Shown here: in pieces, positions 1 through 64,000 of the stretch | Layout of the letters: the number at the start of each line of letters is the position of its first letter | Position numbering within the stretch: the first letter of the stretch is position 1 | Assembly (NCBI RefSeq): GCF_947493125.1 | Contig: NZ_CANLQB010000014.1 | Coordinates: 1 to 64,000, forward strand | Length of the DNA stretch: 64,000 nt | Reading direction: 5' to 3' | Source of the DNA: an uncultured Roseobacter sp. | GTDB lineage: Bacteria; Pseudomonadota; Alphaproteobacteria; Rhodobacterales; Rhodobacteraceae | Notes under the pieces: model-generated | Database searches by the model: none | Seen by the model: only the letters and a program-made list of their open reading frames with translations | Told to the model about the DNA's origin: nothing | Program-made: the position numbers and the translations under genes

Positions 1-90
1 CTTTGGTCGCTTGTTGGCCATGTCTTTCCTCCGCTTTCCTAAACATAGCGGAGGACCACTCAAGTGGGGGAAGACCACTCACCTTGGCAA
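1..90 (-). mobile_element. End of an IS3-family-like element with start of orfA (partial)
   Basis: Read on the minus strand, an ATG at 21-19 begins MANKRPK, which matches the usual start of IS3-family OrfA proteins of the KRPKPEEIV type, and it is preceded by a good GGAGG ribosome site around 27-33. Outside it lies a GACCACTCA motif repeated twice (about 53-61 and 74-82) with a G-rich spacer, as in the terminal inverted repeat of such elements. Only seven codons are inside the window, so the family call rests on a short match. The exact tip of the element is uncertain. Confidence 0.45.
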
Positions 91-346
91 TTCGGCTCTG
101 CACTGTCCCTGAGGCATCACATGGCAGATTTACATCCTTGCTAATCCTTAGGTTGTTCAATGGATAAGAATTCGAGACGCGAAACCTGTCCGTCGAACAT
201 GCTTTCTATGTTGTTCGATCCGTCAGCCCAACGATCAAAACCGGGTCCGACCGTCGCAATTCCGACAAATCAGCCAGAGTACGAACCAGTCTGACGACTT
301 GCTTTCCGGGGAGCGGATCACCATCCTATCCTGCGGAGGTGCTGTG

Positions 347-1621
347 ATGAGTAACGAAACAAAGGGACTACGCCACGCGCGCGAGGTCGAAGGCCACCTG
401 GATTGGCTCGACAGTTTCACGTCCGCAGCTTTGGGGGTGCTTGCCGTTGCATCCGGCATCTATACCTACCTGGGCGTTCGCGGCCTGCTCGATGACGGCG
501 GTGCCCTCGCGCTGTTTGCTGCTGTTGCCTATAGCGCTGCGGTCTCGACCGGGATCTTCGTCTTCTGGTCCTACCTGATGCGCTTGCTGCCCGCCATGCG
601 CACAGCTGCAAGCAGGTTGTGGTTGGCGCTGTCGATGGTGATTGGCTCCGCCGCGATCATTGCCATGTCCTCTTGGCTCAATGCCGCGGCTCTCGCTGGT
701 TCCGCCGCTGTCGAACAGCACCTGGCCAAGACGGTCCAGGACTACCAGAACTCACTTGAGCGAACGCATGAGGTAACGCTGCAGGCGCAAGCGCTCGGTC
801 TCGACGTTGGGAGGACACGGCAGGGGTTCGAAGATCTCTCGGAACAGGAGGCCGGCGGAGGGCTTTCGGGCCTTGCGGGCCGCGGTGCCGTCTTTCGTGT
901 TCTTACCCAGAAGTCCGATGAACTCGCCGCATTGGAAGAGCTGATCGCGGGACAGGATGCGCCGGTCGCGGCGGCCTTTGCCGAAGGCAACGCGATCCTC
1001 AGCCGGATGCGGGCGCTGACTGTGGCGCAGGGGCCGGTTGAGAACCGCGGTGTCGAGTTTTCTGAGGAATCCGTGCGATTGGCGGGCGTGATCACAGAGT
1101 TGCGGCAGTTGTCCGTGGCACCGCTGGTCGACCGCGCTGCGCGCGACCTCGCGCAATCTGTGGTTCTGCCTCGGTTAGATGCTGGCAACGCGGGCGGCCA
1201 AGCGGCGCAGCAAGCCACGATTACCTCGCTCCTGGAGGTTTTGGCTCAACGCGCCGAGACCCTGCAGGCCGCCGCTGCCGAAGTGCGCGCGCTCGAGCCG
1301 TCTGCGGATGTGGTTTACACGCCCATCTCTACCGCCGATGCAGTGATCCGCTATGCTAATAACTTCGTCCCGTCCTGGGCCGGAGCCATCGCAATCGACC
1401 TGCTGCCAGCTGTGCTGGTCCTGATCGTTGCTGTTGCACAAGCGGCGGTGCGCGCTGGCCGTGAACCTGCAACCCCAGAAGATGCAATGACAGTGGCGGA
1501 GTTGCGTGCCGCTGTGCTCGCCCTGCGGGATGTGGAGGCAGCAGAGATCCGCGGTCCGCTGACGGCGGAGCTATCGGAAAGATCTTTGCCCAAGGCATCA
1601 CGGCCCGAGGCTGCGGAGTGA
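347..1621 (+). CDS. Multi-pass membrane protein of unknown function
   Basis: I do not recognise a named family. The 424-residue protein has four predicted membrane segments: about residues 25-45, 54-80, 90-115 and near 355-385. The last two are separated by a long Ala/Glu/Gln-rich soluble stretch likely to be helical or coiled. The ATG at 347 is chosen over an upstream TTG-type frame because GGAGG lies at 335-339, a normal distance away. Its TGA overlaps the GTG start of the next gene by 4 nt (GTGA), so the two are probably translationally coupled and may work together, with this protein as a membrane scaffold for a periplasmic ClpP-like partner. That partnership is inference from gene order. 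Confidence 0.7.
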   Translation: MSNETKGLRHAREVEGHLDWLDSFTSAALGVLAVASGIYTYLGVRGLLDDGGALALFAAVAYSAAVSTGIFVFWSYLMRLLPAMRTAASRLWLALSMVIGSAAIIAMSSWLNAAALAGSAAVEQHLAKTVQDYQNSLERTHEVTLQAQALGLDVGRTRQGFEDLSEQEAGGGLSGLAGRGAVFRVLTQKSDELAALEELIAGQDAPVAAAFAEGNAILSRMRALTVAQGPVENRGVEFSEESVRLAGVITELRQLSVAPLVDRAARDLAQSVVLPRLDAGNAGGQAAQQATITSLLEVLAQRAETLQAAAAEVRALEPSADVVYTPISTADAVIRYANNFVPSWAGAIAIDLLPAVLVLIVAVAQAAVRAGREPATPEDAMTVAELRAAVLALRDVEAAEIRGPLTAELSERSLPKASRPEAAE

Positions 1622-2355
1622 GCGATACTGCCGACGCAACCCGCCGAACGGTACGGTGGCTTCTCGGCGCACAGATAGCCTTGGCGCTCGGATTGGTTCT
1701 CGTCGATCTTGCGCCGGGTCTACCGAACCTGTTGGCACCATCGCGCCAGCCCGAGATCGACCTACCCACGCAACCGGGTGATCAGACCCGTCGATATCGC
1801 CCGCGCGATCCAGCCAACCCCGGGCCCGGGGTTGCACCGGATACGCCCCGGCGGTTGCTGGCGGAGACGACCGACATCGAGGGTCAAGAAGCCTTAAGCT
1901 TGCGCGGTGCAATTGCACTTGGGGATGGCGCGCGTATCGGCGAAACCTTGAGAAGCGACCGACCTGCCATTGTCACGTTGGATAGCCCCGGAGGCAGTGT
2001 CAGGGATGCGCTCGAGATTGGCCGCGTCATGCGCGAAATTGGCGCCGAAACGAGGCTGGACGGTACTGCCGTCTGCTTCTCCGCTTGCCCTTATGTTTTC
2101 GCGGGAGGAACAGAGCGTCAGGCTTCAGATGCTGCACGAGTTGGGGTTCACCAACACAGTTTCGGCGAGTCGACGGTACTTCCAGCATTCCTTGCAGTGG
2201 AAGATATTCAGCGCGGCCAAGCTGAGGTGCTCACTTATCTGGACGATATGGGCATAGACCTGAGAGTCATGGGCCCTGCTCTGGCGACGCCAGCCAACGA
2301 GATTTACATCCTGACCGCCGACGAACTGGTTGAGTGGGATTTGGTCACGAAATGA
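1618..2355 (+). CDS. Membrane-anchored ClpP-like (COG3904-type) periplasmic protein
   Basis: A 245-residue protein with one N-terminal hydrophobic segment (about residues 15-38), a Pro-rich linker and a C-terminal crotonase/ClpP-like domain. The DSPGGSVRDA segment (about 121-130) matches the oxyanion loop of ClpP-like folds. The following CFSACPYVFAGG is where COG3904-type proteins carry the candidate nucleophile Ser. A conserved His follows in VGVHQHSFG. This suggests a periplasm-facing peptidase-like protein, but the substrate is unknown. The start is GTG at 1618, overlapping the previous stop by 4 nt. No strong terminator is visible downstream. Confidence 0.7.
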   Translation: MSDTADATRRTVRWLLGAQIALALGLVLVDLAPGLPNLLAPSRQPEIDLPTQPGDQTRRYRPRDPANPGPGVAPDTPRRLLAETTDIEGQEALSLRGAIALGDGARIGETLRSDRPAIVTLDSPGGSVRDALEIGRVMREIGAETRLDGTAVCFSACPYVFAGGTERQASDAARVGVHQHSFGESTVLPAFLAVEDIQRGQAEVLTYLDDMGIDLRVMGPALATPANEIYILTADELVEWDLVTK

Positions 2356-2573
2356 GCTCAGCGGTATAAATTGACGGCTGAATTTGATCAAGATCTGTGT
2401 TCAGTTCCAGCACCGTAGCCTCTCCGCGATGTCGGATCTCGAATGGGCATCCAAATGGTATTTGGACCGAACCAACACAAAAGCGTGCTGTTTTGATCGT
2501 CAGATCTTTTGTTCCAAATATTGAGATACCGGATATAACATATGTTAATCGGAATTGAACAAAGACCGAACAC

Positions 2574-3344
2574 TTGAGTAAATCGCCAGTCGTAACTCGC
2601 TCCCCGGCGACGGATTTGCAGCCTCCTGCGGGGTCCAGTGCGCTCGTGCGGAAGCTCGGTTCACTGTGCTTGATGTCCGAAGAGGAAATCGATTTTCTCG
2701 AAGGCCTGCAAAACAACACCGTCGAAGTCCAAGCCGGTGTTGATTTCGTTGTTGAAGGTGATGATCGGAAAACGACCTTTATCCTGATTGACGGCTGGGC
2801 AAGCCGATACACGACCCTCAGCGATGGCCGCAGGCAAATTCTGAGCTTTGCTCTCCCCGGCGATATTCTTGGTTTGCACATCAATTTCAACGCCCAGGCA
2901 CATTATAGCGCCACGGCTATGAACACGTTGAAACTGGCCGTGGTCGACCCGCGCCGAATTCTTGAAATCAATCAGAAGTTTCCAATTCTTGCATCAGGTC
3001 TCAGCTGGTGCACTGCGCGAGAATTCGCAATCCTGGGTGATCAGGCCGTGCGGCTTGGTCGGCTTCCGGCGAAAGCGCGACTTGCGCACCTGTTTCTGGA
3101 GCTATGGCATCGTTTGGAACTGATCCGTGAGAATAACGGCAAGTGGCTCGCATTGCCGATGAAGCAATCTGATCTCGCCGACACGCTGGGCCTCAGCCTG
3201 GTTCACACCAACCGCTGCATCGGAGACCTTCGAAAGAGTGGGTTGATCACTGTTGCGAAGGATCACATCAAACTCGAAGACCTCGACGCGCTTATCCGGC
3301 TTTCCGATTTCGACCCCGAACGTCTCGCCGAGTTCAGCATTTAA
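2574..3344 (+). CDS. Crp/Fnr-family transcriptional regulator
   Basis: A 256-residue one-component regulator. Residues about 25-145 form the cyclic-nucleotide-binding-type beta barrel, with the typical DGRRQILSFALPGDILGL segment. Residues about 195-235 form the winged helix with QSDLADTLGLSLVHTNRCIGDLRKSG, whose recognition helix replaces the usual E-SR by HTNR. The N-terminal four-Cys cluster of Fnr is absent, so an Fe-S oxygen sensor is unlikely; FixK/DNR/cAMP-type or ligand-free function is more plausible. The start is a TTG at 2574, with the next ATG at 2672 being inside the conserved fold. It stands alone between unrelated genes, and the AT-rich 218-bp region upstream probably holds its promoter. 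Confidence 0.85.
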   Translation: MSKSPVVTRSPATDLQPPAGSSALVRKLGSLCLMSEEEIDFLEGLQNNTVEVQAGVDFVVEGDDRKTTFILIDGWASRYTTLSDGRRQILSFALPGDILGLHINFNAQAHYSATAMNTLKLAVVDPRRILEINQKFPILASGLSWCTAREFAILGDQAVRLGRLPAKARLAHLFLELWHRLELIRENNGKWLALPMKQSDLADTLGLSLVHTNRCIGDLRKSGLITVAKDHIKLEDLDALIRLSDFDPERLAEFSI

Positions 3345-3714
3345 CGCGAGGCAGGCGCTCCGGGCGTGACCGATGCCAGGACGACGGTGGAAGATCGAGG
3401 TAGCCGTAGATGGCGGAGCAAATCGCCGCCATCCAAGCTCTCTTAGGGCGCTCGACGACTCCGAAGACGTTGGCAAATGTCTCGCTCTAAGATCCGACGC
3501 GCACAACGTGCTCAGAATACATTCTTATCTGCCAACTGACGAGCGGAACGACGGAAAAACCGCCATCTGAGAGGGTGAAATGTTCGGGTGCATAATTGCC
3601 TTCGATCAAAGTCGGTATAGCTATCGTCAAGTCGAATTGGATTGCACCTTGTGTTGGGCCAACGACGACAAGTCGAAATACGGAACATGCAATCCTTAGG
3701 TAAAGAGTTTCTCG
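3345..3714. other. Intergenic region, no gene recognised
   Basis: This 370-bp stretch separates the Crp/Fnr gene from the MATE gene. Short open frames on both strands show no recognisable protein features. The last part is more AT-rich and presumably carries the MATE promoter. No convincing FNR-type palindrome or terminator hairpin was found by eye. Confidence 0.5.
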
Positions 3715-5061
3715 ATGGCACAACGCGACCTGACGCAAGGGCCGATTTGGAAGGCTTTGGCCGCCGTGTCCGGCCCCACTAGCTTTGGCATTCTTGCTGT
3801 TTTGGCAATCGGCCTTGCCGATGCATACTTCCTTGGCAAACTGGGTGAGGCACCTCTCGCGGCAGTCGGGTTTATCTACCCCGTCACAACCGCCATCACA
3901 TCACTTGCCATCGGCCTGTCTGCCGGGGTCAGCGCGCTTGTCTCACAACGGCTTGGCGAGGACGGAGACAGCCAAAGCGATGCCCCAGCACGTTTGGCGA
4001 TCCATGCGCTGATCATGGGGGTAGCATTGTCGGTTGTTATGGCCGCGGCCTTTCATCTTAGCTCTGGCGGGTTGTTCCAACTCATGGGCGCTGGCGAAAA
4101 CGCGCTGCGTGAGGTATTGCTCTACACGCCCCTGTGGGCGGTATCTTTCCCGTTTCTCATGCTTCAGATGATCATAAATGCAAGCTTTCGGGCGCATGGG
4201 GATGGCGCTACGTCGGCCGCCATCATGGTTCTGATTGCGCTTTTTGCGATTGGCCTCAATCCCATCCTGATCTTTGGCTGGGGTCCGATAACGTCAATGG
4301 GCACTGAAGGCGCTGCGCTGGCAACTTTGATCGGTCGTATTGTGGGAGCCGCTGCAGCGCTCATCTGGGCGTGGCGCGCCGGAGTTATCTCCTCTTGTGC
4401 CTCTCCTTTTCGTGGGCTCTGGCAATCATTGCGAGAGATACTGAAAGTCGGTGTTCCTTCCGCGTTCTCTAACGCTATCAATCCGGCAGGTATGGCGCTG
4501 GTCACTGCCGCCGTGGCGACCGTCGGCGAAGCCGCGGTCGCAGGCTTCGGTGCAGCCACGCGTGTGCAATCCGTGGTGCTGGTGCCGCTTCTTGCCTTGT
4601 CGGCGGGGATCGGCCCGGTTGTCGGCCAGAACTGGGGGGCTGATGCGGTCTCACGAGCCCGCAGCGCGATCCATACATCGGGTTGGTTCTGCGTCATCTA
4701 CGGGCTTGCTGCAGCGACGTGTCTGACGCTTTTTGCGGATCCGCTCGCAGCACTTTTCGCCGAAAGTGGCAAGGACGCACATGGTTACGCGGTACACTAC
4801 CTGGCCTTCGTCAGCTGGAGCTTTGCCGGGTATGGCGCACTGGTCACCGCGAACGCGGCAATGAACGCGCGATCAAAAGCGGCATATTCCATGGGCCTCA
4901 GCCTTGCACGCATACTTGCGGTTTACGTTCCGGGCGCCTGGCTCGGGGTCGTGATATTCGGCTATTCCGGTATCCTGGTGGCTGCGATCGCTGCCAATCT
5001 ATTGGCGATCCTCGGTGCCATCTGGTGTCTCAGACGTACAGAGTTGCTTGAGAGCGGATGA
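3715..5061 (+). CDS. MATE-family multidrug/cation efflux transporter
   Basis: A 448-residue, very hydrophobic protein with about twelve membrane helices in two similar halves, the size and layout of MATE (NorM/DinF-type) antiporters that export cationic drugs using Na+ or H+ gradients. Recognisable family segments include the N-terminal PIWKALAAVSGPTSFG entry, FRAHGDGATSA near residue 160 at the end of the first half, and SAGIGPVVGQNWGA near 300 in the second half. It begins with ATG at 3715. The gene stops at 5061 and the IS1111-type inverted repeat starts at 5063, so the element sits directly against its stop codon and its natural 3' region has been displaced. Confidence 0.9.
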   Translation: MAQRDLTQGPIWKALAAVSGPTSFGILAVLAIGLADAYFLGKLGEAPLAAVGFIYPVTTAITSLAIGLSAGVSALVSQRLGEDGDSQSDAPARLAIHALIMGVALSVVMAAAFHLSSGGLFQLMGAGENALREVLLYTPLWAVSFPFLMLQMIINASFRAHGDGATSAAIMVLIALFAIGLNPILIFGWGPITSMGTEGAALATLIGRIVGAAAALIWAWRAGVISSCASPFRGLWQSLREILKVGVPSAFSNAINPAGMALVTAAVATVGEAAVAGFGAATRVQSVVLVPLLALSAGIGPVVGQNWGADAVSRARSAIHTSGWFCVIYGLAAATCLTLFADPLAALFAESGKDAHGYAVHYLAFVSWSFAGYGALVTANAAMNARSKAAYSMGLSLARILAVYVPGAWLGVVIFGYSGILVAAIAANLLAILGAIWCLRRTELLESG

Positions 5062-5139
5062 CGTGGATGGCTCCTGCTCCAACGGCATCGAATGTGCCAA
5101 AGTGCAGTTATCATCGACTGCTGGGAAAGGAGCCACCCA

Positions 5140-5884
5140 ATGACAGCGGAAACTATGGGCCTGGATTACAGACCGGCAGTTGATTGCAAAGCAATCAACT
5201 AGAGGAGTGGCCAAGGACGTTTCTCAAGTTCACTGCGTTTCTGCGACAGGCCGTCGGATCATCAACAAGAAAATCAAGGGGGCCAAGTTGCTCTCTTTCT
5301 TCGAAACACTTCCTCGGTGTGTAGTTGGCATGGAAGCTTGCGGATCGGCGCATCATTGGGGCCGTGAGTTGCGCAAGCTGGGACGTGACGTTCGGCTCAT
5401 GCCTGCTGCTTACGTCAAGCCTTAAGTGAAGCGCGGGAAGACGGATGCCGCTGATGCCGAGGCGATTTGTGAAGCCGTGCACCGCTCGAAGAGGCGCTTA
5501 GTTGAGATAAAGTCCGAAGATCGACAGGCGGTCTTGGAAATTCACCGGGCGCGAGATCTGGTCGTTCGACAACGTACTCAGGTCGTGAATACGACCCGAA
5601 GCATACTCCAGGAGTTTGAACATATCCTGTCGACGGGAATCGAGGCTGTGTCGAAGTTCGCGCGAGAGCACGGCATAGAAGAACAGTTGGAAATGCCCGA
5701 GATCGCAGACGGCATTCTCGGGGTGATGTACTACCAGCTGAAAGGGCCCAATGCGCGGATCGATGAGTTAACGAAGCCGATCGAGCAGCACGCCTGGCTG
5801 GATGCCGATGCACGGCGGTTGATGCGCATGCCTGGGATCGGTCCGATCACAGCTTCAGCAACCGGTGCAGTCTCGATGGCTTAG
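5140..5884 (+). pseudogene. IS1111-type transposase, disrupted (copy 1)
   Basis: The DEDD transposase is recognisable by VAKDVSQVHCV, CVVGMEACGSAHHW, RKLGRDVRLMPAAYVK and KRGKTDAADAEAIC, the expected order in IS1111-group proteins. It is broken in three ways. (a) The opening ATG frame (MTAETMGLD) is separated from the conserved AKD block by a ~40-nt hairpin module and ends at TAG 5200-5202. (b) An in-frame TAA at 5423-5425 replaces the Tyr codon before VKRGK. (c) Homology ends at a TAG at 5882-5884, soon after the GIGPITAS helix-hairpin motif, so the C-terminal Ser-containing transposase_20 domain is missing. It cannot encode an active transposase as read here. Confidence 0.85.
5179..5199 (+). 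repeat. Perfect 9-bp stem hairpin inside IS1111 transposase start (copy 1)
   Basis: GTTGATTGC, a 3-nt loop AAA, then GCAATCAAC form a perfect inverted repeat. It lies in a ~40-nt segment between the first catalytic Asp codon (GAT 5164-5166) and the TGGCCAAG that normally follows it, and is followed immediately by a TAG stop. The same module with a different but equally perfect stem is found at 21049-21067. Confidence 0.8.
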
Positions 5885-6101
5885 GCCTTGGCGAAAAGCC
5901 CTAGGATTCATGTCCTCCACGACCAAAGAATGCCAACTGAAATGGGCACAGCCTGCCCGCAATAACCTGGGCAGTGAAGCGTCGTTTTTCACTGGAGCGG
6001 CCAGAAACTGGACCGTTGAACCCTGTACGCTCATTGACCCCAGTATGCCGTGCGATGGGCTTTATCGACAACTACCTGCTGACCAGATCGCCGGCTCCAA
6101 C

Positions 6102-6959
6102 TTAGCCATCCGGTAACACCTTCGACCTCTGCTCGCCTAGCCCCGCGATCCCCAGCGTAACAACTTCGCCGCCGTGAAGATAGCGCTGTGGAGATTGGCC
6201 CATACCCACGCCCGGGGGTGTGCCGGTAGAGATCACCTCGCCCGGCTGCAAGCTCATGAATTGACTGCAATAGGACACCAAATGCGGGATCTTGAAAATC
6301 AGCGTCGCGGTCGAGCCCGTTTGCATCCGCTGTCCATCCACATCCAGCCACATATCCAGCGCGTCGATATCGGGAATTTCATCCAGCGTCACAAGCCATG
6401 GCCCCGTTGGCCCAAACGTGTCGCAGCCCTTGCCCTTGTCCCAGGTGCCCGCCCGTTCGATCTGGAATTCACGTTCCGAGACATCGTTGACGACGCACAG
6501 GCCCGCCACGTGGTTCATGGCGTCTGCTTCATCGATGTAGGCGCCAGGCTCGCCGATCACGACGCCCAATTCGACCTCCCAGTCAGTCTTCTTGGACCCG
6601 CGCGGTACTTGAATGGGATCGTTCGGGCCAACGATCGCAGAGGTCCACTTGTTAAAGATGATCGGCTCCTCAGGGATCGGCATGCCAGCCTCCTCGGCGT
6701 GGTCGGCATAGTTCAGACCGATGCAGATGAATTTGCCAATGGCGCCCACGCAAGGACCCAGGCGCAACTCATCTTGCGGCTCCCCCTCCACGACAGGCAG
6801 CGTTTCAACGTCGATCTGCCGCAGTGTGTTCAGCCCTGCCGGGCGCAAGGCCTCGCCAGCGATATCCGGCACGACACCGGACAGATCACGTACGCGGCCA
6901 GACGCATCAAGCGTGCCAGGCTTTTCATGACCCGGCGCACCGTAACGGAGAAGTTTCAT
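6102..6959 (-). CDS. FAH-family hydrolase, likely 2,4-diketo-3-deoxy-sugar-acid hydrolase
   Basis: A 285-residue fumarylacetoacetate-hydrolase-fold enzyme. GLNYADHAEEAG (near residue 80), WEVELGVVIG with the metal-binding Glu pair, and ISTGTPPGVGMGQ near 245 are family landmarks. It most resembles the sub-group that cleaves 2,4-diketo-3-deoxy-L-rhamnonate/fuconate to pyruvate and L-lactate, which suits its place at the end of a sugar ABC operon and the lactate-type dehydrogenase across the divergent promoter. The ATG at 6959 is chosen because the protein N-terminus MKLLRYG is canonical, and GAGGGGAGC precedes it. It is last in the operon, 28 nt after the ThuA-like gene. The precise substrate is inferred. 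Confidence 0.8.
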   Translation of the reverse strand: MKLLRYGAPGHEKPGTLDASGRVRDLSGVVPDIAGEALRPAGLNTLRQIDVETLPVVEGEPQDELRLGPCVGAIGKFICIGLNYADHAEEAGMPIPEEPIIFNKWTSAIVGPNDPIQVPRGSKKTDWEVELGVVIGEPGAYIDEADAMNHVAGLCVVNDVSEREFQIERAGTWDKGKGCDTFGPTGPWLVTLDEIPDIDALDMWLDVDGQRMQTGSTATLIFKIPHLVSYCSQFMSLQPGEVISTGTPPGVGMGQSPQRYLHGGEVVTLGIAGLGEQRSKVLPDG

Positions 6960-6987
6960 CGATGGTTGCTCCCCTCTCGGATTGGTT

Positions 6988-7698
6988 TCATTCCGAATGC
7001 CCTGACGCTGCCCAAAGACTGCCACGGCGGATGATTTCGGTGACCTGCGGCACTTTGAGATCGTCCAACTCGTGACCAATGGAACAGTAAAAGACCCGGC
7101 CCTTGTCCCAGCGGCGTTTCCAGACCACGGGGATCACCGTGCCTTCGATCCACCACAGGTGATCGCCCGAGAAGGTCGTGGTGGCCAAGACCTCGTTCGA
7201 TGGATCAACCAACATGTAATACTGCTCGGAGGTCAGGCGGAAACTCTTGACGCCTTGCACGATAGGATCGTCCGGTTTGCAGATCGTCACGTCGTAGTCG
7301 ATGTAATCCTCACGCGGTTGCAGGTTGTCCGGCCAGCCCGGCGGGTGGGCCACGAACTGGCCACCGATCAGAAAATGATAAGTCGGCCGGTCGCGAAACG
7401 CGTCTCCCATGTGCCCGTGCCAGCCCGCAATCCCGCAGCCATCCCCGATCAGCTTGAGAAGCCCGTCCTCCTGCGGTTTGGTCATGTTACCGAATTCAGT
7501 GCGATGGCCGGAGCGGGCGGAAGACCAGATCGGCGTGATCAGGTCCATATCGGTCAACTCCGCCGGGCGCTCCAGCGGCTCCATCGTGTCGCAGACATCG
7601 ACAGTGAAACCGTTGTCCACCAGTAATGCCTTGTACCAGTCTGCAAAGGCGGTCGGCGCATGGCCTTCCCAACCGCCGACAAAAAGAACTGCTTTCAT
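6988..7698 (-). CDS. ThuA-like domain protein
   Basis: A 236-residue protein with the ThuA (glutamine-amidotransferase-like) fold seen in trehalose-utilisation and other sugar clusters. It starts MKAVLFVGGWEGH, with the conserved GGIxGWHGHMGD-type segment (GIAGWHGHMGDAFRD) near residue 90 and DHLWWIEGT...VFYCSIGH near 180-205. The biochemical role of ThuA proteins is not well defined; association with sugar oxidoreductases suggests modification or hydrolysis of an oxidised sugar. The gene overlaps the upstream dehydrogenase by 4 nt, so the pair is translationally coupled. Confidence 0.8.
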   Translation of the reverse strand: MKAVLFVGGWEGHAPTAFADWYKALLVDNGFTVDVCDTMEPLERPAELTDMDLITPIWSSARSGHRTEFGNMTKPQEDGLLKLIGDGCGIAGWHGHMGDAFRDRPTYHFLIGGQFVAHPPGWPDNLQPREDYIDYDVTICKPDDPIVQGVKSFRLTSEQYYMLVDPSNEVLATTTFSGDHLWWIEGTVIPVVWKRRWDKGRVFYCSIGHELDDLKVPQVTEIIRRGSLWAASGHSE

Positions 7699-8564
7699 GG
7701 GCTTTCCTTTCGCATGTAGTCCCGCATCGCGGCCATGTCCCGGTCGCCGTAGCCGCGCGCTTCGGCATCTCGCAGACGCGCGAGGGTTTCGCTCCCCTGC
7801 GGGAAGGCCACGCCGAAGTCACGCGCCAGCGCGGCCGTGATCTCCATGTCCTTGCGCGCAAGCGCGACAGTGAAAGTCACGTCGTGCGCCCGGTCATCAA
7901 GATAGAGCGGGCGGCGGTAGGACAGCATCGGGGCGGCCGCAGCACTGGCTTCGATCACGTCGAACGCCAGATCTGCTGCGATCCCGGCCTTGTCCGTCAG
8001 GCTCAGCGCCTCGGAAACGGTCTGGTTGAGCCCGTGGATCAGGGCGTTGACCGCCAGCTTCATGATCGCACCCGCACCGCGACGGCCAAGATAGACGGTT
8101 CGCTTCCCCATCGCATCGAACAAAGGTGCTAAAGCCGCACCGGTTTGTTCGGTGCAGCCGGCCATGATCAGAAGCTGCGCCTGGCGCGCCGCCTGTGTCG
8201 CACCGGATACGGGCGCGTCGATGATTGAGACCCCTCCGGGTGCAGCTTCAACGAGGGCGGCGATGTGATCCGGGCTCACGGTGCCCATCACCACCACGCA
8301 AGACGGCTCATTTACCGCCAGGATCCCGTGCTCGCCGAGGTGAAAGGCCTCGGACGAGGCGTCGTCTGCCAACATGCTGATCACCACATCGCATCTCTTG
8401 GCCAAATCGCGTGGTGTCTGTGCGACTGCGCATCCGGTCTCCTCCGCGAAGGCTTGCGCCTTGCTGGCGGTGCGGTTCCAGACAACCAGATTGAACCCTG
8501 CGCGGGCGATGTTGTGCGCCATGGGCGCGCCCATCCGTCCAAGTCCGGCAAGCCCAACACGCAT
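7695..8564 (-). CDS. NAD(P)-dependent beta-hydroxyacid dehydrogenase (3-hydroxyisobutyrate dehydrogenase family)
   Basis: A 289-residue protein of the 6-phosphogluconate/3-hydroxyisobutyrate dehydrogenase superfamily. GLAGLGRMGAPMA at residues 4-16 is the Rossmann dinucleotide motif and VVWNRT follows the second strand, favouring NADP. VIDAPVSGATQAA-like sequence (about 115-127) and GAGAIMKLAVN with the catalytic Lys (about 168-178) complete the family signature. It probably oxidises a beta-hydroxy acid or reduces a tartronate-semialdehyde-like intermediate produced from the imported sugar. Its ATG overlaps the stop of the ABC ATPase by one base (TAATG), and its end overlaps the ThuA gene by 4 nt. 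Confidence 0.85.
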   Translation of the reverse strand: MRVGLAGLGRMGAPMAHNIARAGFNLVVWNRTASKAQAFAEETGCAVAQTPRDLAKRCDVVISMLADDASSEAFHLGEHGILAVNEPSCVVVMGTVSPDHIAALVEAAPGGVSIIDAPVSGATQAARQAQLLIMAGCTEQTGAALAPLFDAMGKRTVYLGRRGAGAIMKLAVNALIHGLNQTVSEALSLTDKAGIAADLAFDVIEASAAAAPMLSYRRPLYLDDRAHDVTFTVALARKDMEITAALARDFGVAFPQGSETLARLRDAEARGYGDRDMAAMRDYMRKESP

Positions 8565-10075
8565 TATGCGGCCTGTCCGGATTTGATACCGGAAATCGCC
8601 TGGATCAGGTTGTCTTCGGTCACCTCTTCAGACGTGAATGTCCGCATGATCTGGCCGGAGTACATGGCGACGATCCGGTCCGAAACGTGCAGCACCTCGG
8701 GCATCTCGGAGCTGATCACCATCACCGCATACCCCTGCGCCGCCAATTCACGCAGCAGCTTGTGGATCTCGGATTTGCTGCCCACGTCGATGCCGCGGGT
8801 GGGTTCGTCCACGATCAGCACGTTGGGGTGCATCGACAACCATTTGCCGATGACGATCTTTTGCTGGTTGCCTCCCGAGAGGTTGCCCACCTGCTGTTTC
8901 CAACCGGGCGTGCGGATATCGAGCCGGTCGCGATATTGGTCAAAGATCGCGATCTCGGCTCCTTCGGCGACGAAGGGGCCAGCTTTGAGGTCATCAACCT
9001 GTGGCAGTGTCATGTTATCACGGCAGTTCATGCCCAATACCAACCCCTGGCCCTTGCGATCTTCGGGAACCAGCGAAATGCCTCGCGCGATGGCATCGGC
9101 AGGGGATGCGATGCGCACCTCCTCCCCGTCGAGCAGGATTTTCCCGGCCGAAGGGTCGCGCAGACCAAACAAGGTTTCCGCGATTTCCGTGCGACCCGCG
9201 CCGACGAGGCCGTAAAACCCCACAACCTCACCCCGGCGCACCTCGAAACTGACATCCTTGTAGAGCTTGCCGCAGCTCAGCCCGCGCACTTCGAGTGCGA
9301 CATCGCCCAGTTCGTGGTGCGAGGTGTTGCGGCTGAGGTCGAGCGTGCGCCCGATCATCATCTGCGTGACGGCTTCCTCGTCCGTGTCTGCGGTGGCCAC
9401 GGTGCCCTGATATTGTCCATCCCGCAGGATCGAGATGCGATCAGTGATCTTGAAGATCTCCTCCATCCGGTGCGAGATGTAGATGATCCCCACACCTTCG
9501 GATTTGAGGTCTGAAATCACGTCGAACAACACGACCTTTTCTGCGTCGGTCAACGAGGCCGTCGGTTCATCGAAGATCACCGCCTTGGCGTCAACGGTCA
9601 GGGCACGGGCGATCTCGACCATTTGCTGGTTCGCGATGGACAGGTCGCCGACGCGGGTTTTGGCGTCGAACCCGACATTCAGCTTTTTCAGAATCGCATC
9701 TGTCCGCTCGGTCAGCGTCGCCCAGTCGACGCGGCCAAAGCGCTTGCGGGGCAGTTCCCCGAGATAGATATTTTCCGCAACGCTCAGCTCTTCCGCCAGG
9801 CTGAGTTCCTGGTGGATGAACACGATCCCCTTTGCCTTGGCCTCCAGCGGGCCGGCCATGACAACCTTGTCGTTGCCCATGTAGATCGCGCCGCCGTCCG
9901 GTTGATAAATGCCGCCAAGCACCTTCATAAGCGTCGATTTTCCGGCGCCGTTTTCACCCATCAGGGCATGAACCTCTCCCGGCATGACCGAAAAGGAGAC
10001 CCCATCGAGCGCACGTACGCCCGGAAAGGTCTTGACGATGTCGTCGAGATGCAGAACTGGTTTCGCGTCGGTCAT
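8564..10075 (-). CDS. Sugar ABC importer ATPase (RbsA/MglA type, two nucleotide-binding domains)
   Basis: A 503-residue double ATPase that powers a CUT2-class sugar importer. Domain 1 has Walker A GENGAGKST near residue 38 and a Q-loop HQELSLAEELSVAENIYLGE. Domain 2 has the degenerate loop GLVGAGRTE and the strong signature LSGGNQQKIVIGKWL followed by IVDEPTRGIDVGSK. Asymmetric sites of this sort are normal for RbsA/MglA. The ATG at 10075 is chosen since MTDAKPVLHLDDIVKTFPGV is the canonical N-terminus; an extended upstream frame lies inside the permease gene. It overlaps the permease stop by 4 nt. Confidence 0.9.
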   Translation of the reverse strand: MTDAKPVLHLDDIVKTFPGVRALDGVSFSVMPGEVHALMGENGAGKSTLMKVLGGIYQPDGGAIYMGNDKVVMAGPLEAKAKGIVFIHQELSLAEELSVAENIYLGELPRKRFGRVDWATLTERTDAILKKLNVGFDAKTRVGDLSIANQQMVEIARALTVDAKAVIFDEPTASLTDAEKVVLFDVISDLKSEGVGIIYISHRMEEIFKITDRISILRDGQYQGTVATADTDEEAVTQMMIGRTLDLSRNTSHHELGDVALEVRGLSCGKLYKDVSFEVRRGEVVGFYGLVGAGRTEIAETLFGLRDPSAGKILLDGEEVRIASPADAIARGISLVPEDRKGQGLVLGMNCRDNMTLPQVDDLKAGPFVAEGAEIAIFDQYRDRLDIRTPGWKQQVGNLSGGNQQKIVIGKWLSMHPNVLIVDEPTRGIDVGSKSEIHKLLRELAAQGYAVMVISSEMPEVLHVSDRIVAMYSGQIMRTFTSEEVTEDNLIQAISGIKSGQAA

Positions 10076-11073
10076 ACCTTCAACTCCTCTTTGCCTCTGA
10101 CATTCAACTGTCGGTCCAGGAACAGCACGGCGATCAGGATCAGGCCGATCACAAGGTTCACCGTCGAGGTATCGGCCCCGATATGGCCGAGCCCCTTGCG
10201 CAAAAGCTGAATGGCAATGACACCGCCGAAGGTGCCGATGACCGACCCCGCGCCGCCTGTGATCTTTGTGCCGCCCAGCACCACAGCTGTAATGACCCAA
10301 AGCTCGTAGAGCTGTCCGTCATTGGGGTTCACCGATCCGGATTCGGAGTAGAAGACCACGGCGGAAAGTGCCGCCAGAAACCCAATGATGGCAAAGTTGA
10401 TCATCATGTGCGGGCCGACGCGGATGCCGGCGTTCACAGCCGCCTCGCGGTTGTCGCCTATGGCATATGCGTTGCGGCCGTGAACGGTCTTGGTCATCAC
10501 GAACCAAATCACGAGGGTCACGGCCAGCAGGAACCACGACGCTGTCGCAAGCCCCAGAAATTCAGCTTCGGCGAAATCGACGAGGGTCCAGTTGAGATGG
10601 CTCGTGGGGTTCTCGCCGTTGAACATGAAGACGATGCCCCGAAAGCCCAACATTGAGCCCAGCGTCACTATGAACGCATCCACGCCGGTCTTCCAGACAA
10701 TCAGCCCGTTCAACATTCCCAGCAGCGTTCCCACTGCAAGCGCCAGCAGGCAGGCCAGAGGGATCACCCAATCGCCGACACCCGCAAAGATCGGCCAGGT
10801 CATGCTGTCCAGCAAAACGATAGCAGCGATGGCATAGGTGGCGCCGACGCTCAGGTCGATGTTGCCGTTCACCATCACAATCGTCATGCCCATGGCGATA
10901 ATGCCGATCGGCGCCGACTGCTTGAGCAACAACAGCATGTTGTCGAAATCCATGAAGGCCTTGTCAGAGAGCGAGAGATATTCGCCCGCAACACTGAAGA
11001 AAATCAGCTCAAGAACGATAAAGCCCCAGATCGCGCTACCGGCCAACATCTTTGAGAGTCTACCCTTTTTCAT
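10072..11073 (-). CDS. Sugar ABC importer permease (RbsC type)
   Basis: A 333-residue inner-membrane permease of the BPD_transp_2/RbsC family with 8-10 hydrophobic helices. MGMTIVMVNGNIDLSVGATYA near residue 75 is the diagnostic motif, and DRQLNVRGKEELKV forms a charged cytoplasmic C-terminus. The ATG at 11073 (MKKGRLSK) is preferred as the positively charged start before the first helix, with GAGGGAAAAG just upstream. It is paired with a second, different permease at 11084, so the transporter probably has a heterodimeric membrane channel. Confidence 0.9.
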   Translation of the reverse strand: MKKGRLSKMLAGSAIWGFIVLELIFFSVAGEYLSLSDKAFMDFDNMLLLLKQSAPIGIIAMGMTIVMVNGNIDLSVGATYAIAAIVLLDSMTWPIFAGVGDWVIPLACLLALAVGTLLGMLNGLIVWKTGVDAFIVTLGSMLGFRGIVFMFNGENPTSHLNWTLVDFAEAEFLGLATASWFLLAVTLVIWFVMTKTVHGRNAYAIGDNREAAVNAGIRVGPHMMINFAIIGFLAALSAVVFYSESGSVNPNDGQLYELWVITAVVLGGTKITGGAGSVIGTFGGVIAIQLLRKGLGHIGADTSTVNLVIGLILIAVLFLDRQLNVRGKEELKV

Positions 11074-11083
11074 GCCTTTTCCC

Positions 11084-12058
11084 TCACGCGATCGGCGACC
11101 AGAGCTTGCCCCGCTTGGCCGCGATATCAAGCCAGACAGCAAGGATGATGATGACCCAGGTCACGACGAACTGGACGTAGAACTGCAGCCCCATGAGCAG
11201 CAGACCGTTCTGGATAAAACCAAGGATCAGCACGCCAATGACGGTCTTGAAGATCGTGCCCGCCCCCCCGAGAAGCGACGCGCCCCCCAAGATGACTGCT
11301 GCCAGAACTTCGAGTTCCAGCCCCTGCCCGACGGTGTTTTGGGACCCAAGTGACCGGCTCGCCTGGATGAGCCCGGCTGTGGCCACGCAGGCGGCCGAAA
11401 TGACATAGCAGGTGAAAACGGTGCGCGCCCGCTTGATGCCCGAAAAGGTTGCAGCAGTGCCGTTACCGCCCACAGCGTAGACCTTGCGACCAAAGGCGGT
11501 TTTCGCCAGCACGATGCCCAACAACGCCGCAAGCCCGGCAAAGATCACGATCGGGACCGGGATTCCAAGTGCGGTGCCCTGACCAAAGACGCTGAACCAC
11601 GTGCCTTCTTTGTCGGCGATGTCCATGTTCTGGCCGCCGGAATAGGTCAATGTCAGGCCGTGGATCGCTGACAGCATGCCAAGAGTGACAATCAAGGAGT
11701 TCAGCCTCAGATAGCCGACCAGAAAGCCGATGAACGCTCCAAGACACATGGTCATTGCAAACATGGCCGGAATGGCAAGCAACGGGCCGATCTGATCGTG
11801 CAAATCCAGCACCACGATGGTCGAGAATGACATCATCGATCCCACGGACAGATCGAGATTGCCGCTGATCACCACGAAGGTGACCCCAAGCGCCATGACA
11901 CCAAGAATGGCTGAGGACCGCACGACGCTGAACACGTTGTCGACGGACAGGAATTTTGGATTGGCGACGGTGAATGCGACGATGAACACTGCAAAGGCAA
12001 TCAGGATCCCCTGCTTTGCCAGAACGCTGCCGATCTGTTGCTTGGTCAGTGTTGCCAT
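11084..12058 (-). CDS. Sugar ABC importer permease (RbsC type), second subunit
   Basis: A 324-residue RbsC-type permease with the diagnostic MALGVTFVVISGNLDLSVGSMMS segment near residue 60 and GGASLLGGAGTIFKTVIG near 265. It lies 10 nt upstream of the other permease and 67 nt after the SDR gene. The two permeases are clearly homologous but not close copies, as in other CUT2 importers with two permease genes. Its ATG at 12058 follows a GGGAGGGGATC ribosome site. Confidence 0.9.
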   Translation of the reverse strand: MATLTKQQIGSVLAKQGILIAFAVFIVAFTVANPKFLSVDNVFSVVRSSAILGVMALGVTFVVISGNLDLSVGSMMSFSTIVVLDLHDQIGPLLAIPAMFAMTMCLGAFIGFLVGYLRLNSLIVTLGMLSAIHGLTLTYSGGQNMDIADKEGTWFSVFGQGTALGIPVPIVIFAGLAALLGIVLAKTAFGRKVYAVGGNGTAATFSGIKRARTVFTCYVISAACVATAGLIQASRSLGSQNTVGQGLELEVLAAVILGGASLLGGAGTIFKTVIGVLILGFIQNGLLLMGLQFYVQFVVTWVIIILAVWLDIAAKRGKLWSPIA

Positions 12059-12125
12059 GATCCCCTCCCTGAGCTCGCTGGCCTTCTTTTTTCGATGACT
12101 CTAGTCTCTTGTTGGTATTGAACGA

Positions 12126-12923
12126 TCACACCAGGGTCATGCCACCGTCGATCATGACGATTTGACCCGTCATGTAATCGCTATCCTTCGAGGCAAGAAA
12201 GGTGGTGGTACCCGTAATGTCCTGCGGGAGCGCCACACGACCCTTCAGGATTTCAGCTGAGAATTCCTCCATCGCCTGACCGGGTCGTTCTGCAGCGCCG
12301 ATCTCGAGCAGATCCTGATCGACCTGTTCCCACATCTCGGTGGCGACGACCCCCGGTGCGAAGCCTGTGACGGTGATATCATGCTTCGCCAGGTCCCGAG
12401 CACCTGACTGGGTCAGCGATACGACTGCGAATTTTGACGCGCAGTACGGCGCGACATTGTCAAAGCCCTGCCGACTGGCAATGGAGGCGGTGTTGATGAT
12501 TTTGCCACCGGTGCCCTGCGCAATCATCTGGCGCGCGGCTTCCTGCATTCCGATCATGCAGCCCAGCCCGTTGACGCTCATGATGAAATTCCAATTGTCT
12601 TCCGTGACATCCATGAAGTTCATCGGCTTGTTAACGCCCGCATTGTTGAACTTCACGTCCAGCCTGCCGAAGGCTTCGACCGTGCGCGCGACCATGGCCC
12701 GAACCTCGCCGCGATTGGTGACATCCACCTTTGCCCAGGCGACGGCATCGGCACGTCCGTTCATCCGGCTGCGATTGGCCTCTGCGACCTCGGCCACCTT
12801 GTCACTCTTGATGTCGGCGAAACAGACCTTCGCGCCTTCGTCGAGCAAGGCTTCTCCGATGGCACGACCAATGCCCTGTGCGGCGCCTGTCACGATGCAG
12901 ACACGGTCAGAAACACGTCCCAT
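12126..12923 (-). CDS. SDR-family dehydrogenase (polyol/sugar dehydrogenase-like)
   Basis: A 265-residue classical short-chain dehydrogenase: TGAAQGIGRAIG cofactor motif at about residues 12-23, NNAGVNKP near 92, catalytic Ser in NTASIASRQG and YCASK near 160. An Asp at the end of strand 2 (CFADIKS) favours NAD. It probably oxidises the imported sugar or polyol. It is most like the plus-strand SDR at 16033, sharing the unusual NKP, EDNW, APGVV-T--WEQ and SDYMTGQ blocks. ATG 12923 is chosen over the longer frame since MGRVSDRVCIVTG starts the fold directly and GGAGACG precedes it. It sits between the binding-protein and permease genes. Confidence 0.88.
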   Translation of the reverse strand: MGRVSDRVCIVTGAAQGIGRAIGEALLDEGAKVCFADIKSDKVAEVAEANRSRMNGRADAVAWAKVDVTNRGEVRAMVARTVEAFGRLDVKFNNAGVNKPMNFMDVTEDNWNFIMSVNGLGCMIGMQEAARQMIAQGTGGKIINTASIASRQGFDNVAPYCASKFAVVSLTQSGARDLAKHDITVTGFAPGVVATEMWEQVDQDLLEIGAAERPGQAMEEFSAEILKGRVALPQDITGTTTFLASKDSDYMTGQIVMIDGGMTLV

Positions 12924-12962
12924 GCCGCGTCTCCTTGAAAAGCTTGTTTCGGAAACAACCAA

Positions 12963-12990
12963 ACGGGGCGCAGACCATGCCACGCCCCGT
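12963..12990 (-). terminator. Stem-loop after the sugar-binding-protein gene
   Basis: ACGGGGCG and CGCCCCGT form a perfect 8-bp stem around a 12-nt loop, 15 nt past the stop of the binding-protein gene on the minus strand. It is followed by only a weak T run (TTTGGTTGTTT). Such intercistronic hairpins commonly stabilise the 5' mRNA or attenuate, giving more binding protein than membrane subunits. Confidence 0.55.
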
Positions 12991-13004
12991 ATGCAGGAGA
13001 AGCC

Positions 13005-13964
13005 TTAGAACACCGGCTTGGTGAACTCGCCCATATTGTCCTGTGTTATCTTTGGCGTGTCGAAGTAGTTGAGGAACGGCAGCTCTTCACCCTTCAGCAC
13101 GTCGATCGCCGTTTTCAGGGCGGCTTCGGCGTCATCAACAGGGGACTGGTAGATCGACCCCCAGTATTCTCCTGCCGCCATCGCCTCGTAACCGACGGCG
13201 AAGTTGGTGGCCCCGACGAAGATGATGCCATCGCGGCCTGCAGCCTTGGCGGCGTTCAATGCGCCGACGCCCATGTTGTCGTCGCCTGCATAAACGCCGT
13301 CGATGTCGTCATACTTAACGAGGAAAGCTTCCATGACCTGCTGAGACTTCTCGCGGTTCCAGTCGCCCGGCTGGGTATCGACAACGGTGACGTTCGGGCA
13401 GACTTCGGGCAGGCGATCTTCGAAACCCTTGGCGCGCTCGATGGCGGTGGTGTAACCCGGCTGGCCCGTGATGTGGACAACCTGCGCTTCGTTCTCGATC
13501 CCCATGTCCTTGAACTTGTCGCACATGATTTCGGCTGAGCGTGCCCCTTGGGTGATGTTGTCAGGGCCGGAGAATGATTTCACGAAATCAAAGCCGGGTT
13601 CGGCGATGTTCGAGTTGGTGACGATGACCGGAATACCGGCCTGATGCGCCTTGCGGACGGCGGGGATGACTGCCTCGCCATTGGTCGGCCAGATGATGAT
13701 GGCGTCCACTTCCTGCTGGATCAGATCTTCCATCTGCGCAATCTGGCGCGCCACGTCACCGCCGGCATCCAAGACAATCGCTTCGACCGCATCGTTCGCC
13801 TCAGCGGCGGCGATGAAGGCCTTCTCATAGGTGGTCTGGTAGCTGTCGACACCGACGTTGTTTTGCGTGATGCCAATCTTCAACGTTTCGTGGCCCGCTG
13901 CAAAGGCGGTGCTAGTCAGCGCCACGATGGCGGTGGTTGCTGCAAGAATGTTGCGCATCTTCAT
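13005..13964 (-). CDS. Periplasmic sugar-binding protein of the ABC importer (RbsB type)
   Basis: A 319-residue type-I periplasmic binding protein (Peripla_BP_4). Residues 1-23 are a Sec signal peptide (MKMRN, hydrophobic core, AFAAG). The mature part starts LKIGITQNNVGVDSYQTTYEK and has the usual GVDAIIIWPTNGEAVIPA-like hinge segment and GVYAGDDNMGVGALNAAKAAG near 235. The ATG at 13964 follows GGAGGAGATCC, an excellent ribosome site. It is the first gene of the minus operon and defines the cargo of the importer, presumably a monosaccharide or deoxy/uronic derivative. The open frame upstream of the ATG is not translated protein. Confidence 0.9.
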   Translation of the reverse strand: MKMRNILAATTAIVALTSTAFAAGHETLKIGITQNNVGVDSYQTTYEKAFIAAAEANDAVEAIVLDAGGDVARQIAQMEDLIQQEVDAIIIWPTNGEAVIPAVRKAHQAGIPVIVTNSNIAEPGFDFVKSFSGPDNITQGARSAEIMCDKFKDMGIENEAQVVHITGQPGYTTAIERAKGFEDRLPEVCPNVTVVDTQPGDWNREKSQQVMEAFLVKYDDIDGVYAGDDNMGVGALNAAKAAGRDGIIFVGATNFAVGYEAMAAGEYWGSIYQSPVDDAEAALKTAIDVLKGEELPFLNYFDTPKITQDNMGEFTKPVF

Positions 13965-14097
13965 GTGGATCTCCTCCCGGGTGATAATGATAGCTCTTTT
14001 TTCAGGGCGCCCCTCCCGGACGCCCACCACCACTCGGATCTCCGAGCGACTGATCGCTATCATGCAAAGCTTGCCACGGCAGCAACGCAAGAATTGT

Positions 14098-14132
14098 GTC
14101 CATTTAGGACGAAAAAATATCCAATTTGGATA
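14098..14132. promoter_or_regulatory. Tandem operator-like palindromes in the divergent sugar promoter
   Basis: TATCCAATTTGGATA at 14118-14132 is a perfect 7-bp inverted repeat with a 1-nt centre. GTCCATTTAGGAC at 14098-14110 is a second palindrome. They share the core TCCA-WTT-GGA pattern (TCCATTTAGGA at 14099 and TCCAATTTGGA at 14120), offset by 21 bp, about two helical turns. They lie in the 220-bp region between the binding-protein gene and the HTH-SBP regulator and are likely its binding sites. Confidence 0.6.
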
Positions 14133-14184
14133 AATTCGCGGTACGTTGAGAGCCTCATTTTGAACATTTTCGGGGGTGCGGTCC

Positions 14185-16014
14185 ATGCGTCGTAAAGAAT
14201 TATCCAAGCCGGACAATACTGCCGCGACACGCAAGCCGAACGCAGGAAAAAGGCACAACGTCAAGATGAATACCATGGGAGGACACACACAAGCCAGACC
14301 GGTTGCGCCACAGGCGCAAACCGAGACGCTTGAGATTTTGTCCTTTCTGGAAGAAGTCAGCGACGAGCTTGAAGGTGCGCTCGACATAATTGCGCCTAAC
14401 GCGCATCTGCGCATGGCTTTGCACCTCTTGCAGGGCCACTTCGAAGCCAAGACCATCACCCCCACATCCCTGATCAGCGCCAGCCGGGTGCCCTATGCAA
14501 CCGCCAATCGTCGCATGAGAGAGATGATTGAGGACGGCCTGATCGAACAGCGTCCGCGAACGAAAACGGGCAAAAGCTTTTCGATGCATCCCGGCGAAAA
14601 GCTAATGGCGCAATGGATGCAGATCTCTGGTCGTATTCGCCGCCTCGCCGAAACGCGCTTCGGCGGCGAAACGCAGGATCAGACCACGCGGGATTACTAC
14701 TTTGGCGGAAGCTACGCTGCCGCCCGGTCCATTGCCCCGCTCCGCGTGCTCTCGGAGCCGCTGAAGGTGCCGGGCGGCATCCGCGTGCTTGTCCATGGTG
14801 ACCCGACTTTCATGGTGATGGACAACCTCAAGCGGCAGTTCGAACAGATCGTGGGCACAGATATCAGCCAGCGCGCCTTTTCTATCGACCGTCTGCGCGA
14901 AGAGGCTCTGCGTAATGTTCAACGCGAATCCAGCCGTTACGACATCATCGCGGTTGATCTGCCCTGGATCGGGGAATTTGCCGAAAAACAGGTTTTGATG
15001 CCGCTCGACGAGATCATGGACCTTACGCGCCTCGATCCTGCGGACTTCCACACCGCAGGCTGGATGGCGGCGCATTGGGGCGGTCGGGCATACGGCGTAC
15101 CCGCGCAGACCACTCCCGAGCTGTTGTTTTACCGTCGGGATCTTTTTGCCGAAGCGGGGCTCGAACCGCCCGCGACCACCGATGCTCTGCTCGAAGCCGC
15201 GCGCTTGCTTCACCAACCACAGCGCGGTCGCTACGGCATAGGGTGGAACGCGGCGCGGGGGACGGCACTTGGTCACACCGTTCTGATGATAATCGCGGAT
15301 TTTGGCCAGCCCATTCTGGATTTACCGGAAAACGCCGGTGGGTTTGACACATCACGTTTAGCCGAAAACACCTATCGCGCCACCATCGATACCGAAGCGG
15401 GTCTGCAGGCAGCGGAATTCCTCATGGAGCTTCTGCATTACTCACCCGCCGATATCCTGTCGATGTCCTGGTATGAGCGGATGCGCCCGTATGCAGCCGG
15501 GAATATCGCGATGGCTTACGGCTATACGTTGCTTGCGCCGTACTTCGAGCTGGATGAAAGCTCGCCGGCCTATGGCCAAACCGGCTATTTGCCACACCCG
15601 GCAGGACCGGGCGCCAGCCCTGTGGCGCCCGTGGGCGGCTATGTCCTGGGCATTCCGGCCAACCTGTCGCCGGACCGAGTGCCCGCGGCCGTCGAGGCAC
15701 TGACGGTCTTTACCTCGCCGGAAGCGCAAAAGCTTTATGTGCAGAATGGCAGCCGGACAAATCCACGCTACTCGGTCGCCTCCGACCCGGAAGTGCGCCG
15801 CGCCTCGTCAATCTTCGAGGCGGTGGACGCGATGTCCTGGCGCGACGAGCTTCAATTCTGGCCGCGTCCGCCGGTGCCGGAAATCGGGGGCATCATCCAG
15901 ATCTGCGGCGAGGAATTTCACGATATGCTGCGCGGGATCACATCTCCGCGGGACGCTTTGCGCAAGGCCCAATCCCGGGCCGATGCGCTGATCCAATCAA
16001 ACGGGACGCCTTAA
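14185..16014 (+). CDS. Winged-helix regulator fused to a solute-binding-protein domain
   Basis: A 609-residue protein with an unusual architecture. Residues about 55-145 form a MarR/GntR-like winged helix: SLISASRVPYATANRRMREM is the recognition region and GLIEQRPRTKTGKSFSMH the wing. Residues about 190-605 match family-1 extracellular solute-binding proteins of ABC importers (MalE-like), with YDIIAVDLPWIGEFA, GRAYGVPAQTTPELLFYRRDLF and VGGYVLGIPANL blocks. There is no signal peptide or membrane segment, so this binding domain is cytoplasmic and most likely senses the substrate. It is first in the plus operon and divergent from the sugar importer, with paired palindromes between. ATG 14185 is the best start; GTG 14176 is possible. 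Confidence 0.8.
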   Translation: MRRKELSKPDNTAATRKPNAGKRHNVKMNTMGGHTQARPVAPQAQTETLEILSFLEEVSDELEGALDIIAPNAHLRMALHLLQGHFEAKTITPTSLISASRVPYATANRRMREMIEDGLIEQRPRTKTGKSFSMHPGEKLMAQWMQISGRIRRLAETRFGGETQDQTTRDYYFGGSYAAARSIAPLRVLSEPLKVPGGIRVLVHGDPTFMVMDNLKRQFEQIVGTDISQRAFSIDRLREEALRNVQRESSRYDIIAVDLPWIGEFAEKQVLMPLDEIMDLTRLDPADFHTAGWMAAHWGGRAYGVPAQTTPELLFYRRDLFAEAGLEPPATTDALLEAARLLHQPQRGRYGIGWNAARGTALGHTVLMIIADFGQPILDLPENAGGFDTSRLAENTYRATIDTEAGLQAAEFLMELLHYSPADILSMSWYERMRPYAAGNIAMAYGYTLLAPYFELDESSPAYGQTGYLPHPAGPGASPVAPVGGYVLGIPANLSPDRVPAAVEALTVFTSPEAQKLYVQNGSRTNPRYSVASDPEVRRASSIFEAVDAMSWRDELQFWPRPPVPEIGGIIQICGEEFHDMLRGITSPRDALRKAQSRADALIQSNGTP

Positions 16015-16032
16015 TGTCTGGGAGGAAAGACC

Positions 16033-16842
16033 ATGGACCCCAATCGCCTGAAAGGTAAGAACATCCTGATCACCGGTGCCGCGCGCGGTATGGGTGCCGC
16101 CAATGCCGAAGCCTTCGCTGCGCAAGGCGCCAATGTGTGCCTTGGCGATCTTGATCTCGATGAAGCGCAAAAGATGGCGGACCAGATCAACGCCGCCGGA
16201 AACGGAAAGGCTATTGCGGCAAGAATGGACGTCACCAAACGGGAAGACAATGCAATCGCCGTCGCTGCCACGGTGGACGCATTTGGATCGATCAATGTGG
16301 GTCTTTTCAACGCAGGCCTCAACAAACCCCGGTTTTTCATGGATATCGATGAAGACAACTGGGACATGATCATGAACGTCAACACTAAGGCAATGTGGCT
16401 TGGCATGCAGGAGACCGCCCGCCAGATGATCAAGCAAGGTCCCATGGAAGATCATCCCTACAAGCTGATCAACGTGGGCTCCATCGCGTCGCGCAAGCCA
16501 CTGGTGGATGTGACCGTCTATTGCACGTCGAAATACGGCTGTCTGGCGCTGACTGAATGCGGCGCTCTCGGACTGGCTGAGCACAACATCACGGTGAACG
16601 GCTATGCCCCCGGTGTCGTGGTCACGCCGCTATGGGAACAACTCGACAAGGACCTCGTGGAGATCGGCTTCAAGGAACGCGAAGGCCAGGCCTACGAGGA
16701 CATCGTCGAGAGCAATCTCGTCATCAAGCGCGTATCCTACCCCAAGGACATCATCGGCACGGCCTCGTTCCTTGCGTCCGACGACAGTGACTACATGACC
16801 GGCCAGATGATCTCCATCGATGGCGGCTGGGTTACGAAGTAA
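16033..16842 (+). CDS. SDR-family dehydrogenase, paralogue of the minus-strand SDR
   Basis: A 269-residue classical SDR. TGAARGMGAANAEA near residue 15 is the cofactor loop, CLGDLDLD after strand 2 favours NAD, FNAGLNKP near 95 replaces the common NNAG by FNAG, and YCTSKYG near 160 holds the catalytic Tyr and Lys. GGAGGAAAGACC ends 1 nt before the ATG. It lies 18 nt after the regulator gene. Long shared blocks with the SDR at 12126 suggest a duplicated pair acting on related sugars or successive oxidations. The substrate is not identifiable from sequence. Confidence 0.88.
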   Translation: MDPNRLKGKNILITGAARGMGAANAEAFAAQGANVCLGDLDLDEAQKMADQINAAGNGKAIAARMDVTKREDNAIAVAATVDAFGSINVGLFNAGLNKPRFFMDIDEDNWDMIMNVNTKAMWLGMQETARQMIKQGPMEDHPYKLINVGSIASRKPLVDVTVYCTSKYGCLALTECGALGLAEHNITVNGYAPGVVVTPLWEQLDKDLVEIGFKEREGQAYEDIVESNLVIKRVSYPKDIIGTASFLASDDSDYMTGQMISIDGGWVTK

Positions 16843-16907
16843 AACACCAAACCTCTGATTTTCAATTGAAACGGATGCGCTCTGCCGCACCCGAAAGGAG
16901 CCTATTC

Positions 16908-18206
16908 ATGTCACGTGCCTTGATGCCGAACATGCTGACCCCCCAAGATCTCGAACCCAACTGGGAATGGCGCGAACGCCTGCCCGCCTGGGGCCATACC
17001 TCGGTCGATTTTGAACGCCGCATCGATCATGACCGCCTGCGCCGCTATCGCCTCGCCCGCACGCGCCAGTCGTTGCAGAACTCAAACGCCGGTTCGCTGC
17101 TCTTGTTCGATGTGAACAACATCCGGTATGTCTCGGCCACCAAGATCGGTGAATGGGAACGGGACAAGATGTGCCGTTTCTGCCTGCTCACCGGTGATGA
17201 CAGCCCCTATGTCTGGGATTTCGGCTCTGCCGCCGTGCACCACCAGCGCTATTCAGACTGGCTGGAGCCGGATCATTGTCTTGCCGGCGTTGTCGGCATG
17301 CGCGGTACCATTCCTCCGGAATTCGGTCTGATGCGAAAATACGCCAAGATGATCGCGCAACTGATCAAGGATGCGGGCATGGCCGACATGCCCGTCGGTG
17401 TGGACTATGCGGAAACCGCCATGTTCCACGCACTTAAGGAAGAAGGGATCAATGTGGTCGACGGCCAGCAGATCATGCTTGCCGCGCGCGAGATCAAGAA
17501 CTGGGATGAGATCCAGTTGCTGACGCAGGCGGCCGCCATGGTCGATGGCGTCTACCACATGATCTACGAGGAACTGAAACCCGGTGTGCGCGAAAGCGAT
17601 ATTGTGGCCCTGTCGAACAAGATGCTTTACGAGATGGGCAGCGATGACGTCGAGGCGATCAACGCCATTTCTGGCGAACGCTGCAACCCGCACCCGCATA
17701 ACTTCACCGACCGGCTTATTCGCCCCGGCGATCAGGCCTTCTTTGACATCCTGCAGAGCTATCAGGGCTATCGCACATGTTATTACCGCACGTTCAACGT
17801 CGGCCGCGCCACGCCTGCGCAGAACGACGCCTATGTGAAGGCGCGAGAATGGATCGACGCGTCGATTGCCATGATCAAGCCCGGTGTCACCACCGACAAG
17901 GTGGCCGAGGTCTGGCCCACCGCCGAGTCATTGGGCTTCCCAAACGAGGACGCAGCCTTCGGCCTTCAGTTCGGGCACGGGCTGGGCTTGGCGCTGCACG
18001 AGCGTCCGATAATCAGCCGGGCCGTGTCCCTCGATCACCCGATGGAGATCCAGACCGGCATGGTCTTTGCGCTGGAAACCTACTGCCCGGCCGCGGATGG
18101 CTATTCGGCCGCGCGCATTGAGGAAGAAGTCGTGGTGACGGAGACCGGTTGCGAGGTCATCTCGCTCTTCCCCGCCGAAGAATTGCCCATCGCGAACCGG
18201 TATTGA
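16908..18206 (+). CDS. M24-family (pita-bread fold) aminopeptidase/creatinase-like protein with altered metal site
   Basis: A 432-residue protein with the N-terminal creatinase domain (about 45-190) and C-terminal M24 domain (about 200-430). Comparing with dinuclear M24 peptidases, the ligands read Asp280 (FFDIL), Cys291 where the second Asp is expected (GYRTCYYRTF), His357 (FGHGLG), Glu390 (LETYCP) and Glu405 (ARIEEEV). So one metal ligand is changed, as in M24 members that are not peptidases (creatinase, DddP-like lyases). It is embedded between SDR genes, which suggests a role in the sugar pathway or hydrolysis of an N-conjugated substrate, not general proteolysis. ATG 16908 follows GAAAGGAGCC. 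Confidence 0.8.
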   Translation: MSRALMPNMLTPQDLEPNWEWRERLPAWGHTSVDFERRIDHDRLRRYRLARTRQSLQNSNAGSLLLFDVNNIRYVSATKIGEWERDKMCRFCLLTGDDSPYVWDFGSAAVHHQRYSDWLEPDHCLAGVVGMRGTIPPEFGLMRKYAKMIAQLIKDAGMADMPVGVDYAETAMFHALKEEGINVVDGQQIMLAAREIKNWDEIQLLTQAAAMVDGVYHMIYEELKPGVRESDIVALSNKMLYEMGSDDVEAINAISGERCNPHPHNFTDRLIRPGDQAFFDILQSYQGYRTCYYRTFNVGRATPAQNDAYVKAREWIDASIAMIKPGVTTDKVAEVWPTAESLGFPNEDAAFGLQFGHGLGLALHERPIISRAVSLDHPMEIQTGMVFALETYCPAADGYSAARIEEEVVVTETGCEVISLFPAEELPIANRY

Positions 18207-18208
18207 GC

Positions 18209-18973
18209 ATGGGTAGCCCGTTTGACCTGACCGGCCAAAAGGCCCTTGTCACCGGTGGTGCAACCGGCATTGGCGAGTGCATAGCCCTTGGCCTTGCCGC
18301 CGCCGGGGCCGATGTGGCGCTAACCTATCGCAGCCACGCGCCTGATGAGACATTGGCAAAGATTGAGGCCATGGGCGTAGAAGGCGCTGCGGTCAAAGCT
18401 GATTTCAACGGCATGGATCAATCTGCGGCGGCGGACGTGATAGCCTTCGCCGCGCAGGCGCTTGGTGGATTGGATATTCTGGTGAACAACGCCGGGATCA
18501 TCCACCGCGAAGACAGCACCGACATGGCGCTGGAGGACTGGCGCCGCGTGCTTTCGGTCAACCTCGACTCGGTCTGGCTGCTGAGCCAGGCGGCGGGCAG
18601 GCGTATGGTTGCACAAGGATCCGGCAAGATTGTCATCGTGTCCTCTGTGCTAGGCAGCCAAGGCGGGCTGCGCGTACCTGCCTATACCGCGAGCAAACAT
18701 GCGGTTCTCGGATTGACCAAGGCCCTGTGCAATGAATGGGCGCTACTCGGGATCAACGTCAACGCCATCGCACCTGGTTATACCGCCACTGACAACACGC
18801 AAGCGCTGCGCGACGATCCGGACCGCTCGAAGGCGCTGCTCGAACGCATCCCCGCCGGTCGATTTGCCGAGCCTGAAGAAATTGCTGGCGCGGCCGTTTT
18901 CCTGGCCTCTCAGGCCGCGAATTATTGCCACGGAAGCGTCGTCACCGTCGATGGCGGCTGGCTCGCCCGGTAG
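18209..18973 (+). CDS. KduD-like SDR (2-deoxy-/3-deoxy-gluconate dehydrogenase type)
   Basis: A 254-residue SDR that closely follows the KduD pattern: FDLTGQKALVTGGATGIG start, NNAGIIHREDS, GSQGGLRVPAYTASKHAVLGLTKALCNEW, NAIAPGYTATDNTQALRDD, RIPAGRF and an end in VDGGWLAR. KduD reduces/oxidises 2-dehydro-3-deoxy-D-gluconate at C5, so an action on a deoxy-ketoacid or uronate derivative is likely. The ATG is 3 nt after the stop of the M24 gene (TGAGCATG), indicating coupling. The exact substrate remains inference. Confidence 0.85.
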   Translation: MGSPFDLTGQKALVTGGATGIGECIALGLAAAGADVALTYRSHAPDETLAKIEAMGVEGAAVKADFNGMDQSAAADVIAFAAQALGGLDILVNNAGIIHREDSTDMALEDWRRVLSVNLDSVWLLSQAAGRRMVAQGSGKIVIVSSVLGSQGGLRVPAYTASKHAVLGLTKALCNEWALLGINVNAIAPGYTATDNTQALRDDPDRSKALLERIPAGRFAEPEEIAGAAVFLASQAANYCHGSVVTVDGGWLAR

Positions 18974-18981
18974 GAGACATC

Positions 18982-19725
18982 ATGGAACAGACACTCACAG
19001 GCAAGACCGCTCTGGTCACTGCAGCGGCCAATGGCATTGGCCGTGCCAGCGCTGAGGCGATGGCCGCACGCGGTGCGCAGGTGATTGCCACGGATATCGA
19101 CGGTGCGGCGGTCGCAGCTTTGGCCGAAACCTCCGTCAACATCACCGCCTACCCGCTCGATGTGCTGGACACAGAGGCGGTGGAGGCGCTGGTTGCGTCT
19201 GTCTCACCGGTCCAGATCCTGCTCAATTGCGCAGGCTGGGTCCATGACGGCACGATCCTTGATTGCGAGGAGTCAGTCTGGGACCGGTCCTTTGATCTGA
19301 ACGCCAAGGCGATGTTCCGCATTACAAAGGCGGTTCTGCCCGGCATGCTGGAGACGGGCGGCGGGTCGATCATCAACATCGCTTCCGTCGTCTCCAGCGA
19401 AAAAGGCGCGCCTCGCCGCTTTGCCTATGGCGCCTCCAAAGCGGCGATCATCGGTATGACCAAGGCGATTGCGGCGGATTTCGTTAAGGACGACATCCGC
19501 TGCAACGCGATCTGCCCCGGAACTGTGCAAAGCCCGTCGTTGAACGATCGCCTCGCCGCAACCGGCGATTTCGACAAGGCGCTGGCTGCGTTCAAAGAGC
19601 GGCAGCCCATGGGGCGGCTCGGTCAGCCCGAAGAAATCGCCGAGATGGTCTGCTATCTGGCTGGCGATCTGTCCGCCTTCACCACCGGTCAGGCCTTTGC
19701 CGTCGACGGCGGGTGGTCTATCTGA
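18982..19725 (+). CDS. SDR, likely 2-keto-3-deoxy-L-fuconate/rhamnonate dehydrogenase
   Basis: A 247-residue SDR with TAAANGIGRASAEAMAARG cofactor loop, VIATDIDG, LLNCAGWVHDGTILDCEE, VVSSEKGAPRRFAYGASKAA and RCNAICPGTVQSPSL. These blocks are those of dehydrogenases that oxidise 2-keto-3-deoxy-L-fuconate (or -rhamnonate) at C4 to the 2,4-diketo acid, the substrate of the FAH-type hydrolase encoded at 6102-6959. ATG 18982 lies 8 nt after the previous stop with GGAGAC as ribosome site. Its TGA overlaps the next ATG by one base. The pathway match is strong; the sugar stereochemistry cannot be told from sequence. Confidence 0.82.
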   Translation: MEQTLTGKTALVTAAANGIGRASAEAMAARGAQVIATDIDGAAVAALAETSVNITAYPLDVLDTEAVEALVASVSPVQILLNCAGWVHDGTILDCEESVWDRSFDLNAKAMFRITKAVLPGMLETGGGSIINIASVVSSEKGAPRRFAYGASKAAIIGMTKAIAADFVKDDIRCNAICPGTVQSPSLNDRLAATGDFDKALAAFKERQPMGRLGQPEEIAEMVCYLAGDLSAFTTGQAFAVDGGWSI

Positions 19726-20864
19726 TGGGACTGGACCGCGCCGCATCCATTGACGATTTGCGCCTGCGCGCCAAAAAGCGGATCCCGCGTTTTGCTTTCG
19801 ATCTGGTCGATGGCGGGGCGGAGAACGAACGCAACCTGCGCCGCAACTGCGAAGCTTTCGAAGAGGTGGAACTGACCCCGCGCTACATGGTGGATGTGTC
19901 TGAGATCGACACGCAGACGACCCTGCTTGGCCAGACCTTCGCGGCCCCCTTCGGCATGGCACCGATTGGCATGCTCAACGCCTTCTGGCCAGATGCCGAC
20001 CTGACGCTGGCCAGGCTCTGCAAGGCGCAGAACATCCCCTACGTCGCCAGTTCTGCCGCCTCCACCACACTCGAAGAATTGGCAGAAGCGGCAGAAGACA
20101 ATGGCTGGTTCCAGCTTTACGTCTCAAGTGACTCGAACCTGACCGAAGGCCTGATCGCACGGGCCGAGGCGGCAGGCTACACCAAGCTCATGGTCACCGC
20201 CGATGTTCCTGCGGCAGGCAAAAGGGACCGGGATATCCGCAACCAGCTATCCGTGCCCTTCCGCTTCACGCCAGATGTTGTGGTGCAGTGCATGCTCAAC
20301 CCGCGTTGGGCACTGACGAGTTTGCGCCATGGCACACCGAACGTCGCCAATTATGCAGCCCTTTTGCAAAGCGCGACGTCCTATGCCGATGTCCAAAAGA
20401 CCCTGATCACGCCAAGCTTCACGTGGGACGACCTGAAACGCCTGCGCGCGCGGTGGAAGGGCAAACTTCTGGTCAAGGGCATCCTGCATCCAAAAGACGC
20501 CGAGATATGCGCCGACCTGGGCTGTGACGGCATCGTCGTGTCCAACCATGGAGGAAGGCAAGTCGCATTCGGCCCACCAACCATCAAAGCCCTTCCCGCC
20601 ATCGTCGATGCCGTCGCGGGGCGCATGATTCTTATCCTCGACAGCGGTATCCGTCGCGGTGCGGACATCTTGCGGGCCAAAGCACTTGGTGCAGACTTTT
20701 CTTTTGCCGGCCGCGCATTCGCCTTTGGTGTTGGCGCGGGAGGGCAACCCGGCGCCGAACGCGCCTTTGAGATCTTGCAGCTGGAACTGATCCGAGCATT
20801 GGGTCAACTCGGCGCGCCAAATTTCGAAGACGTGGGTCCCTGTCATCTCAGTAGAGTGCAGTGA
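19725..20864 (+). CDS. FMN-dependent alpha-hydroxyacid (L-lactate-type) dehydrogenase
   Basis: A 379-residue protein of the LldD/glycolate-oxidase family. AFDLVDGGAENE near residue 22, FGMAPIGMLN near 72, ASSAASTTLEELAE near 107, the Lys of LLVKGI near 240 and the catalytic-His segment VVSNHGGRQ near 270 are all present, followed by DSGIRRGADILRAKALGA binding FMN phosphate. It would oxidise L-lactate (or glycolate) released by diketo-acid hydrolysis to pyruvate (or glyoxylate), passing electrons to the respiratory chain. It is last in the operon; ATG overlaps the SDR stop. The IS1111 element begins 65 nt downstream. Confidence 0.85.
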   Translation: MGLDRAASIDDLRLRAKKRIPRFAFDLVDGGAENERNLRRNCEAFEEVELTPRYMVDVSEIDTQTTLLGQTFAAPFGMAPIGMLNAFWPDADLTLARLCKAQNIPYVASSAASTTLEELAEAAEDNGWFQLYVSSDSNLTEGLIARAEAAGYTKLMVTADVPAAGKRDRDIRNQLSVPFRFTPDVVVQCMLNPRWALTSLRHGTPNVANYAALLQSATSYADVQKTLITPSFTWDDLKRLRARWKGKLLVKGILHPKDAEICADLGCDGIVVSNHGGRQVAFGPPTIKALPAIVDAVAGRMILILDSGIRRGADILRAKALGADFSFAGRAFAFGVGAGGQPGAERAFEILQLELIRALGQLGAPNFEDVGPCHLSRVQ

Positions 20865-20929
20865 CGGCCCAAAGTCGACGTCCAACCCATGAGCTAGATG
20901 CTGCAGTGCGGCCCGCCAAAGGGGATGGG

Positions 20930-20944
20930 GTGGATGGCTCCTGC
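20930..20944 (+). repeat. Left inverted repeat of IS1111 copy 2
   Basis: GTGGATGGCTCCTGC, perfectly inverted relative to 22299-22313 and identical to 5063-5077 of copy 1. Confidence 0.85.
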
Positions 20945-21007
20945 TCCCCCGGCGTCGCAATGCGCCATAATGCAGTTGTCTATCACTGCTAGGAAAGGAG
21001 CCACCCG

Positions 21008-22067
21008 ATGCGGGTTACAACAGTCTGCCTTGATCCACTGACCGGCAGGCGATTGCATCGCAATCGCTGAGAGGTTGGCCAAGAACATCTTTCAAGTGCA
21101 CGGGGTTGCCGAGGATGGGACGGTTGCGTTCAATCGATCATTGAGGCGCGCTCAGCTTTTGGCGTTCTTCAAAGAGCTTGAGCCCTGTCTCGTCGGTATG
21201 GAAGCCTGCGGATCAAGCCACCACTGGGCGCGGCAATTCCAGAAGCTGGGCCATGAAGTCAGGCTGATGCCAGCAATGTATGTGAAGGCCTACGTCAAAC
21301 GTGGAAAGTCTGACGCCATCGACGCAGAGGCGATCTATGAGGCTGTAACGCGTCCTACGACGCGATTTGTCGCGATCAAAACCGAGGAACAGCATGGTGT
21401 CCTATTCCTCCACCGTGCCCGAGACATGGTCGTGCGGCAGCGGACCCAGCTCAGCAACATGTTACGCGGCCTGTTGGGCGAGTTTGGTATTGTGATTGCC
21501 CAAGGGATTGGGAGATCCGTGAAGTTTGCAAAGGTGGTGCTGGACGGCGACCTCCCGAGCATTCCCAATGTCGCCATCGATGTGTTGACGAACCTGTGCA
21601 ACCAGATGGTCGCTCTGCACTTGCGCATCCTCTGGTACGATAAACGCATCCTGCTTTAAGGTCGGAGAGACCGCCAGGTTATGCTGTTGCGAACCATTCC
21701 CGGGGTCGGTCCGGTCAAGGCCTCGGCCATCGTCGCCACAGCGGGCGACGGGCATCAATTCCGCAATGGACGAGAATTTGCTGCCTGGCTGGGACTGACG
21801 CCTATCAACCGATCCAGCGGTGGCAAGGAACGCCTTGGGCGCATATCCAAAATGGGAGACAGATACGTCAGACGCCTGTTGGTGGCGGGCGTGACGGTGT
21901 GCCTGAGACACATGAAGGAGAATCCGGACCGCGTTGACCCATGGGCAATCACCCTGTTGGAGCGAAAGCCTCCAAGGTTAGCAACCGTGGCCATGGCCAA
22001 TAAAACCGCTCGGATCGTCTGGGCCGTTCTGACACGAAACGAACGCTGCCGACCCTATGCGGCATAA
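21008..22067 (+). pseudogene. IS1111-type transposase, disrupted (copy 2)
   Basis: Homology starts at ATG 21008 (MRVTTVCLD), is interrupted by a ~40-nt hairpin module ending in TGA 21068-21070, and resumes in another frame at TTG 21075 with LAKNIFQVHGV. The DEDD domain follows (VGMEACGSSHHW, VRLMPAMYVKAYVKRGKSDAIDAEAI). An in-frame TAA at 21657-21659 interrupts the coiled middle. The same frame then gives the helix-hairpin TIPGVGPVKASAI and the transposase_20 domain with FAAWLGLTPINRSSGGKERLGRISKMGDRYVRR, ending at 22067. As read, it needs both a frame change at the N-terminus and stop readthrough, so it is probably inactive. Confidence 0.85.
21049..21067 (+). repeat. Perfect 8-bp stem hairpin inside IS1111 transposase start (copy 2)
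   Basis: GCGATTGC, loop ATC, GCAATCGC. It occupies the same position as the hairpin at 5179-5199 and both are preceded by ACCGGCAG and followed by a stop codon and an AGAGG motif. Two stem pairs differ between the copies (TT/AA against GC/GC) yet pairing is kept. Confidence 0.8.
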
Positions 22068-22298
22068 ACCGACAAAAGGAACATAAGAGACGCAAGACCA
22101 TTGAGATGATGGAGCAATGTCAGCCCGCCAACCAAGACACCCCGTCGAATGTCAGGGACACGTCGTTGTCCGTATTGCGGTCTGGGACTTGGTTAGCGGA
22201 AACCATCAGGGCCAGCAGCCGTGAGCGCTGCGCCAACAGGCCGGACACACGACTGCATCTGACAGACGCCCATATCAGCTCAAAAAATATCTTGCCAT
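22068..22298 (+). ncRNA. Candidate guide (bridge/seek) RNA region in the IS1111 right end
   Basis: The 231-nt non-coding segment between the transposase stop and right repeat can fold. CCGCCAACCAAG at 22125-22136 pairs with CTTGGTTAGCGG at 22188-22199 (one mismatch), enclosing a smaller GGACA...TGTCC hairpin (about 22156-22171). IS110-family elements encode a structured RNA in a non-coding end that pairs with donor and target DNA; in the IS1111 group it lies in the right end. The position and a stem closing internal loops fit, but the guide loops themselves were not assigned. Confidence 0.5.
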
Positions 22299-22313
22299 GC
22301 AGGAGCCATCCAC
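22299..22313 (-). repeat. Right inverted repeat of IS1111 copy 2
   Basis: GCAGGAGCCATCCAC, exact reverse complement of 20930-20944. It is absent from copy 1. Confidence 0.85.
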
Positions 22314-22710
22314 ACAAGACATTCGCAGTGGCGACACAGACCAACTACTATGCAGGTGTTTCATTGCAAGTAGCTCAATGGCTTGGGTTAGGTTGAGCAA
22401 CGATGGCGCGGCAGGCCAAATCTGGCGACGTCACAGGCGCAAAAAGTCGGCGCGACTGTTGCAAAGCTGTTTGTCATGCAAACACTCAATACGTCACTGA
22501 ACCCGTCGGTAGAACTGCGATTGCTGCTATCTGGCCCGACCCAAAGGCCGAAAATTCACCAGAGTTTTTGACATTCCCAAGGATCGATTCGATCAGAGTG
22601 AGCCGGCTGATTTTTTCTGAGCATCGGAAACAGAAATCACGCGATGGTTGCTTGCAAGAGCCAACGTGGGTCCGGACCAAGAGATAATTATCCCGGTCTG
22701 TATAGTGACC
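22314..22710. other. Intergenic region between IS1111 and phnM
   Basis: About 400 bp with no recognisable gene. Short frames on both strands have atypical, Arg/Ser-rich content and no family features. It contains the 3' flank of phnM; no clear intrinsic terminator for phnM is visible here. Confidence 0.45.
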
Positions 22711-23853
22711 TCAGCCAACCTTTCGACCCTGGCTCCAAACACCACGAAGGAGTGGCGTCGAGCCCACTTGGCGTACCAGCAGGACATCGCCTCGCATCCC
22801 GGCAATCAGCGCTCCACGATCAGTGAGGCGTGCAGCCAAGGCCGGATTTCGCGTGACTGTTGCGACAGCACGCGGCAGATCATGCCAGACATGAGCCAGA
22901 CGGAATGCAGACAAGAGAAGAGCGGAGGGAACGTAGTCTGACGAAACAATATCCAGAAGGTCCTGTATTGCCAGGTCCTCGGCGGCGACATTGCCCGAGT
23001 GCGACCCGCCGCGGATCAGGTTTGGCGCACCCATCATCACGGCGATACCGTGGCTGTGGCAGGCCTCGGCGGCCTCAATGGTGGTGGGGAACTCAGCAAA
23101 ACCAACACCGTTCCCGGATGATGTTGCGACATGGTCTGCTGTCGTATCATCGTGGCTTGCCAAAACCGCACCGAGACGACCCGCCTCGGCTACTGCGCCA
23201 GCTTCGTGTCTGGCTCCAAAACGCTCTTGAAGGCTCAGCAGGTTCTGCACATGGTCTGCAAACTCGGCATCGTTCATCCCGCGTTTTTTGGCCACATAGG
23301 TCTTCAGCGCAGACAGGTCGCGGAATTGCCTCTGCCCAGGGGTGTGATCCATCAGGCTGACGATCCCGACGCGATCCTCCGGGCCAAAGGCGGCCAGCTC
23401 GCCCAGCAAGGTTTCTGAACAAATCTCGGCGCGTAGATGGAGAAAGTGGCTGATCTTGAACATGCCTTTGGCGCGCGCTGCGAGCAGTTCGTCTGCGAGT
23501 TTGCGGGCGTAATCTATGTATCGGCCCTTACCGGAATGGATCGAACCGACGCGCATGGCATCGAACACGGTCGTGATCCCGGTCGAGGCCAGTTCTGCGT
23601 CATGCGCAAGAAGGGCAGGAAGATGCGGCCAATCCACTTCGGGGCGGGGCTCGATGTGACGTTCTACATTGTCTGTATGAAGCTCGACGAGGCCTGGCAG
23701 CACCAGATCGCCACCACAATCCAGCGCGCCATCTGGGACACCATCACCCTCTGTGATGCCTGTGATAACGCCCTTTTCTATGGTTACGGCGCCGAGGGCG
23801 ACGTGGTCAGGCAAAACAAGTCGAGCATTTCCAAGGCATAGATCTGCTGACAT
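22711..23853 (-). CDS. phnM: PhnM, alpha-D-ribose 1-methylphosphonate 5-triphosphate diphosphatase
   Basis: A 380-residue amidohydrolase-fold enzyme that removes pyrophosphate from ribose-1-phosphonate 5-triphosphate in the C-P lyase pathway. The metal motif reads LPGLVELHTDNVERH (HxDN in place of the usual HxH), diagnostic for PhnM. GIVSLMDHTPGQRQF, ASHDDTT near 240 and GAPNLIRGGSHSGN near 295 are also typical. ATG 23853 (MSADLC) gives the usual length; an alternative at 23904 would overlap the divergent DUF1045 gene. It is separated from the rest of the phn genes by the decayed DUF1045 gene. Confidence 0.93.
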   Translation of the reverse strand: MSADLCLGNARLVLPDHVALGAVTIEKGVITGITEGDGVPDGALDCGGDLVLPGLVELHTDNVERHIEPRPEVDWPHLPALLAHDAELASTGITTVFDAMRVGSIHSGKGRYIDYARKLADELLAARAKGMFKISHFLHLRAEICSETLLGELAAFGPEDRVGIVSLMDHTPGQRQFRDLSALKTYVAKKRGMNDAEFADHVQNLLSLQERFGARHEAGAVAEAGRLGAVLASHDDTTADHVATSSGNGVGFAEFPTTIEAAEACHSHGIAVMMGAPNLIRGGSHSGNVAAEDLAIQDLLDIVSSDYVPSALLLSAFRLAHVWHDLPRAVATVTRNPALAARLTDRGALIAGMRGDVLLVRQVGSTPLLRGVWSQGRKVG

Positions 23854-23902
23854 GACGCCGTCACATCCATTTGCCAGAGCTGACGCAGGAAAAGGGGAAT
23901 TC

Positions 23903-24304
23903 ATGTCATACGCTCGCTTTGCAATTTACTATGTGCCGCCCGAAGGCCCATTTCCCGATCTCGGTGCGACCTGGCCGGGCTGGGATGTTCCGGCCGGTCG
24001 AGAGGTGCCGCAATTCGACATTTCCGGTTTGCGTGACATCAAGATGACACCTCGCAAATATGGTTTTCCACGGTACCCTGACGTCGCCCTCCGGTCGCAG
24101 GATGCTCAGGGGCATGAGGGTCGTGAAAGGGCTGCGTCCGCACAGTCGGAAGCGCCCGCGCCTGCCGATTGTGATGGGTTGAAACTGACGCAGCTTGGCC
24201 GGTTTCTGGCACGCACGCCATTCGTTGTCGATCAGATCGCGCTGTGTGTTGAAACGGAGGGCGGGCATTTCGAGCTGATCCATCGCTACACTCTCGCTGG
24301 CTGA
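23903..24304 (+). pseudogene. DUF1045 phosphonate-metabolism protein, frameshifted and internally deleted
   Basis: The start MSYARFAIYYVPPEG and the end IALCVETEGGHFELIHRYTLAG match the two ends of DUF1045 (2H phosphoesterase-like proteins of phn loci, normally about 230 residues), but only 133 codons remain. At about 24069 the expected KYGFHGTL becomes KYGFP because of an extra C; the true frame is regained only near DGLKLTQLGRFLA. About 90 residues between GRFLA and the end, including the second HxT/S motif, are gone. It is head-to-head with phnM and its 3' end overlaps phnN tail-to-tail by 19 nt. It is likely non-functional. Confidence 0.75.
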
Positions 24305-24831
24305 AGCAGAGCGACGGCGCGGGCGACAGTATTTTCCAGCGGTCCATCATTGCACAGATGGATGACGTTAAGTCCGTCTGGCAAAGGCTCGTTGGCTTTC
24401 GCTAGACGACGCGCGATCTCGGCCTCAGATTCCCGTCCGCGGGCGGCCAGACGCATGGCCAAAGTCTCCGGCTTGGCTTTTATGTTCAGAACTGAAAAGT
24501 TGGGAAAGGCATCCGCGCCCGCTTGAAGCGCTTTGCGTGAGAAGTTGGCAAGGCAATCCGTGCCTTTGTTCAGCTGGTACCTGACCGTTTGGGGGATGCC
24601 ATAGAAGAGCCCATGCGCGTCCCAATGGATGGCAAAGGCGCCGTTCGCTGCCATATCCTGAAACTGTGGAACTGAAACGGCATCATAGTCCTCACCACCA
24701 AGGTCAGGCGCACGTGTGATGACGCGCCGGACCAGATGCATATTGGGCATCACTTCGGCTATGCCGCGCATCACGCTGTCTTTGCCGACGCCAGAGGGGC
24801 CGACAACTGCGATCAGGCGACCGGGGGTCAT
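24286..24831 (-). CDS. phnN: PhnN, ribose 1,5-bisphosphokinase
   Basis: A 181-residue P-loop kinase that converts ribose 1,5-bisphosphate to PRPP, the last step by which C-P lyase products rejoin metabolism. Walker A is VVGPSGVGKDS at residues 9-19. RRVITRAP near 35, the guanylate-kinase-like WDAHGLFYGIP near 70 and RLAARGRESEAEIARRL near 130 are typical. The ATG overlaps the stop of phnL by 4 nt. Confidence 0.92.
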   Translation of the reverse strand: MTPGRLIAVVGPSGVGKDSVMRGIAEVMPNMHLVRRVITRAPDLGGEDYDAVSVPQFQDMAANGAFAIHWDAHGLFYGIPQTVRYQLNKGTDCLANFSRKALQAGADAFPNFSVLNIKAKPETLAMRLAARGRESEAEIARRLAKANEPLPDGLNVIHLCNDGPLENTVARAVALLQPARV

Positions 24832-25511
24832 GCGGCCATTCCGGGTGTGAAGGCGCTGACGTCGATTTCGTGGTCACACACACGGTCGCGCGCGCCCTCG
24901 TCGTGGAAAATCCCGATGATGGCTGCACCGCGCGCCTTAGACTCTTCGATCAGGCTCAACACGACTTCGCGGTTGGTCGCATCCAGGCTTGCAGTGGGTT
25001 CATCCAAGAGCATCGCCGGATATTCATGAGCAAACCCGCGCGCTATGTTGACACGTTGCTGCTCGCCACCGGAGAACGTGGTGGGGGACAAGGACCAGAG
25101 CCGTTCCGGTATGTTGAGTAGGGTCAGTAGGCTCTGCGCTCTTGCCTGCGCCTCTTGAGCGGAAACGTCCAAGGCCCGAAGCGGATCAGCGACAACATCC
25201 AGCGTTGGCACGCGGGGGACGACGCGCAGGAACTGGCTGACATATCCCAGCACCTCGCGGCGTAACGCAATGACCTCACGCGGCTCGGACTGTACGATGT
25301 CTACATCGCCAATGCGGATGGAGCCAGATTGTGTCAGGTAGTTGCCGTAGATCATACGCATCAGCGTCGACTTGCCTGCGCCCGAAGCACCGGTGAGCGC
25401 CACGCACTCGCCGGGGGCGACCGAGAAGGATACGCCGCTGATGACTTCGATCACGGTGCTGCCCTGATTGTGCAGCGTGAAGGTTTTCGAGACGTCGTTT
25501 AGTTCAATCAT
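24828..25511 (-). CDS. phnL: PhnL, C-P lyase ABC-type subunit
   Basis: A 227-residue ABC ATPase of the C-P lyase system, required for phosphonate use and thought to act with the PhnGHIJ core alongside PhnK, not as a membrane transporter. Walker A GASGAGKST near residue 40, the PhnL-type QFLRVVPRVPTLDVVADPL segment near 95, signature FSGGEQQRVNIARGF and Walker B MLLDEPTASLD are intact. It is 3 nt downstream of phnK. Confidence 0.93.
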   Translation of the reverse strand: MIELNDVSKTFTLHNQGSTVIEVISGVSFSVAPGECVALTGASGAGKSTLMRMIYGNYLTQSGSIRIGDVDIVQSEPREVIALRREVLGYVSQFLRVVPRVPTLDVVADPLRALDVSAQEAQARAQSLLTLLNIPERLWSLSPTTFSGGEQQRVNIARGFAHEYPAMLLDEPTASLDATNREVVLSLIEESKARGAAIIGIFHDEGARDRVCDHEIDVSAFTPGMAA

Positions 25512-25514
25512 CGC

Positions 25515-26285
25515 TCACACCTGCAAAACGGAAGAGACAAGAAGCTGGCTGTAGGCGTGCTGGGGATCGTCCAGCACCTGATCGGTGAGGCCCGCCTCGA
25601 CCACGCGGCCGGACTTCATCACCATCAAACGGTCGGCCAGTAACCGCACCACAGCCAGATCATGCGTGACGATGATGGCCGAAAGCCCCATGTCGCGGAC
25701 GAGGCCGCGTAACAGATCGAGCAATCGCGCCTGCACCGAGACATCAAGACCGCCAGTGGGCTCATCCATGAAGACCAGACGCGGACCAGTGACGAGATTG
25801 CGCGCGATCTGAAGACGCTGCTGCATCCCGCCTGAAAAGGTTGTCGGGCGGTCGTCCACGCGGGCCGCGTCGATCTCGACCCGTTCCAGCCAATCGGTGG
25901 CCTTGTCCCGGATATTGCCGTAGTGTCGTGCACCCACGGCCATCAGTCGTTCGCCCACATTGCCGCCCGCGCTGACGCCCATGCGCAGCCCGTCTCGGGC
26001 GTGTTGGTGAACAAAAGCCCAGTCGGTGCGGCTCAGCATCCTACGCTCGGGTTCCGACATGGTGACCGTGTGTTTCGGCCCTTCCGCGCGGGTATCGAAC
26101 ACCACCTGTCCTGCATCGGGCGCAAGGTGCCCGGCCATGCAATTCAGCAGGGTCGATTTGCCGGATCCGCTTTCGCCGACGATGCCCATGACTTCACCGG
26201 GATAAAGGTCAAAGGACACATCGGCGCAGCCGATATGCGCGCCGTAGTGTTTTGTCACGCCCTGCACGGACAACAAAGGCCTCAT
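25515..26285 (-). CDS. phnK: PhnK, C-P lyase ABC-type subunit
   Basis: A 256-residue ABC ATPase that binds the PhnJ face of the core complex in characterised systems. Walker A is GESGSGKST near residue 36. The PhnK-specific region SRTDWAFVHQHARDGLRMGVSAGGNVGERLMAVG is at about 85-118, followed by signature FSGGMQQRLQIARNL and FMDEPTGGLDVSVQARL. It overlaps the end of phnJ by 4 nt. Confidence 0.94.
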   Translation of the reverse strand: MRPLLSVQGVTKHYGAHIGCADVSFDLYPGEVMGIVGESGSGKSTLLNCMAGHLAPDAGQVVFDTRAEGPKHTVTMSEPERRMLSRTDWAFVHQHARDGLRMGVSAGGNVGERLMAVGARHYGNIRDKATDWLERVEIDAARVDDRPTTFSGGMQQRLQIARNLVTGPRLVFMDEPTGGLDVSVQARLLDLLRGLVRDMGLSAIIVTHDLAVVRLLADRLMVMKSGRVVEAGLTDQVLDDPQHAYSQLLVSSVLQV

Positions 26286-27139
26286 GCCGCATCCTTTCCC
26301 TTATGGCCCGCAGCTTGCCGCGCAGCGCAATAGTCGGTGTCAGAGCAGACGAACATCCGCCCGCCCTGATCGTCGATGATGACCTCGTCGAGATAGCTCT
26401 CGGTCGCGTTGCACAGCCCGCATGGATGATCGGCCTTGCTGGCCTCGAACGGGTGGTCCTCGAAATCGAGGCTGACCACTTGGGTGTAGGGCGGCAGCGC
26501 ATAAATCCGCTGTTCGCGTCCCGCGCCGAACAGCTGGATCGCCGCCATGTCGCCCAGTTTCGGGTTGTCGAATTTGGGGATCGGCGACGGGTCCATGACA
26601 TAGCGAGCTTCGACCTTGACCGGATAGGCATAAGAGGTCGCGATATGGCCGTGGCGGCTGATGTCTTCGTAGAGCTTCACATGCACCAGCCCGTATTCCT
26701 CCAGACTATGCATCTTGCGCGTCTCGCTTTCGCGGGGTTCCAGAAACCGAAGAGGCTCTGGGATCGGGACCTGATATACCAGGATCTGTTCCTCAGTCAG
26801 CGGCTCTTCGGGAATGCGGTGACGGGTCTGGATGACGCTCGCTTCAGATGTTTTAGTCGTGGTCTCGACACCGGCGGTGCGCTCGAAGAAAGAGCGGATC
26901 GAGACGGCGTTTGTCGTATCATCCGCCCCTTGGTCGATGACCTTGAACGTGTCATCAGGTGTCAGAACAGCAGCCGAAACCTGCACGCCGCCGGTGCCCC
27001 ATCCGTAAGGCATCGGCATCTCGCGCGAGGCAAAGGGCACCTGATAGCCGGGTATGGCGAGGCCCTTGAGGATCGCACGCCGGATCATTCGCTTGGTCTG
27101 TTCGTCCAGATAGGCAAAGTTGTAGGCTTGGTCGGTCAT
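26282..27139 (-). CDS. phnJ: PhnJ, radical-SAM C-P lyase
   Basis: A 285-residue catalytic subunit that breaks the carbon-phosphorus bond using a 4Fe-4S cluster and S-adenosylmethionine. Four cysteines are present at 240, 243, 265 and 271 (HPCGLCNATE and VCSDTDYC), matching the spacing of the E. coli cluster ligands and thiyl-radical Cys. The conserved GWGTGGVQVSAA segment lies near residue 46, with the radical-site Gly. It lies between phnK and a HAD gene, overlapping both by 4 nt. Confidence 0.95.
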   Translation of the reverse strand: MTDQAYNFAYLDEQTKRMIRRAILKGLAIPGYQVPFASREMPMPYGWGTGGVQVSAAVLTPDDTFKVIDQGADDTTNAVSIRSFFERTAGVETTTKTSEASVIQTRHRIPEEPLTEEQILVYQVPIPEPLRFLEPRESETRKMHSLEEYGLVHVKLYEDISRHGHIATSYAYPVKVEARYVMDPSPIPKFDNPKLGDMAAIQLFGAGREQRIYALPPYTQVVSLDFEDHPFEASKADHPCGLCNATESYLDEVIIDDQGGRMFVCSDTDYCAARQAAGHKGKDAA

Positions 27140-27729
27140 AGAACCTCCTTGGCCTCAAGTTTGGCCCTGAGCGCCTCCGGGCCGGTGAAGTGGATGGCGT
27201 CCATGCCAGCGGCCTCCGCGCCGATGCAGTTATGCGGGCCATCGTCGATAAAGATGCACTGGTCCGCCGAGATGTCCGCCCGCTTACAGAGCAGTTGGTA
27301 GATCGCTAGGCTTGGCTTGATCATGTGCACCTGACCAGACACGACCGTTGTTTCAAACACCTCGCCGAGTTCAGGATGGACCTTGACCCCTTCCGGCCAT
27401 GTTTCCGCGGACCAGTTGGTTATCGCATGTATTGCAACGCCACGGTCTTTCATGTCGAAGAGACAATCCCATGTGCCTCTGATCTTGTCGGGCACTGTCA
27501 GATGATAAAGGCTCACATAGCGACGCAAGCGCGCGGCATCCTCTGGGTCTGCGATCGCCTCACTCGCCTTTGCGAAGCTCACACCCGCATCGCAGGCCAG
27601 GTTGATTTTGTCGAAGCCGATACGGTCGATGAAGGCTCGCGCGCCATCTAATCCAAGTTCATCAGCCCAGGCCAGTTCAGGTTGCCAATCGACCAGAACC
27701 GCTCCGATATCGAAGACAACGTGCTTCAT
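27136..27729 (-). CDS. HAD-superfamily phosphatase-like protein inside the phn operon
   Basis: A 197-residue HAD-IA hydrolase. Motif I is FDIGAVLVDW with nucleophile Asp7; the second Asp is Gly as in many YihX-like members. Motif II is AITNWS near residue 105, Lys is in MIKPSLAIYQLL near 143 and motif IV is FIDDGPHNCIGA near 162. All catalytic positions look intact. It is wedged between phnI and phnJ with 4-nt overlaps on both sides, so it is co-translated with the C-P lyase core. It may dephosphorylate a phosphoribosyl intermediate or by-product of the pathway; this role is inferred. Confidence 0.85.
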   Translation of the reverse strand: MKHVVFDIGAVLVDWQPELAWADELGLDGARAFIDRIGFDKINLACDAGVSFAKASEAIADPEDAARLRRYVSLYHLTVPDKIRGTWDCLFDMKDRGVAIHAITNWSAETWPEGVKVHPELGEVFETTVVSGQVHMIKPSLAIYQLLCKRADISADQCIFIDDGPHNCIGAEAAGMDAIHFTGPEALRAKLEAKEVL

Positions 27730-28814
27730 TCCGCGGCCTCCGGGACCTGATCCGCCCCGGCCTCGCGGCGCAGTTTGCGCACGAGTTCCAACTCGGACTG
27801 GAAATCGACGTAGTGGGGCAGCTTGATGTGTTCGAGGAAGCCCGTCGCCTGAATGTTGTCCGCATGATAAAGGACGAATTCGGTGTCCTGCGCGGGCGCG
27901 CCCACGTTGTCTTCGCCAAGCTCTTCCCAGCGGAGCGCACGATCGACCAAGGCCATGGAAATCGCCTTGCGTTCGCTTTGACCAAACACCAATCCATAGC
28001 CGCGCGTGAATTGCGGCGGCTCGGTCTTAGATCCCTTGAATTGGTTGACGGTCTCGCATTCAGTCAGCGTCATCTCGCCAATCTCGATCGCGAAGCCAAG
28101 CTCGGGAATATCCATTTCCACCGCGACCGCGCCGATCCGAAGCTCGCCCACAAAGGCATGATTGCGCGCATAGCCGCGCTGAGTGGAATAGGCGAGACCA
28201 AGGGTAAAGCCTTCATCCGCGCGGGTCAGCGCCTGAAGGCGCAGCGCGCGGTCGGCGGGCATCTCAAGCGGTTCGCGTGTCAGGTCGGGAGGCGGCGTAT
28301 CATCCTGCGGGGCCTCTTCGATCAGGCCCTCACGGTTCAGGAAGTCGGTCACATGCGGAACGTCGCCGGGAACGGTTTCGCGCGTGGGGGCCTCAGGAAC
28401 CTCGCCGTCAGCGGCGAGTTTGAAATCGAGCAATCGGTGGGTGTAGTCAAAGGTCGGCCCCAGAACCTGTCCGCCGGGCAGATCCTTGAACGTCGCCGAG
28501 ATACGGCGGTCACAGGCCATCGCGCCGGTCTCCACAGGTTTAGATGCCCCGAACCGAGGCAGCGTGGTGCGATAGGCACGGATCAGAAAGATCGCCTCGA
28601 TCAGATCGCCACGGGATTGTTTGATCGCAAGAGCCGCGAGGTCGGGATCATAGAGCGAGCCTTCGGCCATCACACGATCCACGGCGAGCTTCATTTGCTC
28701 CCGAATTTGCGCGATGCTGAGTTCGGCAATGTCCGTGTCCCCCCGGCGCTCTTCGGCAAGCCAGGCATGGGCGCTTTCAATGGCGCGCTCGCCCCCTTTG
28801 ACAGCCACGTACAT
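27726..28814 (-). CDS. phnI: PhnI, C-P lyase core subunit
   Basis: A 362-residue core subunit which, with PhnG, H and L, swaps adenine of ATP for the phosphonate to give ribose 1-phosphonate 5-triphosphate. It begins MYVAVKGGERAIESAHAWLAEERRGD, with TLPRFGASKPVETGAMACDRRISATFKD near 85 and TRGYGLVFGQSERKAISMALVDRAL near 265, both hallmark blocks. The start abuts the stop of phnH with no gap, and it overlaps the HAD gene by 4 nt. Confidence 0.95.
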   Translation of the reverse strand: MYVAVKGGERAIESAHAWLAEERRGDTDIAELSIAQIREQMKLAVDRVMAEGSLYDPDLAALAIKQSRGDLIEAIFLIRAYRTTLPRFGASKPVETGAMACDRRISATFKDLPGGQVLGPTFDYTHRLLDFKLAADGEVPEAPTRETVPGDVPHVTDFLNREGLIEEAPQDDTPPPDLTREPLEMPADRALRLQALTRADEGFTLGLAYSTQRGYARNHAFVGELRIGAVAVEMDIPELGFAIEIGEMTLTECETVNQFKGSKTEPPQFTRGYGLVFGQSERKAISMALVDRALRWEELGEDNVGAPAQDTEFVLYHADNIQATGFLEHIKLPHYVDFQSELELVRKLRREAGADQVPEAAE

Positions 28815-29381
28815 TCAGGACACCTCCGTGCTGCGTGGCAACGCCGCGACGCGGTCGTCGCAGGTCAATATGAAGTCCAGCCCCAGCGGGAAAAGCGCGC
28901 GATTGTTCTGGAAGGCCCCGATCTCAGGCAAGGACAGCGCGGCTTGTGACTTGATACCGGGTCCGCGCAGCACCGCGCCCGAGGCGGTCAGCGCCGGACA
29001 GTCGACAATCAGCGTGGCAGAGCGGTCGGGGTACTCAGGCGTCCCAATCGGGTAGGCACTCAGGGGCATCAAATCCTCCCATGGGCCCACAGCAAAGGCG
29101 CAGTGAGACGGACCTGCCAGAGGCGCTCCGGTGTGAAACGCCAGCCAGGAGCGCACGGCGTCACAATCAGCATCGCCCGCAAGGTAGACCGGTGTATCGG
29201 CGTCGCACAGTGTCAGCAGCACGCAGCCGGCCGCTTTGGACAGGGGTGCAGGCGGTGCAGCGCCGCTGATGTCTTGCACTGTTCCGGGACGTGCCATCGC
29301 TTCCATCACGCTGCGAAAGGCGTGGGTGGATTGCAGCGCCGGATCGGCAAAGCCGCCGGACAGGGTTTCAGCCTGCATCAA
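28815..29381 (-). CDS. phnH: PhnH, C-P lyase core subunit
   Basis: A 188-residue core subunit of the PhnGHIJ complex with no catalytic motif of its own. GGFADPALQSTHAFRSVMEAMARPG at residues 9-33 is the family N-terminal signature, and GPGIKSQAAL near 142 is the other conserved segment. The start codon overlaps the phnG stop by 4 nt; phnI begins immediately after it. Confidence 0.94.
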   Translation of the reverse strand: MMQAETLSGGFADPALQSTHAFRSVMEAMARPGTVQDISGAAPPAPLSKAAGCVLLTLCDADTPVYLAGDADCDAVRSWLAFHTGAPLAGPSHCAFAVGPWEDLMPLSAYPIGTPEYPDRSATLIVDCPALTASGAVLRGPGIKSQAALSLPEIGAFQNNRALFPLGLDFILTCDDRVAALPRSTEVS

Positions 29382-29833
29382 TCCTCTCCCCGCATCATTG
29401 TGAAGAACTCGACCTTGGTGGCCGCAGCCTTGGAGGCGCGCTTTGATGTTTGGCTCGCGCGTTCGGCTTCCAGAGGTTCCAGAACCCCGCTGCGAACCTG
29501 TTCTGCTGATTGTCCTTGCATCAAGGCATCTACCAGCGCGGCAGCTTCAGCATCTGCCTTGCGCCGACCCTGTATATACGCGTGACCCACTTCGCCACTT
29601 TCGAGCGTCAACGCGCAGCGTGTCACGGTCATTTCACCCAGGTTGAATGGGGCTCCGGTTCCGCCTGCACGGCCACGCACCATGGCGCTGCCAATCTCCG
29701 GTGCGCGAAGCCAATCAAAGCCCGGGCGTGCCATCGTTGCATCAAGCAAAGTGGCAACCCGGCCTTCGAGCGCTTTTGCGAGCAGGCTCATCCAAGCTTT
29801 GCGAGCGTTATTTTCGTCGAAAGTGTCTTTCAT
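29378..29833 (-). CDS. phnG: PhnG, C-P lyase core subunit
   Basis: A 151-residue core subunit and first gene of the phnGHI-HAD-JKLN operon. It starts ARKAWMSLLAKA after a short leader, contains LRAPEIGSAMVRGRAGGTGAPFNLGEMTVTR near 45-75, and the GHAYIQGRRKADAEAAALVDAL helix near 90, all diagnostic of PhnG. It is divergent from phnF, with 81 bp between starts. Confidence 0.94.
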   Translation of the reverse strand: MKDTFDENNARKAWMSLLAKALEGRVATLLDATMARPGFDWLRAPEIGSAMVRGRAGGTGAPFNLGEMTVTRCALTLESGEVGHAYIQGRRKADAEAAALVDALMQGQSAEQVRSGVLEPLEAERASQTSKRASKAAATKVEFFTMMRGED

Positions 29834-29852
29834 CTCGACAACTTTTCCTAAT

Positions 29853-29867
29853 ACTATACAACTATAC
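29853..29867. promoter_or_regulatory. Candidate PhnF operator / phnG promoter element
   Basis: ACTATAC occurs twice in tandem (29853-29859 and 29861-29867; 8-bp period) in the AT-rich 81-bp region between phnG and divergent phnF. On the minus strand this gives overlapping TATAGT elements that could also be a -10 box for phnG. HutC-subfamily GntR regulators such as PhnF bind TATA-cored sites of this kind, so repression by occlusion is plausible. Confidence 0.45.
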
Positions 29868-29914
29868 TTATGTTATCAGATTCATCCCGCGACGACAGAG
29901 GAGTTTTGTGAAAT

Positions 29915-30634
29915 TTGCGTAACACCTCCGGCAAAACCCCGATCTGGCAGGCCATTGCAGATGCGCTGAGAAGCGATCTGGCAGAAGGCCGCTATGTTCC
30001 CGGTGACAAGCTGCCCACCGAAGCGGCCTTGGCCGACCGGTTTGGCGTCAACCGCCATACGGTGCGCCATGGCCTGTCTGCCTTGGTTAAAGACGGGCTG
30101 GTGCGCACGCGGCGCGGCGCGGGGGCTTTTGTGGCCGCGACGCCCACGGATTATCCCATCGGCCCGCGTGTCCGCTTTCATGAAAACCTGATCGCTGCAG
30201 GTCGGCGGCCAGACAAGCGTGCCTTGCAGGTGGAAGAGCGGTCGGCAACGACAGGTGAGGCAAAGGCGCTTTATATCGCGCCGGGGGATCCGATTTGTAC
30301 CTATCATGGCCTGTCCCTGTCAGACGGACAGCCGATCGCCGTTTTTGAAAGCCTGTTCCCGGAGGGTCGCCTTGCAGGAATCCGCGAGGCCTTGAGTAAA
30401 ACGACCAGCGTAACCGAAGCACTGCGATGCGTGGGGATATCAGACTACACCCGTGCCTCGACACGCCTGACTGCGGTGCGGGCCTCGGCCACGCAAGCCC
30501 TTCACCTCCAACTGTCCGAAGGAGACCCGCTTCTGAAGTCCACTGGCGTGAATGTGGACGGCACCGGACAGCCGGTCGAATACGGGAGGACATGGTTTGC
30601 GGGCGACCGGGTAACGCTGACACTTGAAGGTTAG
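29915..30634 (+). CDS. phnF: PhnF, GntR-family (HutC/UTRA) regulator of phosphonate genes
   Basis: A 239-residue regulator. Residues 8-75 form the GntR winged helix ([24 protein letters not shown]) and 95-235 the UTRA ligand domain. It probably represses the divergent phnG operon and responds to a pathway metabolite. The start is TTG at 29915, with GAGGAG 11-16 nt upstream; the GTG at 29908 runs into a stop within five codons. Its 3' end overlaps the convergent hexapeptide-transferase gene by 4 nt. Confidence 0.88.
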
Positions 30635-31248
30635 GTCTCGTACTTCTCGAGAAACTGTTCGGCCCTGAGTGAACGAAAATCATCCAGTGCCTGCCGAATG
30701 TCGTCATGCGACCAGTCCCACCACGCCAGAACGATCAAGCGGTCCGCAATCTTGCGCGGTTGCCGCGAACGCAATGGTTTCGCCGGCATGCCAGCTACAA
30801 TGGTATAAGGATCGACGTCCTTCGTCACCACTGCGCCTGCTGCAACCACGGCGCCATGGCCCAAGGTGACCTCGGGCTTGATCATCGCGCCCGCACCGAT
30901 CCAGGTGTCATGGCCGATTTGGGCCGTACGCGATCTGCGATGGTTGAAGAAGGCCGTGTCTCGCCCGGCATCATCCCAGTAGTCGTCCGAACGATACAGA
31001 AAATGATGGCAGGTCGCTGTGTGGAGGGGATGGTCGGTCGCCCCAATCCGCGAAAACGCCGCTATATTGGCGAACTTGCCGATCCGGGCGTTTGCGATAT
31101 CGGCATAGCGGTCGCAATAACTGTAGTCGCCGAACTGCGCGTTTGCCACGCGGCTGCCTTTGCCGATCTCCACGAACGCCCCAAAGGTGCTGTCGGTGAT
31201 CTCGCACTCCGGATGCAGGAACGGAGCCTTTTCTGAAAGCCGTGCCAT
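30631..31248 (-). CDS. Hexapeptide-repeat transferase of the phosphonate locus
   Basis: A 205-residue left-handed beta-helix protein of the phn-associated acetyltransferase type (TIGR03308-like). The hexapeptide repeats run through residues about 15-75 and 125-165 ([31 protein letters not shown]). The loop [22 protein letters not shown] near 70-90 is typical. It may acetylate aminoalkylphosphonates before C-P cleavage, in the manner of PhnO, but this is inference. The ATG shares its bases with the stop region of the long phnE, so it is the last gene of phnCDEE-transferase. Confidence 0.85.
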
Positions 31249-32561
31249 CAGTCTTTGCGTCCGATCAGCTTGCCGCGCAGCCAGCCTGAAATCCAGTCCA
31301 TGAACATGACCATGGCAACGATCAGAACGATGTAGTAAGCCACTTCTTCCCAATCCTTCTGGGTCTGGATCGCCTGCGTCAGCATCAGCCCGATCCCGCC
31401 ACCTGTGATGGCTCCGATGATGGTGGCCGACCGGGTGTTGGATTCAAGAAAGTAGAGGATCTGGGCCAGCAGAACGGGGACCACCTGAGGGATCACGCCG
31501 AACCGATAGCGTTGCAAGGGCTTCGCGCCGGTGGAGGCAACCCCTTCGATCTGCTTCTGATCGACATTTTCCAGCGCTTCCGAGAAGATCTTGCCAAATG
31601 TGCCGGTGTCGGTGATCAGGATCGCCAAAGCGCCGGTCAGCGGGCCTGGCCCAAAGGCACGTGCCAGCACAACCGTCCAGATAAGGGCATCGACGCCGCG
31701 AACAAAGTCGAACAAGCGGCGTGTCGTAGCGCGCAACAGTGTGATAGGCGTGAACTTCCTCGCCGCCAGAAACGCCAGTGGCAAGGCGATGATCGCCGCC
31801 CCCATTGTACCAAGGAACGCCATCAAGATGGTCTCCCCAATGGCCCAGGCGACATCTTTGTGCCGCCACATGGCATTGTTCCACCAGTCCGAGATAGCGC
31901 CTTCGATATTGCCACGGGCGGGATCCAACTGTTCACCGAACAGGATCGTGCCCAGTCCCTGCCCGTGATAGGGGCTGTCGAGGGTGAACCAGAACAGTTC
32001 CCATCCTGGGAAGTAGTTGAACACTTCGGTCCGCGCACCGGTCAGGGTAATGCGACCTTCTGGAGTGGTTATGCCGATACGGCGGTTCGAGGCTGAAATC
32101 CAATCAGGCAGATCGTCGGGAAGACTGCTGGCCAGGCTGCGGCCCTGGGCCTGCACCTCGATCAAGGGATAGCCGGGTATGTCAATTTCGGTCCGGTTGT
32201 CGGGCAGATAGCGGACGATGTGGCCCGCGCCAAGGTCGATGGTGATCACCTCGTCGCCTGTTACCCAATCCGGGCGCTGGCCGTCTGGGTAGGTGCCCTT
32301 GCGCTCGCCCTCCACGGTATAGCTGACCTCGCCTGAGCGATTGTCGCGTGTTACGTGCACCTTGTGCGACCAGCTGTCAGAGGCGAGCGTGACCGCATTG
32401 TCCCAATTCGCACGACCCGCGAGGCCGGAGATGTCGAAAGCAAAAAAGATATAGACAAGATAGGCAAAGATGACGGCCGGGATGCCGAAGCCGATCAGGC
32501 GCTTGCGGCGAAAGAGGGCGTCTGCGTCCAGCTTGGTTGTATCAAGATCAACAGCAGTCAT
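31248..32561 (-). CDS. phnE: PhnE-type phosphonate ABC permease, long form
   Basis: A 437-residue permease with one N-terminal helix (about 25-47), a ~150-residue hydrophilic, probably periplasmic insertion (about 50-215) and a C-terminal BPD_transp_1 domain of five to six helices. The EAA-loop-like segment [23 protein letters not shown] is at about 335-357. Such an extended second PhnE is common in alphaproteobacterial phn loci. It overlaps the shorter PhnE by 4 nt; the two likely form a heterodimeric channel with PhnC and PhnD. Confidence 0.92.
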
Positions 32562-33433
32562 TGTGCGTGCCCCCCTGTCAGACGATTGCGGTAGCGACTG
32601 GACACCTGATCGAAGACCACAATCGTTCCGAACAGCAGGATGAAGATCGCGGCCGCCTCGTCAAAGCGTCCGGGTCCCCAGGCCATGGCATTTCGAAGCT
32701 CATAGCCAAGCCCGCCAGCACCGACAAAGCCAAGGATCGCCGAGGCGCGGATGTTGATCTCGAACCGCAAAAGGGCATAGCTGATGTAGTTCGGCGCCAC
32801 CTGCGGCAGCACCCCCAACAGCATCTTTTGCGACCACGTTGCCCCAGTGGAGGCCAAGCCCTCGACAGGTTTCAGATCGGCATTTTCGGCGACTTCAGAG
32901 AACATCTTGCCCAATGCGCCTGCGGTATGGATGGCGATGGCGATCATCGCGGGGACCGGTCCGCCGCCGAGAACGAAGATCAGTACCAGAGCAATAACGA
33001 TCTCCGGCACGGCGCGCATGATATCCGAGATACGGCGGAAGACCGTTATGAACCGGGGCCATTTGGCCAGACCGCGCGTGCCGAGAAGGGACAGGAACAG
33101 CCCCCCAACTGCGCCGATCAGGGTCGAGACGGCGGCAATGTTGATGGTTTCCACTAGGGCGGGGAAATACTTGGCAATCAGTCCTGGCAAATCAGCGCGT
33201 TTCTCCCAGGCTTCTGACAATACATCGGCCGGGTAGTCGCCAATCTGGTGCAATCCTTCCCAGAAGCCACCGGCGTTTCGGTCATCGGCAACAGTGAAAC
33301 CCGACGCCATCAGTACGACAAAAATCAGGAGCGTCAGCCCACTGTAGAGCCTGCGCCTTTGCACCTGAGCCATGTAGCTGGACTGAATGCTGTCCACGCT
33401 TTGCGGCGCACCGCCAAGTGATATCTCTGCCAT
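32558..33433 (-). CDS. phnE: PhnE-type phosphonate ABC permease, short form
   Basis: A 291-residue permease with one N-terminal helix after MAQVQRRRLYSG and a BPD_transp_1 core; the EAA-loop segment is GLASTGATWSQKMLLGVLPQVAP near 210. ATG 33433 (MAEISLGGAP) is chosen although a longer frame exists, because the extension overlaps the intergenic terminator hairpin. The spacing to phnD (62 nt) contains that hairpin; the stop overlaps the long phnE. Confidence 0.92.
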   Translation of the reverse strand: MAEISLGGAPQSVDSIQSSYMAQVQRRRLYSGLTLLIFVVLMASGFTVADDRNAGGFWEGLHQIGDYPADVLSEAWEKRADLPGLIAKYFPALVETINIAAVSTLIGAVGGLFLSLLGTRGLAKWPRFITVFRRISDIMRAVPEIVIALVLIFVLGGGPVPAMIAIAIHTAGALGKMFSEVAENADLKPVEGLASTGATWSQKMLLGVLPQVAPNYISYALLRFEINIRASAILGFVGAGGLGYELRNAMAWGPGRFDEAAAIFILLFGTIVVFDQVSSRYRNRLTGGHAQ

Positions 33434-33445
33434 GCTGCTCCCCAA

Positions 33446-33478
33446 AGAAAAACCGGCAGCCCCCGAAAGGGCTGCCGG
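33446..33478 (-). terminator. Intrinsic terminator/attenuator between phnD and phnE
   Basis: On the minus strand CCGGCAGCCC, a 6-nt loop TTTCGG and GGGCTGCCGG make a perfect 10-bp stem (33453-33478), followed directly by TTTTTC (33447-33452). This is a textbook Rho-independent terminator sitting inside the operon, 17 nt after the phnD stop. It should let phnC and phnD accumulate in excess over the membrane and downstream genes. Confidence 0.8.
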
Positions 33479-33495
33479 AGACGTCATGAAATGCC

Positions 33496-34407
33496 TTAGC
33501 CGCCGATCTTGGCTTTGCGGGCTTCGACGATGGAAATGTAGGTGTCATGGGCCACGGGCTGGAAACCGAGCGTATCACCCGCGGCCACGCCATAGGCGCA
33601 GTCGGGGTCACGCTCGTGCAGGCCATCAACCAGCGCGGTCATGGTTTCCCGCACGTCGGCGGGAAGTGCCTTGCGCAGTACCACGGGACCTTCAGGAATG
33701 ACATTCGATTTCCAGATCTGGACCATATCGTTCATGTCGACCAGACCTGCGTCGACAGCCTTGCGCAGCGCGCCCGAGTTGTAGCCGTCTTCCCAGTTGC
33801 CTTGGCCATCAGCCCAGGTCACGCCACCGTCGATGTCGCCATTCGCAACGGCAACGATGGTTTGCTCATGGCCACCGGTGAACTTCACTTCGCCAAAGTA
33901 CACGCCGGACTCCATCGTGATACCGTCTTTGTATTGTGGGATCTCGATCGACGGGATCAGATAGCCCGAGGTCGAGTTCGGGTCGCCAAAGCCGAACACC
34001 TTGCCTTCCATGTCATCCAGCGAGGTGACGCCGCTGTCCTTGCGGGCAAAACCGATCGAGTGATAGCCGATGGACCCGTCCACGTTCACCTTGATCAGCA
34101 CGGGCTCAACCGCTTCGGGGTCCTGCAGGTAAGTCGCGGCATAAGCGGACGCGCCCAGCCATGCCATGTCGATGGTTCCGCCAAGCAGACCCTGGATCAC
34201 ACCGTTATAGTCGGCGGGGGCAAAGAGTTTCGTTTCAACGCCAAGCGCCTCTGTGGTGTAGTCGGCCAGACACTGGTAGGAGTTCATGCGATCCTGCGCA
34301 TTCTCTCCGCCCAGAATGCCGATGCGGAATTCAGTGATGTCCTGGGCAATCGCGCCCGTGCTGAGAAGGGTTGTGGCGGCAAGCGCCAGTGCAAGGGTCT
34401 TTTTCAT
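33496..34407 (-). CDS. phnD: PhnD, phosphonate-binding periplasmic protein
   Basis: A 303-residue binding protein that delivers phosphonates to the PhnCE importer. Residues 1-21 are a Sec signal peptide (MKKTLALALAATT, cleaved near AIAQD). The mature protein begins ITEFRIGILGGENAQDRMNSYQCL, with LAWLGASAYAATYLQDP near 85 and FGFGDPNSTSGYLIP near 135 (the phosphonate-contacting STSG segment of PhnD). It lies between phnC and the terminator. Confidence 0.94.
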   Translation of the reverse strand: MKKTLALALAATTLLSTGAIAQDITEFRIGILGGENAQDRMNSYQCLADYTTEALGVETKLFAPADYNGVIQGLLGGTIDMAWLGASAYAATYLQDPEAVEPVLIKVNVDGSIGYHSIGFARKDSGVTSLDDMEGKVFGFGDPNSTSGYLIPSIEIPQYKDGITMESGVYFGEVKFTGGHEQTIVAVANGDIDGGVTWADGQGNWEDGYNSGALRKAVDAGLVDMNDMVQIWKSNVIPEGPVVLRKALPADVRETMTALVDGLHERDPDCAYGVAAGDTLGFQPVAHDTYISIVEARKAKIGG

Positions 34408-34465
34408 CGTTGTCTCCGTTAGATGTGATGAAGATGGCCCGCGAAAGGCGCGGGTGGCAGCTGGC

Positions 34466-35281
34466 TCAGACGTAGGCTTCCGCTTCGCGGACCTCCGGCC
34501 TGTCCAGTGTTTCGATTTCGGTAGAAGTCGCGGCCTCAGAGAAGTCGGCGCCCGCGCCGTAGATGTCGCGCGCCACGCCTGTTGTGAGCTGAGCAGGAGT
34601 GCCGTCGAAGACGATCCGCCCGTCCCGCATTCCGATCACGCGATCGCAATACCGCCGCGCAGTGTCGAGCGTGTGCAGGTTGGCGATCACCATACGCCCG
34701 TCTTCCTCGTGGATGGTACGCAGCGCCTGCATCACCACCTGCGCGTTCATCGGATCAAGCGAGGCGATAGGCTCATCCGCGAGGATGATCTTGGGGTCCT
34801 GCATCAGCGCCCGTGCAATCGCCACGCGTTGCTGCTGTCCGCCAGAGAGCGCCTCTGCCCGCTTGGGGGCTTGTTCAGCGATACCAAGGCGGTTGAGGAT
34901 TTCGATCGCTTTGTGGATGTCTGATTGCGGGTAAAGGTTGAACATTGTCGCGACGGTGGACTGCTTGTTCAGAGTTCCGTGAAGGACGTTCGAGACGACG
35001 TCCATGCGGGGGACGAGGTTGAACTGCTGGAAGATCATCGCACAGCGAGACTGCCAGTCACGCTTTGCCGCTCCGCGTAGCGATGTGATCTCTTGGCCAC
35101 CGAAGGTGATCGCACCTTCTGTGGCATCGCTCAGACGATTGACCATGCGTAAAAGTGTGGATTTCCCGGCACCTGATCGCCCGATAATTCCTATCATGGT
35201 TGGTTTGTCGACGGTGATGTTGGCGGCATTCACAGCCGTCTTGTCCCCGAAGCGCTTCGTCAGTGCGTCGATCTTTAGCAT
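34466..35281 (-). CDS. phnC: PhnC, phosphonate ABC importer ATPase
   Basis: A 271-residue ATPase with Walker [10 protein letters not shown] near residue 33, [20 protein letters not shown] near 87, signature [15 protein letters not shown] near 145 and [12 protein letters not shown] near 165, all in PhnC-type context. It energises phosphonate uptake with PhnD and the two PhnE proteins. It is the first gene of the minus-strand importer operon; the upstream region has a perfect palindrome at 35348-35371. Confidence 0.93.
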
Positions 35282-35347
35282 ATCGCCCCCGTGTTTAGGG
35301 AGCGGCTAACGGCAGCAAGCGACAGGCGCGTGACACTTTTGATTCAG

Positions 35348-35371
35348 TTTCTTTGCGTTTATGCAAAGAAA
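35348..35371. promoter_or_regulatory. Perfect palindrome upstream of phnC
   Basis: TTTCTTTGC, a 6-nt spacer GTTTAT and GCAAAGAAA, 67 nt before the phnC start. Nine matching base pairs make chance unlikely. A TGAC-N4-GTCA inverted repeat (35374-35385) follows. On the plus strand the palindrome is followed by TTTT, so a small terminator is an alternative; as there is no plus-strand gene ending here, an operator is preferred. Confidence 0.5.
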
Positions 35372-35423
35372 TTTTGACATCCGTCACTTCGTAGTAAAAA
35401 TGTGGGTCGCATCGCGACTGCAT

Positions 35424-35466
35424 CCGTCATGAGAATTCTATCCACAGGCCGTCATGAAATTGTTAC
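35424..35466 (+). promoter_or_regulatory. Pho-box-like repeats upstream of the small secreted protein gene
   Basis: CCGTCATGAAATTGTTAC at 35449-35466 resembles two 7-mers of a PhoB box (CTGTCAT-N4-CTGTCAY); about 13 of 18 positions fit. A second CCGTCATGA stands at 35424-35432, 25 bp upstream. The site is 32 nt from the ATG at 35498, a possible -35-region position, and phosphate control would suit a phosphonate locus. Confidence 0.4.
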
Positions 35467-35497
35467 AATTTTCTTCTGGCAGGTTTAGTTTGGTCTT

Positions 35498-35791
35498 ATG
35501 TTGATCCGTTTCTTGCCCGCGCTCGCCCTTTGTATGACACTGCCGGCTTTTGTTTACGCCAAGATGTCGGATATCAGCTGCGATGACAGTGCACGCATGA
35601 CCGCTACGTTGACGGAAGTCATGGGCGCCGAGCGTCAGGGCACGGGCCTGCGCGATCCGGAGACCATGCTGGAGATTTGGGTCACCCGCAGAAACGGCGA
35701 ATGGGTGATTGTTCAGAACTACGCAAACGGAACGTCTTGCATTGTCGCTATGGGCGAACACTGGGAAGCCAGCTTGGCAGGCCCTGCCTAA
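35498..35791 (+). CDS. Small exported protein of unknown function
   Basis: A 97-residue protein with a clear Sec signal peptide (hydrophobic residues 4-17, cleavage near VYAKM) and a ~75-residue mature part with two cysteines (SCDDS and TSCIV) that could form a disulfide. MLEIWVTRRNGEWVIVQNYANGTSCIVAMGEHWE resembles short periplasmic proteins of roseobacters that I cannot name. It is divergent from phnC, with possible Pho-box-like repeats upstream. The ATG has a GGCAGG-type ribosome site. Confidence 0.65.
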   Translation: MLIRFLPALALCMTLPAFVYAKMSDISCDDSARMTATLTEVMGAERQGTGLRDPETMLEIWVTRRNGEWVIVQNYANGTSCIVAMGEHWEASLAGPA

Positions 35792-36173
35792 GCAGCGACT
35801 TCTTCCAAATGATCGGCCGGAAGGCAGGGGCGTGGGGACAGTGCTCCGTTGGACGCATAGCTGCCCAGCTGTTTGCTTTAGGTCCAAGTTTGATGATTGA
35901 TGACCCAACGGTTCAAGAGATGAAAAGCGAATTGCTGATTTTCGTTCCCGAGAAGTGACTGATCAAGCCGCTGCATCTGGCGAAATGATATAGGCGGTTG
36001 TGAGCTCTATGAACACGTTTAGTCAGGACCCCAAGGCTGCTTCTGAGACGCTGGCTTATGCGATTGAAGCAGGTATCTAAGGCTCTTCTCGTGTGACCTG
36101 CTGCCCGAAAACTGGACCGTTCTGAGCTGGAATTTTCCACTTATTGTACCGCAGGCGGGAGAAGTAGGATTCC
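35792..36173. other. Intergenic region with IS3-type end
   Basis: No gene recognised. Near 36105-36120 the sequence GAAAACTGGACCGTT resembles the end of IS3-family elements and precedes the orfA remnant at 36174. The rest shows nothing identifiable. Confidence 0.4.
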
Positions 36174-36480
36174 ATAAAGAGAAGCAAGTTCACAGAAGCG
36201 CAAATCGCGTTTGTACTGAATCAAGCTGAGGATGGGACATCGGTTGCAGAGGTCTGCAGGGAGGCCGGGACCGTCGAGGCGACGTTCTCCAATTGGCGAA
36301 AGAAGTACGGAGGCATGATGTCATCCGAGAGTTGCCATTGTTGCGCCATTGGTTCGACCACAAGGGCGACGCGTCTGAAGATGCTCGATGAGGAGAGCAC
36401 CCGGCTGAAGCGTCTGGTTGCAGATCTTTCACTGGATATCGGGGAGTTGCTGTCTCTTTGGACTTTAGGAGCCACAAAGA
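36174..36480 (+). pseudogene. IS3-family transposase OrfA remnant
   Basis: From 36174 the frame reads KRSKFTEAQIAFVLNQAEDG and later FSNWRKKYGG, the helix-turn-helix of IS3 OrfA, then LDEESTRLKRLVADLSLD, its leucine-zipper end. The expected ATG is ATA, a ~12-codon stretch after MMSSE is aberrant, and the usual OrfB does not follow; homology stops near 36460. A GGAGAAG ribosome site is still visible upstream. It is a dead fragment; no right end was found. Confidence 0.75.
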
Positions 36481-36595
36481 TGGTGAGCATCACCAGTTTC
36501 CACCTAGTGCCGCCGGACCAACAAAATGACCTGTTTGCACTTTCTATGACGCCAGTTCGCCATCACCTGCCGAATTGGCGTTCGACGAAAATCGC

Positions 36596-37522
36596 TCAAG
36601 ACCACGGTCCACTTCGTTTGGTCGCGTGGGTGCTCGAAAGTCGATTGTTGACAGCTGATCGTTGGCCAGAACGAGGCGCGACGCCCCTTGACCGCACTGC
36701 CATGTCCCGCAGGGCGGCGATCCGGTTTTCAGTTGAGGGGTGCGTAGCGAAGAGATGGTCATGTTTGTGGATGTGCAACGGATTAACAATGAACATATGT
36801 GCCGTTGCCGGATTGCGTTCGGCAGCGTGATTGTCAATCCGGGCCGCTCCGACAGCGATCTTCTCCAGTGCTGACGCCAACCACAACGGTTCGCCACAGA
36901 TTTCAGCGCCAGCTTTATCGGCGGCGTATTCTCTCGTTCGGCTGATCGCCATCTGCACGAGGGCCGCCGCAAGCGGGGCGAGGAACATCATGAGCAACGT
37001 GCCGATCAACCCCAACCGCTCTCGCGAACCACCGAAGAAGAGCGCGAAATTGGCCAGTATTGAGATTGCCCCCGCGAAGGTGGCAGTCACAGTCATGATT
37101 GCCGTGTCGTGGTTGCGAATGTGGGCCAACTCATGCGCGATCACCCCGGCCAATTCCTCGCGACTGAGGCTGCGCATGAGGCCTGAGGTGACCGCCACAG
37201 CGGCGTTGGCTGGGTTTCGGCCCGTGGCAAAAGCATTCGGCTGTGGTGTATCGATCAAGTAGACCTTGGGCTCTGGCAAGCCCGCGTTGCGGGAAAGCTC
37301 CGCGGTCAGGGCATGCAGGCCCAGTCGGTCACCAGGCGGAACCAGCTGTGCATTATGCATACGCAGGATCATTCGATCTGAATTCCACCACGCATAAGCG
37401 TTCACGGCCGCTGCTGCTGCGAGCGCGGCCATCGCACCTCCTAATCCGGCGAGCAGGTAGCCGACGCCCATAAACAAAGCCGTCATTGCCGCCATCAGTA
37501 CTGTCGTTTTCAGATACCCCAT
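36596..37522 (-). CDS. htpX: HtpX-like membrane zinc metalloprotease (M48B)
   Basis: A 308-residue inner-membrane protease that degrades misfolded membrane proteins. Two N-terminal helices (about 5-45), the zinc motif HELAH at about 130-134 with Glu as catalytic base, two further helices (about 145-195) and [10 protein letters not shown] with the third zinc ligand near 205 are all present. The C-terminal tail after RIAALRDMA (about residue 270) is longer and basic. It starts at ATG 37522. It stands alone, next to IS debris. Confidence 0.92.
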
Positions 37523-38312
37523 CTTTTTCTTCCGGATGTTGCCTCACCATTGCCGATAAATATGGGTGGCTCTTGAAGGCGATCAATCACATGTCTTCAA
37601 GGCTGCTGCTTTTCGGTGCTCTGGCACCGCAAGTGTTCGGACAAAATCTACAGCCATTGCATACATTTCGGATGACAGAAGCATGTGCTTGCGCTGAAGA
37701 CACGAATGACGAGTGAGCCCCTTGCCTTCACGTCTCGGCGGGTTCAAACCGAGGCGACCATCGACGAAGTGTGCCGGATTTAGTGTGAGGACCGTCTTGG
37801 AAAATCCGGACCATGTTAGAATGCGACTGCACCATGCGTCAGCCAGAGGCCGACAACTATTCGCCATCATTTCGCCACTCTTGTCGAAGAATTGACGACA
37901 GATAACGGCTTCTGCCTAGCGTCCTTGATCAGTGGCTTTGAAATAGAACGCACGACATGACTGCCACATCGCTGTTGCGCCGTCTTCCGCGGTGAATATG
38001 CCTCCGTTCAAAAGGGCCAACTGAAACTCAAGTGTCTTATCTGTCTTATCCAGCCGAGACGATGTTCTGGCTGTTTGACCAGAAATGCGTGTTTGCCGAA
38101 CCGAACCGGCTGGTCCGATAGGGCGTCGGAAGGACGGGTGCGGACATCTTTTGGCACCGCGATGAATCACGAGGCGACGATGTAGGTTGCAATCGCGGCA
38201 TTTCGGCTGCCACCTGATAGTTGCTTGGTCCACCCTGATGCCAGCATTTGTCGGCGAAGCCGGTTATCCGAGACCGGCCGAGTTTGCTGTCGTCGCTCGG
38301 AGATGCTGTATG
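37523..38312. other. Long intergenic region without a recognised gene
   Basis: About 790 bp between htpX and the DUF2254 gene. A minus-strand frame at 37916-38233 (105 codons, ending FYFKATDQGR) is the only one with some protein-like composition, but I recognise no family and see no ribosome site. The rest looks like decayed sequence. Confidence 0.4.
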
Positions 38313-39569
38313 TCAGCGCTCGGCGACCACGCGAATACTCTCCAGTTTTTCGATCTCCTGCTCAAGCAGTCCCGCCTGTTTCGAGTAAGCAAGTGAGAGA
38401 TCGGCGAGCTCTTCAGCCGCAGTTGCGAGATGAGCGTTGCCACTATCGGCAAGCGTGCTCAATGCTAAGCGCAGGGCTTGAGCAACCTCGACGATTGCAG
38501 CCCCGTCGCGCGCAATTGCTGCAAAGGCGGCTTGCAGAAGCTCTTTCTCATCGGGGAACTGTACGAAGACACGATCGGCAATTGTGACCTGCTCGTCCGG
38601 CGCTCGGCGCACATACGCCCACAAGACCTCTTTCAGCGCGGAAACGGTTTGCATGGCCGTTCCTGGATCATTGATGCCTGGAGACAGTGCTCGGGAGGCA
38701 ATTTCAGCCAGGACTACGAGCCCGTACTCCGTGTCCTGCTCATGAGTGCGATGCTGACCGATGACAAAGGCGTTTGATACCTCGTGTGCGACGTTGTCGT
38801 CTATTGCTCCCGCGACCTCTGCCAGAAGTTCTCCCTCTACCAGATGTCTCCCGGGCCTCGTGAGCACGTAGACTGCTGCGGTCGAAGGCAAACAACGGCT
38901 TAGGCGGTCAATATCGACAAGCTGCAAAATGCCGGAGGTCGGCGCCAGCAATTTCCGCGTTGTTGTTGGGGAAACCACTGACTTGGTAAGCGGCGTGGCG
39001 CCAAAATTCGGTTCGCGGGCAAAGTTTTCTAGAACCGTTGCAGCTCGACTGCGCGCCAAGCGAATGCTTTCGTCAACACTGCCGAGATCTTTCAGCAGAT
39101 CAATCCATCGCAGTAGCGATACCACAACCAGGGCGGCCACAAGAATGGTGACACCCATGATCAAAGATGCTGCCTCTTCTGCGTAGAAATTGGACCGATA
39201 GAGGATGATGGATGTCAGTGAATAGACAAATGCGCCGATGAATGTTGCCAAAACGGATTGGGTGGTCGTGTCTTCAAGCAAAAGTCTATGAACTCTCGGC
39301 GTGGTCGCAGCAGAAGCCGCGCGGTGCGCCGAAACCATGATGTTCAAAGAGAAGGTTGAAACAGCCAGCATTGACGACGCCAGAATCGTCAGCACCGGCA
39401 TAACGGATTGAAAATCCAGTTCCAGCGGGATCCAGTCATTGACCCTGGCGACGGCCAACGGGCTGATGAAAGCGACAGCAAGCGCCAGTGTTGCGTAAAG
39501 TGCGACCCGCAAGCCCAAATTGCGATAGTAGCGCAGAAAAACGACGAAGAACCATTTCAACCGGGTCAT
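38313..39569 (-). CDS. DUF2254 membrane protein
   Basis: A 418-residue protein matching DUF2254: four N-terminal membrane helices (about residues 18-40, 57-80, 105-125 and 135-155) and a soluble C-terminal part. SMLAVSTFSLNIMVSAH near 66-82 and EIASRALSPGINDPGTA near 290 are the family signatures. Function is unknown; a channel-like or cell-envelope role is sometimes assumed from the topology. ATG 39569 (MTRLKWFF) begins at the first positive-inside stretch. Confidence 0.85.
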   Translation of the reverse strand: MTRLKWFFVVFLRYYRNLGLRVALYATLALAVAFISPLAVARVNDWIPLELDFQSVMPVLTILASSMLAVSTFSLNIMVSAHRAASAATTPRVHRLLLEDTTTQSVLATFIGAFVYSLTSIILYRSNFYAEEAASLIMGVTILVAALVVVSLLRWIDLLKDLGSVDESIRLARSRAATVLENFAREPNFGATPLTKSVVSPTTTRKLLAPTSGILQLVDIDRLSRCLPSTAAVYVLTRPGRHLVEGELLAEVAGAIDDNVAHEVSNAFVIGQHRTHEQDTEYGLVVLAEIASRALSPGINDPGTAMQTVSALKEVLWAYVRRAPDEQVTIADRVFVQFPDEKELLQAAFAAIARDGAAIVEVAQALRLALSTLADSGNAHLATAAEELADLSLAYSKQAGLLEQEIEKLESIRVVAER

Positions 39570-39807
39570 GCAGCCTGTTTCACCTATTCAACGAATATAC
39601 GTAGGTCCCTCAGGATGATTCCACCCGCAACTGGGACATATGGGGCGTGTCCCTCCGTCGCCAATAGGCGCAGTCTTCCTTGACCCAATGATGTGCTTAG
39701 TTATGGCCCAGTCACAGTCAAGATAGCCAGTGCAAGGAGACTGCTCGTCGCAACGCTGTGCCAAACGCGCTCGGTATCAGCATATTGATTTCTGCAGCCT
39801 GGCTGCG

Positions 39808-40644
39808 GCTAGGCGGTGGCGCGTCACCTTTTCGCTTTTTCCGGACAGCTTGAGCCAGCATTTCGCGGATCCAATCGTCAACATCTACGATCGCGCTGAT
39901 GTTCATCCTCAGCGGTTTGCGCTTCGCGGTTCTCGCAGACATCGAGAGGCAGCGGCGCTGGCCGAAGATCACGTTAGACTGCAAGCTCATGTTGTCTGGC
40001 ACGTTGGCCTTGATCCTTGTGGCATGGGTTCTGTTTGCGCTTCTGGAATGGCGTAACCCCGCAACGCTGGCAGGATTGGACAGCACGGGTGCGCGGATCT
40101 AGGCTAGCCGGTTTCAGCCGATCACGCCACGTGCCGCTGGCTTCCATACCCTCGACTATGCGGGAATGACCGACAACACGAAGATTATGACTCTGGCACT
40201 GATGCTTGTTGGCGGCGGGCCGTCATCGACGGCTGGTGTTATCACGGTGATGACAGTCATTGTTCTGGCTTTTGCGACGCTGAACGTCTTCAGGAGGCAG
40301 GAGCGGCTGAACGTCTTCGGAACGGTCTGGGGATGGCGGAGCTGATGAAGGTGCTCGCACTGACCGCTCTATAGTTTCTCATACTGCTGACCGGGCTCTT
40401 TCTTTTGTCTCTTGTCTCCGACCTATGACAGCAGCTTTATCATCCTGTCTTTGCAGCCTGTTCTGCATTTGGAACGGCAAGTCTGTCGAGGGGTGTCACG
40501 GGGGAGCTCGCCGGTTTCGGACCTGTCATGATCATTGTCATCATATTTTCCGTCTGATTGGAGTCGCTCACGCGCGTCTTTCTTCTGGCGACCCAATCGA
40601 GCCCACGAGTGTGCTATCCCAAGGGCAAGGTTTGCCTTGGATAG
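39808..40644 (+). pseudogene. TrkH/KtrB-like K+ transporter, decayed C-terminal half
   Basis: Pieces of a TrkH-type potassium-channel subunit lie in several frames in the correct order: FSLFPDSLSQHFADPIVN, then SGLRFAVLADIERQRRW with LMLSGTLALILVAWVLFALLEW, then FQPITPRAAGFHTLDY (third pore signature), then VGGGPSSTAGVITVMT, then FAACSAFGTASLSRGVTGEL (fourth pore) and the closing PRVCYPKGKVCLG. Stops include TAG at 40100-40102 where LASWF would read and TAG at 40372-40374, with at least two frameshifts. The N-terminal half is missing. It is clearly inactive. Confidence 0.82.
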
Positions 40645-40725
40645 GTGGTCGCGCTTCAACAGATGCCTCGCGAAAGAGCGTCGCGGCGCCTCATATCGAA
40701 CCCGCTCGTTGATTGCTTCAAGGCT

Positions 40726-41112
40726 TTAAAGAAACCAGAGAATGACGCCTGTGCTCGCTGCGGCAAAGGTCAGAACTGTGGCAAGCAGCGTCATCCGCTT
40801 GTACGACTGCGTCTCGACATCGTGCTCTGACATGCGTGTCTGTGTTTTGCGGCAGTTGATCGCGGCAGCCCAGAAGATAAGGATCCCGGAGAGGATAAAG
40901 AGCTCGGCAATTGCCTTGGCCAGCAGGGGATACTCTGTGTCATTGAAGACGGCTCGCAGGCCAAGGGCGAGGGCAACACAGGCCATTCCGGTCCGCATCC
41001 AGCCCGCGAATGTCCGTTCGTTGGCAAGAACCGTACGGTCCTCAGCCCAGGCGGTTCGCGCATTCGCCAGATCGTTGGAATCCGGATCTTTCGGCAAATC
41101 TGATTTAGGCAC
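40726..41112 (-). CDS. DUF202 (YidH-type) small membrane protein
   Basis: A 128-residue protein with three membrane helices (about 40-58, 63-85 and 108-127) and the DUF202 signature LANERTFAGWMRTGMA at residues 29-44, with a hydrophilic N-terminus. Function is unknown. It has its own GGAGACACC ribosome site before ATG 41112 and no operon partner. Confidence 0.85.
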   Translation of the reverse strand: MPKSDLPKDPDSNDLANARTAWAEDRTVLANERTFAGWMRTGMACVALALGLRAVFNDTEYPLLAKAIAELFILSGILIFWAAAINCRKTQTRMSEHDVETQSYKRMTLLATVLTFAAASTGVILWFL

Positions 41113-41254
41113 GGGTGTCTCCTTGTGCTGCCACTGCGTACGGCAGCGGTAGGTTTTTGGTGGCGCGCCCCGGACTAAACGCTTCGGCGTTAATGTGCAC
41201 TCGGGCTTTACAGCTTCACCGCCTCAACGATGCCGCCTCATCTTCGGGAGCACA

Positions 41255-42211
41255 TCACCTGTCGAGGCAGGCGAGCAGTTTTTGTTCGCTCACGCGCAGA
41301 TCTGCGATATCGACCGGAGCGGGCAGGGCGCGATCGCTGTTCGCCAGCGCGATGACTTCGGGATGGATGTAGCTGTTGCGCGCAATCGTGGCCGTGTTGT
41401 GCAGCCGCTTTGCCGCAGCTTCCGACATTTCCTTGATCGTTGCTGGGCCGGCTTGGGCAACTTCAAACGCCGCCAGTGTGCCCGCCCAGGTCCGAAACGT
41501 CTTTGCTGTGATCTCTTCATGATCGCAAATCGAAGCGATGTACTGGTTCAGCGCCTGCGAACTCAGCGTCTGCGGCACGCCGTCATCATCAATCCAGCTG
41601 AGAAGCGTGGCGCCGGGCAGGTCGCCGATTTTGTTCAGGGTGCGCGCCAACGTTCTATCGGCCATTTGTTTCCGGACACGCTTGCCACCCTTGGCGGTAT
41701 AGTTGAGCTGAATGCGTGTGCCGCTGAGCGTGATGTGCCGCTGCTTGAGCGTCAGGGCGCCGTAGCTGCCGTTTTCGCGCGCATACTCATCATTTCCGGC
41801 CCGCAGCGCGGCTCGATCAATCAATGCAACGGCGCTGGCCAAGGCAAAGGTTTTGTCTCCCGCGTCTTCTCCCAGATCACGCCGAACCCGGCGACGGATG
41901 CGCGGCAGCAACCGACCAAACTCCGGCAACAAGTCGAACTTGGTCTTGGCCCGTTCCGCCGCCCAGTCCGGGTGATAGCGGTATTGTTTGCGATTCTTCG
42001 CATCGCGCCCGGTGGCCAGCAAATGCCCGTTGGGAAGCGGGCACATCCACACGTCCTCGTAGGCCGGCGGCACCGCCAAAGCGGCCAGCCGTTTGCGCTC
42101 ACATGCATCCTCGATGGATGTCCCGTCCGGGGCGAGGTATCGGAAACCGCGCCCCCACCGCCTGCGGGAAATGCCCGGCTGGTCATCAGGGTAGTAAACG
42201 ATACCCGTCAC
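41255..42211 (-). CDS. DNA topoisomerase IB (poxvirus-like)
   Basis: A 318-residue eukaryotic/poxvirus-type topoisomerase that relaxes supercoils through a 3'-phosphotyrosine. The N-terminal domain has RRRWGRGFRYLAPDG and IPPAWEDVW-like PPAYEDVWMCPLPNGHL. The catalytic domain has KRVRKQMAD (catalytic Arg/Lys), FRTWAGTLAAFE with the second Arg, and Tyr281 in TATIARNSYIHP. Length is usual for bacterial members. It ends 3 nt... before the convergent side is open; upstream, the DUF2945 gene stops 3 nt before its ATG, so the pair is probably co-transcribed. Bacterial TopIB is often found with stress genes. Confidence 0.92.
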   Translation of the reverse strand: MTGIVYYPDDQPGISRRRWGRGFRYLAPDGTSIEDACERKRLAALAVPPAYEDVWMCPLPNGHLLATGRDAKNRKQYRYHPDWAAERAKTKFDLLPEFGRLLPRIRRRVRRDLGEDAGDKTFALASAVALIDRAALRAGNDEYARENGSYGALTLKQRHITLSGTRIQLNYTAKGGKRVRKQMADRTLARTLNKIGDLPGATLLSWIDDDGVPQTLSSQALNQYIASICDHEEITAKTFRTWAGTLAAFEVAQAGPATIKEMSEAAAKRLHNTATIARNSYIHPEVIALANSDRALPAPVDIADLRVSEQKLLACLDR

Positions 42212-42213
42212 GG

Positions 42214-42426
42214 TCAGGCCTTGGTCACCTCGGAGGCGAGCTTGAGCACGGCATCGCCGTCGTCCTGTTTGATGTAGAGCGCCTTGTCGTCGTCCGACCC
42301 ATTACGCGTCACCTCGGTGCCCTTGATGTTTCGGGTCACCGAGCGGGTATAGGTTTTATCCACGGTCCCAGTCGCGGTCCCATTGCCCCAGTTCCACTCT
42401 ACCTTATCGCCTGCTGTGATTGACAC
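42214..42426 (-). CDS. DUF2945 / hypervirulence-associated Tudor-like small protein
   Basis: A 70-residue protein matching the DUF2945 (HVA1, Tudor-fold) family: KVEWNWGNGTATGTV at residues 8-22, TRNIKGTEVTRNGSDDDKALYI and a final LKLASEV. Role unknown; the fold suggests protein or nucleic-acid binding. A GGAGATATC ribosome site precedes ATG 42426. It is directly upstream of topoisomerase IB. Confidence 0.85.
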   Translation of the reverse strand: MSITAGDKVEWNWGNGTATGTVDKTYTRSVTRNIKGTEVTRNGSDDDKALYIKQDDGDAVLKLASEVTKA

Positions 42427-42489
42427 CTGATATCTCCTTTCGATGTTTTGATGTTGAAATACGGTCTCTCCGAATGGGCAGAACGGACG

Positions 42490-43386
42490 TCAGGCCCGCT
42501 GTGCCTCCCGGCTTTGTAGGGCCTCTGCCTTGAGATCGAGCGGTTCTTTGAAAGTGAGTGTGCGGTACGGGAAGGGGATCTCAATACCCGCATCATCCAG
42601 CGCCCGCTTGACGGATGCGATCACCTGATCACGGGAGCGGCGGATGTCGATGGGTCGCGAGCCGGTCCACCATGTGACTTCGAAATCGACGGAAGACGCG
42701 CCGAAGGCTTGCGCAAATACTTCTACATCCTTGACGTCATCGCGCACCGTATCAACGCGGGTCACGGCATGTTCGATTATGCTGCGCGCCGCGTCCACAT
42801 CTTCGCCGTAGGCAACGCCGCAAATGATCGTTGTGCGCCGCAGATCGCGATCGGTGCGCACGACAACAGCGTTCTGAAACAGGATGTGGTTGGGCACGAC
42901 CACCCGTTGGCCATCGGTCTGGCGGACATGGCTGTCGCGGATCGTGATCTCTTCGACTTGGCCCTCGACATCGTCGCATTCGATGTGATCGCCGATCCGA
43001 AAGGGTTCACGCAGCAGGATCAGAATGCCTGCCAGAAAGTTTTCGAAGGTGTCCTTGAAGGCAAAACCGATGGCCACCGAACCAAGGCCGAGGGTTGTGA
43101 GGGCCTTTCCGGGTGTGATGGATGGGAACACGACCGTCAGCGCAAGCAGAATGCCGACAAGCCAAAGGCCAACGCCGGCGATCATGGCAAGCACATCAAC
43201 GAGGTTTGGACGCAGGTGGAACCGTTTGCCGAGCCGCCGGACCAGGGCGCGGGCGAGCGACGTGACGCCCCAGGTGATCAGCACCACCACAACGGCCACC
43301 GCTATGCGAGGTGTGATCACTACAAGAGCGTCGCCGTATTCTGTCAGTTTGTCCGCGAGGGCGGCGGTGATCGGTGCAAGTTCCAT
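42490..43386 (-). CDS. mscS: MscS-family mechanosensitive channel
   Basis: A 298-residue small-conductance channel that releases osmolytes on hypo-osmotic shock. Three membrane helices (about 22-46, 62-86, 92-125); the pore helix contains GLGSVAIGFAFKDTFENFLAGILIL, then REPFRIGDHIECDDVEGQVEEITIRDSHVR and VVVPNHILFQNAVVV form the beta domain. C-terminal alpha/beta domain ends near 270. ATG 43386 is chosen because the longer frame is Ser/Arg-rich non-homologous sequence overlapping debris. Confidence 0.92.
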   Translation of the reverse strand: MELAPITAALADKLTEYGDALVVITPRIAVAVVVVLITWGVTSLARALVRRLGKRFHLRPNLVDVLAMIAGVGLWLVGILLALTVVFPSITPGKALTTLGLGSVAIGFAFKDTFENFLAGILILLREPFRIGDHIECDDVEGQVEEITIRDSHVRQTDGQRVVVPNHILFQNAVVVRTDRDLRRTTIICGVAYGEDVDAARSIIEHAVTRVDTVRDDVKDVEVFAQAFGASSVDFEVTWWTGSRPIDIRRSRDQVIASVKRALDDAGIEIPFPYRTLTFKEPLDLKAEALQSREAQRA

Positions 43387-43628
43387 AGAGTCCTGTTGAG
43401 CCACTAATACCCGACAACGCACACTGCCCGCGATTGTTCCCCCGCAGGACATCGCTGAGACTGCTTCATCAGACGTCGGTGCGCTTGGCGTCTGCCTCCT
43501 GACTGGCTCCGAGAAGATCTTCACCCTCGTCCAAACCAACGGAGGCTTCCTCCGGTTCTGTGTCGGCCAGCAGGTCACTTTCCGACGCTGTGGCATCAGG
43601 CTCGTCGACCGATGGCTTTCAGACATCC

Positions 43629-44201
43629 TCATGAGGTATCGGTGCGTACCAGGCCAGCGTGGGGATCATCACGGCCAAAAGAAACAGCGGCAGCGCGGCC
43701 ATTGCATCCTGGAAAAGTCGGGGTCATCCTTGCCAGAGCGGGGTCAAAGGAGCCGTTGACTTTGGTGCTGACCTCGATCCGGTGCACCACGGCGACAACA
43801 CCGTTGATCTTCCCGGACAAGTCCAGCGCCCACATGCGCTGTGTCTCGGTCTCTGCCAGCCCGTCAAGGAAAGCCACATCCTCATAGACAGTGACCGTCG
43901 TGGCGTCGTACCAATCGTTTGCGCCCAGAATGCAGTCAATGCCCTCGGCAATGACTTCGTCTGACGCCACCGGCTCGATGTTCACGCGCTGTTCGGTGGC
44001 GACGGCGTCGGTTAAGGGAGATGTGGCAGTGGCTTGCGATAGGGCAGGGCCTGGTACGCTCCAGAACAACCGAAGAAGGTTCGGACACAGGCAAAGGACA
44101 GGGCGGGCCCATCTATGGTCCGCACTGAAAACGCGCATGTCAATGTTCCGTTTCAGGGCCGCATGGCGCGGTTGGTCATCGGTCTGCCTGCAGCCTTTTG
44201 T
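43629..44201 (-). pseudogene. BON-domain fragment, probably of a second MscS-type channel
   Basis: The open frame contains a recognisable BON domain (EVIAEGIDCILGANDWYDATTV, then VAFLDGLAETETQRMWALDL, then VVAVVHRIEV). In BON-MscS channels this is followed by a channel body, but here the frame turns into unrelated residues after FDPALARM and stops; a hydrophobic stretch LPLFLLAVMIPTLAWY in another frame nearby (about 43640-43700) may be the continuation. I read it as the decayed start of a BON-MscS gene next to the intact mscS. A short secreted BON protein is an alternative. Confidence 0.55.
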
Positions 44202-44264
44202 CCATCCACTCGGCAACCAGGTCGTGCTGCACATTCGCCTGTGCCGCGATGCGACAAAACCCGA

Positions 44265-44900
44265 TCAGCTCTCACAGAGGCGAGGAAATGCGCTTGAACC
44301 CGAAATGAAGACAACGGTGACCCCGACCTCCGTCTCGCCCTGCATCACGAGGTATCCGCAAAAGAGAAGCACGGTGATCAGCCCCGAGGCGTTCAGCAGG
44401 TTGAGCGCGGATTTCATTAGAAACTTGAGCAGGAAAAATTTCATACGATTACCGAAAATCTGCTTTGGCAACGCGTCTCCGCGGCTGTGATCGGCTTCGC
44501 GCTGCCTGAGATTTCATCGCCGAGATCGCGCAGGAGGCCGGCGCGCGCCTCCACCAATCGGTTCAGGCGCCGTTGGCTCACCGATGTCAAAGTCACCTGC
44601 GGGATTAGGAAGGCCACAGCAAAGACGGCGATTTTTTGGCCCCACCACGAACATATAAGCCACCACGCCGATCAACATCGCCGTGTTCGCGCAGGCGCAT
44701 GAGACGGCCTGACCCACGACCCCAACCCCCAAGAGTTTCGATCTCAGTTCCAACGCTGGATACAACGCGCCCGCTGCACTGGTTCGGATCATCCTCTGAT
44801 CCGTGGATCAGGCTGAGCAGATGATGACGAATGTATAGCGTCGTGCTCTCACTGATCCACGACTGACAGCCCCAAAGCCCGTATTTGGCCACTTGTTGCA
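44265..44900 (-). pseudogene. ABC exporter (MsbA/multidrug type) membrane-domain remnant
   Basis: Fragments in different frames align in order with the membrane domain of an ABC exporter: SVGTEIETLGG (about 44730), AVSCACANTAMLIGVVAYMFVVGPK (about 44640-44710), then GYLVMQGETEVGVTVVFISG (about 44295-44355), the last membrane helix and its following signature. At least two frameshifts separate them, and the ATPase domain is absent. The call is moderately sure for the family, high for loss of function. Confidence 0.6.
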
Positions 44901-44916
44901 ACAGGATGACAGCCAC

Positions 44917-45300
44917 TTAGATAGTGCCGAATTGCACCGGCAGGCGCACATCGTGCGTCTCAAAGACCTCGTTCACGATAGGGCGCCGCAGCTCGATCGG
45001 GACGAGGCTCAGCACAGCCACAAGAATTGCAATCAGCCGCCGCTCGGAGCGGATGTAAAAGCAATACCCAATCATTAGCATACGGATTATCAGTTCGGGA
45101 TCGACTGATGGTCGGCCCGTGTGGCTATAAAAAATCTGCAAGATGTCCCCGGATGCTGCTCAGATCGAGATGCCGATCAATCGATCGCAACAGATGATCT
45201 TGCGGAACACGATCTTCCAACGAGAACTCATAAAAAAAAGCGCCGCTTGCGGGTCCTGCCTCGAACCCGTTATCGCAAATGCTCTCGCTCAATGCGGAAA
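44917..45300 (-). pseudogene. IS1182-type transposase N-terminal remnant
   Basis: FFYEFSLEDRVPQDHLLRSIDRHLDLSSIR (frame ending at 45125) continues after a frameshift as FYSHTGRPSVDPELIIRMLMIGYC and IRSERRL, the conserved N-terminus of IS1182-family transposases. Homology stops right after RSERRL, so most of the gene including the DDE centre is missing. Confidence 0.78.
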
Positions 45301-45637
45301 TTGAATCAGCCAACTACGCAGCAATCAAGCAGGAGTTATTCCACACCATCTGCCGAACACCGCCTTTCCAAAATGTTGGCCCGCTATTGCGCAGCATTCA
45401 TCGGGTTGTCCAAATTTGCTTCTAAAGGCTTTCGACAACTTCTAGCCAGACCATAAGTGCATCAAGTTCCTTGTCGATTCGGTCAGACGTTGGAGCGACG
45501 GGGTTCATCGCATCCGAAATCTTGTGAAGCGGGATCGAGCAATCCCCGGAATAATGGCGCATGGTCTTGGTGTGCTGCTCGGTGATTGCCGAGAGTTTGG
45601 CGATCGGAACGTAGGATGTCGGCCGAATTCTGCATCG
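45301..45637. other. Intergenic region with no recognised gene
   Basis: About 340 bp between the IS1182 remnant and the 3' end of the glutamine-synthetase-like gene. AT-richer than the surroundings; nothing identifiable was found. Confidence 0.4.
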
Positions 45638-46939
45638 TCAGTAGGTCTGACTGTAGGCGGCACAGCGAGCGGCCGTATCCATCTCTGCCACATGGGCGAT
45701 CTCCGCCTGCTTGTGGGCCAGATAGACCGGAGCGAAAACATCCGGGAACCAGCCGCGCACGGTGTCATTGGCTTCGAACCGCGCCAGAGCCGCCTCCAGC
45801 GTTTCTGGCAGACGGACAAAACCCCGTGCCTCAAGATCCGCGGCAGACAGCAGCGACAGGTCTTCCTCAGTCGGATCGGGCGGGCGAAGCCCTTGTTCGA
45901 TCCCCTGGCATCCGGCGTGCACGACGGCAGCGAGCGCCAAATGCGGACAGGCTGCCGCGTCAGCTGCACGATATTCGATATTGAACTGGCGGGCGATACT
46001 CGCTGGGTCCTTGGCGGTCACGGGGCAAACCCGGAGCGACGCCTCGCGGTCTCTGAAGCCGAGATTATTGTAGGCCGCCGACCAGCGGTGCGGTGTCAGC
46101 CGCAGATAGGAGACAACGGAGGGTGCGGTCAGGGCGAGTATACTGTCGAGATATCTCAGCACGCCGGCGGAAAAAGCCGCCGTCAACTCTGACATGCCGC
46201 AGACGCCGTCCGGATCGTAGGTTGCCGATTCACCAGCCGCATCTAGAAAGCTCATATGAATATGCACACCGTTGCCGACGCTGGCCGGATCAAGGATCGG
46301 CGCATAGGTCGCGCGGTCGCCCGCATGGCGGGCTGTGGCGCGGGTCAGCTCGCGGACCATCACAGCTGCATCTGCCGCACGCACGCCGCTTTCAGGGCCG
46401 ATCACGACCTCGTATTGATTGGGGCCATACTCCTTCATGATGCTGTCAGGGCTCAGCCCCGCTTGAGCGAGATGCGCCATCAGCGCCTCGCACAGCCCCC
46501 GCTTCGCCTCGAACCCCGCGCGGCCATAGGCTTCGTTCAACATGCTACCGCCGGACGTCAGTTGGAACTCATGTTCGAAGGCCGCCAGCAGAGACACCCC
46601 GCCAACCCGCTGCAACCGCTCCAAGGCGCTGCGCAACAGCGCTCGGGTACACAACTCCCACGGCGCGCCGTCCAACGTCACAATATCGCCCAGCATGAAA
46701 CGTTCGGTGCTGCTGCCGAAATCTGCGGCCACGGCCGCATCGCCGTCCGGGATCAACAGCAGATCCCCCAATGCGCCAAAGGGGCTTTCGGCGATGCTGT
46801 CGAAACAGGTGATCTGCACGTTGGTCGGTGTCCAGCCCACCCCGCGCTTTAGCCATTTGTCCAACTGATCAGCGGGAAACGCCTTGCCCCGGACCTTGCC
46901 AGCCAGATCGCAGGTTGCGGCAAAGATCAAGTCCGTCAT
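45638..46939 (-). CDS. Glutamine-synthetase-family ligase (gamma-glutamyl amide/amine ligase)
   Basis: A 433-residue GS-fold protein. Family landmarks are AAFEHEFQL near 120, MKEYGPNQYEVV near 175, GNGVHIHMSFLD near 225 with the His of the ammonium/glutamate site, SYLRLTPHRWSAAYNNLGFRDREASLRV near 280 and a C-terminal polar tail. It is shorter and more divergent than GlnA, and belongs with catabolic members that attach glutamate to amines or related compounds. The ATG overlaps the stop of the RpiR gene by 4 nt. In this cluster it may activate an amine or amide substrate; the reaction is inferred. Confidence 0.8.
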   Translation of the reverse strand: MTDLIFAATCDLAGKVRGKAFPADQLDKWLKRGVGWTPTNVQITCFDSIAESPFGALGDLLLIPDGDAAVAADFGSSTERFMLGDIVTLDGAPWELCTRALLRSALERLQRVGGVSLLAAFEHEFQLTSGGSMLNEAYGRAGFEAKRGLCEALMAHLAQAGLSPDSIMKEYGPNQYEVVIGPESGVRAADAAVMVRELTRATARHAGDRATYAPILDPASVGNGVHIHMSFLDAAGESATYDPDGVCGMSELTAAFSAGVLRYLDSILALTAPSVVSYLRLTPHRWSAAYNNLGFRDREASLRVCPVTAKDPASIARQFNIEYRAADAAACPHLALAAVVHAGCQGIEQGLRPPDPTEEDLSLLSAADLEARGFVRLPETLEAALARFEANDTVRGWFPDVFAPVYLAHKQAEIAHVAEMDTAARCAAYSQTY

Positions 46940-47781
46940 GTCTTGGTCTCCATTGTCAGCGCGCGGGTCGCGTCCCACATTTCGATACGGTCGCGGGTTT
47001 GATCCCAGGTGAGTTCCGCAATGCGGGCGACGATGGCCTCCACGATCGCAAGCGCGGCCGCATAGCTGTCCCAGATGGTGCCGGTCTCGATCGGCACCGC
47101 CAGCACTTCGGCGGCGCTGCCTTTGATCGGGGAAATCCAGCTGTCGGTCAAAAGTACGATCTTCACACGCTTCGTGATCATCGCCTGCGCGAGGCGTTCA
47201 AGCGAGGGCTCGTACCGCCGAAAGTCCACCATGAAGACCACGTCACCCGGCTTCATGCGCAAAAGGGAGGCAGGCCATGCCTCGGGGTCGCGCGCGATGT
47301 GCGCGATCCCTTCGCGGGACTGGGCGAGGTGAAAGGTGAGATGGCGCGCTATCGTGTCGCTGATCCGGCCACCCATGGCAAAGACCTGTCGCCGTGGGTT
47401 CGATAAAAGGGCCGTGATACGTTCGAATTGGCTATCCGTGATCGCATCTCCGGAAGATTCGATCTGTGCCGCGGCCCTTGCAAGAAAGCCCGCTAGGAAG
47501 CTGCCTCTGATCCGGGTGTTTCTCTCGTGCAGGTCGACCGGAGACACATCGCCACGGCGCAACTCTTCGACCAGTTTGCGCTGCATGTCGGCGTAGCCAT
47601 CGAGCCCAAGCTTGGTGGTGAATCGCGAAATGGATGCAGCCGAAACACCTGCCTCTTCAGCGAGTTCCTGAATGTTGAGCAGCCCTTTGAAAGGATAATT
47701 CGACAAAAGTGTTGCTGCCAACTTGCGCTCGGATTGGGTCAAGTTGTCGGAGACGGCGGCAATGGTCAATCTGACTGTCAT
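46936..47781 (-). CDS. RpiR/MurR-family regulator (HTH + SIS)
   Basis: A 281-residue regulator: residues 1-78 form the RpiR helix-turn-helix (LAEEAGVSAASISRFTTKLGLDGYADMQRKL) and about 110-250 a SIS domain (VFAMGGRISDTIARHLTFHL). SIS domains usually sense phosphosugars, but RpiR proteins also control amide and taurine-type N utilisation. It is the first gene of the minus operon with the GS-like ligase and is divergent from the amide-hydrolase/Liv operon. Two GAAAA-N4-TTTTC palindromes lie just upstream and are its likely binding sites. Confidence 0.88.
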   Translation of the reverse strand: MTVRLTIAAVSDNLTQSERKLAATLLSNYPFKGLLNIQELAEEAGVSAASISRFTTKLGLDGYADMQRKLVEELRRGDVSPVDLHERNTRIRGSFLAGFLARAAAQIESSGDAITDSQFERITALLSNPRRQVFAMGGRISDTIARHLTFHLAQSREGIAHIARDPEAWPASLLRMKPGDVVFMVDFRRYEPSLERLAQAMITKRVKIVLLTDSWISPIKGSAAEVLAVPIETGTIWDSYAAALAIVEAIVARIAELTWDQTRDRIEMWDATRALTMETKT

Positions 47782-47795
47782 TTCGTCAGAATGGT

Positions 47796-47847
47796 GAAAA
47801 CTAATTTTCAGTCAATACAAATTCATTGACATAGAAAACTGTTTTTC
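47796..47847. promoter_or_regulatory. Two matching palindromes in the divergent RpiR promoter
   Basis: GAAAACTAATTTTC (47796-47809) and GAAAACTGTTTTTC (47834-47847) are near-identical 14-mers, each a perfect GAAAA-N4-TTTTC inverted repeat, 38 bp apart (start to start). They lie between the RpiR start (47781) and the start at 47861; the first is next to the RpiR start codon, the second next to the amidohydrolase start, and TTGACA (47826-47831) lies between. This is the arrangement expected for an autoregulating divergent repressor/activator. Confidence 0.65.
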
Positions 47848-47860
47848 CAAGGCTGAAGAG

Positions 47861-48634
47861 ATGACTCTCGCCGACGTTTCATCGATTCTGCACAAATCCG
47901 ACCCTGCACCGGTCAAGATCGTCAACGGGGAGTCCCGCTTGCCCATACTGTTGGTTTGTGAGCATGCGGGCCAGGCAATACCGCAATCCCTGAACAGGTT
48001 GGGGCTGCCGCAGCACGTAGTGGACAGCCATCGTGGCTGGGATATCGGGGCGCTTGCGGTGGCTAACGATGTGGCGGCGCGGCTCGGGGCGCCGCTGGTA
48101 GTCCAGACGTACAGCCGCCTTGTGATTGACTCCAATCGCCCCCCTGACAGCCCCAGCGCGGTGCCGCCCGAAGTTGACGGTGTCACCATTCCCGGAAATC
48201 TCGGGATTACGCCGACGGAACAACGCCAACGCGCCCGGGAAATCTTTGACCCGCTCAATGCGGCCATCACCCAAAGGATGGCTGACCTGCAACCGCGCGG
48301 CTGCTTTTCGATCCATTCCTTCACCCCCGTGATGGGCGGCAGGGCCCGACCCTGGCATGCGGGTTTCCTCAGCCGTCGCGATCTTGATACCGCCCAAGCC
48401 CTCATGGAGAGCGTTGCAGCCCAGCGGCCCGACCTGACCTTGGCGATCAATGAGCCCTACCAAATCGACGACGAAACCGACTGGTTCATACCTCGTCACG
48501 CTGAACCCAGCGGCGCGGCCCATACTTTGATTGAAATCCGAAATGATCTGATCACCCACCCCGAGGGCGCCGCAGAATGGGCGAAGCTGATCGCGGTGGC
48601 GATATCAGAAGTCCTTCCGGAGACAGACACATGA
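47861..48634 (+). CDS. N-formylglutamate amidohydrolase-family protein
   Basis: A 257-residue member of the FGase/HutG family, zinc-type hydrolases that split N-formylglutamate. The N-terminal LLVCEHAGQAIP motif (about 30-41) with Glu/His ligands, DSHRGWDIGA near 56, SRLVIDSNRP near 85, CFSIHSFTPVMGG near 147 and LIEIRNDLI near 227 are conserved. With a GS-like ligase encoded across the promoter, it may hydrolyse an N-acyl or gamma-glutamyl compound; it need not be part of histidine catabolism as no hut genes are present. Its stop overlaps the next ATG by 4 nt. Confidence 0.85.
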   Translation: MTLADVSSILHKSDPAPVKIVNGESRLPILLVCEHAGQAIPQSLNRLGLPQHVVDSHRGWDIGALAVANDVAARLGAPLVVQTYSRLVIDSNRPPDSPSAVPPEVDGVTIPGNLGITPTEQRQRAREIFDPLNAAITQRMADLQPRGCFSIHSFTPVMGGRARPWHAGFLSRRDLDTAQALMESVAAQRPDLTLAINEPYQIDDETDWFIPRHAEPSGAAHTLIEIRNDLITHPEGAAEWAKLIAVAISEVLPETDT

Positions 48635-49275
48635 CCCTCAGCCGCGACGTCCCGATCGAACCCGCCCATGCCGCGCTTTTGTTCATTGATGTGCAGAATT
48701 TCTCGGCGGAACGGAATGGATCTGAGTTCAAGGGGCTGCCCGCCGATGAGTTCAACGACAAATACGGCTGGTTCTTCGATGAACTCGACAGCCGCGTCAT
48801 ACCCAATATGCAAGCCATTCAAGGCGCCGCCCGGGAAGCTGGGGTGGAAGTGATGTATACCACCATCGAAAGCCTCACCCTCGACGGGCGGGACCGGTCG
48901 CTCGACTACAAGATCACCGGTTTCAATGTTCCCAAGGGCAGTTGGGACGGCAAGGTCATCGACCGGATCGCACCGCAAGGCGACGAGATCGTCCTGCCCA
49001 AGTCCTCGTCCTCTGTCTTTGTCTCGACCCACATCGACTATATTCTGCGTAACCTCGGCGTCCGGCAGGTGATCATGTCGGGGCTGATCACCGATCAATG
49101 TGTCGAAAGCGCTATCCGCGATGCCTGTGATCTGGGCTATCTGGTCACACAGGTGACCGATGCCTGCCTGACCTACTCGCAGGCGCGACATGACAATTCA
49201 CTGAGTGCGATCACCGGCTACTGCCGTCAAGTGACAAGCGCCGAGCTTGTCGATGAACTGGAGGCCACCCGCTGA
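48631..49275 (+). CDS. Isochorismatase-family cysteine hydrolase
   Basis: A 214-residue hydrolase with the catalytic triad visible: Asp20 in LLFIDVQN, Lys in LPKSSSSVF near 120 and Cys in GLITDQCVESA near 155. Members in nitrogen catabolism split N-carbamoyl compounds, biuret, ureidoacrylate or amides (nicotinamidase). An unusual insertion, KGLPADEFNDKYGWFFDEL near 35-55, hints at a particular sub-group. ATG 48631 overlaps the previous stop, and the TGA overlaps the next ATG by one base, so it is translationally coupled in the amide operon. Confidence 0.88.
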   Translation: MTLSRDVPIEPAHAALLFIDVQNFSAERNGSEFKGLPADEFNDKYGWFFDELDSRVIPNMQAIQGAAREAGVEVMYTTIESLTLDGRDRSLDYKITGFNVPKGSWDGKVIDRIAPQGDEIVLPKSSSSVFVSTHIDYILRNLGVRQVIMSGLITDQCVESAIRDACDLGYLVTQVTDACLTYSQARHDNSLSAITGYCRQVTSAELVDELEATR

Positions 49276-51143
49276 TGGCAACAGCAGCGCTCCACGCACA
49301 TCCGGCCCGGCTGCGCGCGGCGAACTGGCTGCGCACGCTGGCAGCACTGGCTGTGCTGGCCGGCACGGTGGCGTTCCTGATGCTGCTCTTTGGGCGCACA
49401 GGCGAGCGGATCGCGCTGTTGATGTGCGTCAACGTGGCCGCCGTGGTGGCCTTGGCGGCCTTCTGCGGTAACACCGGCATTGTCTCCTTTGGCAATGGCG
49501 CCTTCATGGCACTGGGGGCCTACCTGTCCGGCATTCTGACGATGCCCGCCGCATTGCAACGCAGCGCGCTGCCCGATTTGCCGCTCTGGCTGGCCGGACA
49601 TGAGTTGGCTCTGTGGGGCGCCCTGCCTTTCGTCCTATTGGCTGGGCTGGCATTTGCGCTGTTGACCGGCAGCGCGATTTCTCGGCTGGTGGGGCCGTCG
49701 GCGGCCATCGCCACCCTTGGTCTCTTGATCATCGTGCACAGCATCGGTGTCAGCGCACGGGAATTCACCCGGGGCAGCCAGACGTTCTACGGGGTGCCAC
49801 GGATCACCGAATTGGTCTATGTACTGGTGGCCGCGATGATCTTCATCCTCATCGCACGGCTCTACCGCGAAAGCCGCTGGGGTCTCTTTGTCCGCGCCGT
49901 GCGTGATGACGAGGATGCGGCAACTGCCCTTGGCATCTCGCCGCGTCGGGCACGGCTGGTGGCTTGGACCCTCTCTGGCACCTTGGCCACTGTCGCGGGC
50001 GCGCTCTACGGGCATATCCTCGGTGCCTTCTCACCCGCCTCCTTCTACCTTGGCCTGGTCTTCGCCCATGTGGTGATGATGATCGTTGGCGGCATGTCGT
50101 CTGTTGGCGGTGCGGTGGTGGGCGTTGTCGCCGTGACGCTTTTGCAGAACGCGGTGCGCAACCTCGAAGGGGGGATCACTCTTGGCGGGATCAGCCTGCC
50201 AGAGGTTTTCGGTCTGACAACCGTCGCTCTGGGCATTGCCATCCTGCTGGTCATCTGGCTGCGCCCCCAGGGCTTGGTCGGCGGGTTTGAGCTGGCCCCC
50301 GGTGCGGACGCCCGTCTGTTAGAGCGGATCAGCGGTACCGCCCGCGACGCCCCCGCACCGCGCCCGGTCAGCACCGAAACACTGCAGGCACGAGACCTCT
50401 CCAAGGCCTTTGCCGGGGTTCAGGCGGTGGCGGGCGCCAGCTTTGACGTGCCCGCGGGCCGGATCACGGGGTTGATCGGCCCGAATGGCGCAGGCAAGTC
50501 GACGTTGGTCAACCTGATCACCTGCCAATACACGGCGGATGCCGGGAGCGCCGAGATCGGGGGCACGCGCCTCACTGGGCTGGCACGTCATCGCATCATC
50601 GAAAACCGGGTTGCGCGAAGCTTTCAGAATCTGCGCCTTTTCTCGGGCCTGACCGCATTTGAAAACGTTCTGGTCGCGGCGTTGGCAGCCGGATACCGCC
50701 GTGATCAAGCCAACGCCATCGCCCTGCGCGAACTGGAAGCATTTGACCTTGCCGATATCGCGGCCATGCGTGCCGAAAACCTGCCATATGGTGCGCGCAA
50801 ACGGCTGGAGATCGCCCGCGCGCTGGCGCAGGACCCGGCAATCCTTTTGCTCGACGAACCTGCGGCGGGCATGAACCCGTCAGAGACCAGCGATCTGGCT
50901 GACCGGCTGATCCGCATCCGCGAAGACCGAAACATCGGCATCCTGCTGATCGATCACGACCTGCGCTTCGTCAATCGCCTGTGCAGCCACATCGTGGTGA
51001 TGAACCGGGGCCAAAAGATCGCCGAAGGGTCACCCGAAGAGGTGCGCGCGAACACCGCCGTGGTCGAGGCCTACATCGGCCGCGGCCGGGCGGCCCGCGC
51101 CGCTGATACCGACCCTGCCCAACAAAAAGCCATTGCCACCTGA
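49275..51143 (+). CDS. Fused Liv-type ABC permease-ATPase (LivM-LivG in one chain)
   Basis: A 622-residue protein. Residues 1-340 are a LivM-type permease (VSFGNGAFMALGAYLSG near 75, DDEDAATALGISPRRARLVAWTLSGTLA near 215-240). After a linker (about 340-365) residues 370-605 are a LivG-type ATPase: LSKAFAGVQAVAGASF, Walker A GPNGAGKST near 408, RSFQNLRLFSGLTAFENVLVAA, signature LPYGARKRLEIARAL and LLDEPAAGMNP. A single chain fixes one permease to one ATPase. It is part of a HAAT importer for branched amino acids, amides or urea derivatives. Confidence 0.9.
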   Translation: MATAALHAHPARLRAANWLRTLAALAVLAGTVAFLMLLFGRTGERIALLMCVNVAAVVALAAFCGNTGIVSFGNGAFMALGAYLSGILTMPAALQRSALPDLPLWLAGHELALWGALPFVLLAGLAFALLTGSAISRLVGPSAAIATLGLLIIVHSIGVSAREFTRGSQTFYGVPRITELVYVLVAAMIFILIARLYRESRWGLFVRAVRDDEDAATALGISPRRARLVAWTLSGTLATVAGALYGHILGAFSPASFYLGLVFAHVVMMIVGGMSSVGGAVVGVVAVTLLQNAVRNLEGGITLGGISLPEVFGLTTVALGIAILLVIWLRPQGLVGGFELAPGADARLLERISGTARDAPAPRPVSTETLQARDLSKAFAGVQAVAGASFDVPAGRITGLIGPNGAGKSTLVNLITCQYTADAGSAEIGGTRLTGLARHRIIENRVARSFQNLRLFSGLTAFENVLVAALAAGYRRDQANAIALRELEAFDLADIAAMRAENLPYGARKRLEIARALAQDPAILLLDEPAAGMNPSETSDLADRLIRIREDRNIGILLIDHDLRFVNRLCSHIVVMNRGQKIAEGSPEEVRANTAVVEAYIGRGRAARAADTDPAQQKAIAT

Positions 51144-51162
51144 AAACCAGAAAGGAAAAAAC

Positions 51163-52311
51163 ATGACATTAAAGTCTATTTTGCTCGGAACGGCCATTGC
51201 AGCCCTGGGGACTGCCAGTTCTGCCGAAGACTACATCATCGGCGTGATGTCGGCGCAGTCCGGCTATCTTGCGCCCTATGACGGCCCCGCTTATGCCGGG
51301 TTCAAATTCTGCATCGATGAGAAGATGGCCAACGGTGGGCTGAACGGGACCACACCGGTCAAGCTCATCGTCAAGGATACGCGCTCGGATATCGCGGTGG
51401 GTGTGCAGGTGGTGCAGGAGATGCTGGATGACGGCGCCAAGTTCATCGTCTCCTCCGCGGATGCTGACCCGACCATTGCAGCGGCACAGATCACGGCGGC
51501 TGACATGATCCCGACGATGACCTTTGCCGGCACCGCACCTGTGCTGACCCAAGTGGGCCCGCATGTCTTCGGCAGCTATCCGGCTGACAACCAGCAAGGT
51601 GCTGTGCTCGCCGCCTATGCCCGGGATCAGGGGTTCGAGAAGGCTTGGCTGCTGACCTCGCCCGACAGCGCCTATACCTTGGGCGGCCCCCGCTACTTCG
51701 GCGAGGCGTTTGAATCGCTCGGCGGTGCGGTTGTCGGTGAAAGCACCTACAGCCTGAACCAGCCGGACTTCTCGGCCATCGTCACCAACATCCAGAACGC
51801 GGATGACGCGCCGGACGTGATCGCAACCTGGGCCTGGGAGCCCGACTTCCCCGCCTTCATCCGCGCCCTGCGCGGCGCCGGGGTCGAGACGCAGGTGATG
51901 GGTGGTGACGTGCTCGACACGCCAACCGTGCGCGGGCTGGGTGATGTGGTTGATGGTGTTGTCCACACCTCCGGCGGCTTTCCGGATGAAGGCTCGGCCT
52001 ATGCCGATTTCATCGACCGCTTCAAAGCATCCACGGGGACCGTGCCTGACAACAACTACTACGTGAATGGCTGCGATATCGTGGACATGATTGAGCAGGC
52101 CCTCGCAGCGGCAGGCACGACTGATCCCGCAGCCGTCAGCGCGGCGATGGCCGAACTCGAGGACGGCACAGCCACCATGTCGAACTTCACCTTCAAGGGC
52201 ACGGATCGTATGCCCCTGCGCGAAGTGGTCGTGGCGCGGATCAGAGCGGATGGCGAGAAGGAGTTTGTCCTGCGGCAGTTGGCCGATCCTGAGACGCTGC
52301 CGAAGCCCTGA
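51163..52311 (+). CDS. Periplasmic substrate-binding protein of the Liv-type importer
   Basis: A 382-residue Peripla_BP_6 protein. The signal peptide covers residues 1-20 (MTLKSILLGTAIAALGTASSAE). The mature part begins YIIGVMSAQSGYLAPYDGPAYAGFKFCIDE and contains VKLIVKDTRSD and YPADNQQGAVLAAYARDQGFEKAWLL. Two cysteine residues may matter (FCID and NGCDI). It supplies the fused permease-ATPase; the ligand is likely an amide, urea-type or amino-acid compound given the hydrolases around it. ATG 51163 follows AAAGGAAAAAAC. Confidence 0.9.
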   Translation: MTLKSILLGTAIAALGTASSAEDYIIGVMSAQSGYLAPYDGPAYAGFKFCIDEKMANGGLNGTTPVKLIVKDTRSDIAVGVQVVQEMLDDGAKFIVSSADADPTIAAAQITAADMIPTMTFAGTAPVLTQVGPHVFGSYPADNQQGAVLAAYARDQGFEKAWLLTSPDSAYTLGGPRYFGEAFESLGGAVVGESTYSLNQPDFSAIVTNIQNADDAPDVIATWAWEPDFPAFIRALRGAGVETQVMGGDVLDTPTVRGLGDVVDGVVHTSGGFPDEGSAYADFIDRFKASTGTVPDNNYYVNGCDIVDMIEQALAAAGTTDPAAVSAAMAELEDGTATMSNFTFKGTDRMPLREVVVARIRADGEKEFVLRQLADPETLPKP

Positions 52312-52315
52312 ACCG

Positions 52316-53041
52316 ATGGCAGAGGCGAGGGATACGATCCTAGAGGTCGACGCCTTGGATGTCCGCTACGGCCCCGTTCGGGCCGTACGCGGCATCAGCT
52401 TCGAGGTCGCGAAGGGTGGGATCACCGCTCTTTTGGGCGCCAACGGAGCGGGCAAATCCAGCACGCTGATGGCGGTTGCCGGTGTCGTACCGGTGACCTC
52501 GGGGCGCATTTCCCTCTTTGGCCAACCCACAACCAAGGCCACGCCCGACGCCATCGTGCGCTCAGGTGTAGGCATCTGCCCCGAAGGACGGCGCATCTTT
52601 GCCTCCCTGTCGGTCGAGGAGAATCTTATAGTCGCGGGCACCGCTGTGGCCACACCGCAGGTCGCCGCCAAGCGCCGTGCCGAGATGATGGAGCGGTTTC
52701 CTATTCTGGGCGAGCGCCGCCGCCAGCTGGCGGGCCTTCTGTCGGGGGGCGAGCAGCAGATGCTGGCCGTCGCCCGCGCCCTGATGGGCGCGCCGCGCCT
52801 GCTGCTGATGGATGAACCTTCGCTGGGCCTGGCCCCGCAGATGGTCGACACGATATTTTCCATTGTGGAAGAGCTGCAGTGCGAAGGCATTTCCATCCTG
52901 CTGGTCGAGCAGAACGCCGCCCTCGCGCTGGAGGTTGCCAGCCATGCAGTCGTGCTGGCCAATGGCGAGATTGCGGCGCAGGGCGCGCCTGCGGATTTGG
53001 CCAGCGATGACCTTTTGAAATCAGCATATCTGGCGGCCTGA
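52316..53041 (+). CDS. Liv-type ABC ATPase (LivF type)
   Basis: A 241-residue ATPase: Walker A GANGAGKSS near residue 39, GICPEGRRIFASLSVEENL near 85, signature LSGGEQQMLAVARAL near 142 and LMDEPSLGLAPQMVD. It pairs with the ATPase half of the fusion protein. ATG 52316 is 4 nt after the binding-protein stop and the stop is 3 nt before livH. Confidence 0.92.
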   Translation: MAEARDTILEVDALDVRYGPVRAVRGISFEVAKGGITALLGANGAGKSSTLMAVAGVVPVTSGRISLFGQPTTKATPDAIVRSGVGICPEGRRIFASLSVEENLIVAGTAVATPQVAAKRRAEMMERFPILGERRRQLAGLLSGGEQQMLAVARALMGAPRLLLMDEPSLGLAPQMVDTIFSIVEELQCEGISILLVEQNAALALEVASHAVVLANGEIAAQGAPADLASDDLLKSAYLAA

Positions 53042-53044
53042 ACG

Positions 53045-53932
53045 ATGGATCAACTCGTACAGCAGCTCATCAACGCGCTCAGCCTCGGCGGCATCTACGC
53101 GATGCTGGCCCTTGGTCTGGCCATCGTCTTTTCCATCGTGCGGCTCATCAATTTCGCCCATGGAGAAATCATGACCTTCGGCGGCTACGGCATCTTTTTG
53201 TCGATGGTGTTTGGCTTCCCGCCGGTCGCGGCCCTATGCATCGGGCTGGGCGCCGCCGTGGTCATGGCGCTGGCGATGGAGCGCGCGGCATTCCGCGTTA
53301 TGCGTGGCGCCGATGTTATCTCGCTCCTGATCACCAGCTTCGCGGTGTCCGAAATTCTCAAAGTTTTGTTCCAGAACGGGATTTCAGCACGACCCGTGCC
53401 GATCTCCTTTCCGTCCGCCTGGTCCAGCTCTTACCAGATCGGCGGCATGACCATCGGCGTGGCCCCCACAGCGTCGATCTTTGTGACGATCCTGTCGCTG
53501 GGATGCCTGACCTTCGTCCTGCGCCGCCTGGCCATCGGTATGGCAATGCGCGCCGCGGCAGAGGATTTCGACATGTTGCGGATGTTGGGCGTTCGGGCCA
53601 ACAGGGTTGTCGCCGCGGCCTTTGCCATCTCGGGCCTGCTTGCTGGCGTTGCCGCGGTCATCTGGACGGCCCAACGCGGGTCCGTCGATCCGATGATGGG
53701 TTTCTTTCCAGTGCTCAAAGCCTTCATCGCAACCGTGCTGGGCGGGTTGGGCAGCCTGGGCGGCGCGGTGCTGGGCGGATTTGTCGTGGGCACGCTTGAG
53801 GTGCTCACACAGGCGTTTCTGCCGGACTCCTTGACCCCCTATCGGGATGCTATCGTGTTGAGCGCCGTAATCGCCGTGCTGCTGGTGCGGCCAGATGGCC
53901 TGTTGCCGGCCCGCAGCGGCACGCGCTCTTAG
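53045..53932 (+). CDS. Liv-type ABC permease (LivH type)
   Basis: A 295-residue permease with about eight helices. QLINALSLGGIYAMLALGLAIVFSIVRLINFAHGE at the N-terminus is the LivH hallmark, and KAFIATVLGGLGSLGGAVLGGF near 220 another. It forms the channel with the permease half of the fused protein. Operon end is probably the acetamidase gene 76 bp downstream. Confidence 0.92.
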   Translation: MDQLVQQLINALSLGGIYAMLALGLAIVFSIVRLINFAHGEIMTFGGYGIFLSMVFGFPPVAALCIGLGAAVVMALAMERAAFRVMRGADVISLLITSFAVSEILKVLFQNGISARPVPISFPSAWSSSYQIGGMTIGVAPTASIFVTILSLGCLTFVLRRLAIGMAMRAAAEDFDMLRMLGVRANRVVAAAFAISGLLAGVAAVIWTAQRGSVDPMMGFFPVLKAFIATVLGGLGSLGGAVLGGFVVGTLEVLTQAFLPDSLTPYRDAIVLSAVIAVLLVRPDGLLPARSGTRS

Positions 53933-54008
53933 TTGCCGCCCGGTCTTCGATGTTGATCCGGTTTGAAGCCAGTTTTGAGATGAACCTTCTGCCTGATCGA
54001 GCAAACCC

Positions 54009-54967
54009 ATGTGCAACAACTGCGACTACACCATCCACGGCGCGCAACATCATTTCGGCTGGAACAATTCCATCGCCCCGGTGGAAACGTTGCCCCCGGC
54101 TCAACGCTGCTCTTCCATTGCATGGACTCTTCGGCGGGCCAACTTGGCCCATCAAGAACCGTGGCCGATGTCACCGCCCTCGATTTCGGCAAGATCAATC
54201 CTGTCTCCGGACCCGTCTACATCGACGGAGCGGAACCCGGCGATGCGCTAAAGATCACGCTCCACGGATTTGCGCCGCGCGAAACGGACGGCAGCGGCTG
54301 GGGCTGGACCGCCAACATCCCCGGCTTTGGTCTCCTTGCAGATCAGTTCGAGGATCCTGCACTGAAGATATGGACCTACGACGCGATGACGATGGAGCCC
54401 GCACTCTGGGGTGATATGGGCAGCGTGCCGCTTAAGCCCTTTATCGGCACAATTGGGGTTGCGCTCGCTGAACCGCGGCTGCATTCCATCGTCCCACCTC
54501 GGCGGACAGGCGGCAACCTAGACATCCGCGACCTGTCCGTTGGTACGGAGATATATCTGCCAATCGAGGTGGCGGGTGCTCTCTCCTCTGTCGGCGACAC
54601 CCACGCGGCCCAAGGCGATGGTGAAGTCTGCGGAACCGCCATTGAGAGCCCGATGGATGTGACGCTGACCCTCGATCTTGTCAAAGGCGCCAACCTCGCA
54701 ATGCAGCGCTTTCGCACACATGGACCCGTGACAAACCATCTTGATGCGAAGGGCTATGACGTCACCACTGGCGTGGGGCCCGACCTGATGGCGGGGGCTC
54801 GCGATGCCGTGGCGGGCATGATTGACCTGCTCACAGCGCGACATGGAATGCCTGCCGTTGATGCCTGCATGCTTCTATCGACCTGCGGAGACCTCAGAAT
54901 CTCCGAAATCGTGGACATGCCGAATTGGGTTGTCTCGTTCTACTTTCCACGCCTGGTGCTCGAGTGA
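54009..54967 (+). pseudogene. Acetamidase/formamidase, apparent 1-nt frameshift near the N-terminus
   Basis: The protein matches FmdA/AmdA-type amidases that release ammonia from formamide or acetamide: TVADVTALDFGKINPVSGPVYIDGA, GWGWTANIPGFGLLADQF, SIVPPRRTGGNLDIRDL, VGDTHAAQGDGEVCGTAIESPM are all intact. But the canonical start MCNNCDYTIHGAQHHFGWNNSIAPVET (ATG 54009) is in a different frame from the rest, which resumes at NVAPGSTLLF. Restoring one base at about 54090 (ACGTTGCC to ACGGTTGCC) joins them, and 959 nt is one short of a multiple of three. It may be a recent frameshift or a sequencing error; a start at 54011 would give a false N-terminus. Confidence 0.8.
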
Positions 54968-55401
54968 GCCCCCGTATTTGGTGTCCGCTTGAAGCGGAAA
55001 CAGGTTACGAACAAAAAAAAAGATCAGGCGTCCGCCAGCAGGATCGTCGGGCAGTATTGGCGCTTCGGCTCTAGTCCGATGCGAGTGCATTGCCGATTGA
55101 AGTCACCTTTACCGTCATCGGAGTGATCTGACGTAAACTGTCAAACCCCAGCATGTCGGCGTTGACAATAGCTCTTTCTCAGGTGCGGCCTCGAGGAGGG
55201 CAGCAAGGCTTGCCCCCATTTCGATACTTGCGAGCATTTTGCCAAGACATTGATGCGCTTCAACACCGAAGACCAAGTGAAGCCGCGGGTGATAGGTTCG
55301 ACGTATATCGAACTTGTCCGCGTTGGAGTAGAGTTGAGTTAGGACTCAAAGATGTAAAAAAGGGGCCGCGTCAATGCACGGACGCTTTAGCGTCTGACCA
55401 T
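54968..55401. other. Intergenic region with no recognised gene
   Basis: About 430 bp between convergent amidase and VOC genes. There is an A-rich run at about 55011-55020 but no convincing GC hairpin before it. No protein-like frame was seen. Confidence 0.4.
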
Positions 55402-55794
55402 TTACATCTCGTCTTTCAAATCTGCTTCGCCGGCATTGAAATCGACGTGAATGTGATTGCCGTCGACATCCGCAACGTTGACCTGCACAATCGACAAACC
55501 CGGAATTTTCACGGCGTCGAACGCGACGTTGTTGTCTCTCAGTCGTGCGACAAACCCCTTGTACCCTTGTGCGGTGAAGGCAAAGTGCTCGATCTTGGGG
55601 TCGGTTGCCGCGCATTCCGCGGGCACTTCCACCAGATGCACCATTGGGTGGCTCCCGACATAAAGCCATGCGCCGCGGAAGCCGAAATCGGGTCTCTCAC
55701 CCGGCACCAACCCGAGAACATTGCTGTACCACGCCACCATCTGATCCAGCCGGTTTGTGCGCAGGTTCACATGATCAAGTCTTCCAATATTCAT
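55402..55794 (-). CDS. VOC-superfamily (glyoxalase/dioxygenase-like) protein
   Basis: A 130-residue metal-dependent VOC protein: LDHVNLRTNRLDQMVAWYSNVLGLVPGERPDF at residues 6-37, WLYVGSHPMVHLVEVP near 45, HFAFTAQG near 70 and VNVADVDGNHIHVDF near 108. The His and Glu positions of the beta-alpha-beta modules are present, so a metal-binding lyase, isomerase or dioxygenase is possible. ATG 55794 follows GGGGGAGGAAAG; the frame upstream is the end of the E1 gene region. It is last in the minus operon. Confidence 0.85.
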   Translation of the reverse strand: MNIGRLDHVNLRTNRLDQMVAWYSNVLGLVPGERPDFGFRGAWLYVGSHPMVHLVEVPAECAATDPKIEHFAFTAQGYKGFVARLRDNNVAFDAVKIPGLSIVQVNVADVDGNHIHVDFNAGEADLKDEM

Positions 55795-55846
55795 CTTTCC
55801 TCCCCCTTTTGTACTGCCGACTGACCCATTCAGACTGCGGAAAACC

Positions 55847-58222
55847 TCAAGAGTGCGCAAGCCGGATCGGTCGCCCGCAGCTCAATCGGTGCAGCGCCGC
55901 GACGATGGCATCCGCGTCTATGCCAAAGTGGTGGTAGAGATCTGCGACCGTTCCCGTCTGGCCAAAATGTTCAACCCCAAGCGACAGCGTGGGATGACCT
56001 TTCACACCACCAATCCAGCTCAGCGTCGCGGGGTGTCCATCGATCACGGTCACCAGCGTTGCCTCCCGTGGCACGGGCGCCAGCAGGCTTTCGATATGGG
56101 ACACGGCTGCCTTGTTGCCCTTGGCCCGCTGGCGTTGCGCCGAGTGCCAGCCGGCATTGAGCCGGTCCGCGGAGGTGACCGCCAGCACACCGATATCGCG
56201 CCGATCCGGCCCGACCCGGCCCGCCGCGGCGATTGCTTCGGTAGCGACTGTGCCTTGATAAACGATCACCGCCTCGCAGTTTGGTCCGGGTGCGCGCAGC
56301 CAGTAAGCGCCGTCAATGATGCCCTGACGGCGCGCTTCGGTCATGCCAAGCCCTGGCTGCTCGACCGGTCGGGTTGATAGTCGCAGGTACACCGAACCCC
56401 CGGTCTCATCCCGCAGCCAGGTCCGTTCGTCGGGATCGCCCTCGCCGTCGCGCTGCAAATAGTCGAACGACCAGTGCATGATGGCTGCAAGCTCGTCCGC
56501 GAAGGCGGGCTCGAAGGCAGCCAACCCATCCTGGCTCATGCCGATGAGCGGCGAGGCGATGGATTGATGCGCCCCTCCCTCCGAGGCGAGCGAAACGCCC
56601 GACGGCGTGCCAATCAGGAGAAACCGCGCATCCTGATAGCAGGCATAGTTGAGCGCATCGAGGCCGCGGCTCACAAAGGGATCGTAGAGGGTGCCAATGG
56701 GGATCAGCCGTTCGGCGAAAAGACCATGCGACAGGCCTGCCGCCCCCAGCAGCAGAAAGAGGTTCATCTCGGCGATCCCCAACTCAAGATGCTGCCCCTC
56801 GGGAGAGAAGCGCCATTTCTGCGTACTCGGCACCCGTTCATCGCGGAACGTATCCGGGATATCCTCGCGCGCAAAAAGACCGCGCCGGTTCACCCAGGGC
56901 CCAAGGTTGGTAGACACGGTGACATCCGGCGACGTGGTCACGATCCGGTCTGCAAGTTCGCTGTCGCCCTTGGCCATTGCATCCAAAAGCTTGCCAAAGG
57001 CCGCCTGCGTCGAGAGGGTCGCATCGCCGGGAGGATCCAAATCGGGCACCGCGACCCTCTCGGCACGAAAACGGCGCGGTCCTTTTGCAAAGAAGGGTAC
57101 CTTTGCCAGAAACGTCTTGAGGTCCTTTTCGGGCACGTCGAGCCCTTCGAAATGGTCCCATTCATGACCGGCGCGAATGCCCATCGTATCGCGGAATTCG
57201 GTCATCTGAGCCTGGGTCATAAGCCCCGCGTGATTGTCCTTGTGGCCCGCCAGTGGCGTGCCCCAGCCCTTTACGGTATAGGCGATGAAGGCCACCGGGC
57301 GATCATGATCAACAGCGGCGAAGGCCTCGGCCAGTGTTTCCATGCAATGGCCGCCGAGATTTTCCATCAGTTCGGCAAGGTCCGCGTCGGAATAGCTGTC
57401 GATAAGCCGCGTGATGTCCCCCTGATCGCCAAGATCGTTCATCAACCGCGTGCGCCAGGCCGCACCCCCCTGAAAGGTCAGTGCCGAATAGACCGCGTTG
57501 GGGCACGCGTCGATCCAGGCCCGCAACCGTGCTCCACCGGGCCTGTCGAATGCGGCGCGCTGCAGCACACCGTATTTGAGCATTTGCACATCCCAGCCAA
57601 AGGCGCGGAAGATGTCAGTAATGCGCGTGTAGAGCCCTTCGTGCACCACGCCGTCGAGGCTCTGGCGGTTGTAGTCGATGATCCACCAGGTGTTGCGCAG
57701 CCCGTGTTTCCAGCCCTCTTGCAGGCACTCGTAGATATTGCCCTCATCAAGCTCCGCATCACCGACGAGCGCGATCATCCGCCCATCGTCGCGGGGCGCT
57801 GTCCAATCCCTGGCCTTCAGATAATCCTGTACCATCGAGGCAAAGGCGGTAATGGCCACGCCGAGGCCTACCGAACCGGTCGAGAAATCGACGTCATCCA
57901 CATCCTTGGTGCGGCTGGGATAGCTTTGCGCCCCACCGTAGCCGCGAAAGTTTTCGAGGTTTTCGCGGCTCTGATTGCCCATGAGGTATTGCATGGCATG
58001 AAAGACAGGCGACGCATGCGGCTTGACCGCCACCCGATCCTGGGGCCGAAGCGCAGAAAAATAGAGCGCGGTCATAATCGTGACCATCGAGGCAGAAGAC
58101 GCCTGATGCCCACCGACCTTGATCTCGTCCTTGGCCCGCAGATGGTTGGCGTTGTGGATCATCCAGCACGCAAGCCAGAGCAGCTTCTTCTCGATGGCGC
58201 GCATCACATCCGTCTCGGTCAT
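55847..58222 (-). CDS. AceE-type (homodimeric) 2-oxoacid dehydrogenase E1
   Basis: A 791-residue thiamine-diphosphate enzyme of the AceE/MdeB type (AceE is about 890). Landmarks are KVGGHQASSASMVTIMTALYF near 37, DVDFSTGSVGLG near 109, the ThDP motif GDAELDEGNIYECLQEG...DYN near 152-184, HKDNHAGLM near 328 and GIAEMNLFLLLGAAGLSHG near 485. No E2 or E3 gene is nearby, so it either borrows the housekeeping lipoyl partners or acts as a decarboxylase/transketolase-like enzyme. Candidate substrate is a 2-oxoacid from the neighbouring pathway, e.g. 2-oxobutyrate. It overlaps the thioesterase-like gene by 4 nt. Confidence 0.85.
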   Translation of the reverse strand: MTETDVMRAIEKKLLWLACWMIHNANHLRAKDEIKVGGHQASSASMVTIMTALYFSALRPQDRVAVKPHASPVFHAMQYLMGNQSRENLENFRGYGGAQSYPSRTKDVDDVDFSTGSVGLGVAITAFASMVQDYLKARDWTAPRDDGRMIALVGDAELDEGNIYECLQEGWKHGLRNTWWIIDYNRQSLDGVVHEGLYTRITDIFRAFGWDVQMLKYGVLQRAAFDRPGGARLRAWIDACPNAVYSALTFQGGAAWRTRLMNDLGDQGDITRLIDSYSDADLAELMENLGGHCMETLAEAFAAVDHDRPVAFIAYTVKGWGTPLAGHKDNHAGLMTQAQMTEFRDTMGIRAGHEWDHFEGLDVPEKDLKTFLAKVPFFAKGPRRFRAERVAVPDLDPPGDATLSTQAAFGKLLDAMAKGDSELADRIVTTSPDVTVSTNLGPWVNRRGLFAREDIPDTFRDERVPSTQKWRFSPEGQHLELGIAEMNLFLLLGAAGLSHGLFAERLIPIGTLYDPFVSRGLDALNYACYQDARFLLIGTPSGVSLASEGGAHQSIASPLIGMSQDGLAAFEPAFADELAAIMHWSFDYLQRDGEGDPDERTWLRDETGGSVYLRLSTRPVEQPGLGMTEARRQGIIDGAYWLRAPGPNCEAVIVYQGTVATEAIAAAGRVGPDRRDIGVLAVTSADRLNAGWHSAQRQRAKGNKAAVSHIESLLAPVPREATLVTVIDGHPATLSWIGGVKGHPTLSLGVEHFGQTGTVADLYHHFGIDADAIVAALHRLSCGRPIRLAHS

Positions 58223-58617
58223 GTCCGCGCATCCGCCTTCGCCAAGAGCGTGTCTGGCCGGACGATGGCCCGCGCGATACGACCCTCACCGATCTTGCCT
58301 GTTGTATCCGTGCTTTGCACGTCGAACCAAGAGAGCGCGCTGTCCTGACCGGTAAATGTCGCTGTGCTGATTACCTCGGCCCCCACCGGGGTCGGCGCCA
58401 AGTGGCGAACGTCGATCGTCACACCCACCGAGACTTCGCCGTCGCATAGCGCTTGAATGAGGAGATCGGCGCAAGCACGCTCCATATCCGCGATCATAAA
58501 TGGGGTGCCAAAGACCGGCGGCAGCGGCACGCTATCATTTTGTCCCAGAGCCGCCGGGGTACGCGTGTCTGTCACTGCCGCACGAAATTCTGCGCTCTGT
58601 CCAATCTCCAGCGCCAC
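58219..58617 (-). CDS. Thioesterase-like (hot-dog fold) protein
   Basis: A 132-residue protein resembling the fluoroacetyl-CoA-thioesterase/FlK-like family: PPVFGTPFMIADMERAC near 34-50 and VGVTIDVRHLAPTPVGAEV near 65-83, with a Glu and His at the expected positions. It probably hydrolyses an acyl-CoA. The start is GTG 58617, preceded by AGGAGG (58624-58629 on the minus strand), and overlaps the TetR stop; the longer frame is TetR coding sequence in another frame. Confidence 0.8.
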   Translation of the reverse strand: MALEIGQSAEFRAAVTDTRTPAALGQNDSVPLPPVFGTPFMIADMERACADLLIQALCDGEVSVGVTIDVRHLAPTPVGAEVISTATFTGQDSALSWFDVQSTDTTGKIGEGRIARAIVRPDTLLAKADART

Positions 58618-58618
58618 A

Positions 58619-59365
58619 TCAATCCTCCTGATTTTTCGCCAGCGTGAGCAAGGCCTGAAAGCCTGCAGTCTGAAAGTTAACCAGCGTATCGAGATTGTCG
58701 GTGGGGCTCCGATGCCCCCTGGCGCCTTCGGCCAGCCGTTCGGGGCGGCCTGTGTCGGCGCAAAGCCCCAGCATTGCTGCCACCATTGCCGAAAATCCCT
58801 CGATGACATCGGCTTCGACCACACCCGGAAGGCTGCGGCGAAACTCTTCCAAGTAAGCCCGCGCCGTAGCGTCATAGTGTCGGGCTATGATCTCGGTGCC
58901 CAGCGGCGAGTTGGCCAGCCGGCCCATAAGGGCCGCGTAGGTCCGCCACCCGGGGTCGCCCCGACCGGCTGAAAGCACAAAGGGGCTGATGTAGTCGCGC
59001 ACGAGGGTGCCGATGGGGATTGGCCCGGCGCCCGCAGCGGCTCGTGCGGCTTTAAGTGCGGACATTCGAAGCTCAGACATGATCGCCGAGCGCCGCGCGA
59101 TGACCGTGTCGAAAAGCGCCTCTTTCGGTCCGAAATGATACCCCACTGCGTGCAGTTGCACTTCCGCCGCCGCTGCCACATCCCGAAGCGCGGCTCCGTC
59201 ATAGCCCTCATCGGCGAAAATCCGTTCGGCAGCATCCAGAATGCGCGCCCGGGTTTCATCCGATGAGATACCCTTGGGCCGGCCCGGCTTCCTGCGCGCC
59301 GGGCGCTGCGGGGGTGGTGGCGTTTCCTCGAAGGCGTTTTCGAGGCTTGGCGTGTTTTCCGTCAT
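58619..59365 (-). CDS. TetR-family transcriptional regulator
   Basis: A 248-residue repressor with a Pro-rich, basic N-terminal tail (about 1-33) containing a KPGRPKG AT-hook-like motif, then the TetR helix-turn-helix (ILDAAERIFADEGYDGAALRDVAAAAEVQLHAVGYHFGPKEALF, residues 41-85), and a C-terminal ligand domain like the PsrA/TetR_C group. It is embedded in the operon it probably controls, between BKACE and the thioesterase gene, overlapping BKACE by 4 nt. Confidence 0.9.
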   Translation of the reverse strand: MTENTPSLENAFEETPPPPQRPARRKPGRPKGISSDETRARILDAAERIFADEGYDGAALRDVAAAAEVQLHAVGYHFGPKEALFDTVIARRSAIMSELRMSALKAARAAAGAGPIPIGTLVRDYISPFVLSAGRGDPGWRTYAALMGRLANSPLGTEIIARHYDATARAYLEEFRRSLPGVVEADVIEGFSAMVAAMLGLCADTGRPERLAEGARGHRSPTDNLDTLVNFQTAGFQALLTLAKNQED

Positions 59366-60297
59366 GCCGCGCCCCGGCTCTTTTCGCGCGGTGCAAGATC
59401 GAGTATTTCCGCGGCTTCAGCGCTCGTTGCGGCGCGCAGACCCAACCCGCTCAGCAAAGCCTTTGCCTGTTCAACCTGTTCGGCGTTTGACACAGCCAAA
59501 CGCCCCGGTCCCGCCCAAAGCGAATCCTCAAGGCCCACGCGCATATGCCCCCCTGCCGCAGCAACCGTCGCCGCCACGCGCATCTGATGTGCACCGGCCC
59601 CCAGCGCCGACCAGACCAAATTGTCCCCGAAAAGCCGCTCGGCCGTGCGGCGCATATGCGTGATGTCATCCACATGTGCGCCGATGCCGCCCAAGAGGCC
59701 AAACACGGTTTGTACAAAGAACGGCGGCTCAACCGCACCCGTATCCGCAAAATGCGCCAGATTGTAGAGATGTGCGGTGTCATAACACTCGAACTCGAAT
59801 CGTGTGCCATTGGCGCGGCAGACCTCCAAAACATAGGCGATGTCTTTGTAACTGTTGCGAAAGACGAGGTCGTGCGATCCTTCGAGATGGTCGCGCTCCC
59901 ATCCCGTCAGCTTCGGGTACCGACGCAGCATCGGGAAGAGCCCCATGTTCATCGAGCCCATGTTGAGCGAGGCGAGTTGCGCGGCGAAGTGCGCCGCCGG
60001 GCGCACACGCTCCTCTACGGTCATGTAAGGGCTGCCACCTGTTGTGAGATTCAGCACCGCATCCGTCGCTTCTGCAATACGCGGCACAATCCGCCCGAAC
60101 CCTTCGACACTCTGGTCTGGCTGGCCGGTTGTGTCGTTCCGCGCGTGCAGATGAAGGATCGCAGCACCCGCCTCTGCCGCTTCGATGGCGGAGGCGACGA
60201 TGCTGTCGGAATCGCCAGGAAGATGCGACGACATGGAAGGCGTGTGGATCGCGCCGGTGATCGCGCAGGTGATGATGACGGGCCGGGGCTGGGCCAT
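59362..60297 (-). CDS. BKACE-family (DUF849) beta-keto acid cleavage enzyme
   Basis: A 311-residue TIM-barrel enzyme that converts a beta-keto acid plus acetyl-CoA to acetoacetate and a new acyl-CoA. ITCAITGAIHTPSMSSHLP at residues 9-27 and the zinc motif LHLHAR (His49, His51) are diagnostic. LNLTTGG near 85, FECYDTAHLYNL near 170 and ALGAGAHQM with VGLEDSLWAG near 255 complete the family. The keto acid could be a product of the molybdenum hydroxylase encoded just upstream. ATG 60297 is 10 nt after that gene. Confidence 0.92.
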   Translation of the reverse strand: MAQPRPVIITCAITGAIHTPSMSSHLPGDSDSIVASAIEAAEAGAAILHLHARNDTTGQPDQSVEGFGRIVPRIAEATDAVLNLTTGGSPYMTVEERVRPAAHFAAQLASLNMGSMNMGLFPMLRRYPKLTGWERDHLEGSHDLVFRNSYKDIAYVLEVCRANGTRFEFECYDTAHLYNLAHFADTGAVEPPFFVQTVFGLLGGIGAHVDDITHMRRTAERLFGDNLVWSALGAGAHQMRVAATVAAAGGHMRVGLEDSLWAGPGRLAVSNAEQVEQAKALLSGLGLRAATSAEAAEILDLAPREKSRGAA

Positions 60298-60306
60298 AGG
60301 TGCTCC

Positions 60307-62793
60307 TTACTCTGCGGCGGTCGCTTCCGCTTCTGCATCCCGGATCAGCCCGCGCAGAATGGGCGGGGTCACCGGCAGTGCGCTGATCTTAACACCCTTG
60401 TCGCGCAGCGCATCCTCGACGGCACTGGTCAGGGCCGATGGCGCGCCCAGACGTCCACCCTCACCCCCGCCCTTGATGCCGTACTCGGTATACGGGCTCG
60501 GTGTCTCCACGTGACCAAGCTTGAAGTTGGTCGGCATCTCATTGGCCGTCGGCAGCGCAAATTCGGCAAAATTGGGGTTGGTAAACTGACCTTCCGCGTC
60601 ATAGACGAACTGTTCGGTCAGCGTGGTGCCGATGCCATTTGCCGTACCGCCCCAGACCTGCCCGCCGAGCGTGCGCGGGTTCACGATGGTCCCATTGTCA
60701 TGCACCGCCGCATAGTCGAGGATCTCGACCTTACCGGTCGCGGGATCCACCTCAACCGCCACGATATGGCAGATATGGCCGACGATGGGATAGAAGATGC
60801 CCAGATGCTCCCGCTCGGGATGCGGATCGGTGGAAATCGGATGGTCGTAGACGGCCGTTGTCTCAAGGCCGCTGTCGAATTCCTCGCCATCGGGAAAGCT
60901 TAAGCGGAAGAAGCTGGATGTCAGGGCAATCTCGGCGAAGCTCTTCTCCTGATCCTTCAGCCCTTTCACAGCGACCATGCCGCCGCGCAGTTCCAGATCT
61001 TCCGGGCGACGCTGAAGCATGTGCGCGCCGAAGCGCTTGAGCTTTTCTTCGAGCCGGATGGAAGCGGTCACGCAGGCTCCTGCCACCATTGCAGTGAACC
61101 GGCTGCCCTGCGGACCGACGCCGTTGAATCCGGTCTGGCTGTCGGCGTAGTTGATCACCACGTCCTCGGGCGCCACAGTCAATCTCTCGGCAAGAATTTG
61201 CGTCACCACCGTTTCGGGACTGTTGCCCACCATGCAGGAATTCAGCGTCACAAAGAGTTTGCCCGAGGGATCAATGCGCGCGGAGATCCCCTCCGGCGTC
61301 GAGGTCAGCGTGAAACCAGGTGTTTCTTTGTTGTTGAGCGACCACCATTCGGTGGGCCCATAGACGCTGCGCTCCATGCACGTCGCGATCCCGACGCCCA
61401 CGCAACGGCCTTCGGCCCGCGCCGCCGCCGCCTTTTTCGTCCAGGCGTCCAGATCAAACATCTGCCGTGCCTGCGCGAGAACCTCCTGGAAATTGCCGCT
61501 GTCGTAGATATTGCCCGTGGGGATCATGTAGGGAAACTCGTCGGGCCGGATCATGTTTTGCTCGCGCAGCTCCAACGGGTCGCGACCCAGCTCTTCGGCG
61601 GCCGCGTCCACCATGCGCTCCATCACCCAATTGGTGACTTCCGAGCCAAACCCGCGATAGGGCCCTTGCTGGCATTTGTTGGTCAGCACCGCGATCACCC
61701 GCATCCCAAAACTGCCGATCCGGTAGGGACCGGTGACCTGCGCCATTGCGTTGCCGTGGGTGCCGACACCAAATTGCAGATAGGCACCGTAGTCGTCCAA
61801 CACGGTAAATCGCATGGATTTGAAGGTGCCCTCCTCCATCACCGCAAGATCGCAGTTGTAAAGCCGGTCCGAGCCGTGGCTGTCGGAGTTGGTGAAATGC
61901 TCAAGTCTGTCCTCGATGTACTTCACCGGAACGCCCGCCAGCCTTGCGAGCCCTGCCGTCAAGATGATGATCTTGTGAATGAATACCTTTGAGCCGAAGC
62001 TGCCACCAGTCAGCACCGGGATCAGCTTCAACTCGCCCGGGGAGACGCGCAGGCTGCCCCCAATCACGAAAGGAATGAAGCTGTAGAAATTCGTGTTGGC
62101 ATGGATCGTGTAGCCCCCCTTGAACACGTCCCACTGCGCGACCACACCGCAGGTTTCGATGGCCTGAGCGGAGGAGCGGTTCCAGCGCAACCGGCGCGAG
62201 ATCACTCGGTCGGCTGAGGCAAAGTCTTCGTCAACCGGCCCAAACGCAAAGCTTTCGTCCAGCGCGCGGTTGCTTTCGCGATCTTCGGGGTGAAGGATCG
62301 CATCGCCCGTAGCCTCCAGCGACGCCTCTATGTCAACATTGGCGGGCAGTACCTCCCATTCGACCTCGACGAGTGCCGCGGCGTCCTCGGCGATGTACCG
62401 GTCCTCGGCCACTACCGCGGCTACGACCTCGCCCACGTGCCGCACCTTATCCATGGCCATCGCGTGCTGCGGCACCGGCGGCGAGGCAAAGCTCGGGCAA
62501 GGGTCGACCACTGTCGCCAGATCCGCCCCGGTATAGACGCCAATGACCCCCGGCACCTCTTTCGCCCTCGACGTATCGATCGAGAGAATGCGCGCATGGG
62601 CATGTGGGCTCGAGACCATTGCCGCATGGGCCATGCCGGGCACCACGATGTCATCGACATAACCGCCCTTGCCGGTCAGAATGCGCGGATCCTCAACCCG
62701 CTTGATGCCTTGTCCGATCCAGGTAAGCCCGCTGCGTGCTGCCTCACGCTGCCGGCTCGGCGGGATGACGTTGCTTTTCAGATGCGATGACAT
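60307..62793 (-). CDS. Molybdenum hydroxylase large subunit (CoxL/xanthine dehydrogenase-like)
   Basis: An 828-residue molybdopterin-binding subunit. Residues 25-140 are the Ald_Xan_dh_C hammerhead (GQGIKRVEDPRILTGKGGYVDD), then ETCGVVAQWD, GGSFGSK, QGPYRGFGSEVTNW and near the end TEYGIKGGGEGGRLGAPSA with the base Glu of the Mo site. The CO-dehydrogenase VAYRCSFR loop is not seen, so it is a hydroxylase/aldehyde oxidase of unknown substrate, not a CODH. ATG 62793 follows GGGGGAGGAAC. It uses the FeS and FAD subunits encoded upstream. Confidence 0.9.
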   Translation of the reverse strand: MSSHLKSNVIPPSRQREAARSGLTWIGQGIKRVEDPRILTGKGGYVDDIVVPGMAHAAMVSSPHAHARILSIDTSRAKEVPGVIGVYTGADLATVVDPCPSFASPPVPQHAMAMDKVRHVGEVVAAVVAEDRYIAEDAAALVEVEWEVLPANVDIEASLEATGDAILHPEDRESNRALDESFAFGPVDEDFASADRVISRRLRWNRSSAQAIETCGVVAQWDVFKGGYTIHANTNFYSFIPFVIGGSLRVSPGELKLIPVLTGGSFGSKVFIHKIIILTAGLARLAGVPVKYIEDRLEHFTNSDSHGSDRLYNCDLAVMEEGTFKSMRFTVLDDYGAYLQFGVGTHGNAMAQVTGPYRIGSFGMRVIAVLTNKCQQGPYRGFGSEVTNWVMERMVDAAAEELGRDPLELREQNMIRPDEFPYMIPTGNIYDSGNFQEVLAQARQMFDLDAWTKKAAAARAEGRCVGVGIATCMERSVYGPTEWWSLNNKETPGFTLTSTPEGISARIDPSGKLFVTLNSCMVGNSPETVVTQILAERLTVAPEDVVINYADSQTGFNGVGPQGSRFTAMVAGACVTASIRLEEKLKRFGAHMLQRRPEDLELRGGMVAVKGLKDQEKSFAEIALTSSFFRLSFPDGEEFDSGLETTAVYDHPISTDPHPEREHLGIFYPIVGHICHIVAVEVDPATGKVEILDYAAVHDNGTIVNPRTLGGQVWGGTANGIGTTLTEQFVYDAEGQFTNPNFAEFALPTANEMPTNFKLGHVETPSPYTEYGIKGGGEGGRLGAPSALTSAVEDALRDKGVKISALPVTPPILRGLIRDAEAEATAAE

Positions 62794-62815
62794 GATGTTC
62801 CTCCCCCGCTGGTCC

Positions 62816-63322
62816 TCAGACCGCTTCCGCCGTTTCCTGAGCGTCCTGCGCCTGCAGTTTGCGCGCGGCGGAACGGATCGCATTGATGATGTATTCATAG
62901 CCCGTGCACCGGCAAAGATTGCCCGAGATCGCCTCGCGGATTTCCTGATCCGTCGGATCCGGTGTCTCGGCCAGTAATTCGCTTGCAGCCGCCAGCATGC
63001 CCGGGGTGCAGAAACCACATTGCAGCCCGTGCTCCTCCCAGAAGGCCTGCTGAATCGGGTGCAACTCTTCTGCCCCGCCGAAGCCCTCCACGGTCTTCAG
63101 GTCCGCGCCGTCCAACTGCACCGCAAAGATGAGACAGGAGCGCACGGCCTTGCCGCCCACAAGTACGTTGCACGCACCGCAGACCCCATGCTCGCATCCG
63201 ACATGGGTGCCGGGAAGCGCCAACTCCTGCCGAATGAAGTCACTCAGGAGCATGCGTGGCGGTACCAGCGCCTGACGTACACGGCCATTTACCGTCAATT
63301 CGATGGCAAGCTTCTTCATCAT
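62816..63322 (-). CDS. Molybdenum hydroxylase [2Fe-2S] small subunit (CoxS-like)
   Basis: A 168-residue electron-transfer subunit with two 2Fe-2S clusters. The plant-ferredoxin cluster is in [13 protein letters not shown] near residues 42-54 with the last Cys in RSCLIF. The second is in QCGFCTPGM near 102 and NLCRCTGY near 136. All eight Cys are present. It lies 22 nt upstream of the large subunit and 11 nt after the medium subunit gene. Confidence 0.94.
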
Positions 63323-63333
63323 CCTCTCCTCCC

Positions 63334-64000
63334 TTATGTGGCCCGCGATACGGCCGCATTGAGCGCGCGTGGCGCCAATGCGCAGATCAGATCACGCCGG
63401 TAGGCGGCACTGACACTGGCCGTCTCCGGGGGATCGAGTTCAGCCGCCGCCTCCCGCGCCGCTACCTCGAACCGCTGGACCAAAGGCGTCTGACCGTTCA
63501 AGGTAGTCTCCATCCCGGTCAGGCGCTGAGCGCTGTCCCCCACACCCGCGGCCGCAATCCGCAGGTCCGCAATCTTCCCATTGTCTACCCGCAGCATGCA
63601 GGCCACCGCCGCCCAGGCAAAATCGCCCTTGCGCATGCTGACCTCCTCAAACCCCCAGCCACTGTCGGCAGGCGGTTTCGGAATGCGCACCTCGGTCAGC
63701 ATCTCGCCGGAGACCCGTACGGTTTCATATGTCCCGGTGAAGAACTCGGTCGCGGGCACTAGACGCGTCCCGTCGCTGCTGGTCAGAACCATTTCTGCAT
63801 CCAGAATCTGCATGATCGCGGGCATCTCCGACGCCGGATCTGCGTGACAAAGATTGCCGCACAGCGTTCCGCGATTGCGGACAGCGGCATGGGCGACCCA
63901 CTCATAGGCATGTGCGATCAGCGGCAGATGCTGGGCGATCAGTGGCGCGGACTTGACAGCATTGTGTCGTGCCAAGGCGCCTATGGCGAGCTTCGCGCCG
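63334..64000 (-). CDS. Molybdenum hydroxylase FAD subunit (CoxM-like), partial at the window edge
   Basis: About 220 C-terminal residues of a CoxM-type subunit; the frame runs off the window end, so the start and N-terminal FAD-binding half are outside. NRGTLCGNLCHADPASEMPAIMQILDAEMVL, the FAD-pyrophosphate/2Fe-2S contact region, and VRIPKPPADSGWGFEEVSMRKGDFAWAAVACML are diagnostic (NR-GT-GGN is NRGTLCGN here). It is the first visible gene of the CoxM-S-L order. Confidence 0.9.
   Translation of the reverse strand, partial: GAKLAIGALARHNAVKSAPLIAQHLPLIAHAYEWVAHAAVRNRGTLCGNLCHADPASEMPAIMQILDAEMVLTSSDGTRLVPATEFFTGTYETVRVSGEMLTEVRIPKPPADSGWGFEEVSMRKGDFAWAAVACMLRVDNGKIADLRIAAAGVGDSAQRLTGMETTLNGQTPLVQRFEVAAREAAAELDPPETASVSAAYRRDLICALAPRALNAAVSRAT

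Follow-up and report, generated by a model that had tools for sequence, protein, structure and literature searches.

We describe here a 609-residue protein, encoded at positions 14185-16014 of the 64,000-nucleotide stretch of Roseobacter sp. DNA that we analysed (the window), which by its sequence is an intact fusion of a winged helix with a MalE-type solute-binding domain and carries no export signal. We propose, at a probability of roughly 0.6, that it is a ligand-released repressor of both of the divergent units at its promoter, the importer/dehydrogenase genes and itself. The evidence comes from the domain structure, from a gene order that is kept in related genomes, and from a palindromic operator that recurs in the shared promoter.

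A winged helix joined to a family-1 solute-binding domain

The gene and its parts are as follows.

14185..16014, + strand: HTH-SBP fusion regulator, 609 aa (ORF, Pfam, orthologue search, synteny)
14305..14670, + strand: DNA-binding domain, residues 41-162, a MarR-like winged helix with flanking helices (Pfam, AlphaFold2, Foldseek)
14494..14532, + strand: residues 104-116, predicted recognition helix (placed by means of the models, with a role assumed from MarR)
14773..16005, + strand: ABC family-1 (MalE-type) solute-binding domain, residues ~197-607 (Pfam, PDB search, Foldseek)

The frame is open from 14185 to 16014, and a GTG at 14176 and Met28 (ATG at 14266) are other possible starts. The initial annotation had read this frame as a helix-turn-helix (residues 55-145) fused to a complete family-1 binding domain (190-605), and Pfam SBP_bac_1, the winged-helix model and Foldseek all bear this out with nearly the same boundaries, about 42-159 for the winged helix and 197-607 for the solute-binding domain. 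SBP_bac_1 matches residues 246-516 far above its cut-off (E=1.6e-27; 97.8 bits against a gathering score of 26, covering profile positions 44-307 of 307), as does SBP_bac_8 at residues 219-540 (E=6.9e-20), and all 17 of the 17 family members match SBP_bac_1 at E<=1. The regulator finds 57 distinct PDB sequences at E<=0.01, mostly sugar-type binding proteins, with 5iai at the top (E 3.8e-27, residues 202-601). An AlphaFold2 model of the full protein, made from an alignment of 46 sequences from the window and related loci, has a mean pLDDT of 71.8, with values below 50 mainly at residues 1-49, 160-183 and 523-560; its top Foldseek matches are family-1 solute-binding proteins, 5iai again coming first (E 8.2e-24, TMt 0.79).

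The N-terminal domain is MarR-like but lies below the Pfam cut-offs. In the full-length protein the helix-turn-helix passes no curated cut-off (MarR_2, E=0.019), the isolated domain scores 18.8 bits against a MarR_2 cut-off of 27 and is not assigned by Pfam to MarR or MarR_2, and an NCBIfam search with the regulator gave insignificant matches only. Among 46 isolated N-terminal domains, 45 match MarR_2 at E<=1, the best at 9.2e-6. Residues 41-162 modelled alone reach a mean pLDDT of 90.8, with four helices (42-65, 73-86, 93-99 and 104-116) ahead of a wing (120-124/132-136) and a long helix (138-159). The Foldseek matches of this model are weak, three of them at E<=0.001, and the first, the plasmid centromere-binding protein 4rs8, is level with the MarR protein 3e6m (E 9.1e-4); many MarR structures follow at E ~1e-3, which points, with weak scores, to a MarR-type winged-helix fold, and many of the 50 matches listed are taken to be of the MarR family, in part from their titles.

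The N-terminus has no signal-peptide-like stretch, as the initial annotation had also claimed: the maximal 13-residue hydropathy within the first 60 residues is 0.5, compared with 2.0 and 1.5 by the same measure in two periplasmic solute-binding proteins, and the regulator thereby lacks the signal peptide of an exported family-1 binding protein.

Gene neighbourhood

The regulator is flanked by the following genes.

13005..13964, - strand: the divergent importer's periplasmic binding protein, RbsB-type (Peripla_BP_4); predicted target (synteny, PDB search, Pfam)
12126..12926, - strand: SDR_a, short-chain dehydrogenase, start approximate; predicted target (synteny, family match)
11084..12058, - strand: importer permease 1, family read from sequence; predicted target (ORF and synteny)
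10072..11085, - strand: importer permease 2, start approximate, family read from sequence (ORF and synteny)
8564..10100, - strand: importer ATPase, RbsA-like, start approximate, family read from sequence (ORF and synteny)
7695..8564, - strand: 3-hydroxyisobutyrate-dehydrogenase-like protein (synteny, family match)
16033..16842, + strand: SDR_b, short-chain dehydrogenase, 18 bp past the regulator; predicted co-transcribed target (ORF, synteny, family match)
16899..18206, + strand: M24-fold protein, start approximate, a well conserved partner (synteny, co-occurrence)

The order ATPase-permease-permease-SDR-RbsB, divergent from regulator-SDR-M24, is kept almost throughout 37 close loci (L036-L072). 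The divergent RbsB gene is present in 36 of them, the remaining locus being cut by a contig end, SDR_b lies directly downstream of the regulator in 37 of 37, and M24 stands behind SDR_b in 32; four of the other five end at a contig edge and one has M24 elsewhere in the cluster. The importer's own binding protein is a Peripla_BP_4 protein, of another family than the regulator's sensor, which rules out that the sensor was copied from the local importer, in line with what had been supposed at the outset.

The M24 gene and the regulator also travel together. In 295 genomes of the same family, the M24 gene is found in 46 at E<=1e-150, 44 of which have a regulator match, compared with eight of the 249 genomes without it, one of these eight being the plain solute-binding protein of G123. 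The importer can be swapped for an unrelated one, yet regulator, SDR_b and M24 can remain together (L075, L077, L195 and L196). The M24-fold protein is 80-98% identical across the 32 close loci in which it follows SDR_b. Its nearest PDB entries are 4s01 and 4rzy (E 5e-21), which we take to be DddP, and it has YRTCYYRT aligned to CVDISRT of 4s01; because the Asp of the latter, presumably a metal ligand, is missing, the protein may not be an ordinary peptidase.

Two side observations concern these genes. One locus (L205, 8600-14115) has an M24 gene of 92% identity with no regulator nearby and an operator copy scoring 20.7 upstream, and its operon partners read like an alpha/beta-hydrolase and the E1 and E2 subunits of a dehydrogenase complex. 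At the edge of the gene cluster in the window, 21075-22067 holds two successive ORFs that presumably resemble pieces of an IS110-type transposase.

A conserved operator in the shared promoter

The predicted operators, none of which has a strand, are listed here.

14095..14113: operator O1 (predicted), score 11.9 (motif scan)
14116..14134: operator O2 (predicted), score 27.8, a perfect palindrome (TATCCAATTTGGATA) centred 21 bp from O1 (de novo search and scan)
14150..14168: O3, weak candidate operator, score 7.9, 34 bp from O2 (motif scan)
14199..14217: operator O4 (predicted), score 16.6, overlapping regulator codons 5-11 (motif scan)

A de novo search for any 4+4 gapped palindrome in 37 divergent regions (the window and 36 loci) found ATCC-N5-GGAT in 20 of the 37, against a shuffle mean of 0.70; over 20 shuffles, the top count of any palindrome was 3 or 4 per shuffle. 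Refinement gave TATCCA-N3-TGGATA, and at a score threshold of 5 each of the 37 regions has a pair of such sites, spaced 21 bp in 36 regions and 22 bp in the other. Wider scoring took in 117 loci from both collections, of which 14 were dropped as duplicates or too short, and a pair with a spacing of 20-22 is found in 102 of the 103 distinct loci (threshold 8). The 37 regions were the training set of the PWM, and the 80 later loci include some of them again. Scores of at least 20 number 127 in 26,070 nt of promoter region versus one in 1,240,847 nt of flank over 79 distinct loci, a count that includes some loci of the training set. The conserved operator ties the regulator to the promoter that it shares with the importer, and its presence in the promoters of linked genes agrees, at the level of sequence, with a one-component transcription regulator.

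O4 is found in 88 of the 103 loci (threshold 8), where the reading frames split 76 and 12 and the protein stretch hardly aligns between loci; since the site is read in two frames, it is the DNA and not the peptide that is kept. Counting the window, 89 loci bear O4: all 89 have an open start codon ahead of it, 81 of them with a ribosome-site-like sequence, and 53 have a start with such a sequence downstream of it, so that O4 most likely, though not certainly, lies within the regulator coding region. In the window the upstream ATG has no match to the ribosome-site patterns used and the ATG at 14266 does; if translation begins at Met28, O4 would be part of the 5' leader.

O1 (11.9) and O3 (7.9) are weak in their own genome. 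Measured to the start codon of rbsB, the centre of O1 is about 140 bp away and that of O2 about 161 bp; measured to the regulator's start codon, the distances are about 81 bp for O1 and 60 bp for O2. No sigma-70-type promoter was found in 13900-14320, and a terminator scan was likewise negative; the sites are therefore not placeable relative to -35 and -10 elements, and repression is not told apart from activation by their position. The regulator is, from its site count, a local and not a global one, since its own genome (4.83 Mb) holds two exact copies of the palindrome, one of them at the regulator locus, and, when up to two mismatches are allowed, 44 sites where a control gives 40. A further match inside the M24 gene at 17102 (score 13.9) recurs in the M24 gene of L206 and probably reflects coding conservation.

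A proposed mechanism and its alternatives

The model that we favor is that of a cytoplasmic one-component regulator whose MarR-like winged helices would bind TATCCA-N3-TGGATA as a dimer. Two dimers would sit side by side, with centres 21 bp or two turns apart, in the promoter common to the regulator and the RbsB-type importer operon, and a further dimer would bind at the start of the regulator's own gene. The ligand-free protein would shut off transcription in both directions, and with it the SDR and M24 genes downstream of the regulator. The MalE-type domain, presumably taken from a CUT1 importer, would close on the polyol- or diol-like compound brought in by the importer, or on one of its early products, and this closure would move the winged helices and release the DNA. 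The ligand class is a guess by analogy, made because of the solved kin of the sensor, the SDRs and RbsB: relatives of the sensor include a solute-binding protein named for sorbitol (4rya), those of both SDRs are led by acetoin/diacetyl reductases and 2,3-butanediol and sorbitol dehydrogenases, and those of RbsB include the CUT2 proteins 4rs3 and 4rsm. We take 5iai to have been solved with ribitol, and 4rs3 and 4rsm with small polyols.

Several other readings have to be weighed against repression. The protein could be an activator that, when bound to its ligand, recruits RNA polymerase for the importer operon from O1 and O2 and represses only itself through O3 and O4. The asymmetry of the sites would suit this, as the extra sites towards and inside the regulator gene agree with an activated importer side and an autorepressed regulator side. 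The winged helix, however, is MarR-like, and the MarR family consists mostly of repressors; nor does the negative promoter scan offer a promoter against which an activating position could be placed. A precedent exists in SgrR, which controls sgrS and negatively autoregulates according to PMC13060122, and we regard activation, though unlikely, as the main alternative to the repressor.

It is improbable that the sensor has ceased to bind a small molecule and serves dimerisation or a protein contact, for example with the importer ATPase. Such a role would accord with an importer whose binding protein is of another family and with a ligand candidate reached by analogy, but the solute-binding fold is kept, the domain is strongly conserved among the regulator orthologues, and its nearest periplasmic cousin (L201, 41% identity) belongs to a CUT1-type importer operon. 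Least credible, and rejected here, is an exported solute-binding protein with an odd N-terminus, although this is how databases label the regulator (26 of 34 plasmid records read 'extracellular solute-binding protein' and one a periplasmic component): there is no hydrophobic N-terminal stretch, a confidently modelled winged helix stands in front of the binding domain, and operators occur in the gene's own promoter and beside its paralogues.

Relation to known regulators

The initial annotation had called the joining of a family-1 fold to DNA binding unusual, and this stands for the MalE/family-1 domain but not for the type-II fold in general: E. coli SgrR and Vibrio cholerae DsvR likewise have an N-terminal HTH, a C-terminal ABC-type solute-binding domain (SBP_bac_5) and autoregulation (PMC13060122), and LysR-type regulators join an HTH to a type-II periplasmic-binding-protein fold (PMC5882156). 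An HTH with an SBP-type sensor is thus known from SgrR and LysR, and the MalE/family-1 sensor is the unusual part. More generally, PMC9602780 places SBP Pfam domains also among the sensor domains of transcriptional regulators and in cytosolic proteins. No description of a winged-helix/SBP_bac_1 regulator was found among the papers listed by searches of open-licence PMC literature, which is weak evidence of absence.

SgrR consists of SgrR_N and SBP_bac_5, both matched by the SgrR control and neither by the regulator described here, and since blastp and hhalign detect no sequence relation between the two, kinship with SgrR is rejected. By analogy the regulator is one that works like SgrR, without being a member of the SgrR family. 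Unlike the LysR type, it has a full family-1 solute-binding protein of ~410 residues, and neither HTH_1 nor LysR_substrate, presumably the Pfam names of the LysR family, is among its Pfam matches at E<=10, subject to the HMMER filters. Btr of Bacillus subtilis, which combines an AraC-type HTH with a FeuA-like domain, is likewise cytoplasmic, with an SBP-like sensor, and adjoins the importer that it controls, although Pfam matches to an AraC-type HTH or a FeuA-like domain are absent here. The winged-helix fold, with its wing and following long helix, is common to the regulator and the MarR family, but the regulator's MarR_2 score is below the curated cut-off and it carries a separate sensor domain. 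With MalE-type family-1 proteins (5iai, 1eu8, 4rya) its C-terminal domain shares the complete fold and family membership; in contrast to them it has no export signal, is fused to a DNA-binding domain, and adjoins an importer with another binding protein.

Were the proposed model correct, proteins now catalogued among transport components would turn out to be gene switches, and a class of soluble sensors with easily screened ligands and an operator readable from sequence would give a direct route to the substrate. That route concerns an importer/dehydrogenase/M24 set that is conserved and common in the Roseobacter group. The fusion also suggests how a periplasmic nutrient receptor became an intracellular sensor, and offers a natural design for biosensors.

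Distribution, paralogues and origin of the sensor

Regulator matches at E<=1e-30 occur in 52 of 295 same-family genomes, the regulator's own included, of which G123 has a plain periplasmic solute-binding protein (read as L202) and G133 and G159 are cut by contig ends. Three others (G253, G062 and G199) have one stop inside the matched stretch, but in these the frame stays open for 603-706 codons and extends at least as far back as query residue 25. The distribution is patchy, the regulator being absent from the sole other genome of the same genus that was searched (G266). A GTDB scan kept at least 80 regulator loci of 67-90% identity; the matches listed are mainly from the Roseobacter group, the closest among them from an uncultured Marivita (90% identity), and also include Hoeflea, Stappia, Roseibium, Chelativorans and one bin labelled Ectothiorhodospiraceae. 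At E<=1e-40, and with the regulator's own genome counted in each sample, matches are found in seven of 337 genomes across the class, one of them SBP-only (L199), and in eight of 349 across the phylum, two of them SBP-only (L203 and L204). Plasmids carry 34 copies at E<=1e-30, 32 with at least 80% coverage, in carriers that include Phaeobacter, Tritonibacter and Rhizobium; besides the 27 labelled as above, one is called a hypothetical protein, four rows have no label and two records have no annotation. Fused orthologues in dozens of genomes, and on plasmids, dispose of a misassembly of two separate genes, which the initial annotation had named as grounds for giving up the fusion.

More distant regulators of 32-54% identity, 25 in 23 loci (L073-L095), adjoin other importers or dehydrogenases. 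At 39-49% identity the motif precedes importer or SDR_b genes. A motif scoring at least 9 lies within ~420 nt upstream of 14 of the 25 paralogues and is absent from the upstream stretch of the other 11, and one paralogue had only 73 nt to search. The whole 23 loci (~0.43 Mb) contain 11 matches scoring at least 20, where the match rate in orthologue flanks predicts ~0.35, and several of these precede SDR_b or permease operons; L091 has no match of 13 or more, and L093 a single one that is not near the regulator. In two 1.4 Mb genomes, whose regulator is 32% identical, sites of 26.7-27.2 bits mark both the regulator start and the stretch preceding SDR_b-M24, although at a G+C of 0.36-0.37 the AT-rich motif is somewhat likelier by chance. 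Outside the class, a regulator of 53% identity is accompanied by a motif pair scoring 27.8 and 21.5 at a spacing of 21 bp. At L193 the motif lies inside genes, scoring 23.8 within that of a permease and 19.3 within that of the regulator. One genome (G090) has an M24 operon with a 20.7-score motif upstream and yet no regulator match at E<=1e-30, so that another protein may read the motif there or the regulator may have been missed. In the group-B paralogues L080, L082, L084, L085 and L086 an operator-like palindrome (13.5-21.1) lies ~0.5 kb into the regulator gene, which could be coding conservation or a real site.

We consider it probable that these proteins form a widespread, unrecognised regulator family, alphaproteobacterial with a few others and mislabelled as extracellular, that arose through one capture of a CUT1 binding protein by a winged helix and whose paralogues came to serve unrelated CUT2 importers and pathways under one retained operator code, TCCA-N3-TGGA. 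If so, motif and sensor together could make the substrates of many orphan importers assignable.

The likely parent type of the sensor is represented by L201 (6743-8092), a periplasmic solute-binding protein with a signal peptide that is 41% identical to the sensor domain. In a tree of 44 binding domains L201 joins all 36 fused proteins with a support of 100/100, while the 36 without L201, itself a long branch, form one group at only 83/63. The simplest reading of this tree is that the sensor arose by one capture of a CUT1-type binding domain, a reversal in L201 being the alternative. L201 adjoins CUT1-type permeases and two ATPases, and its genome (G014) also carries two fused regulators.
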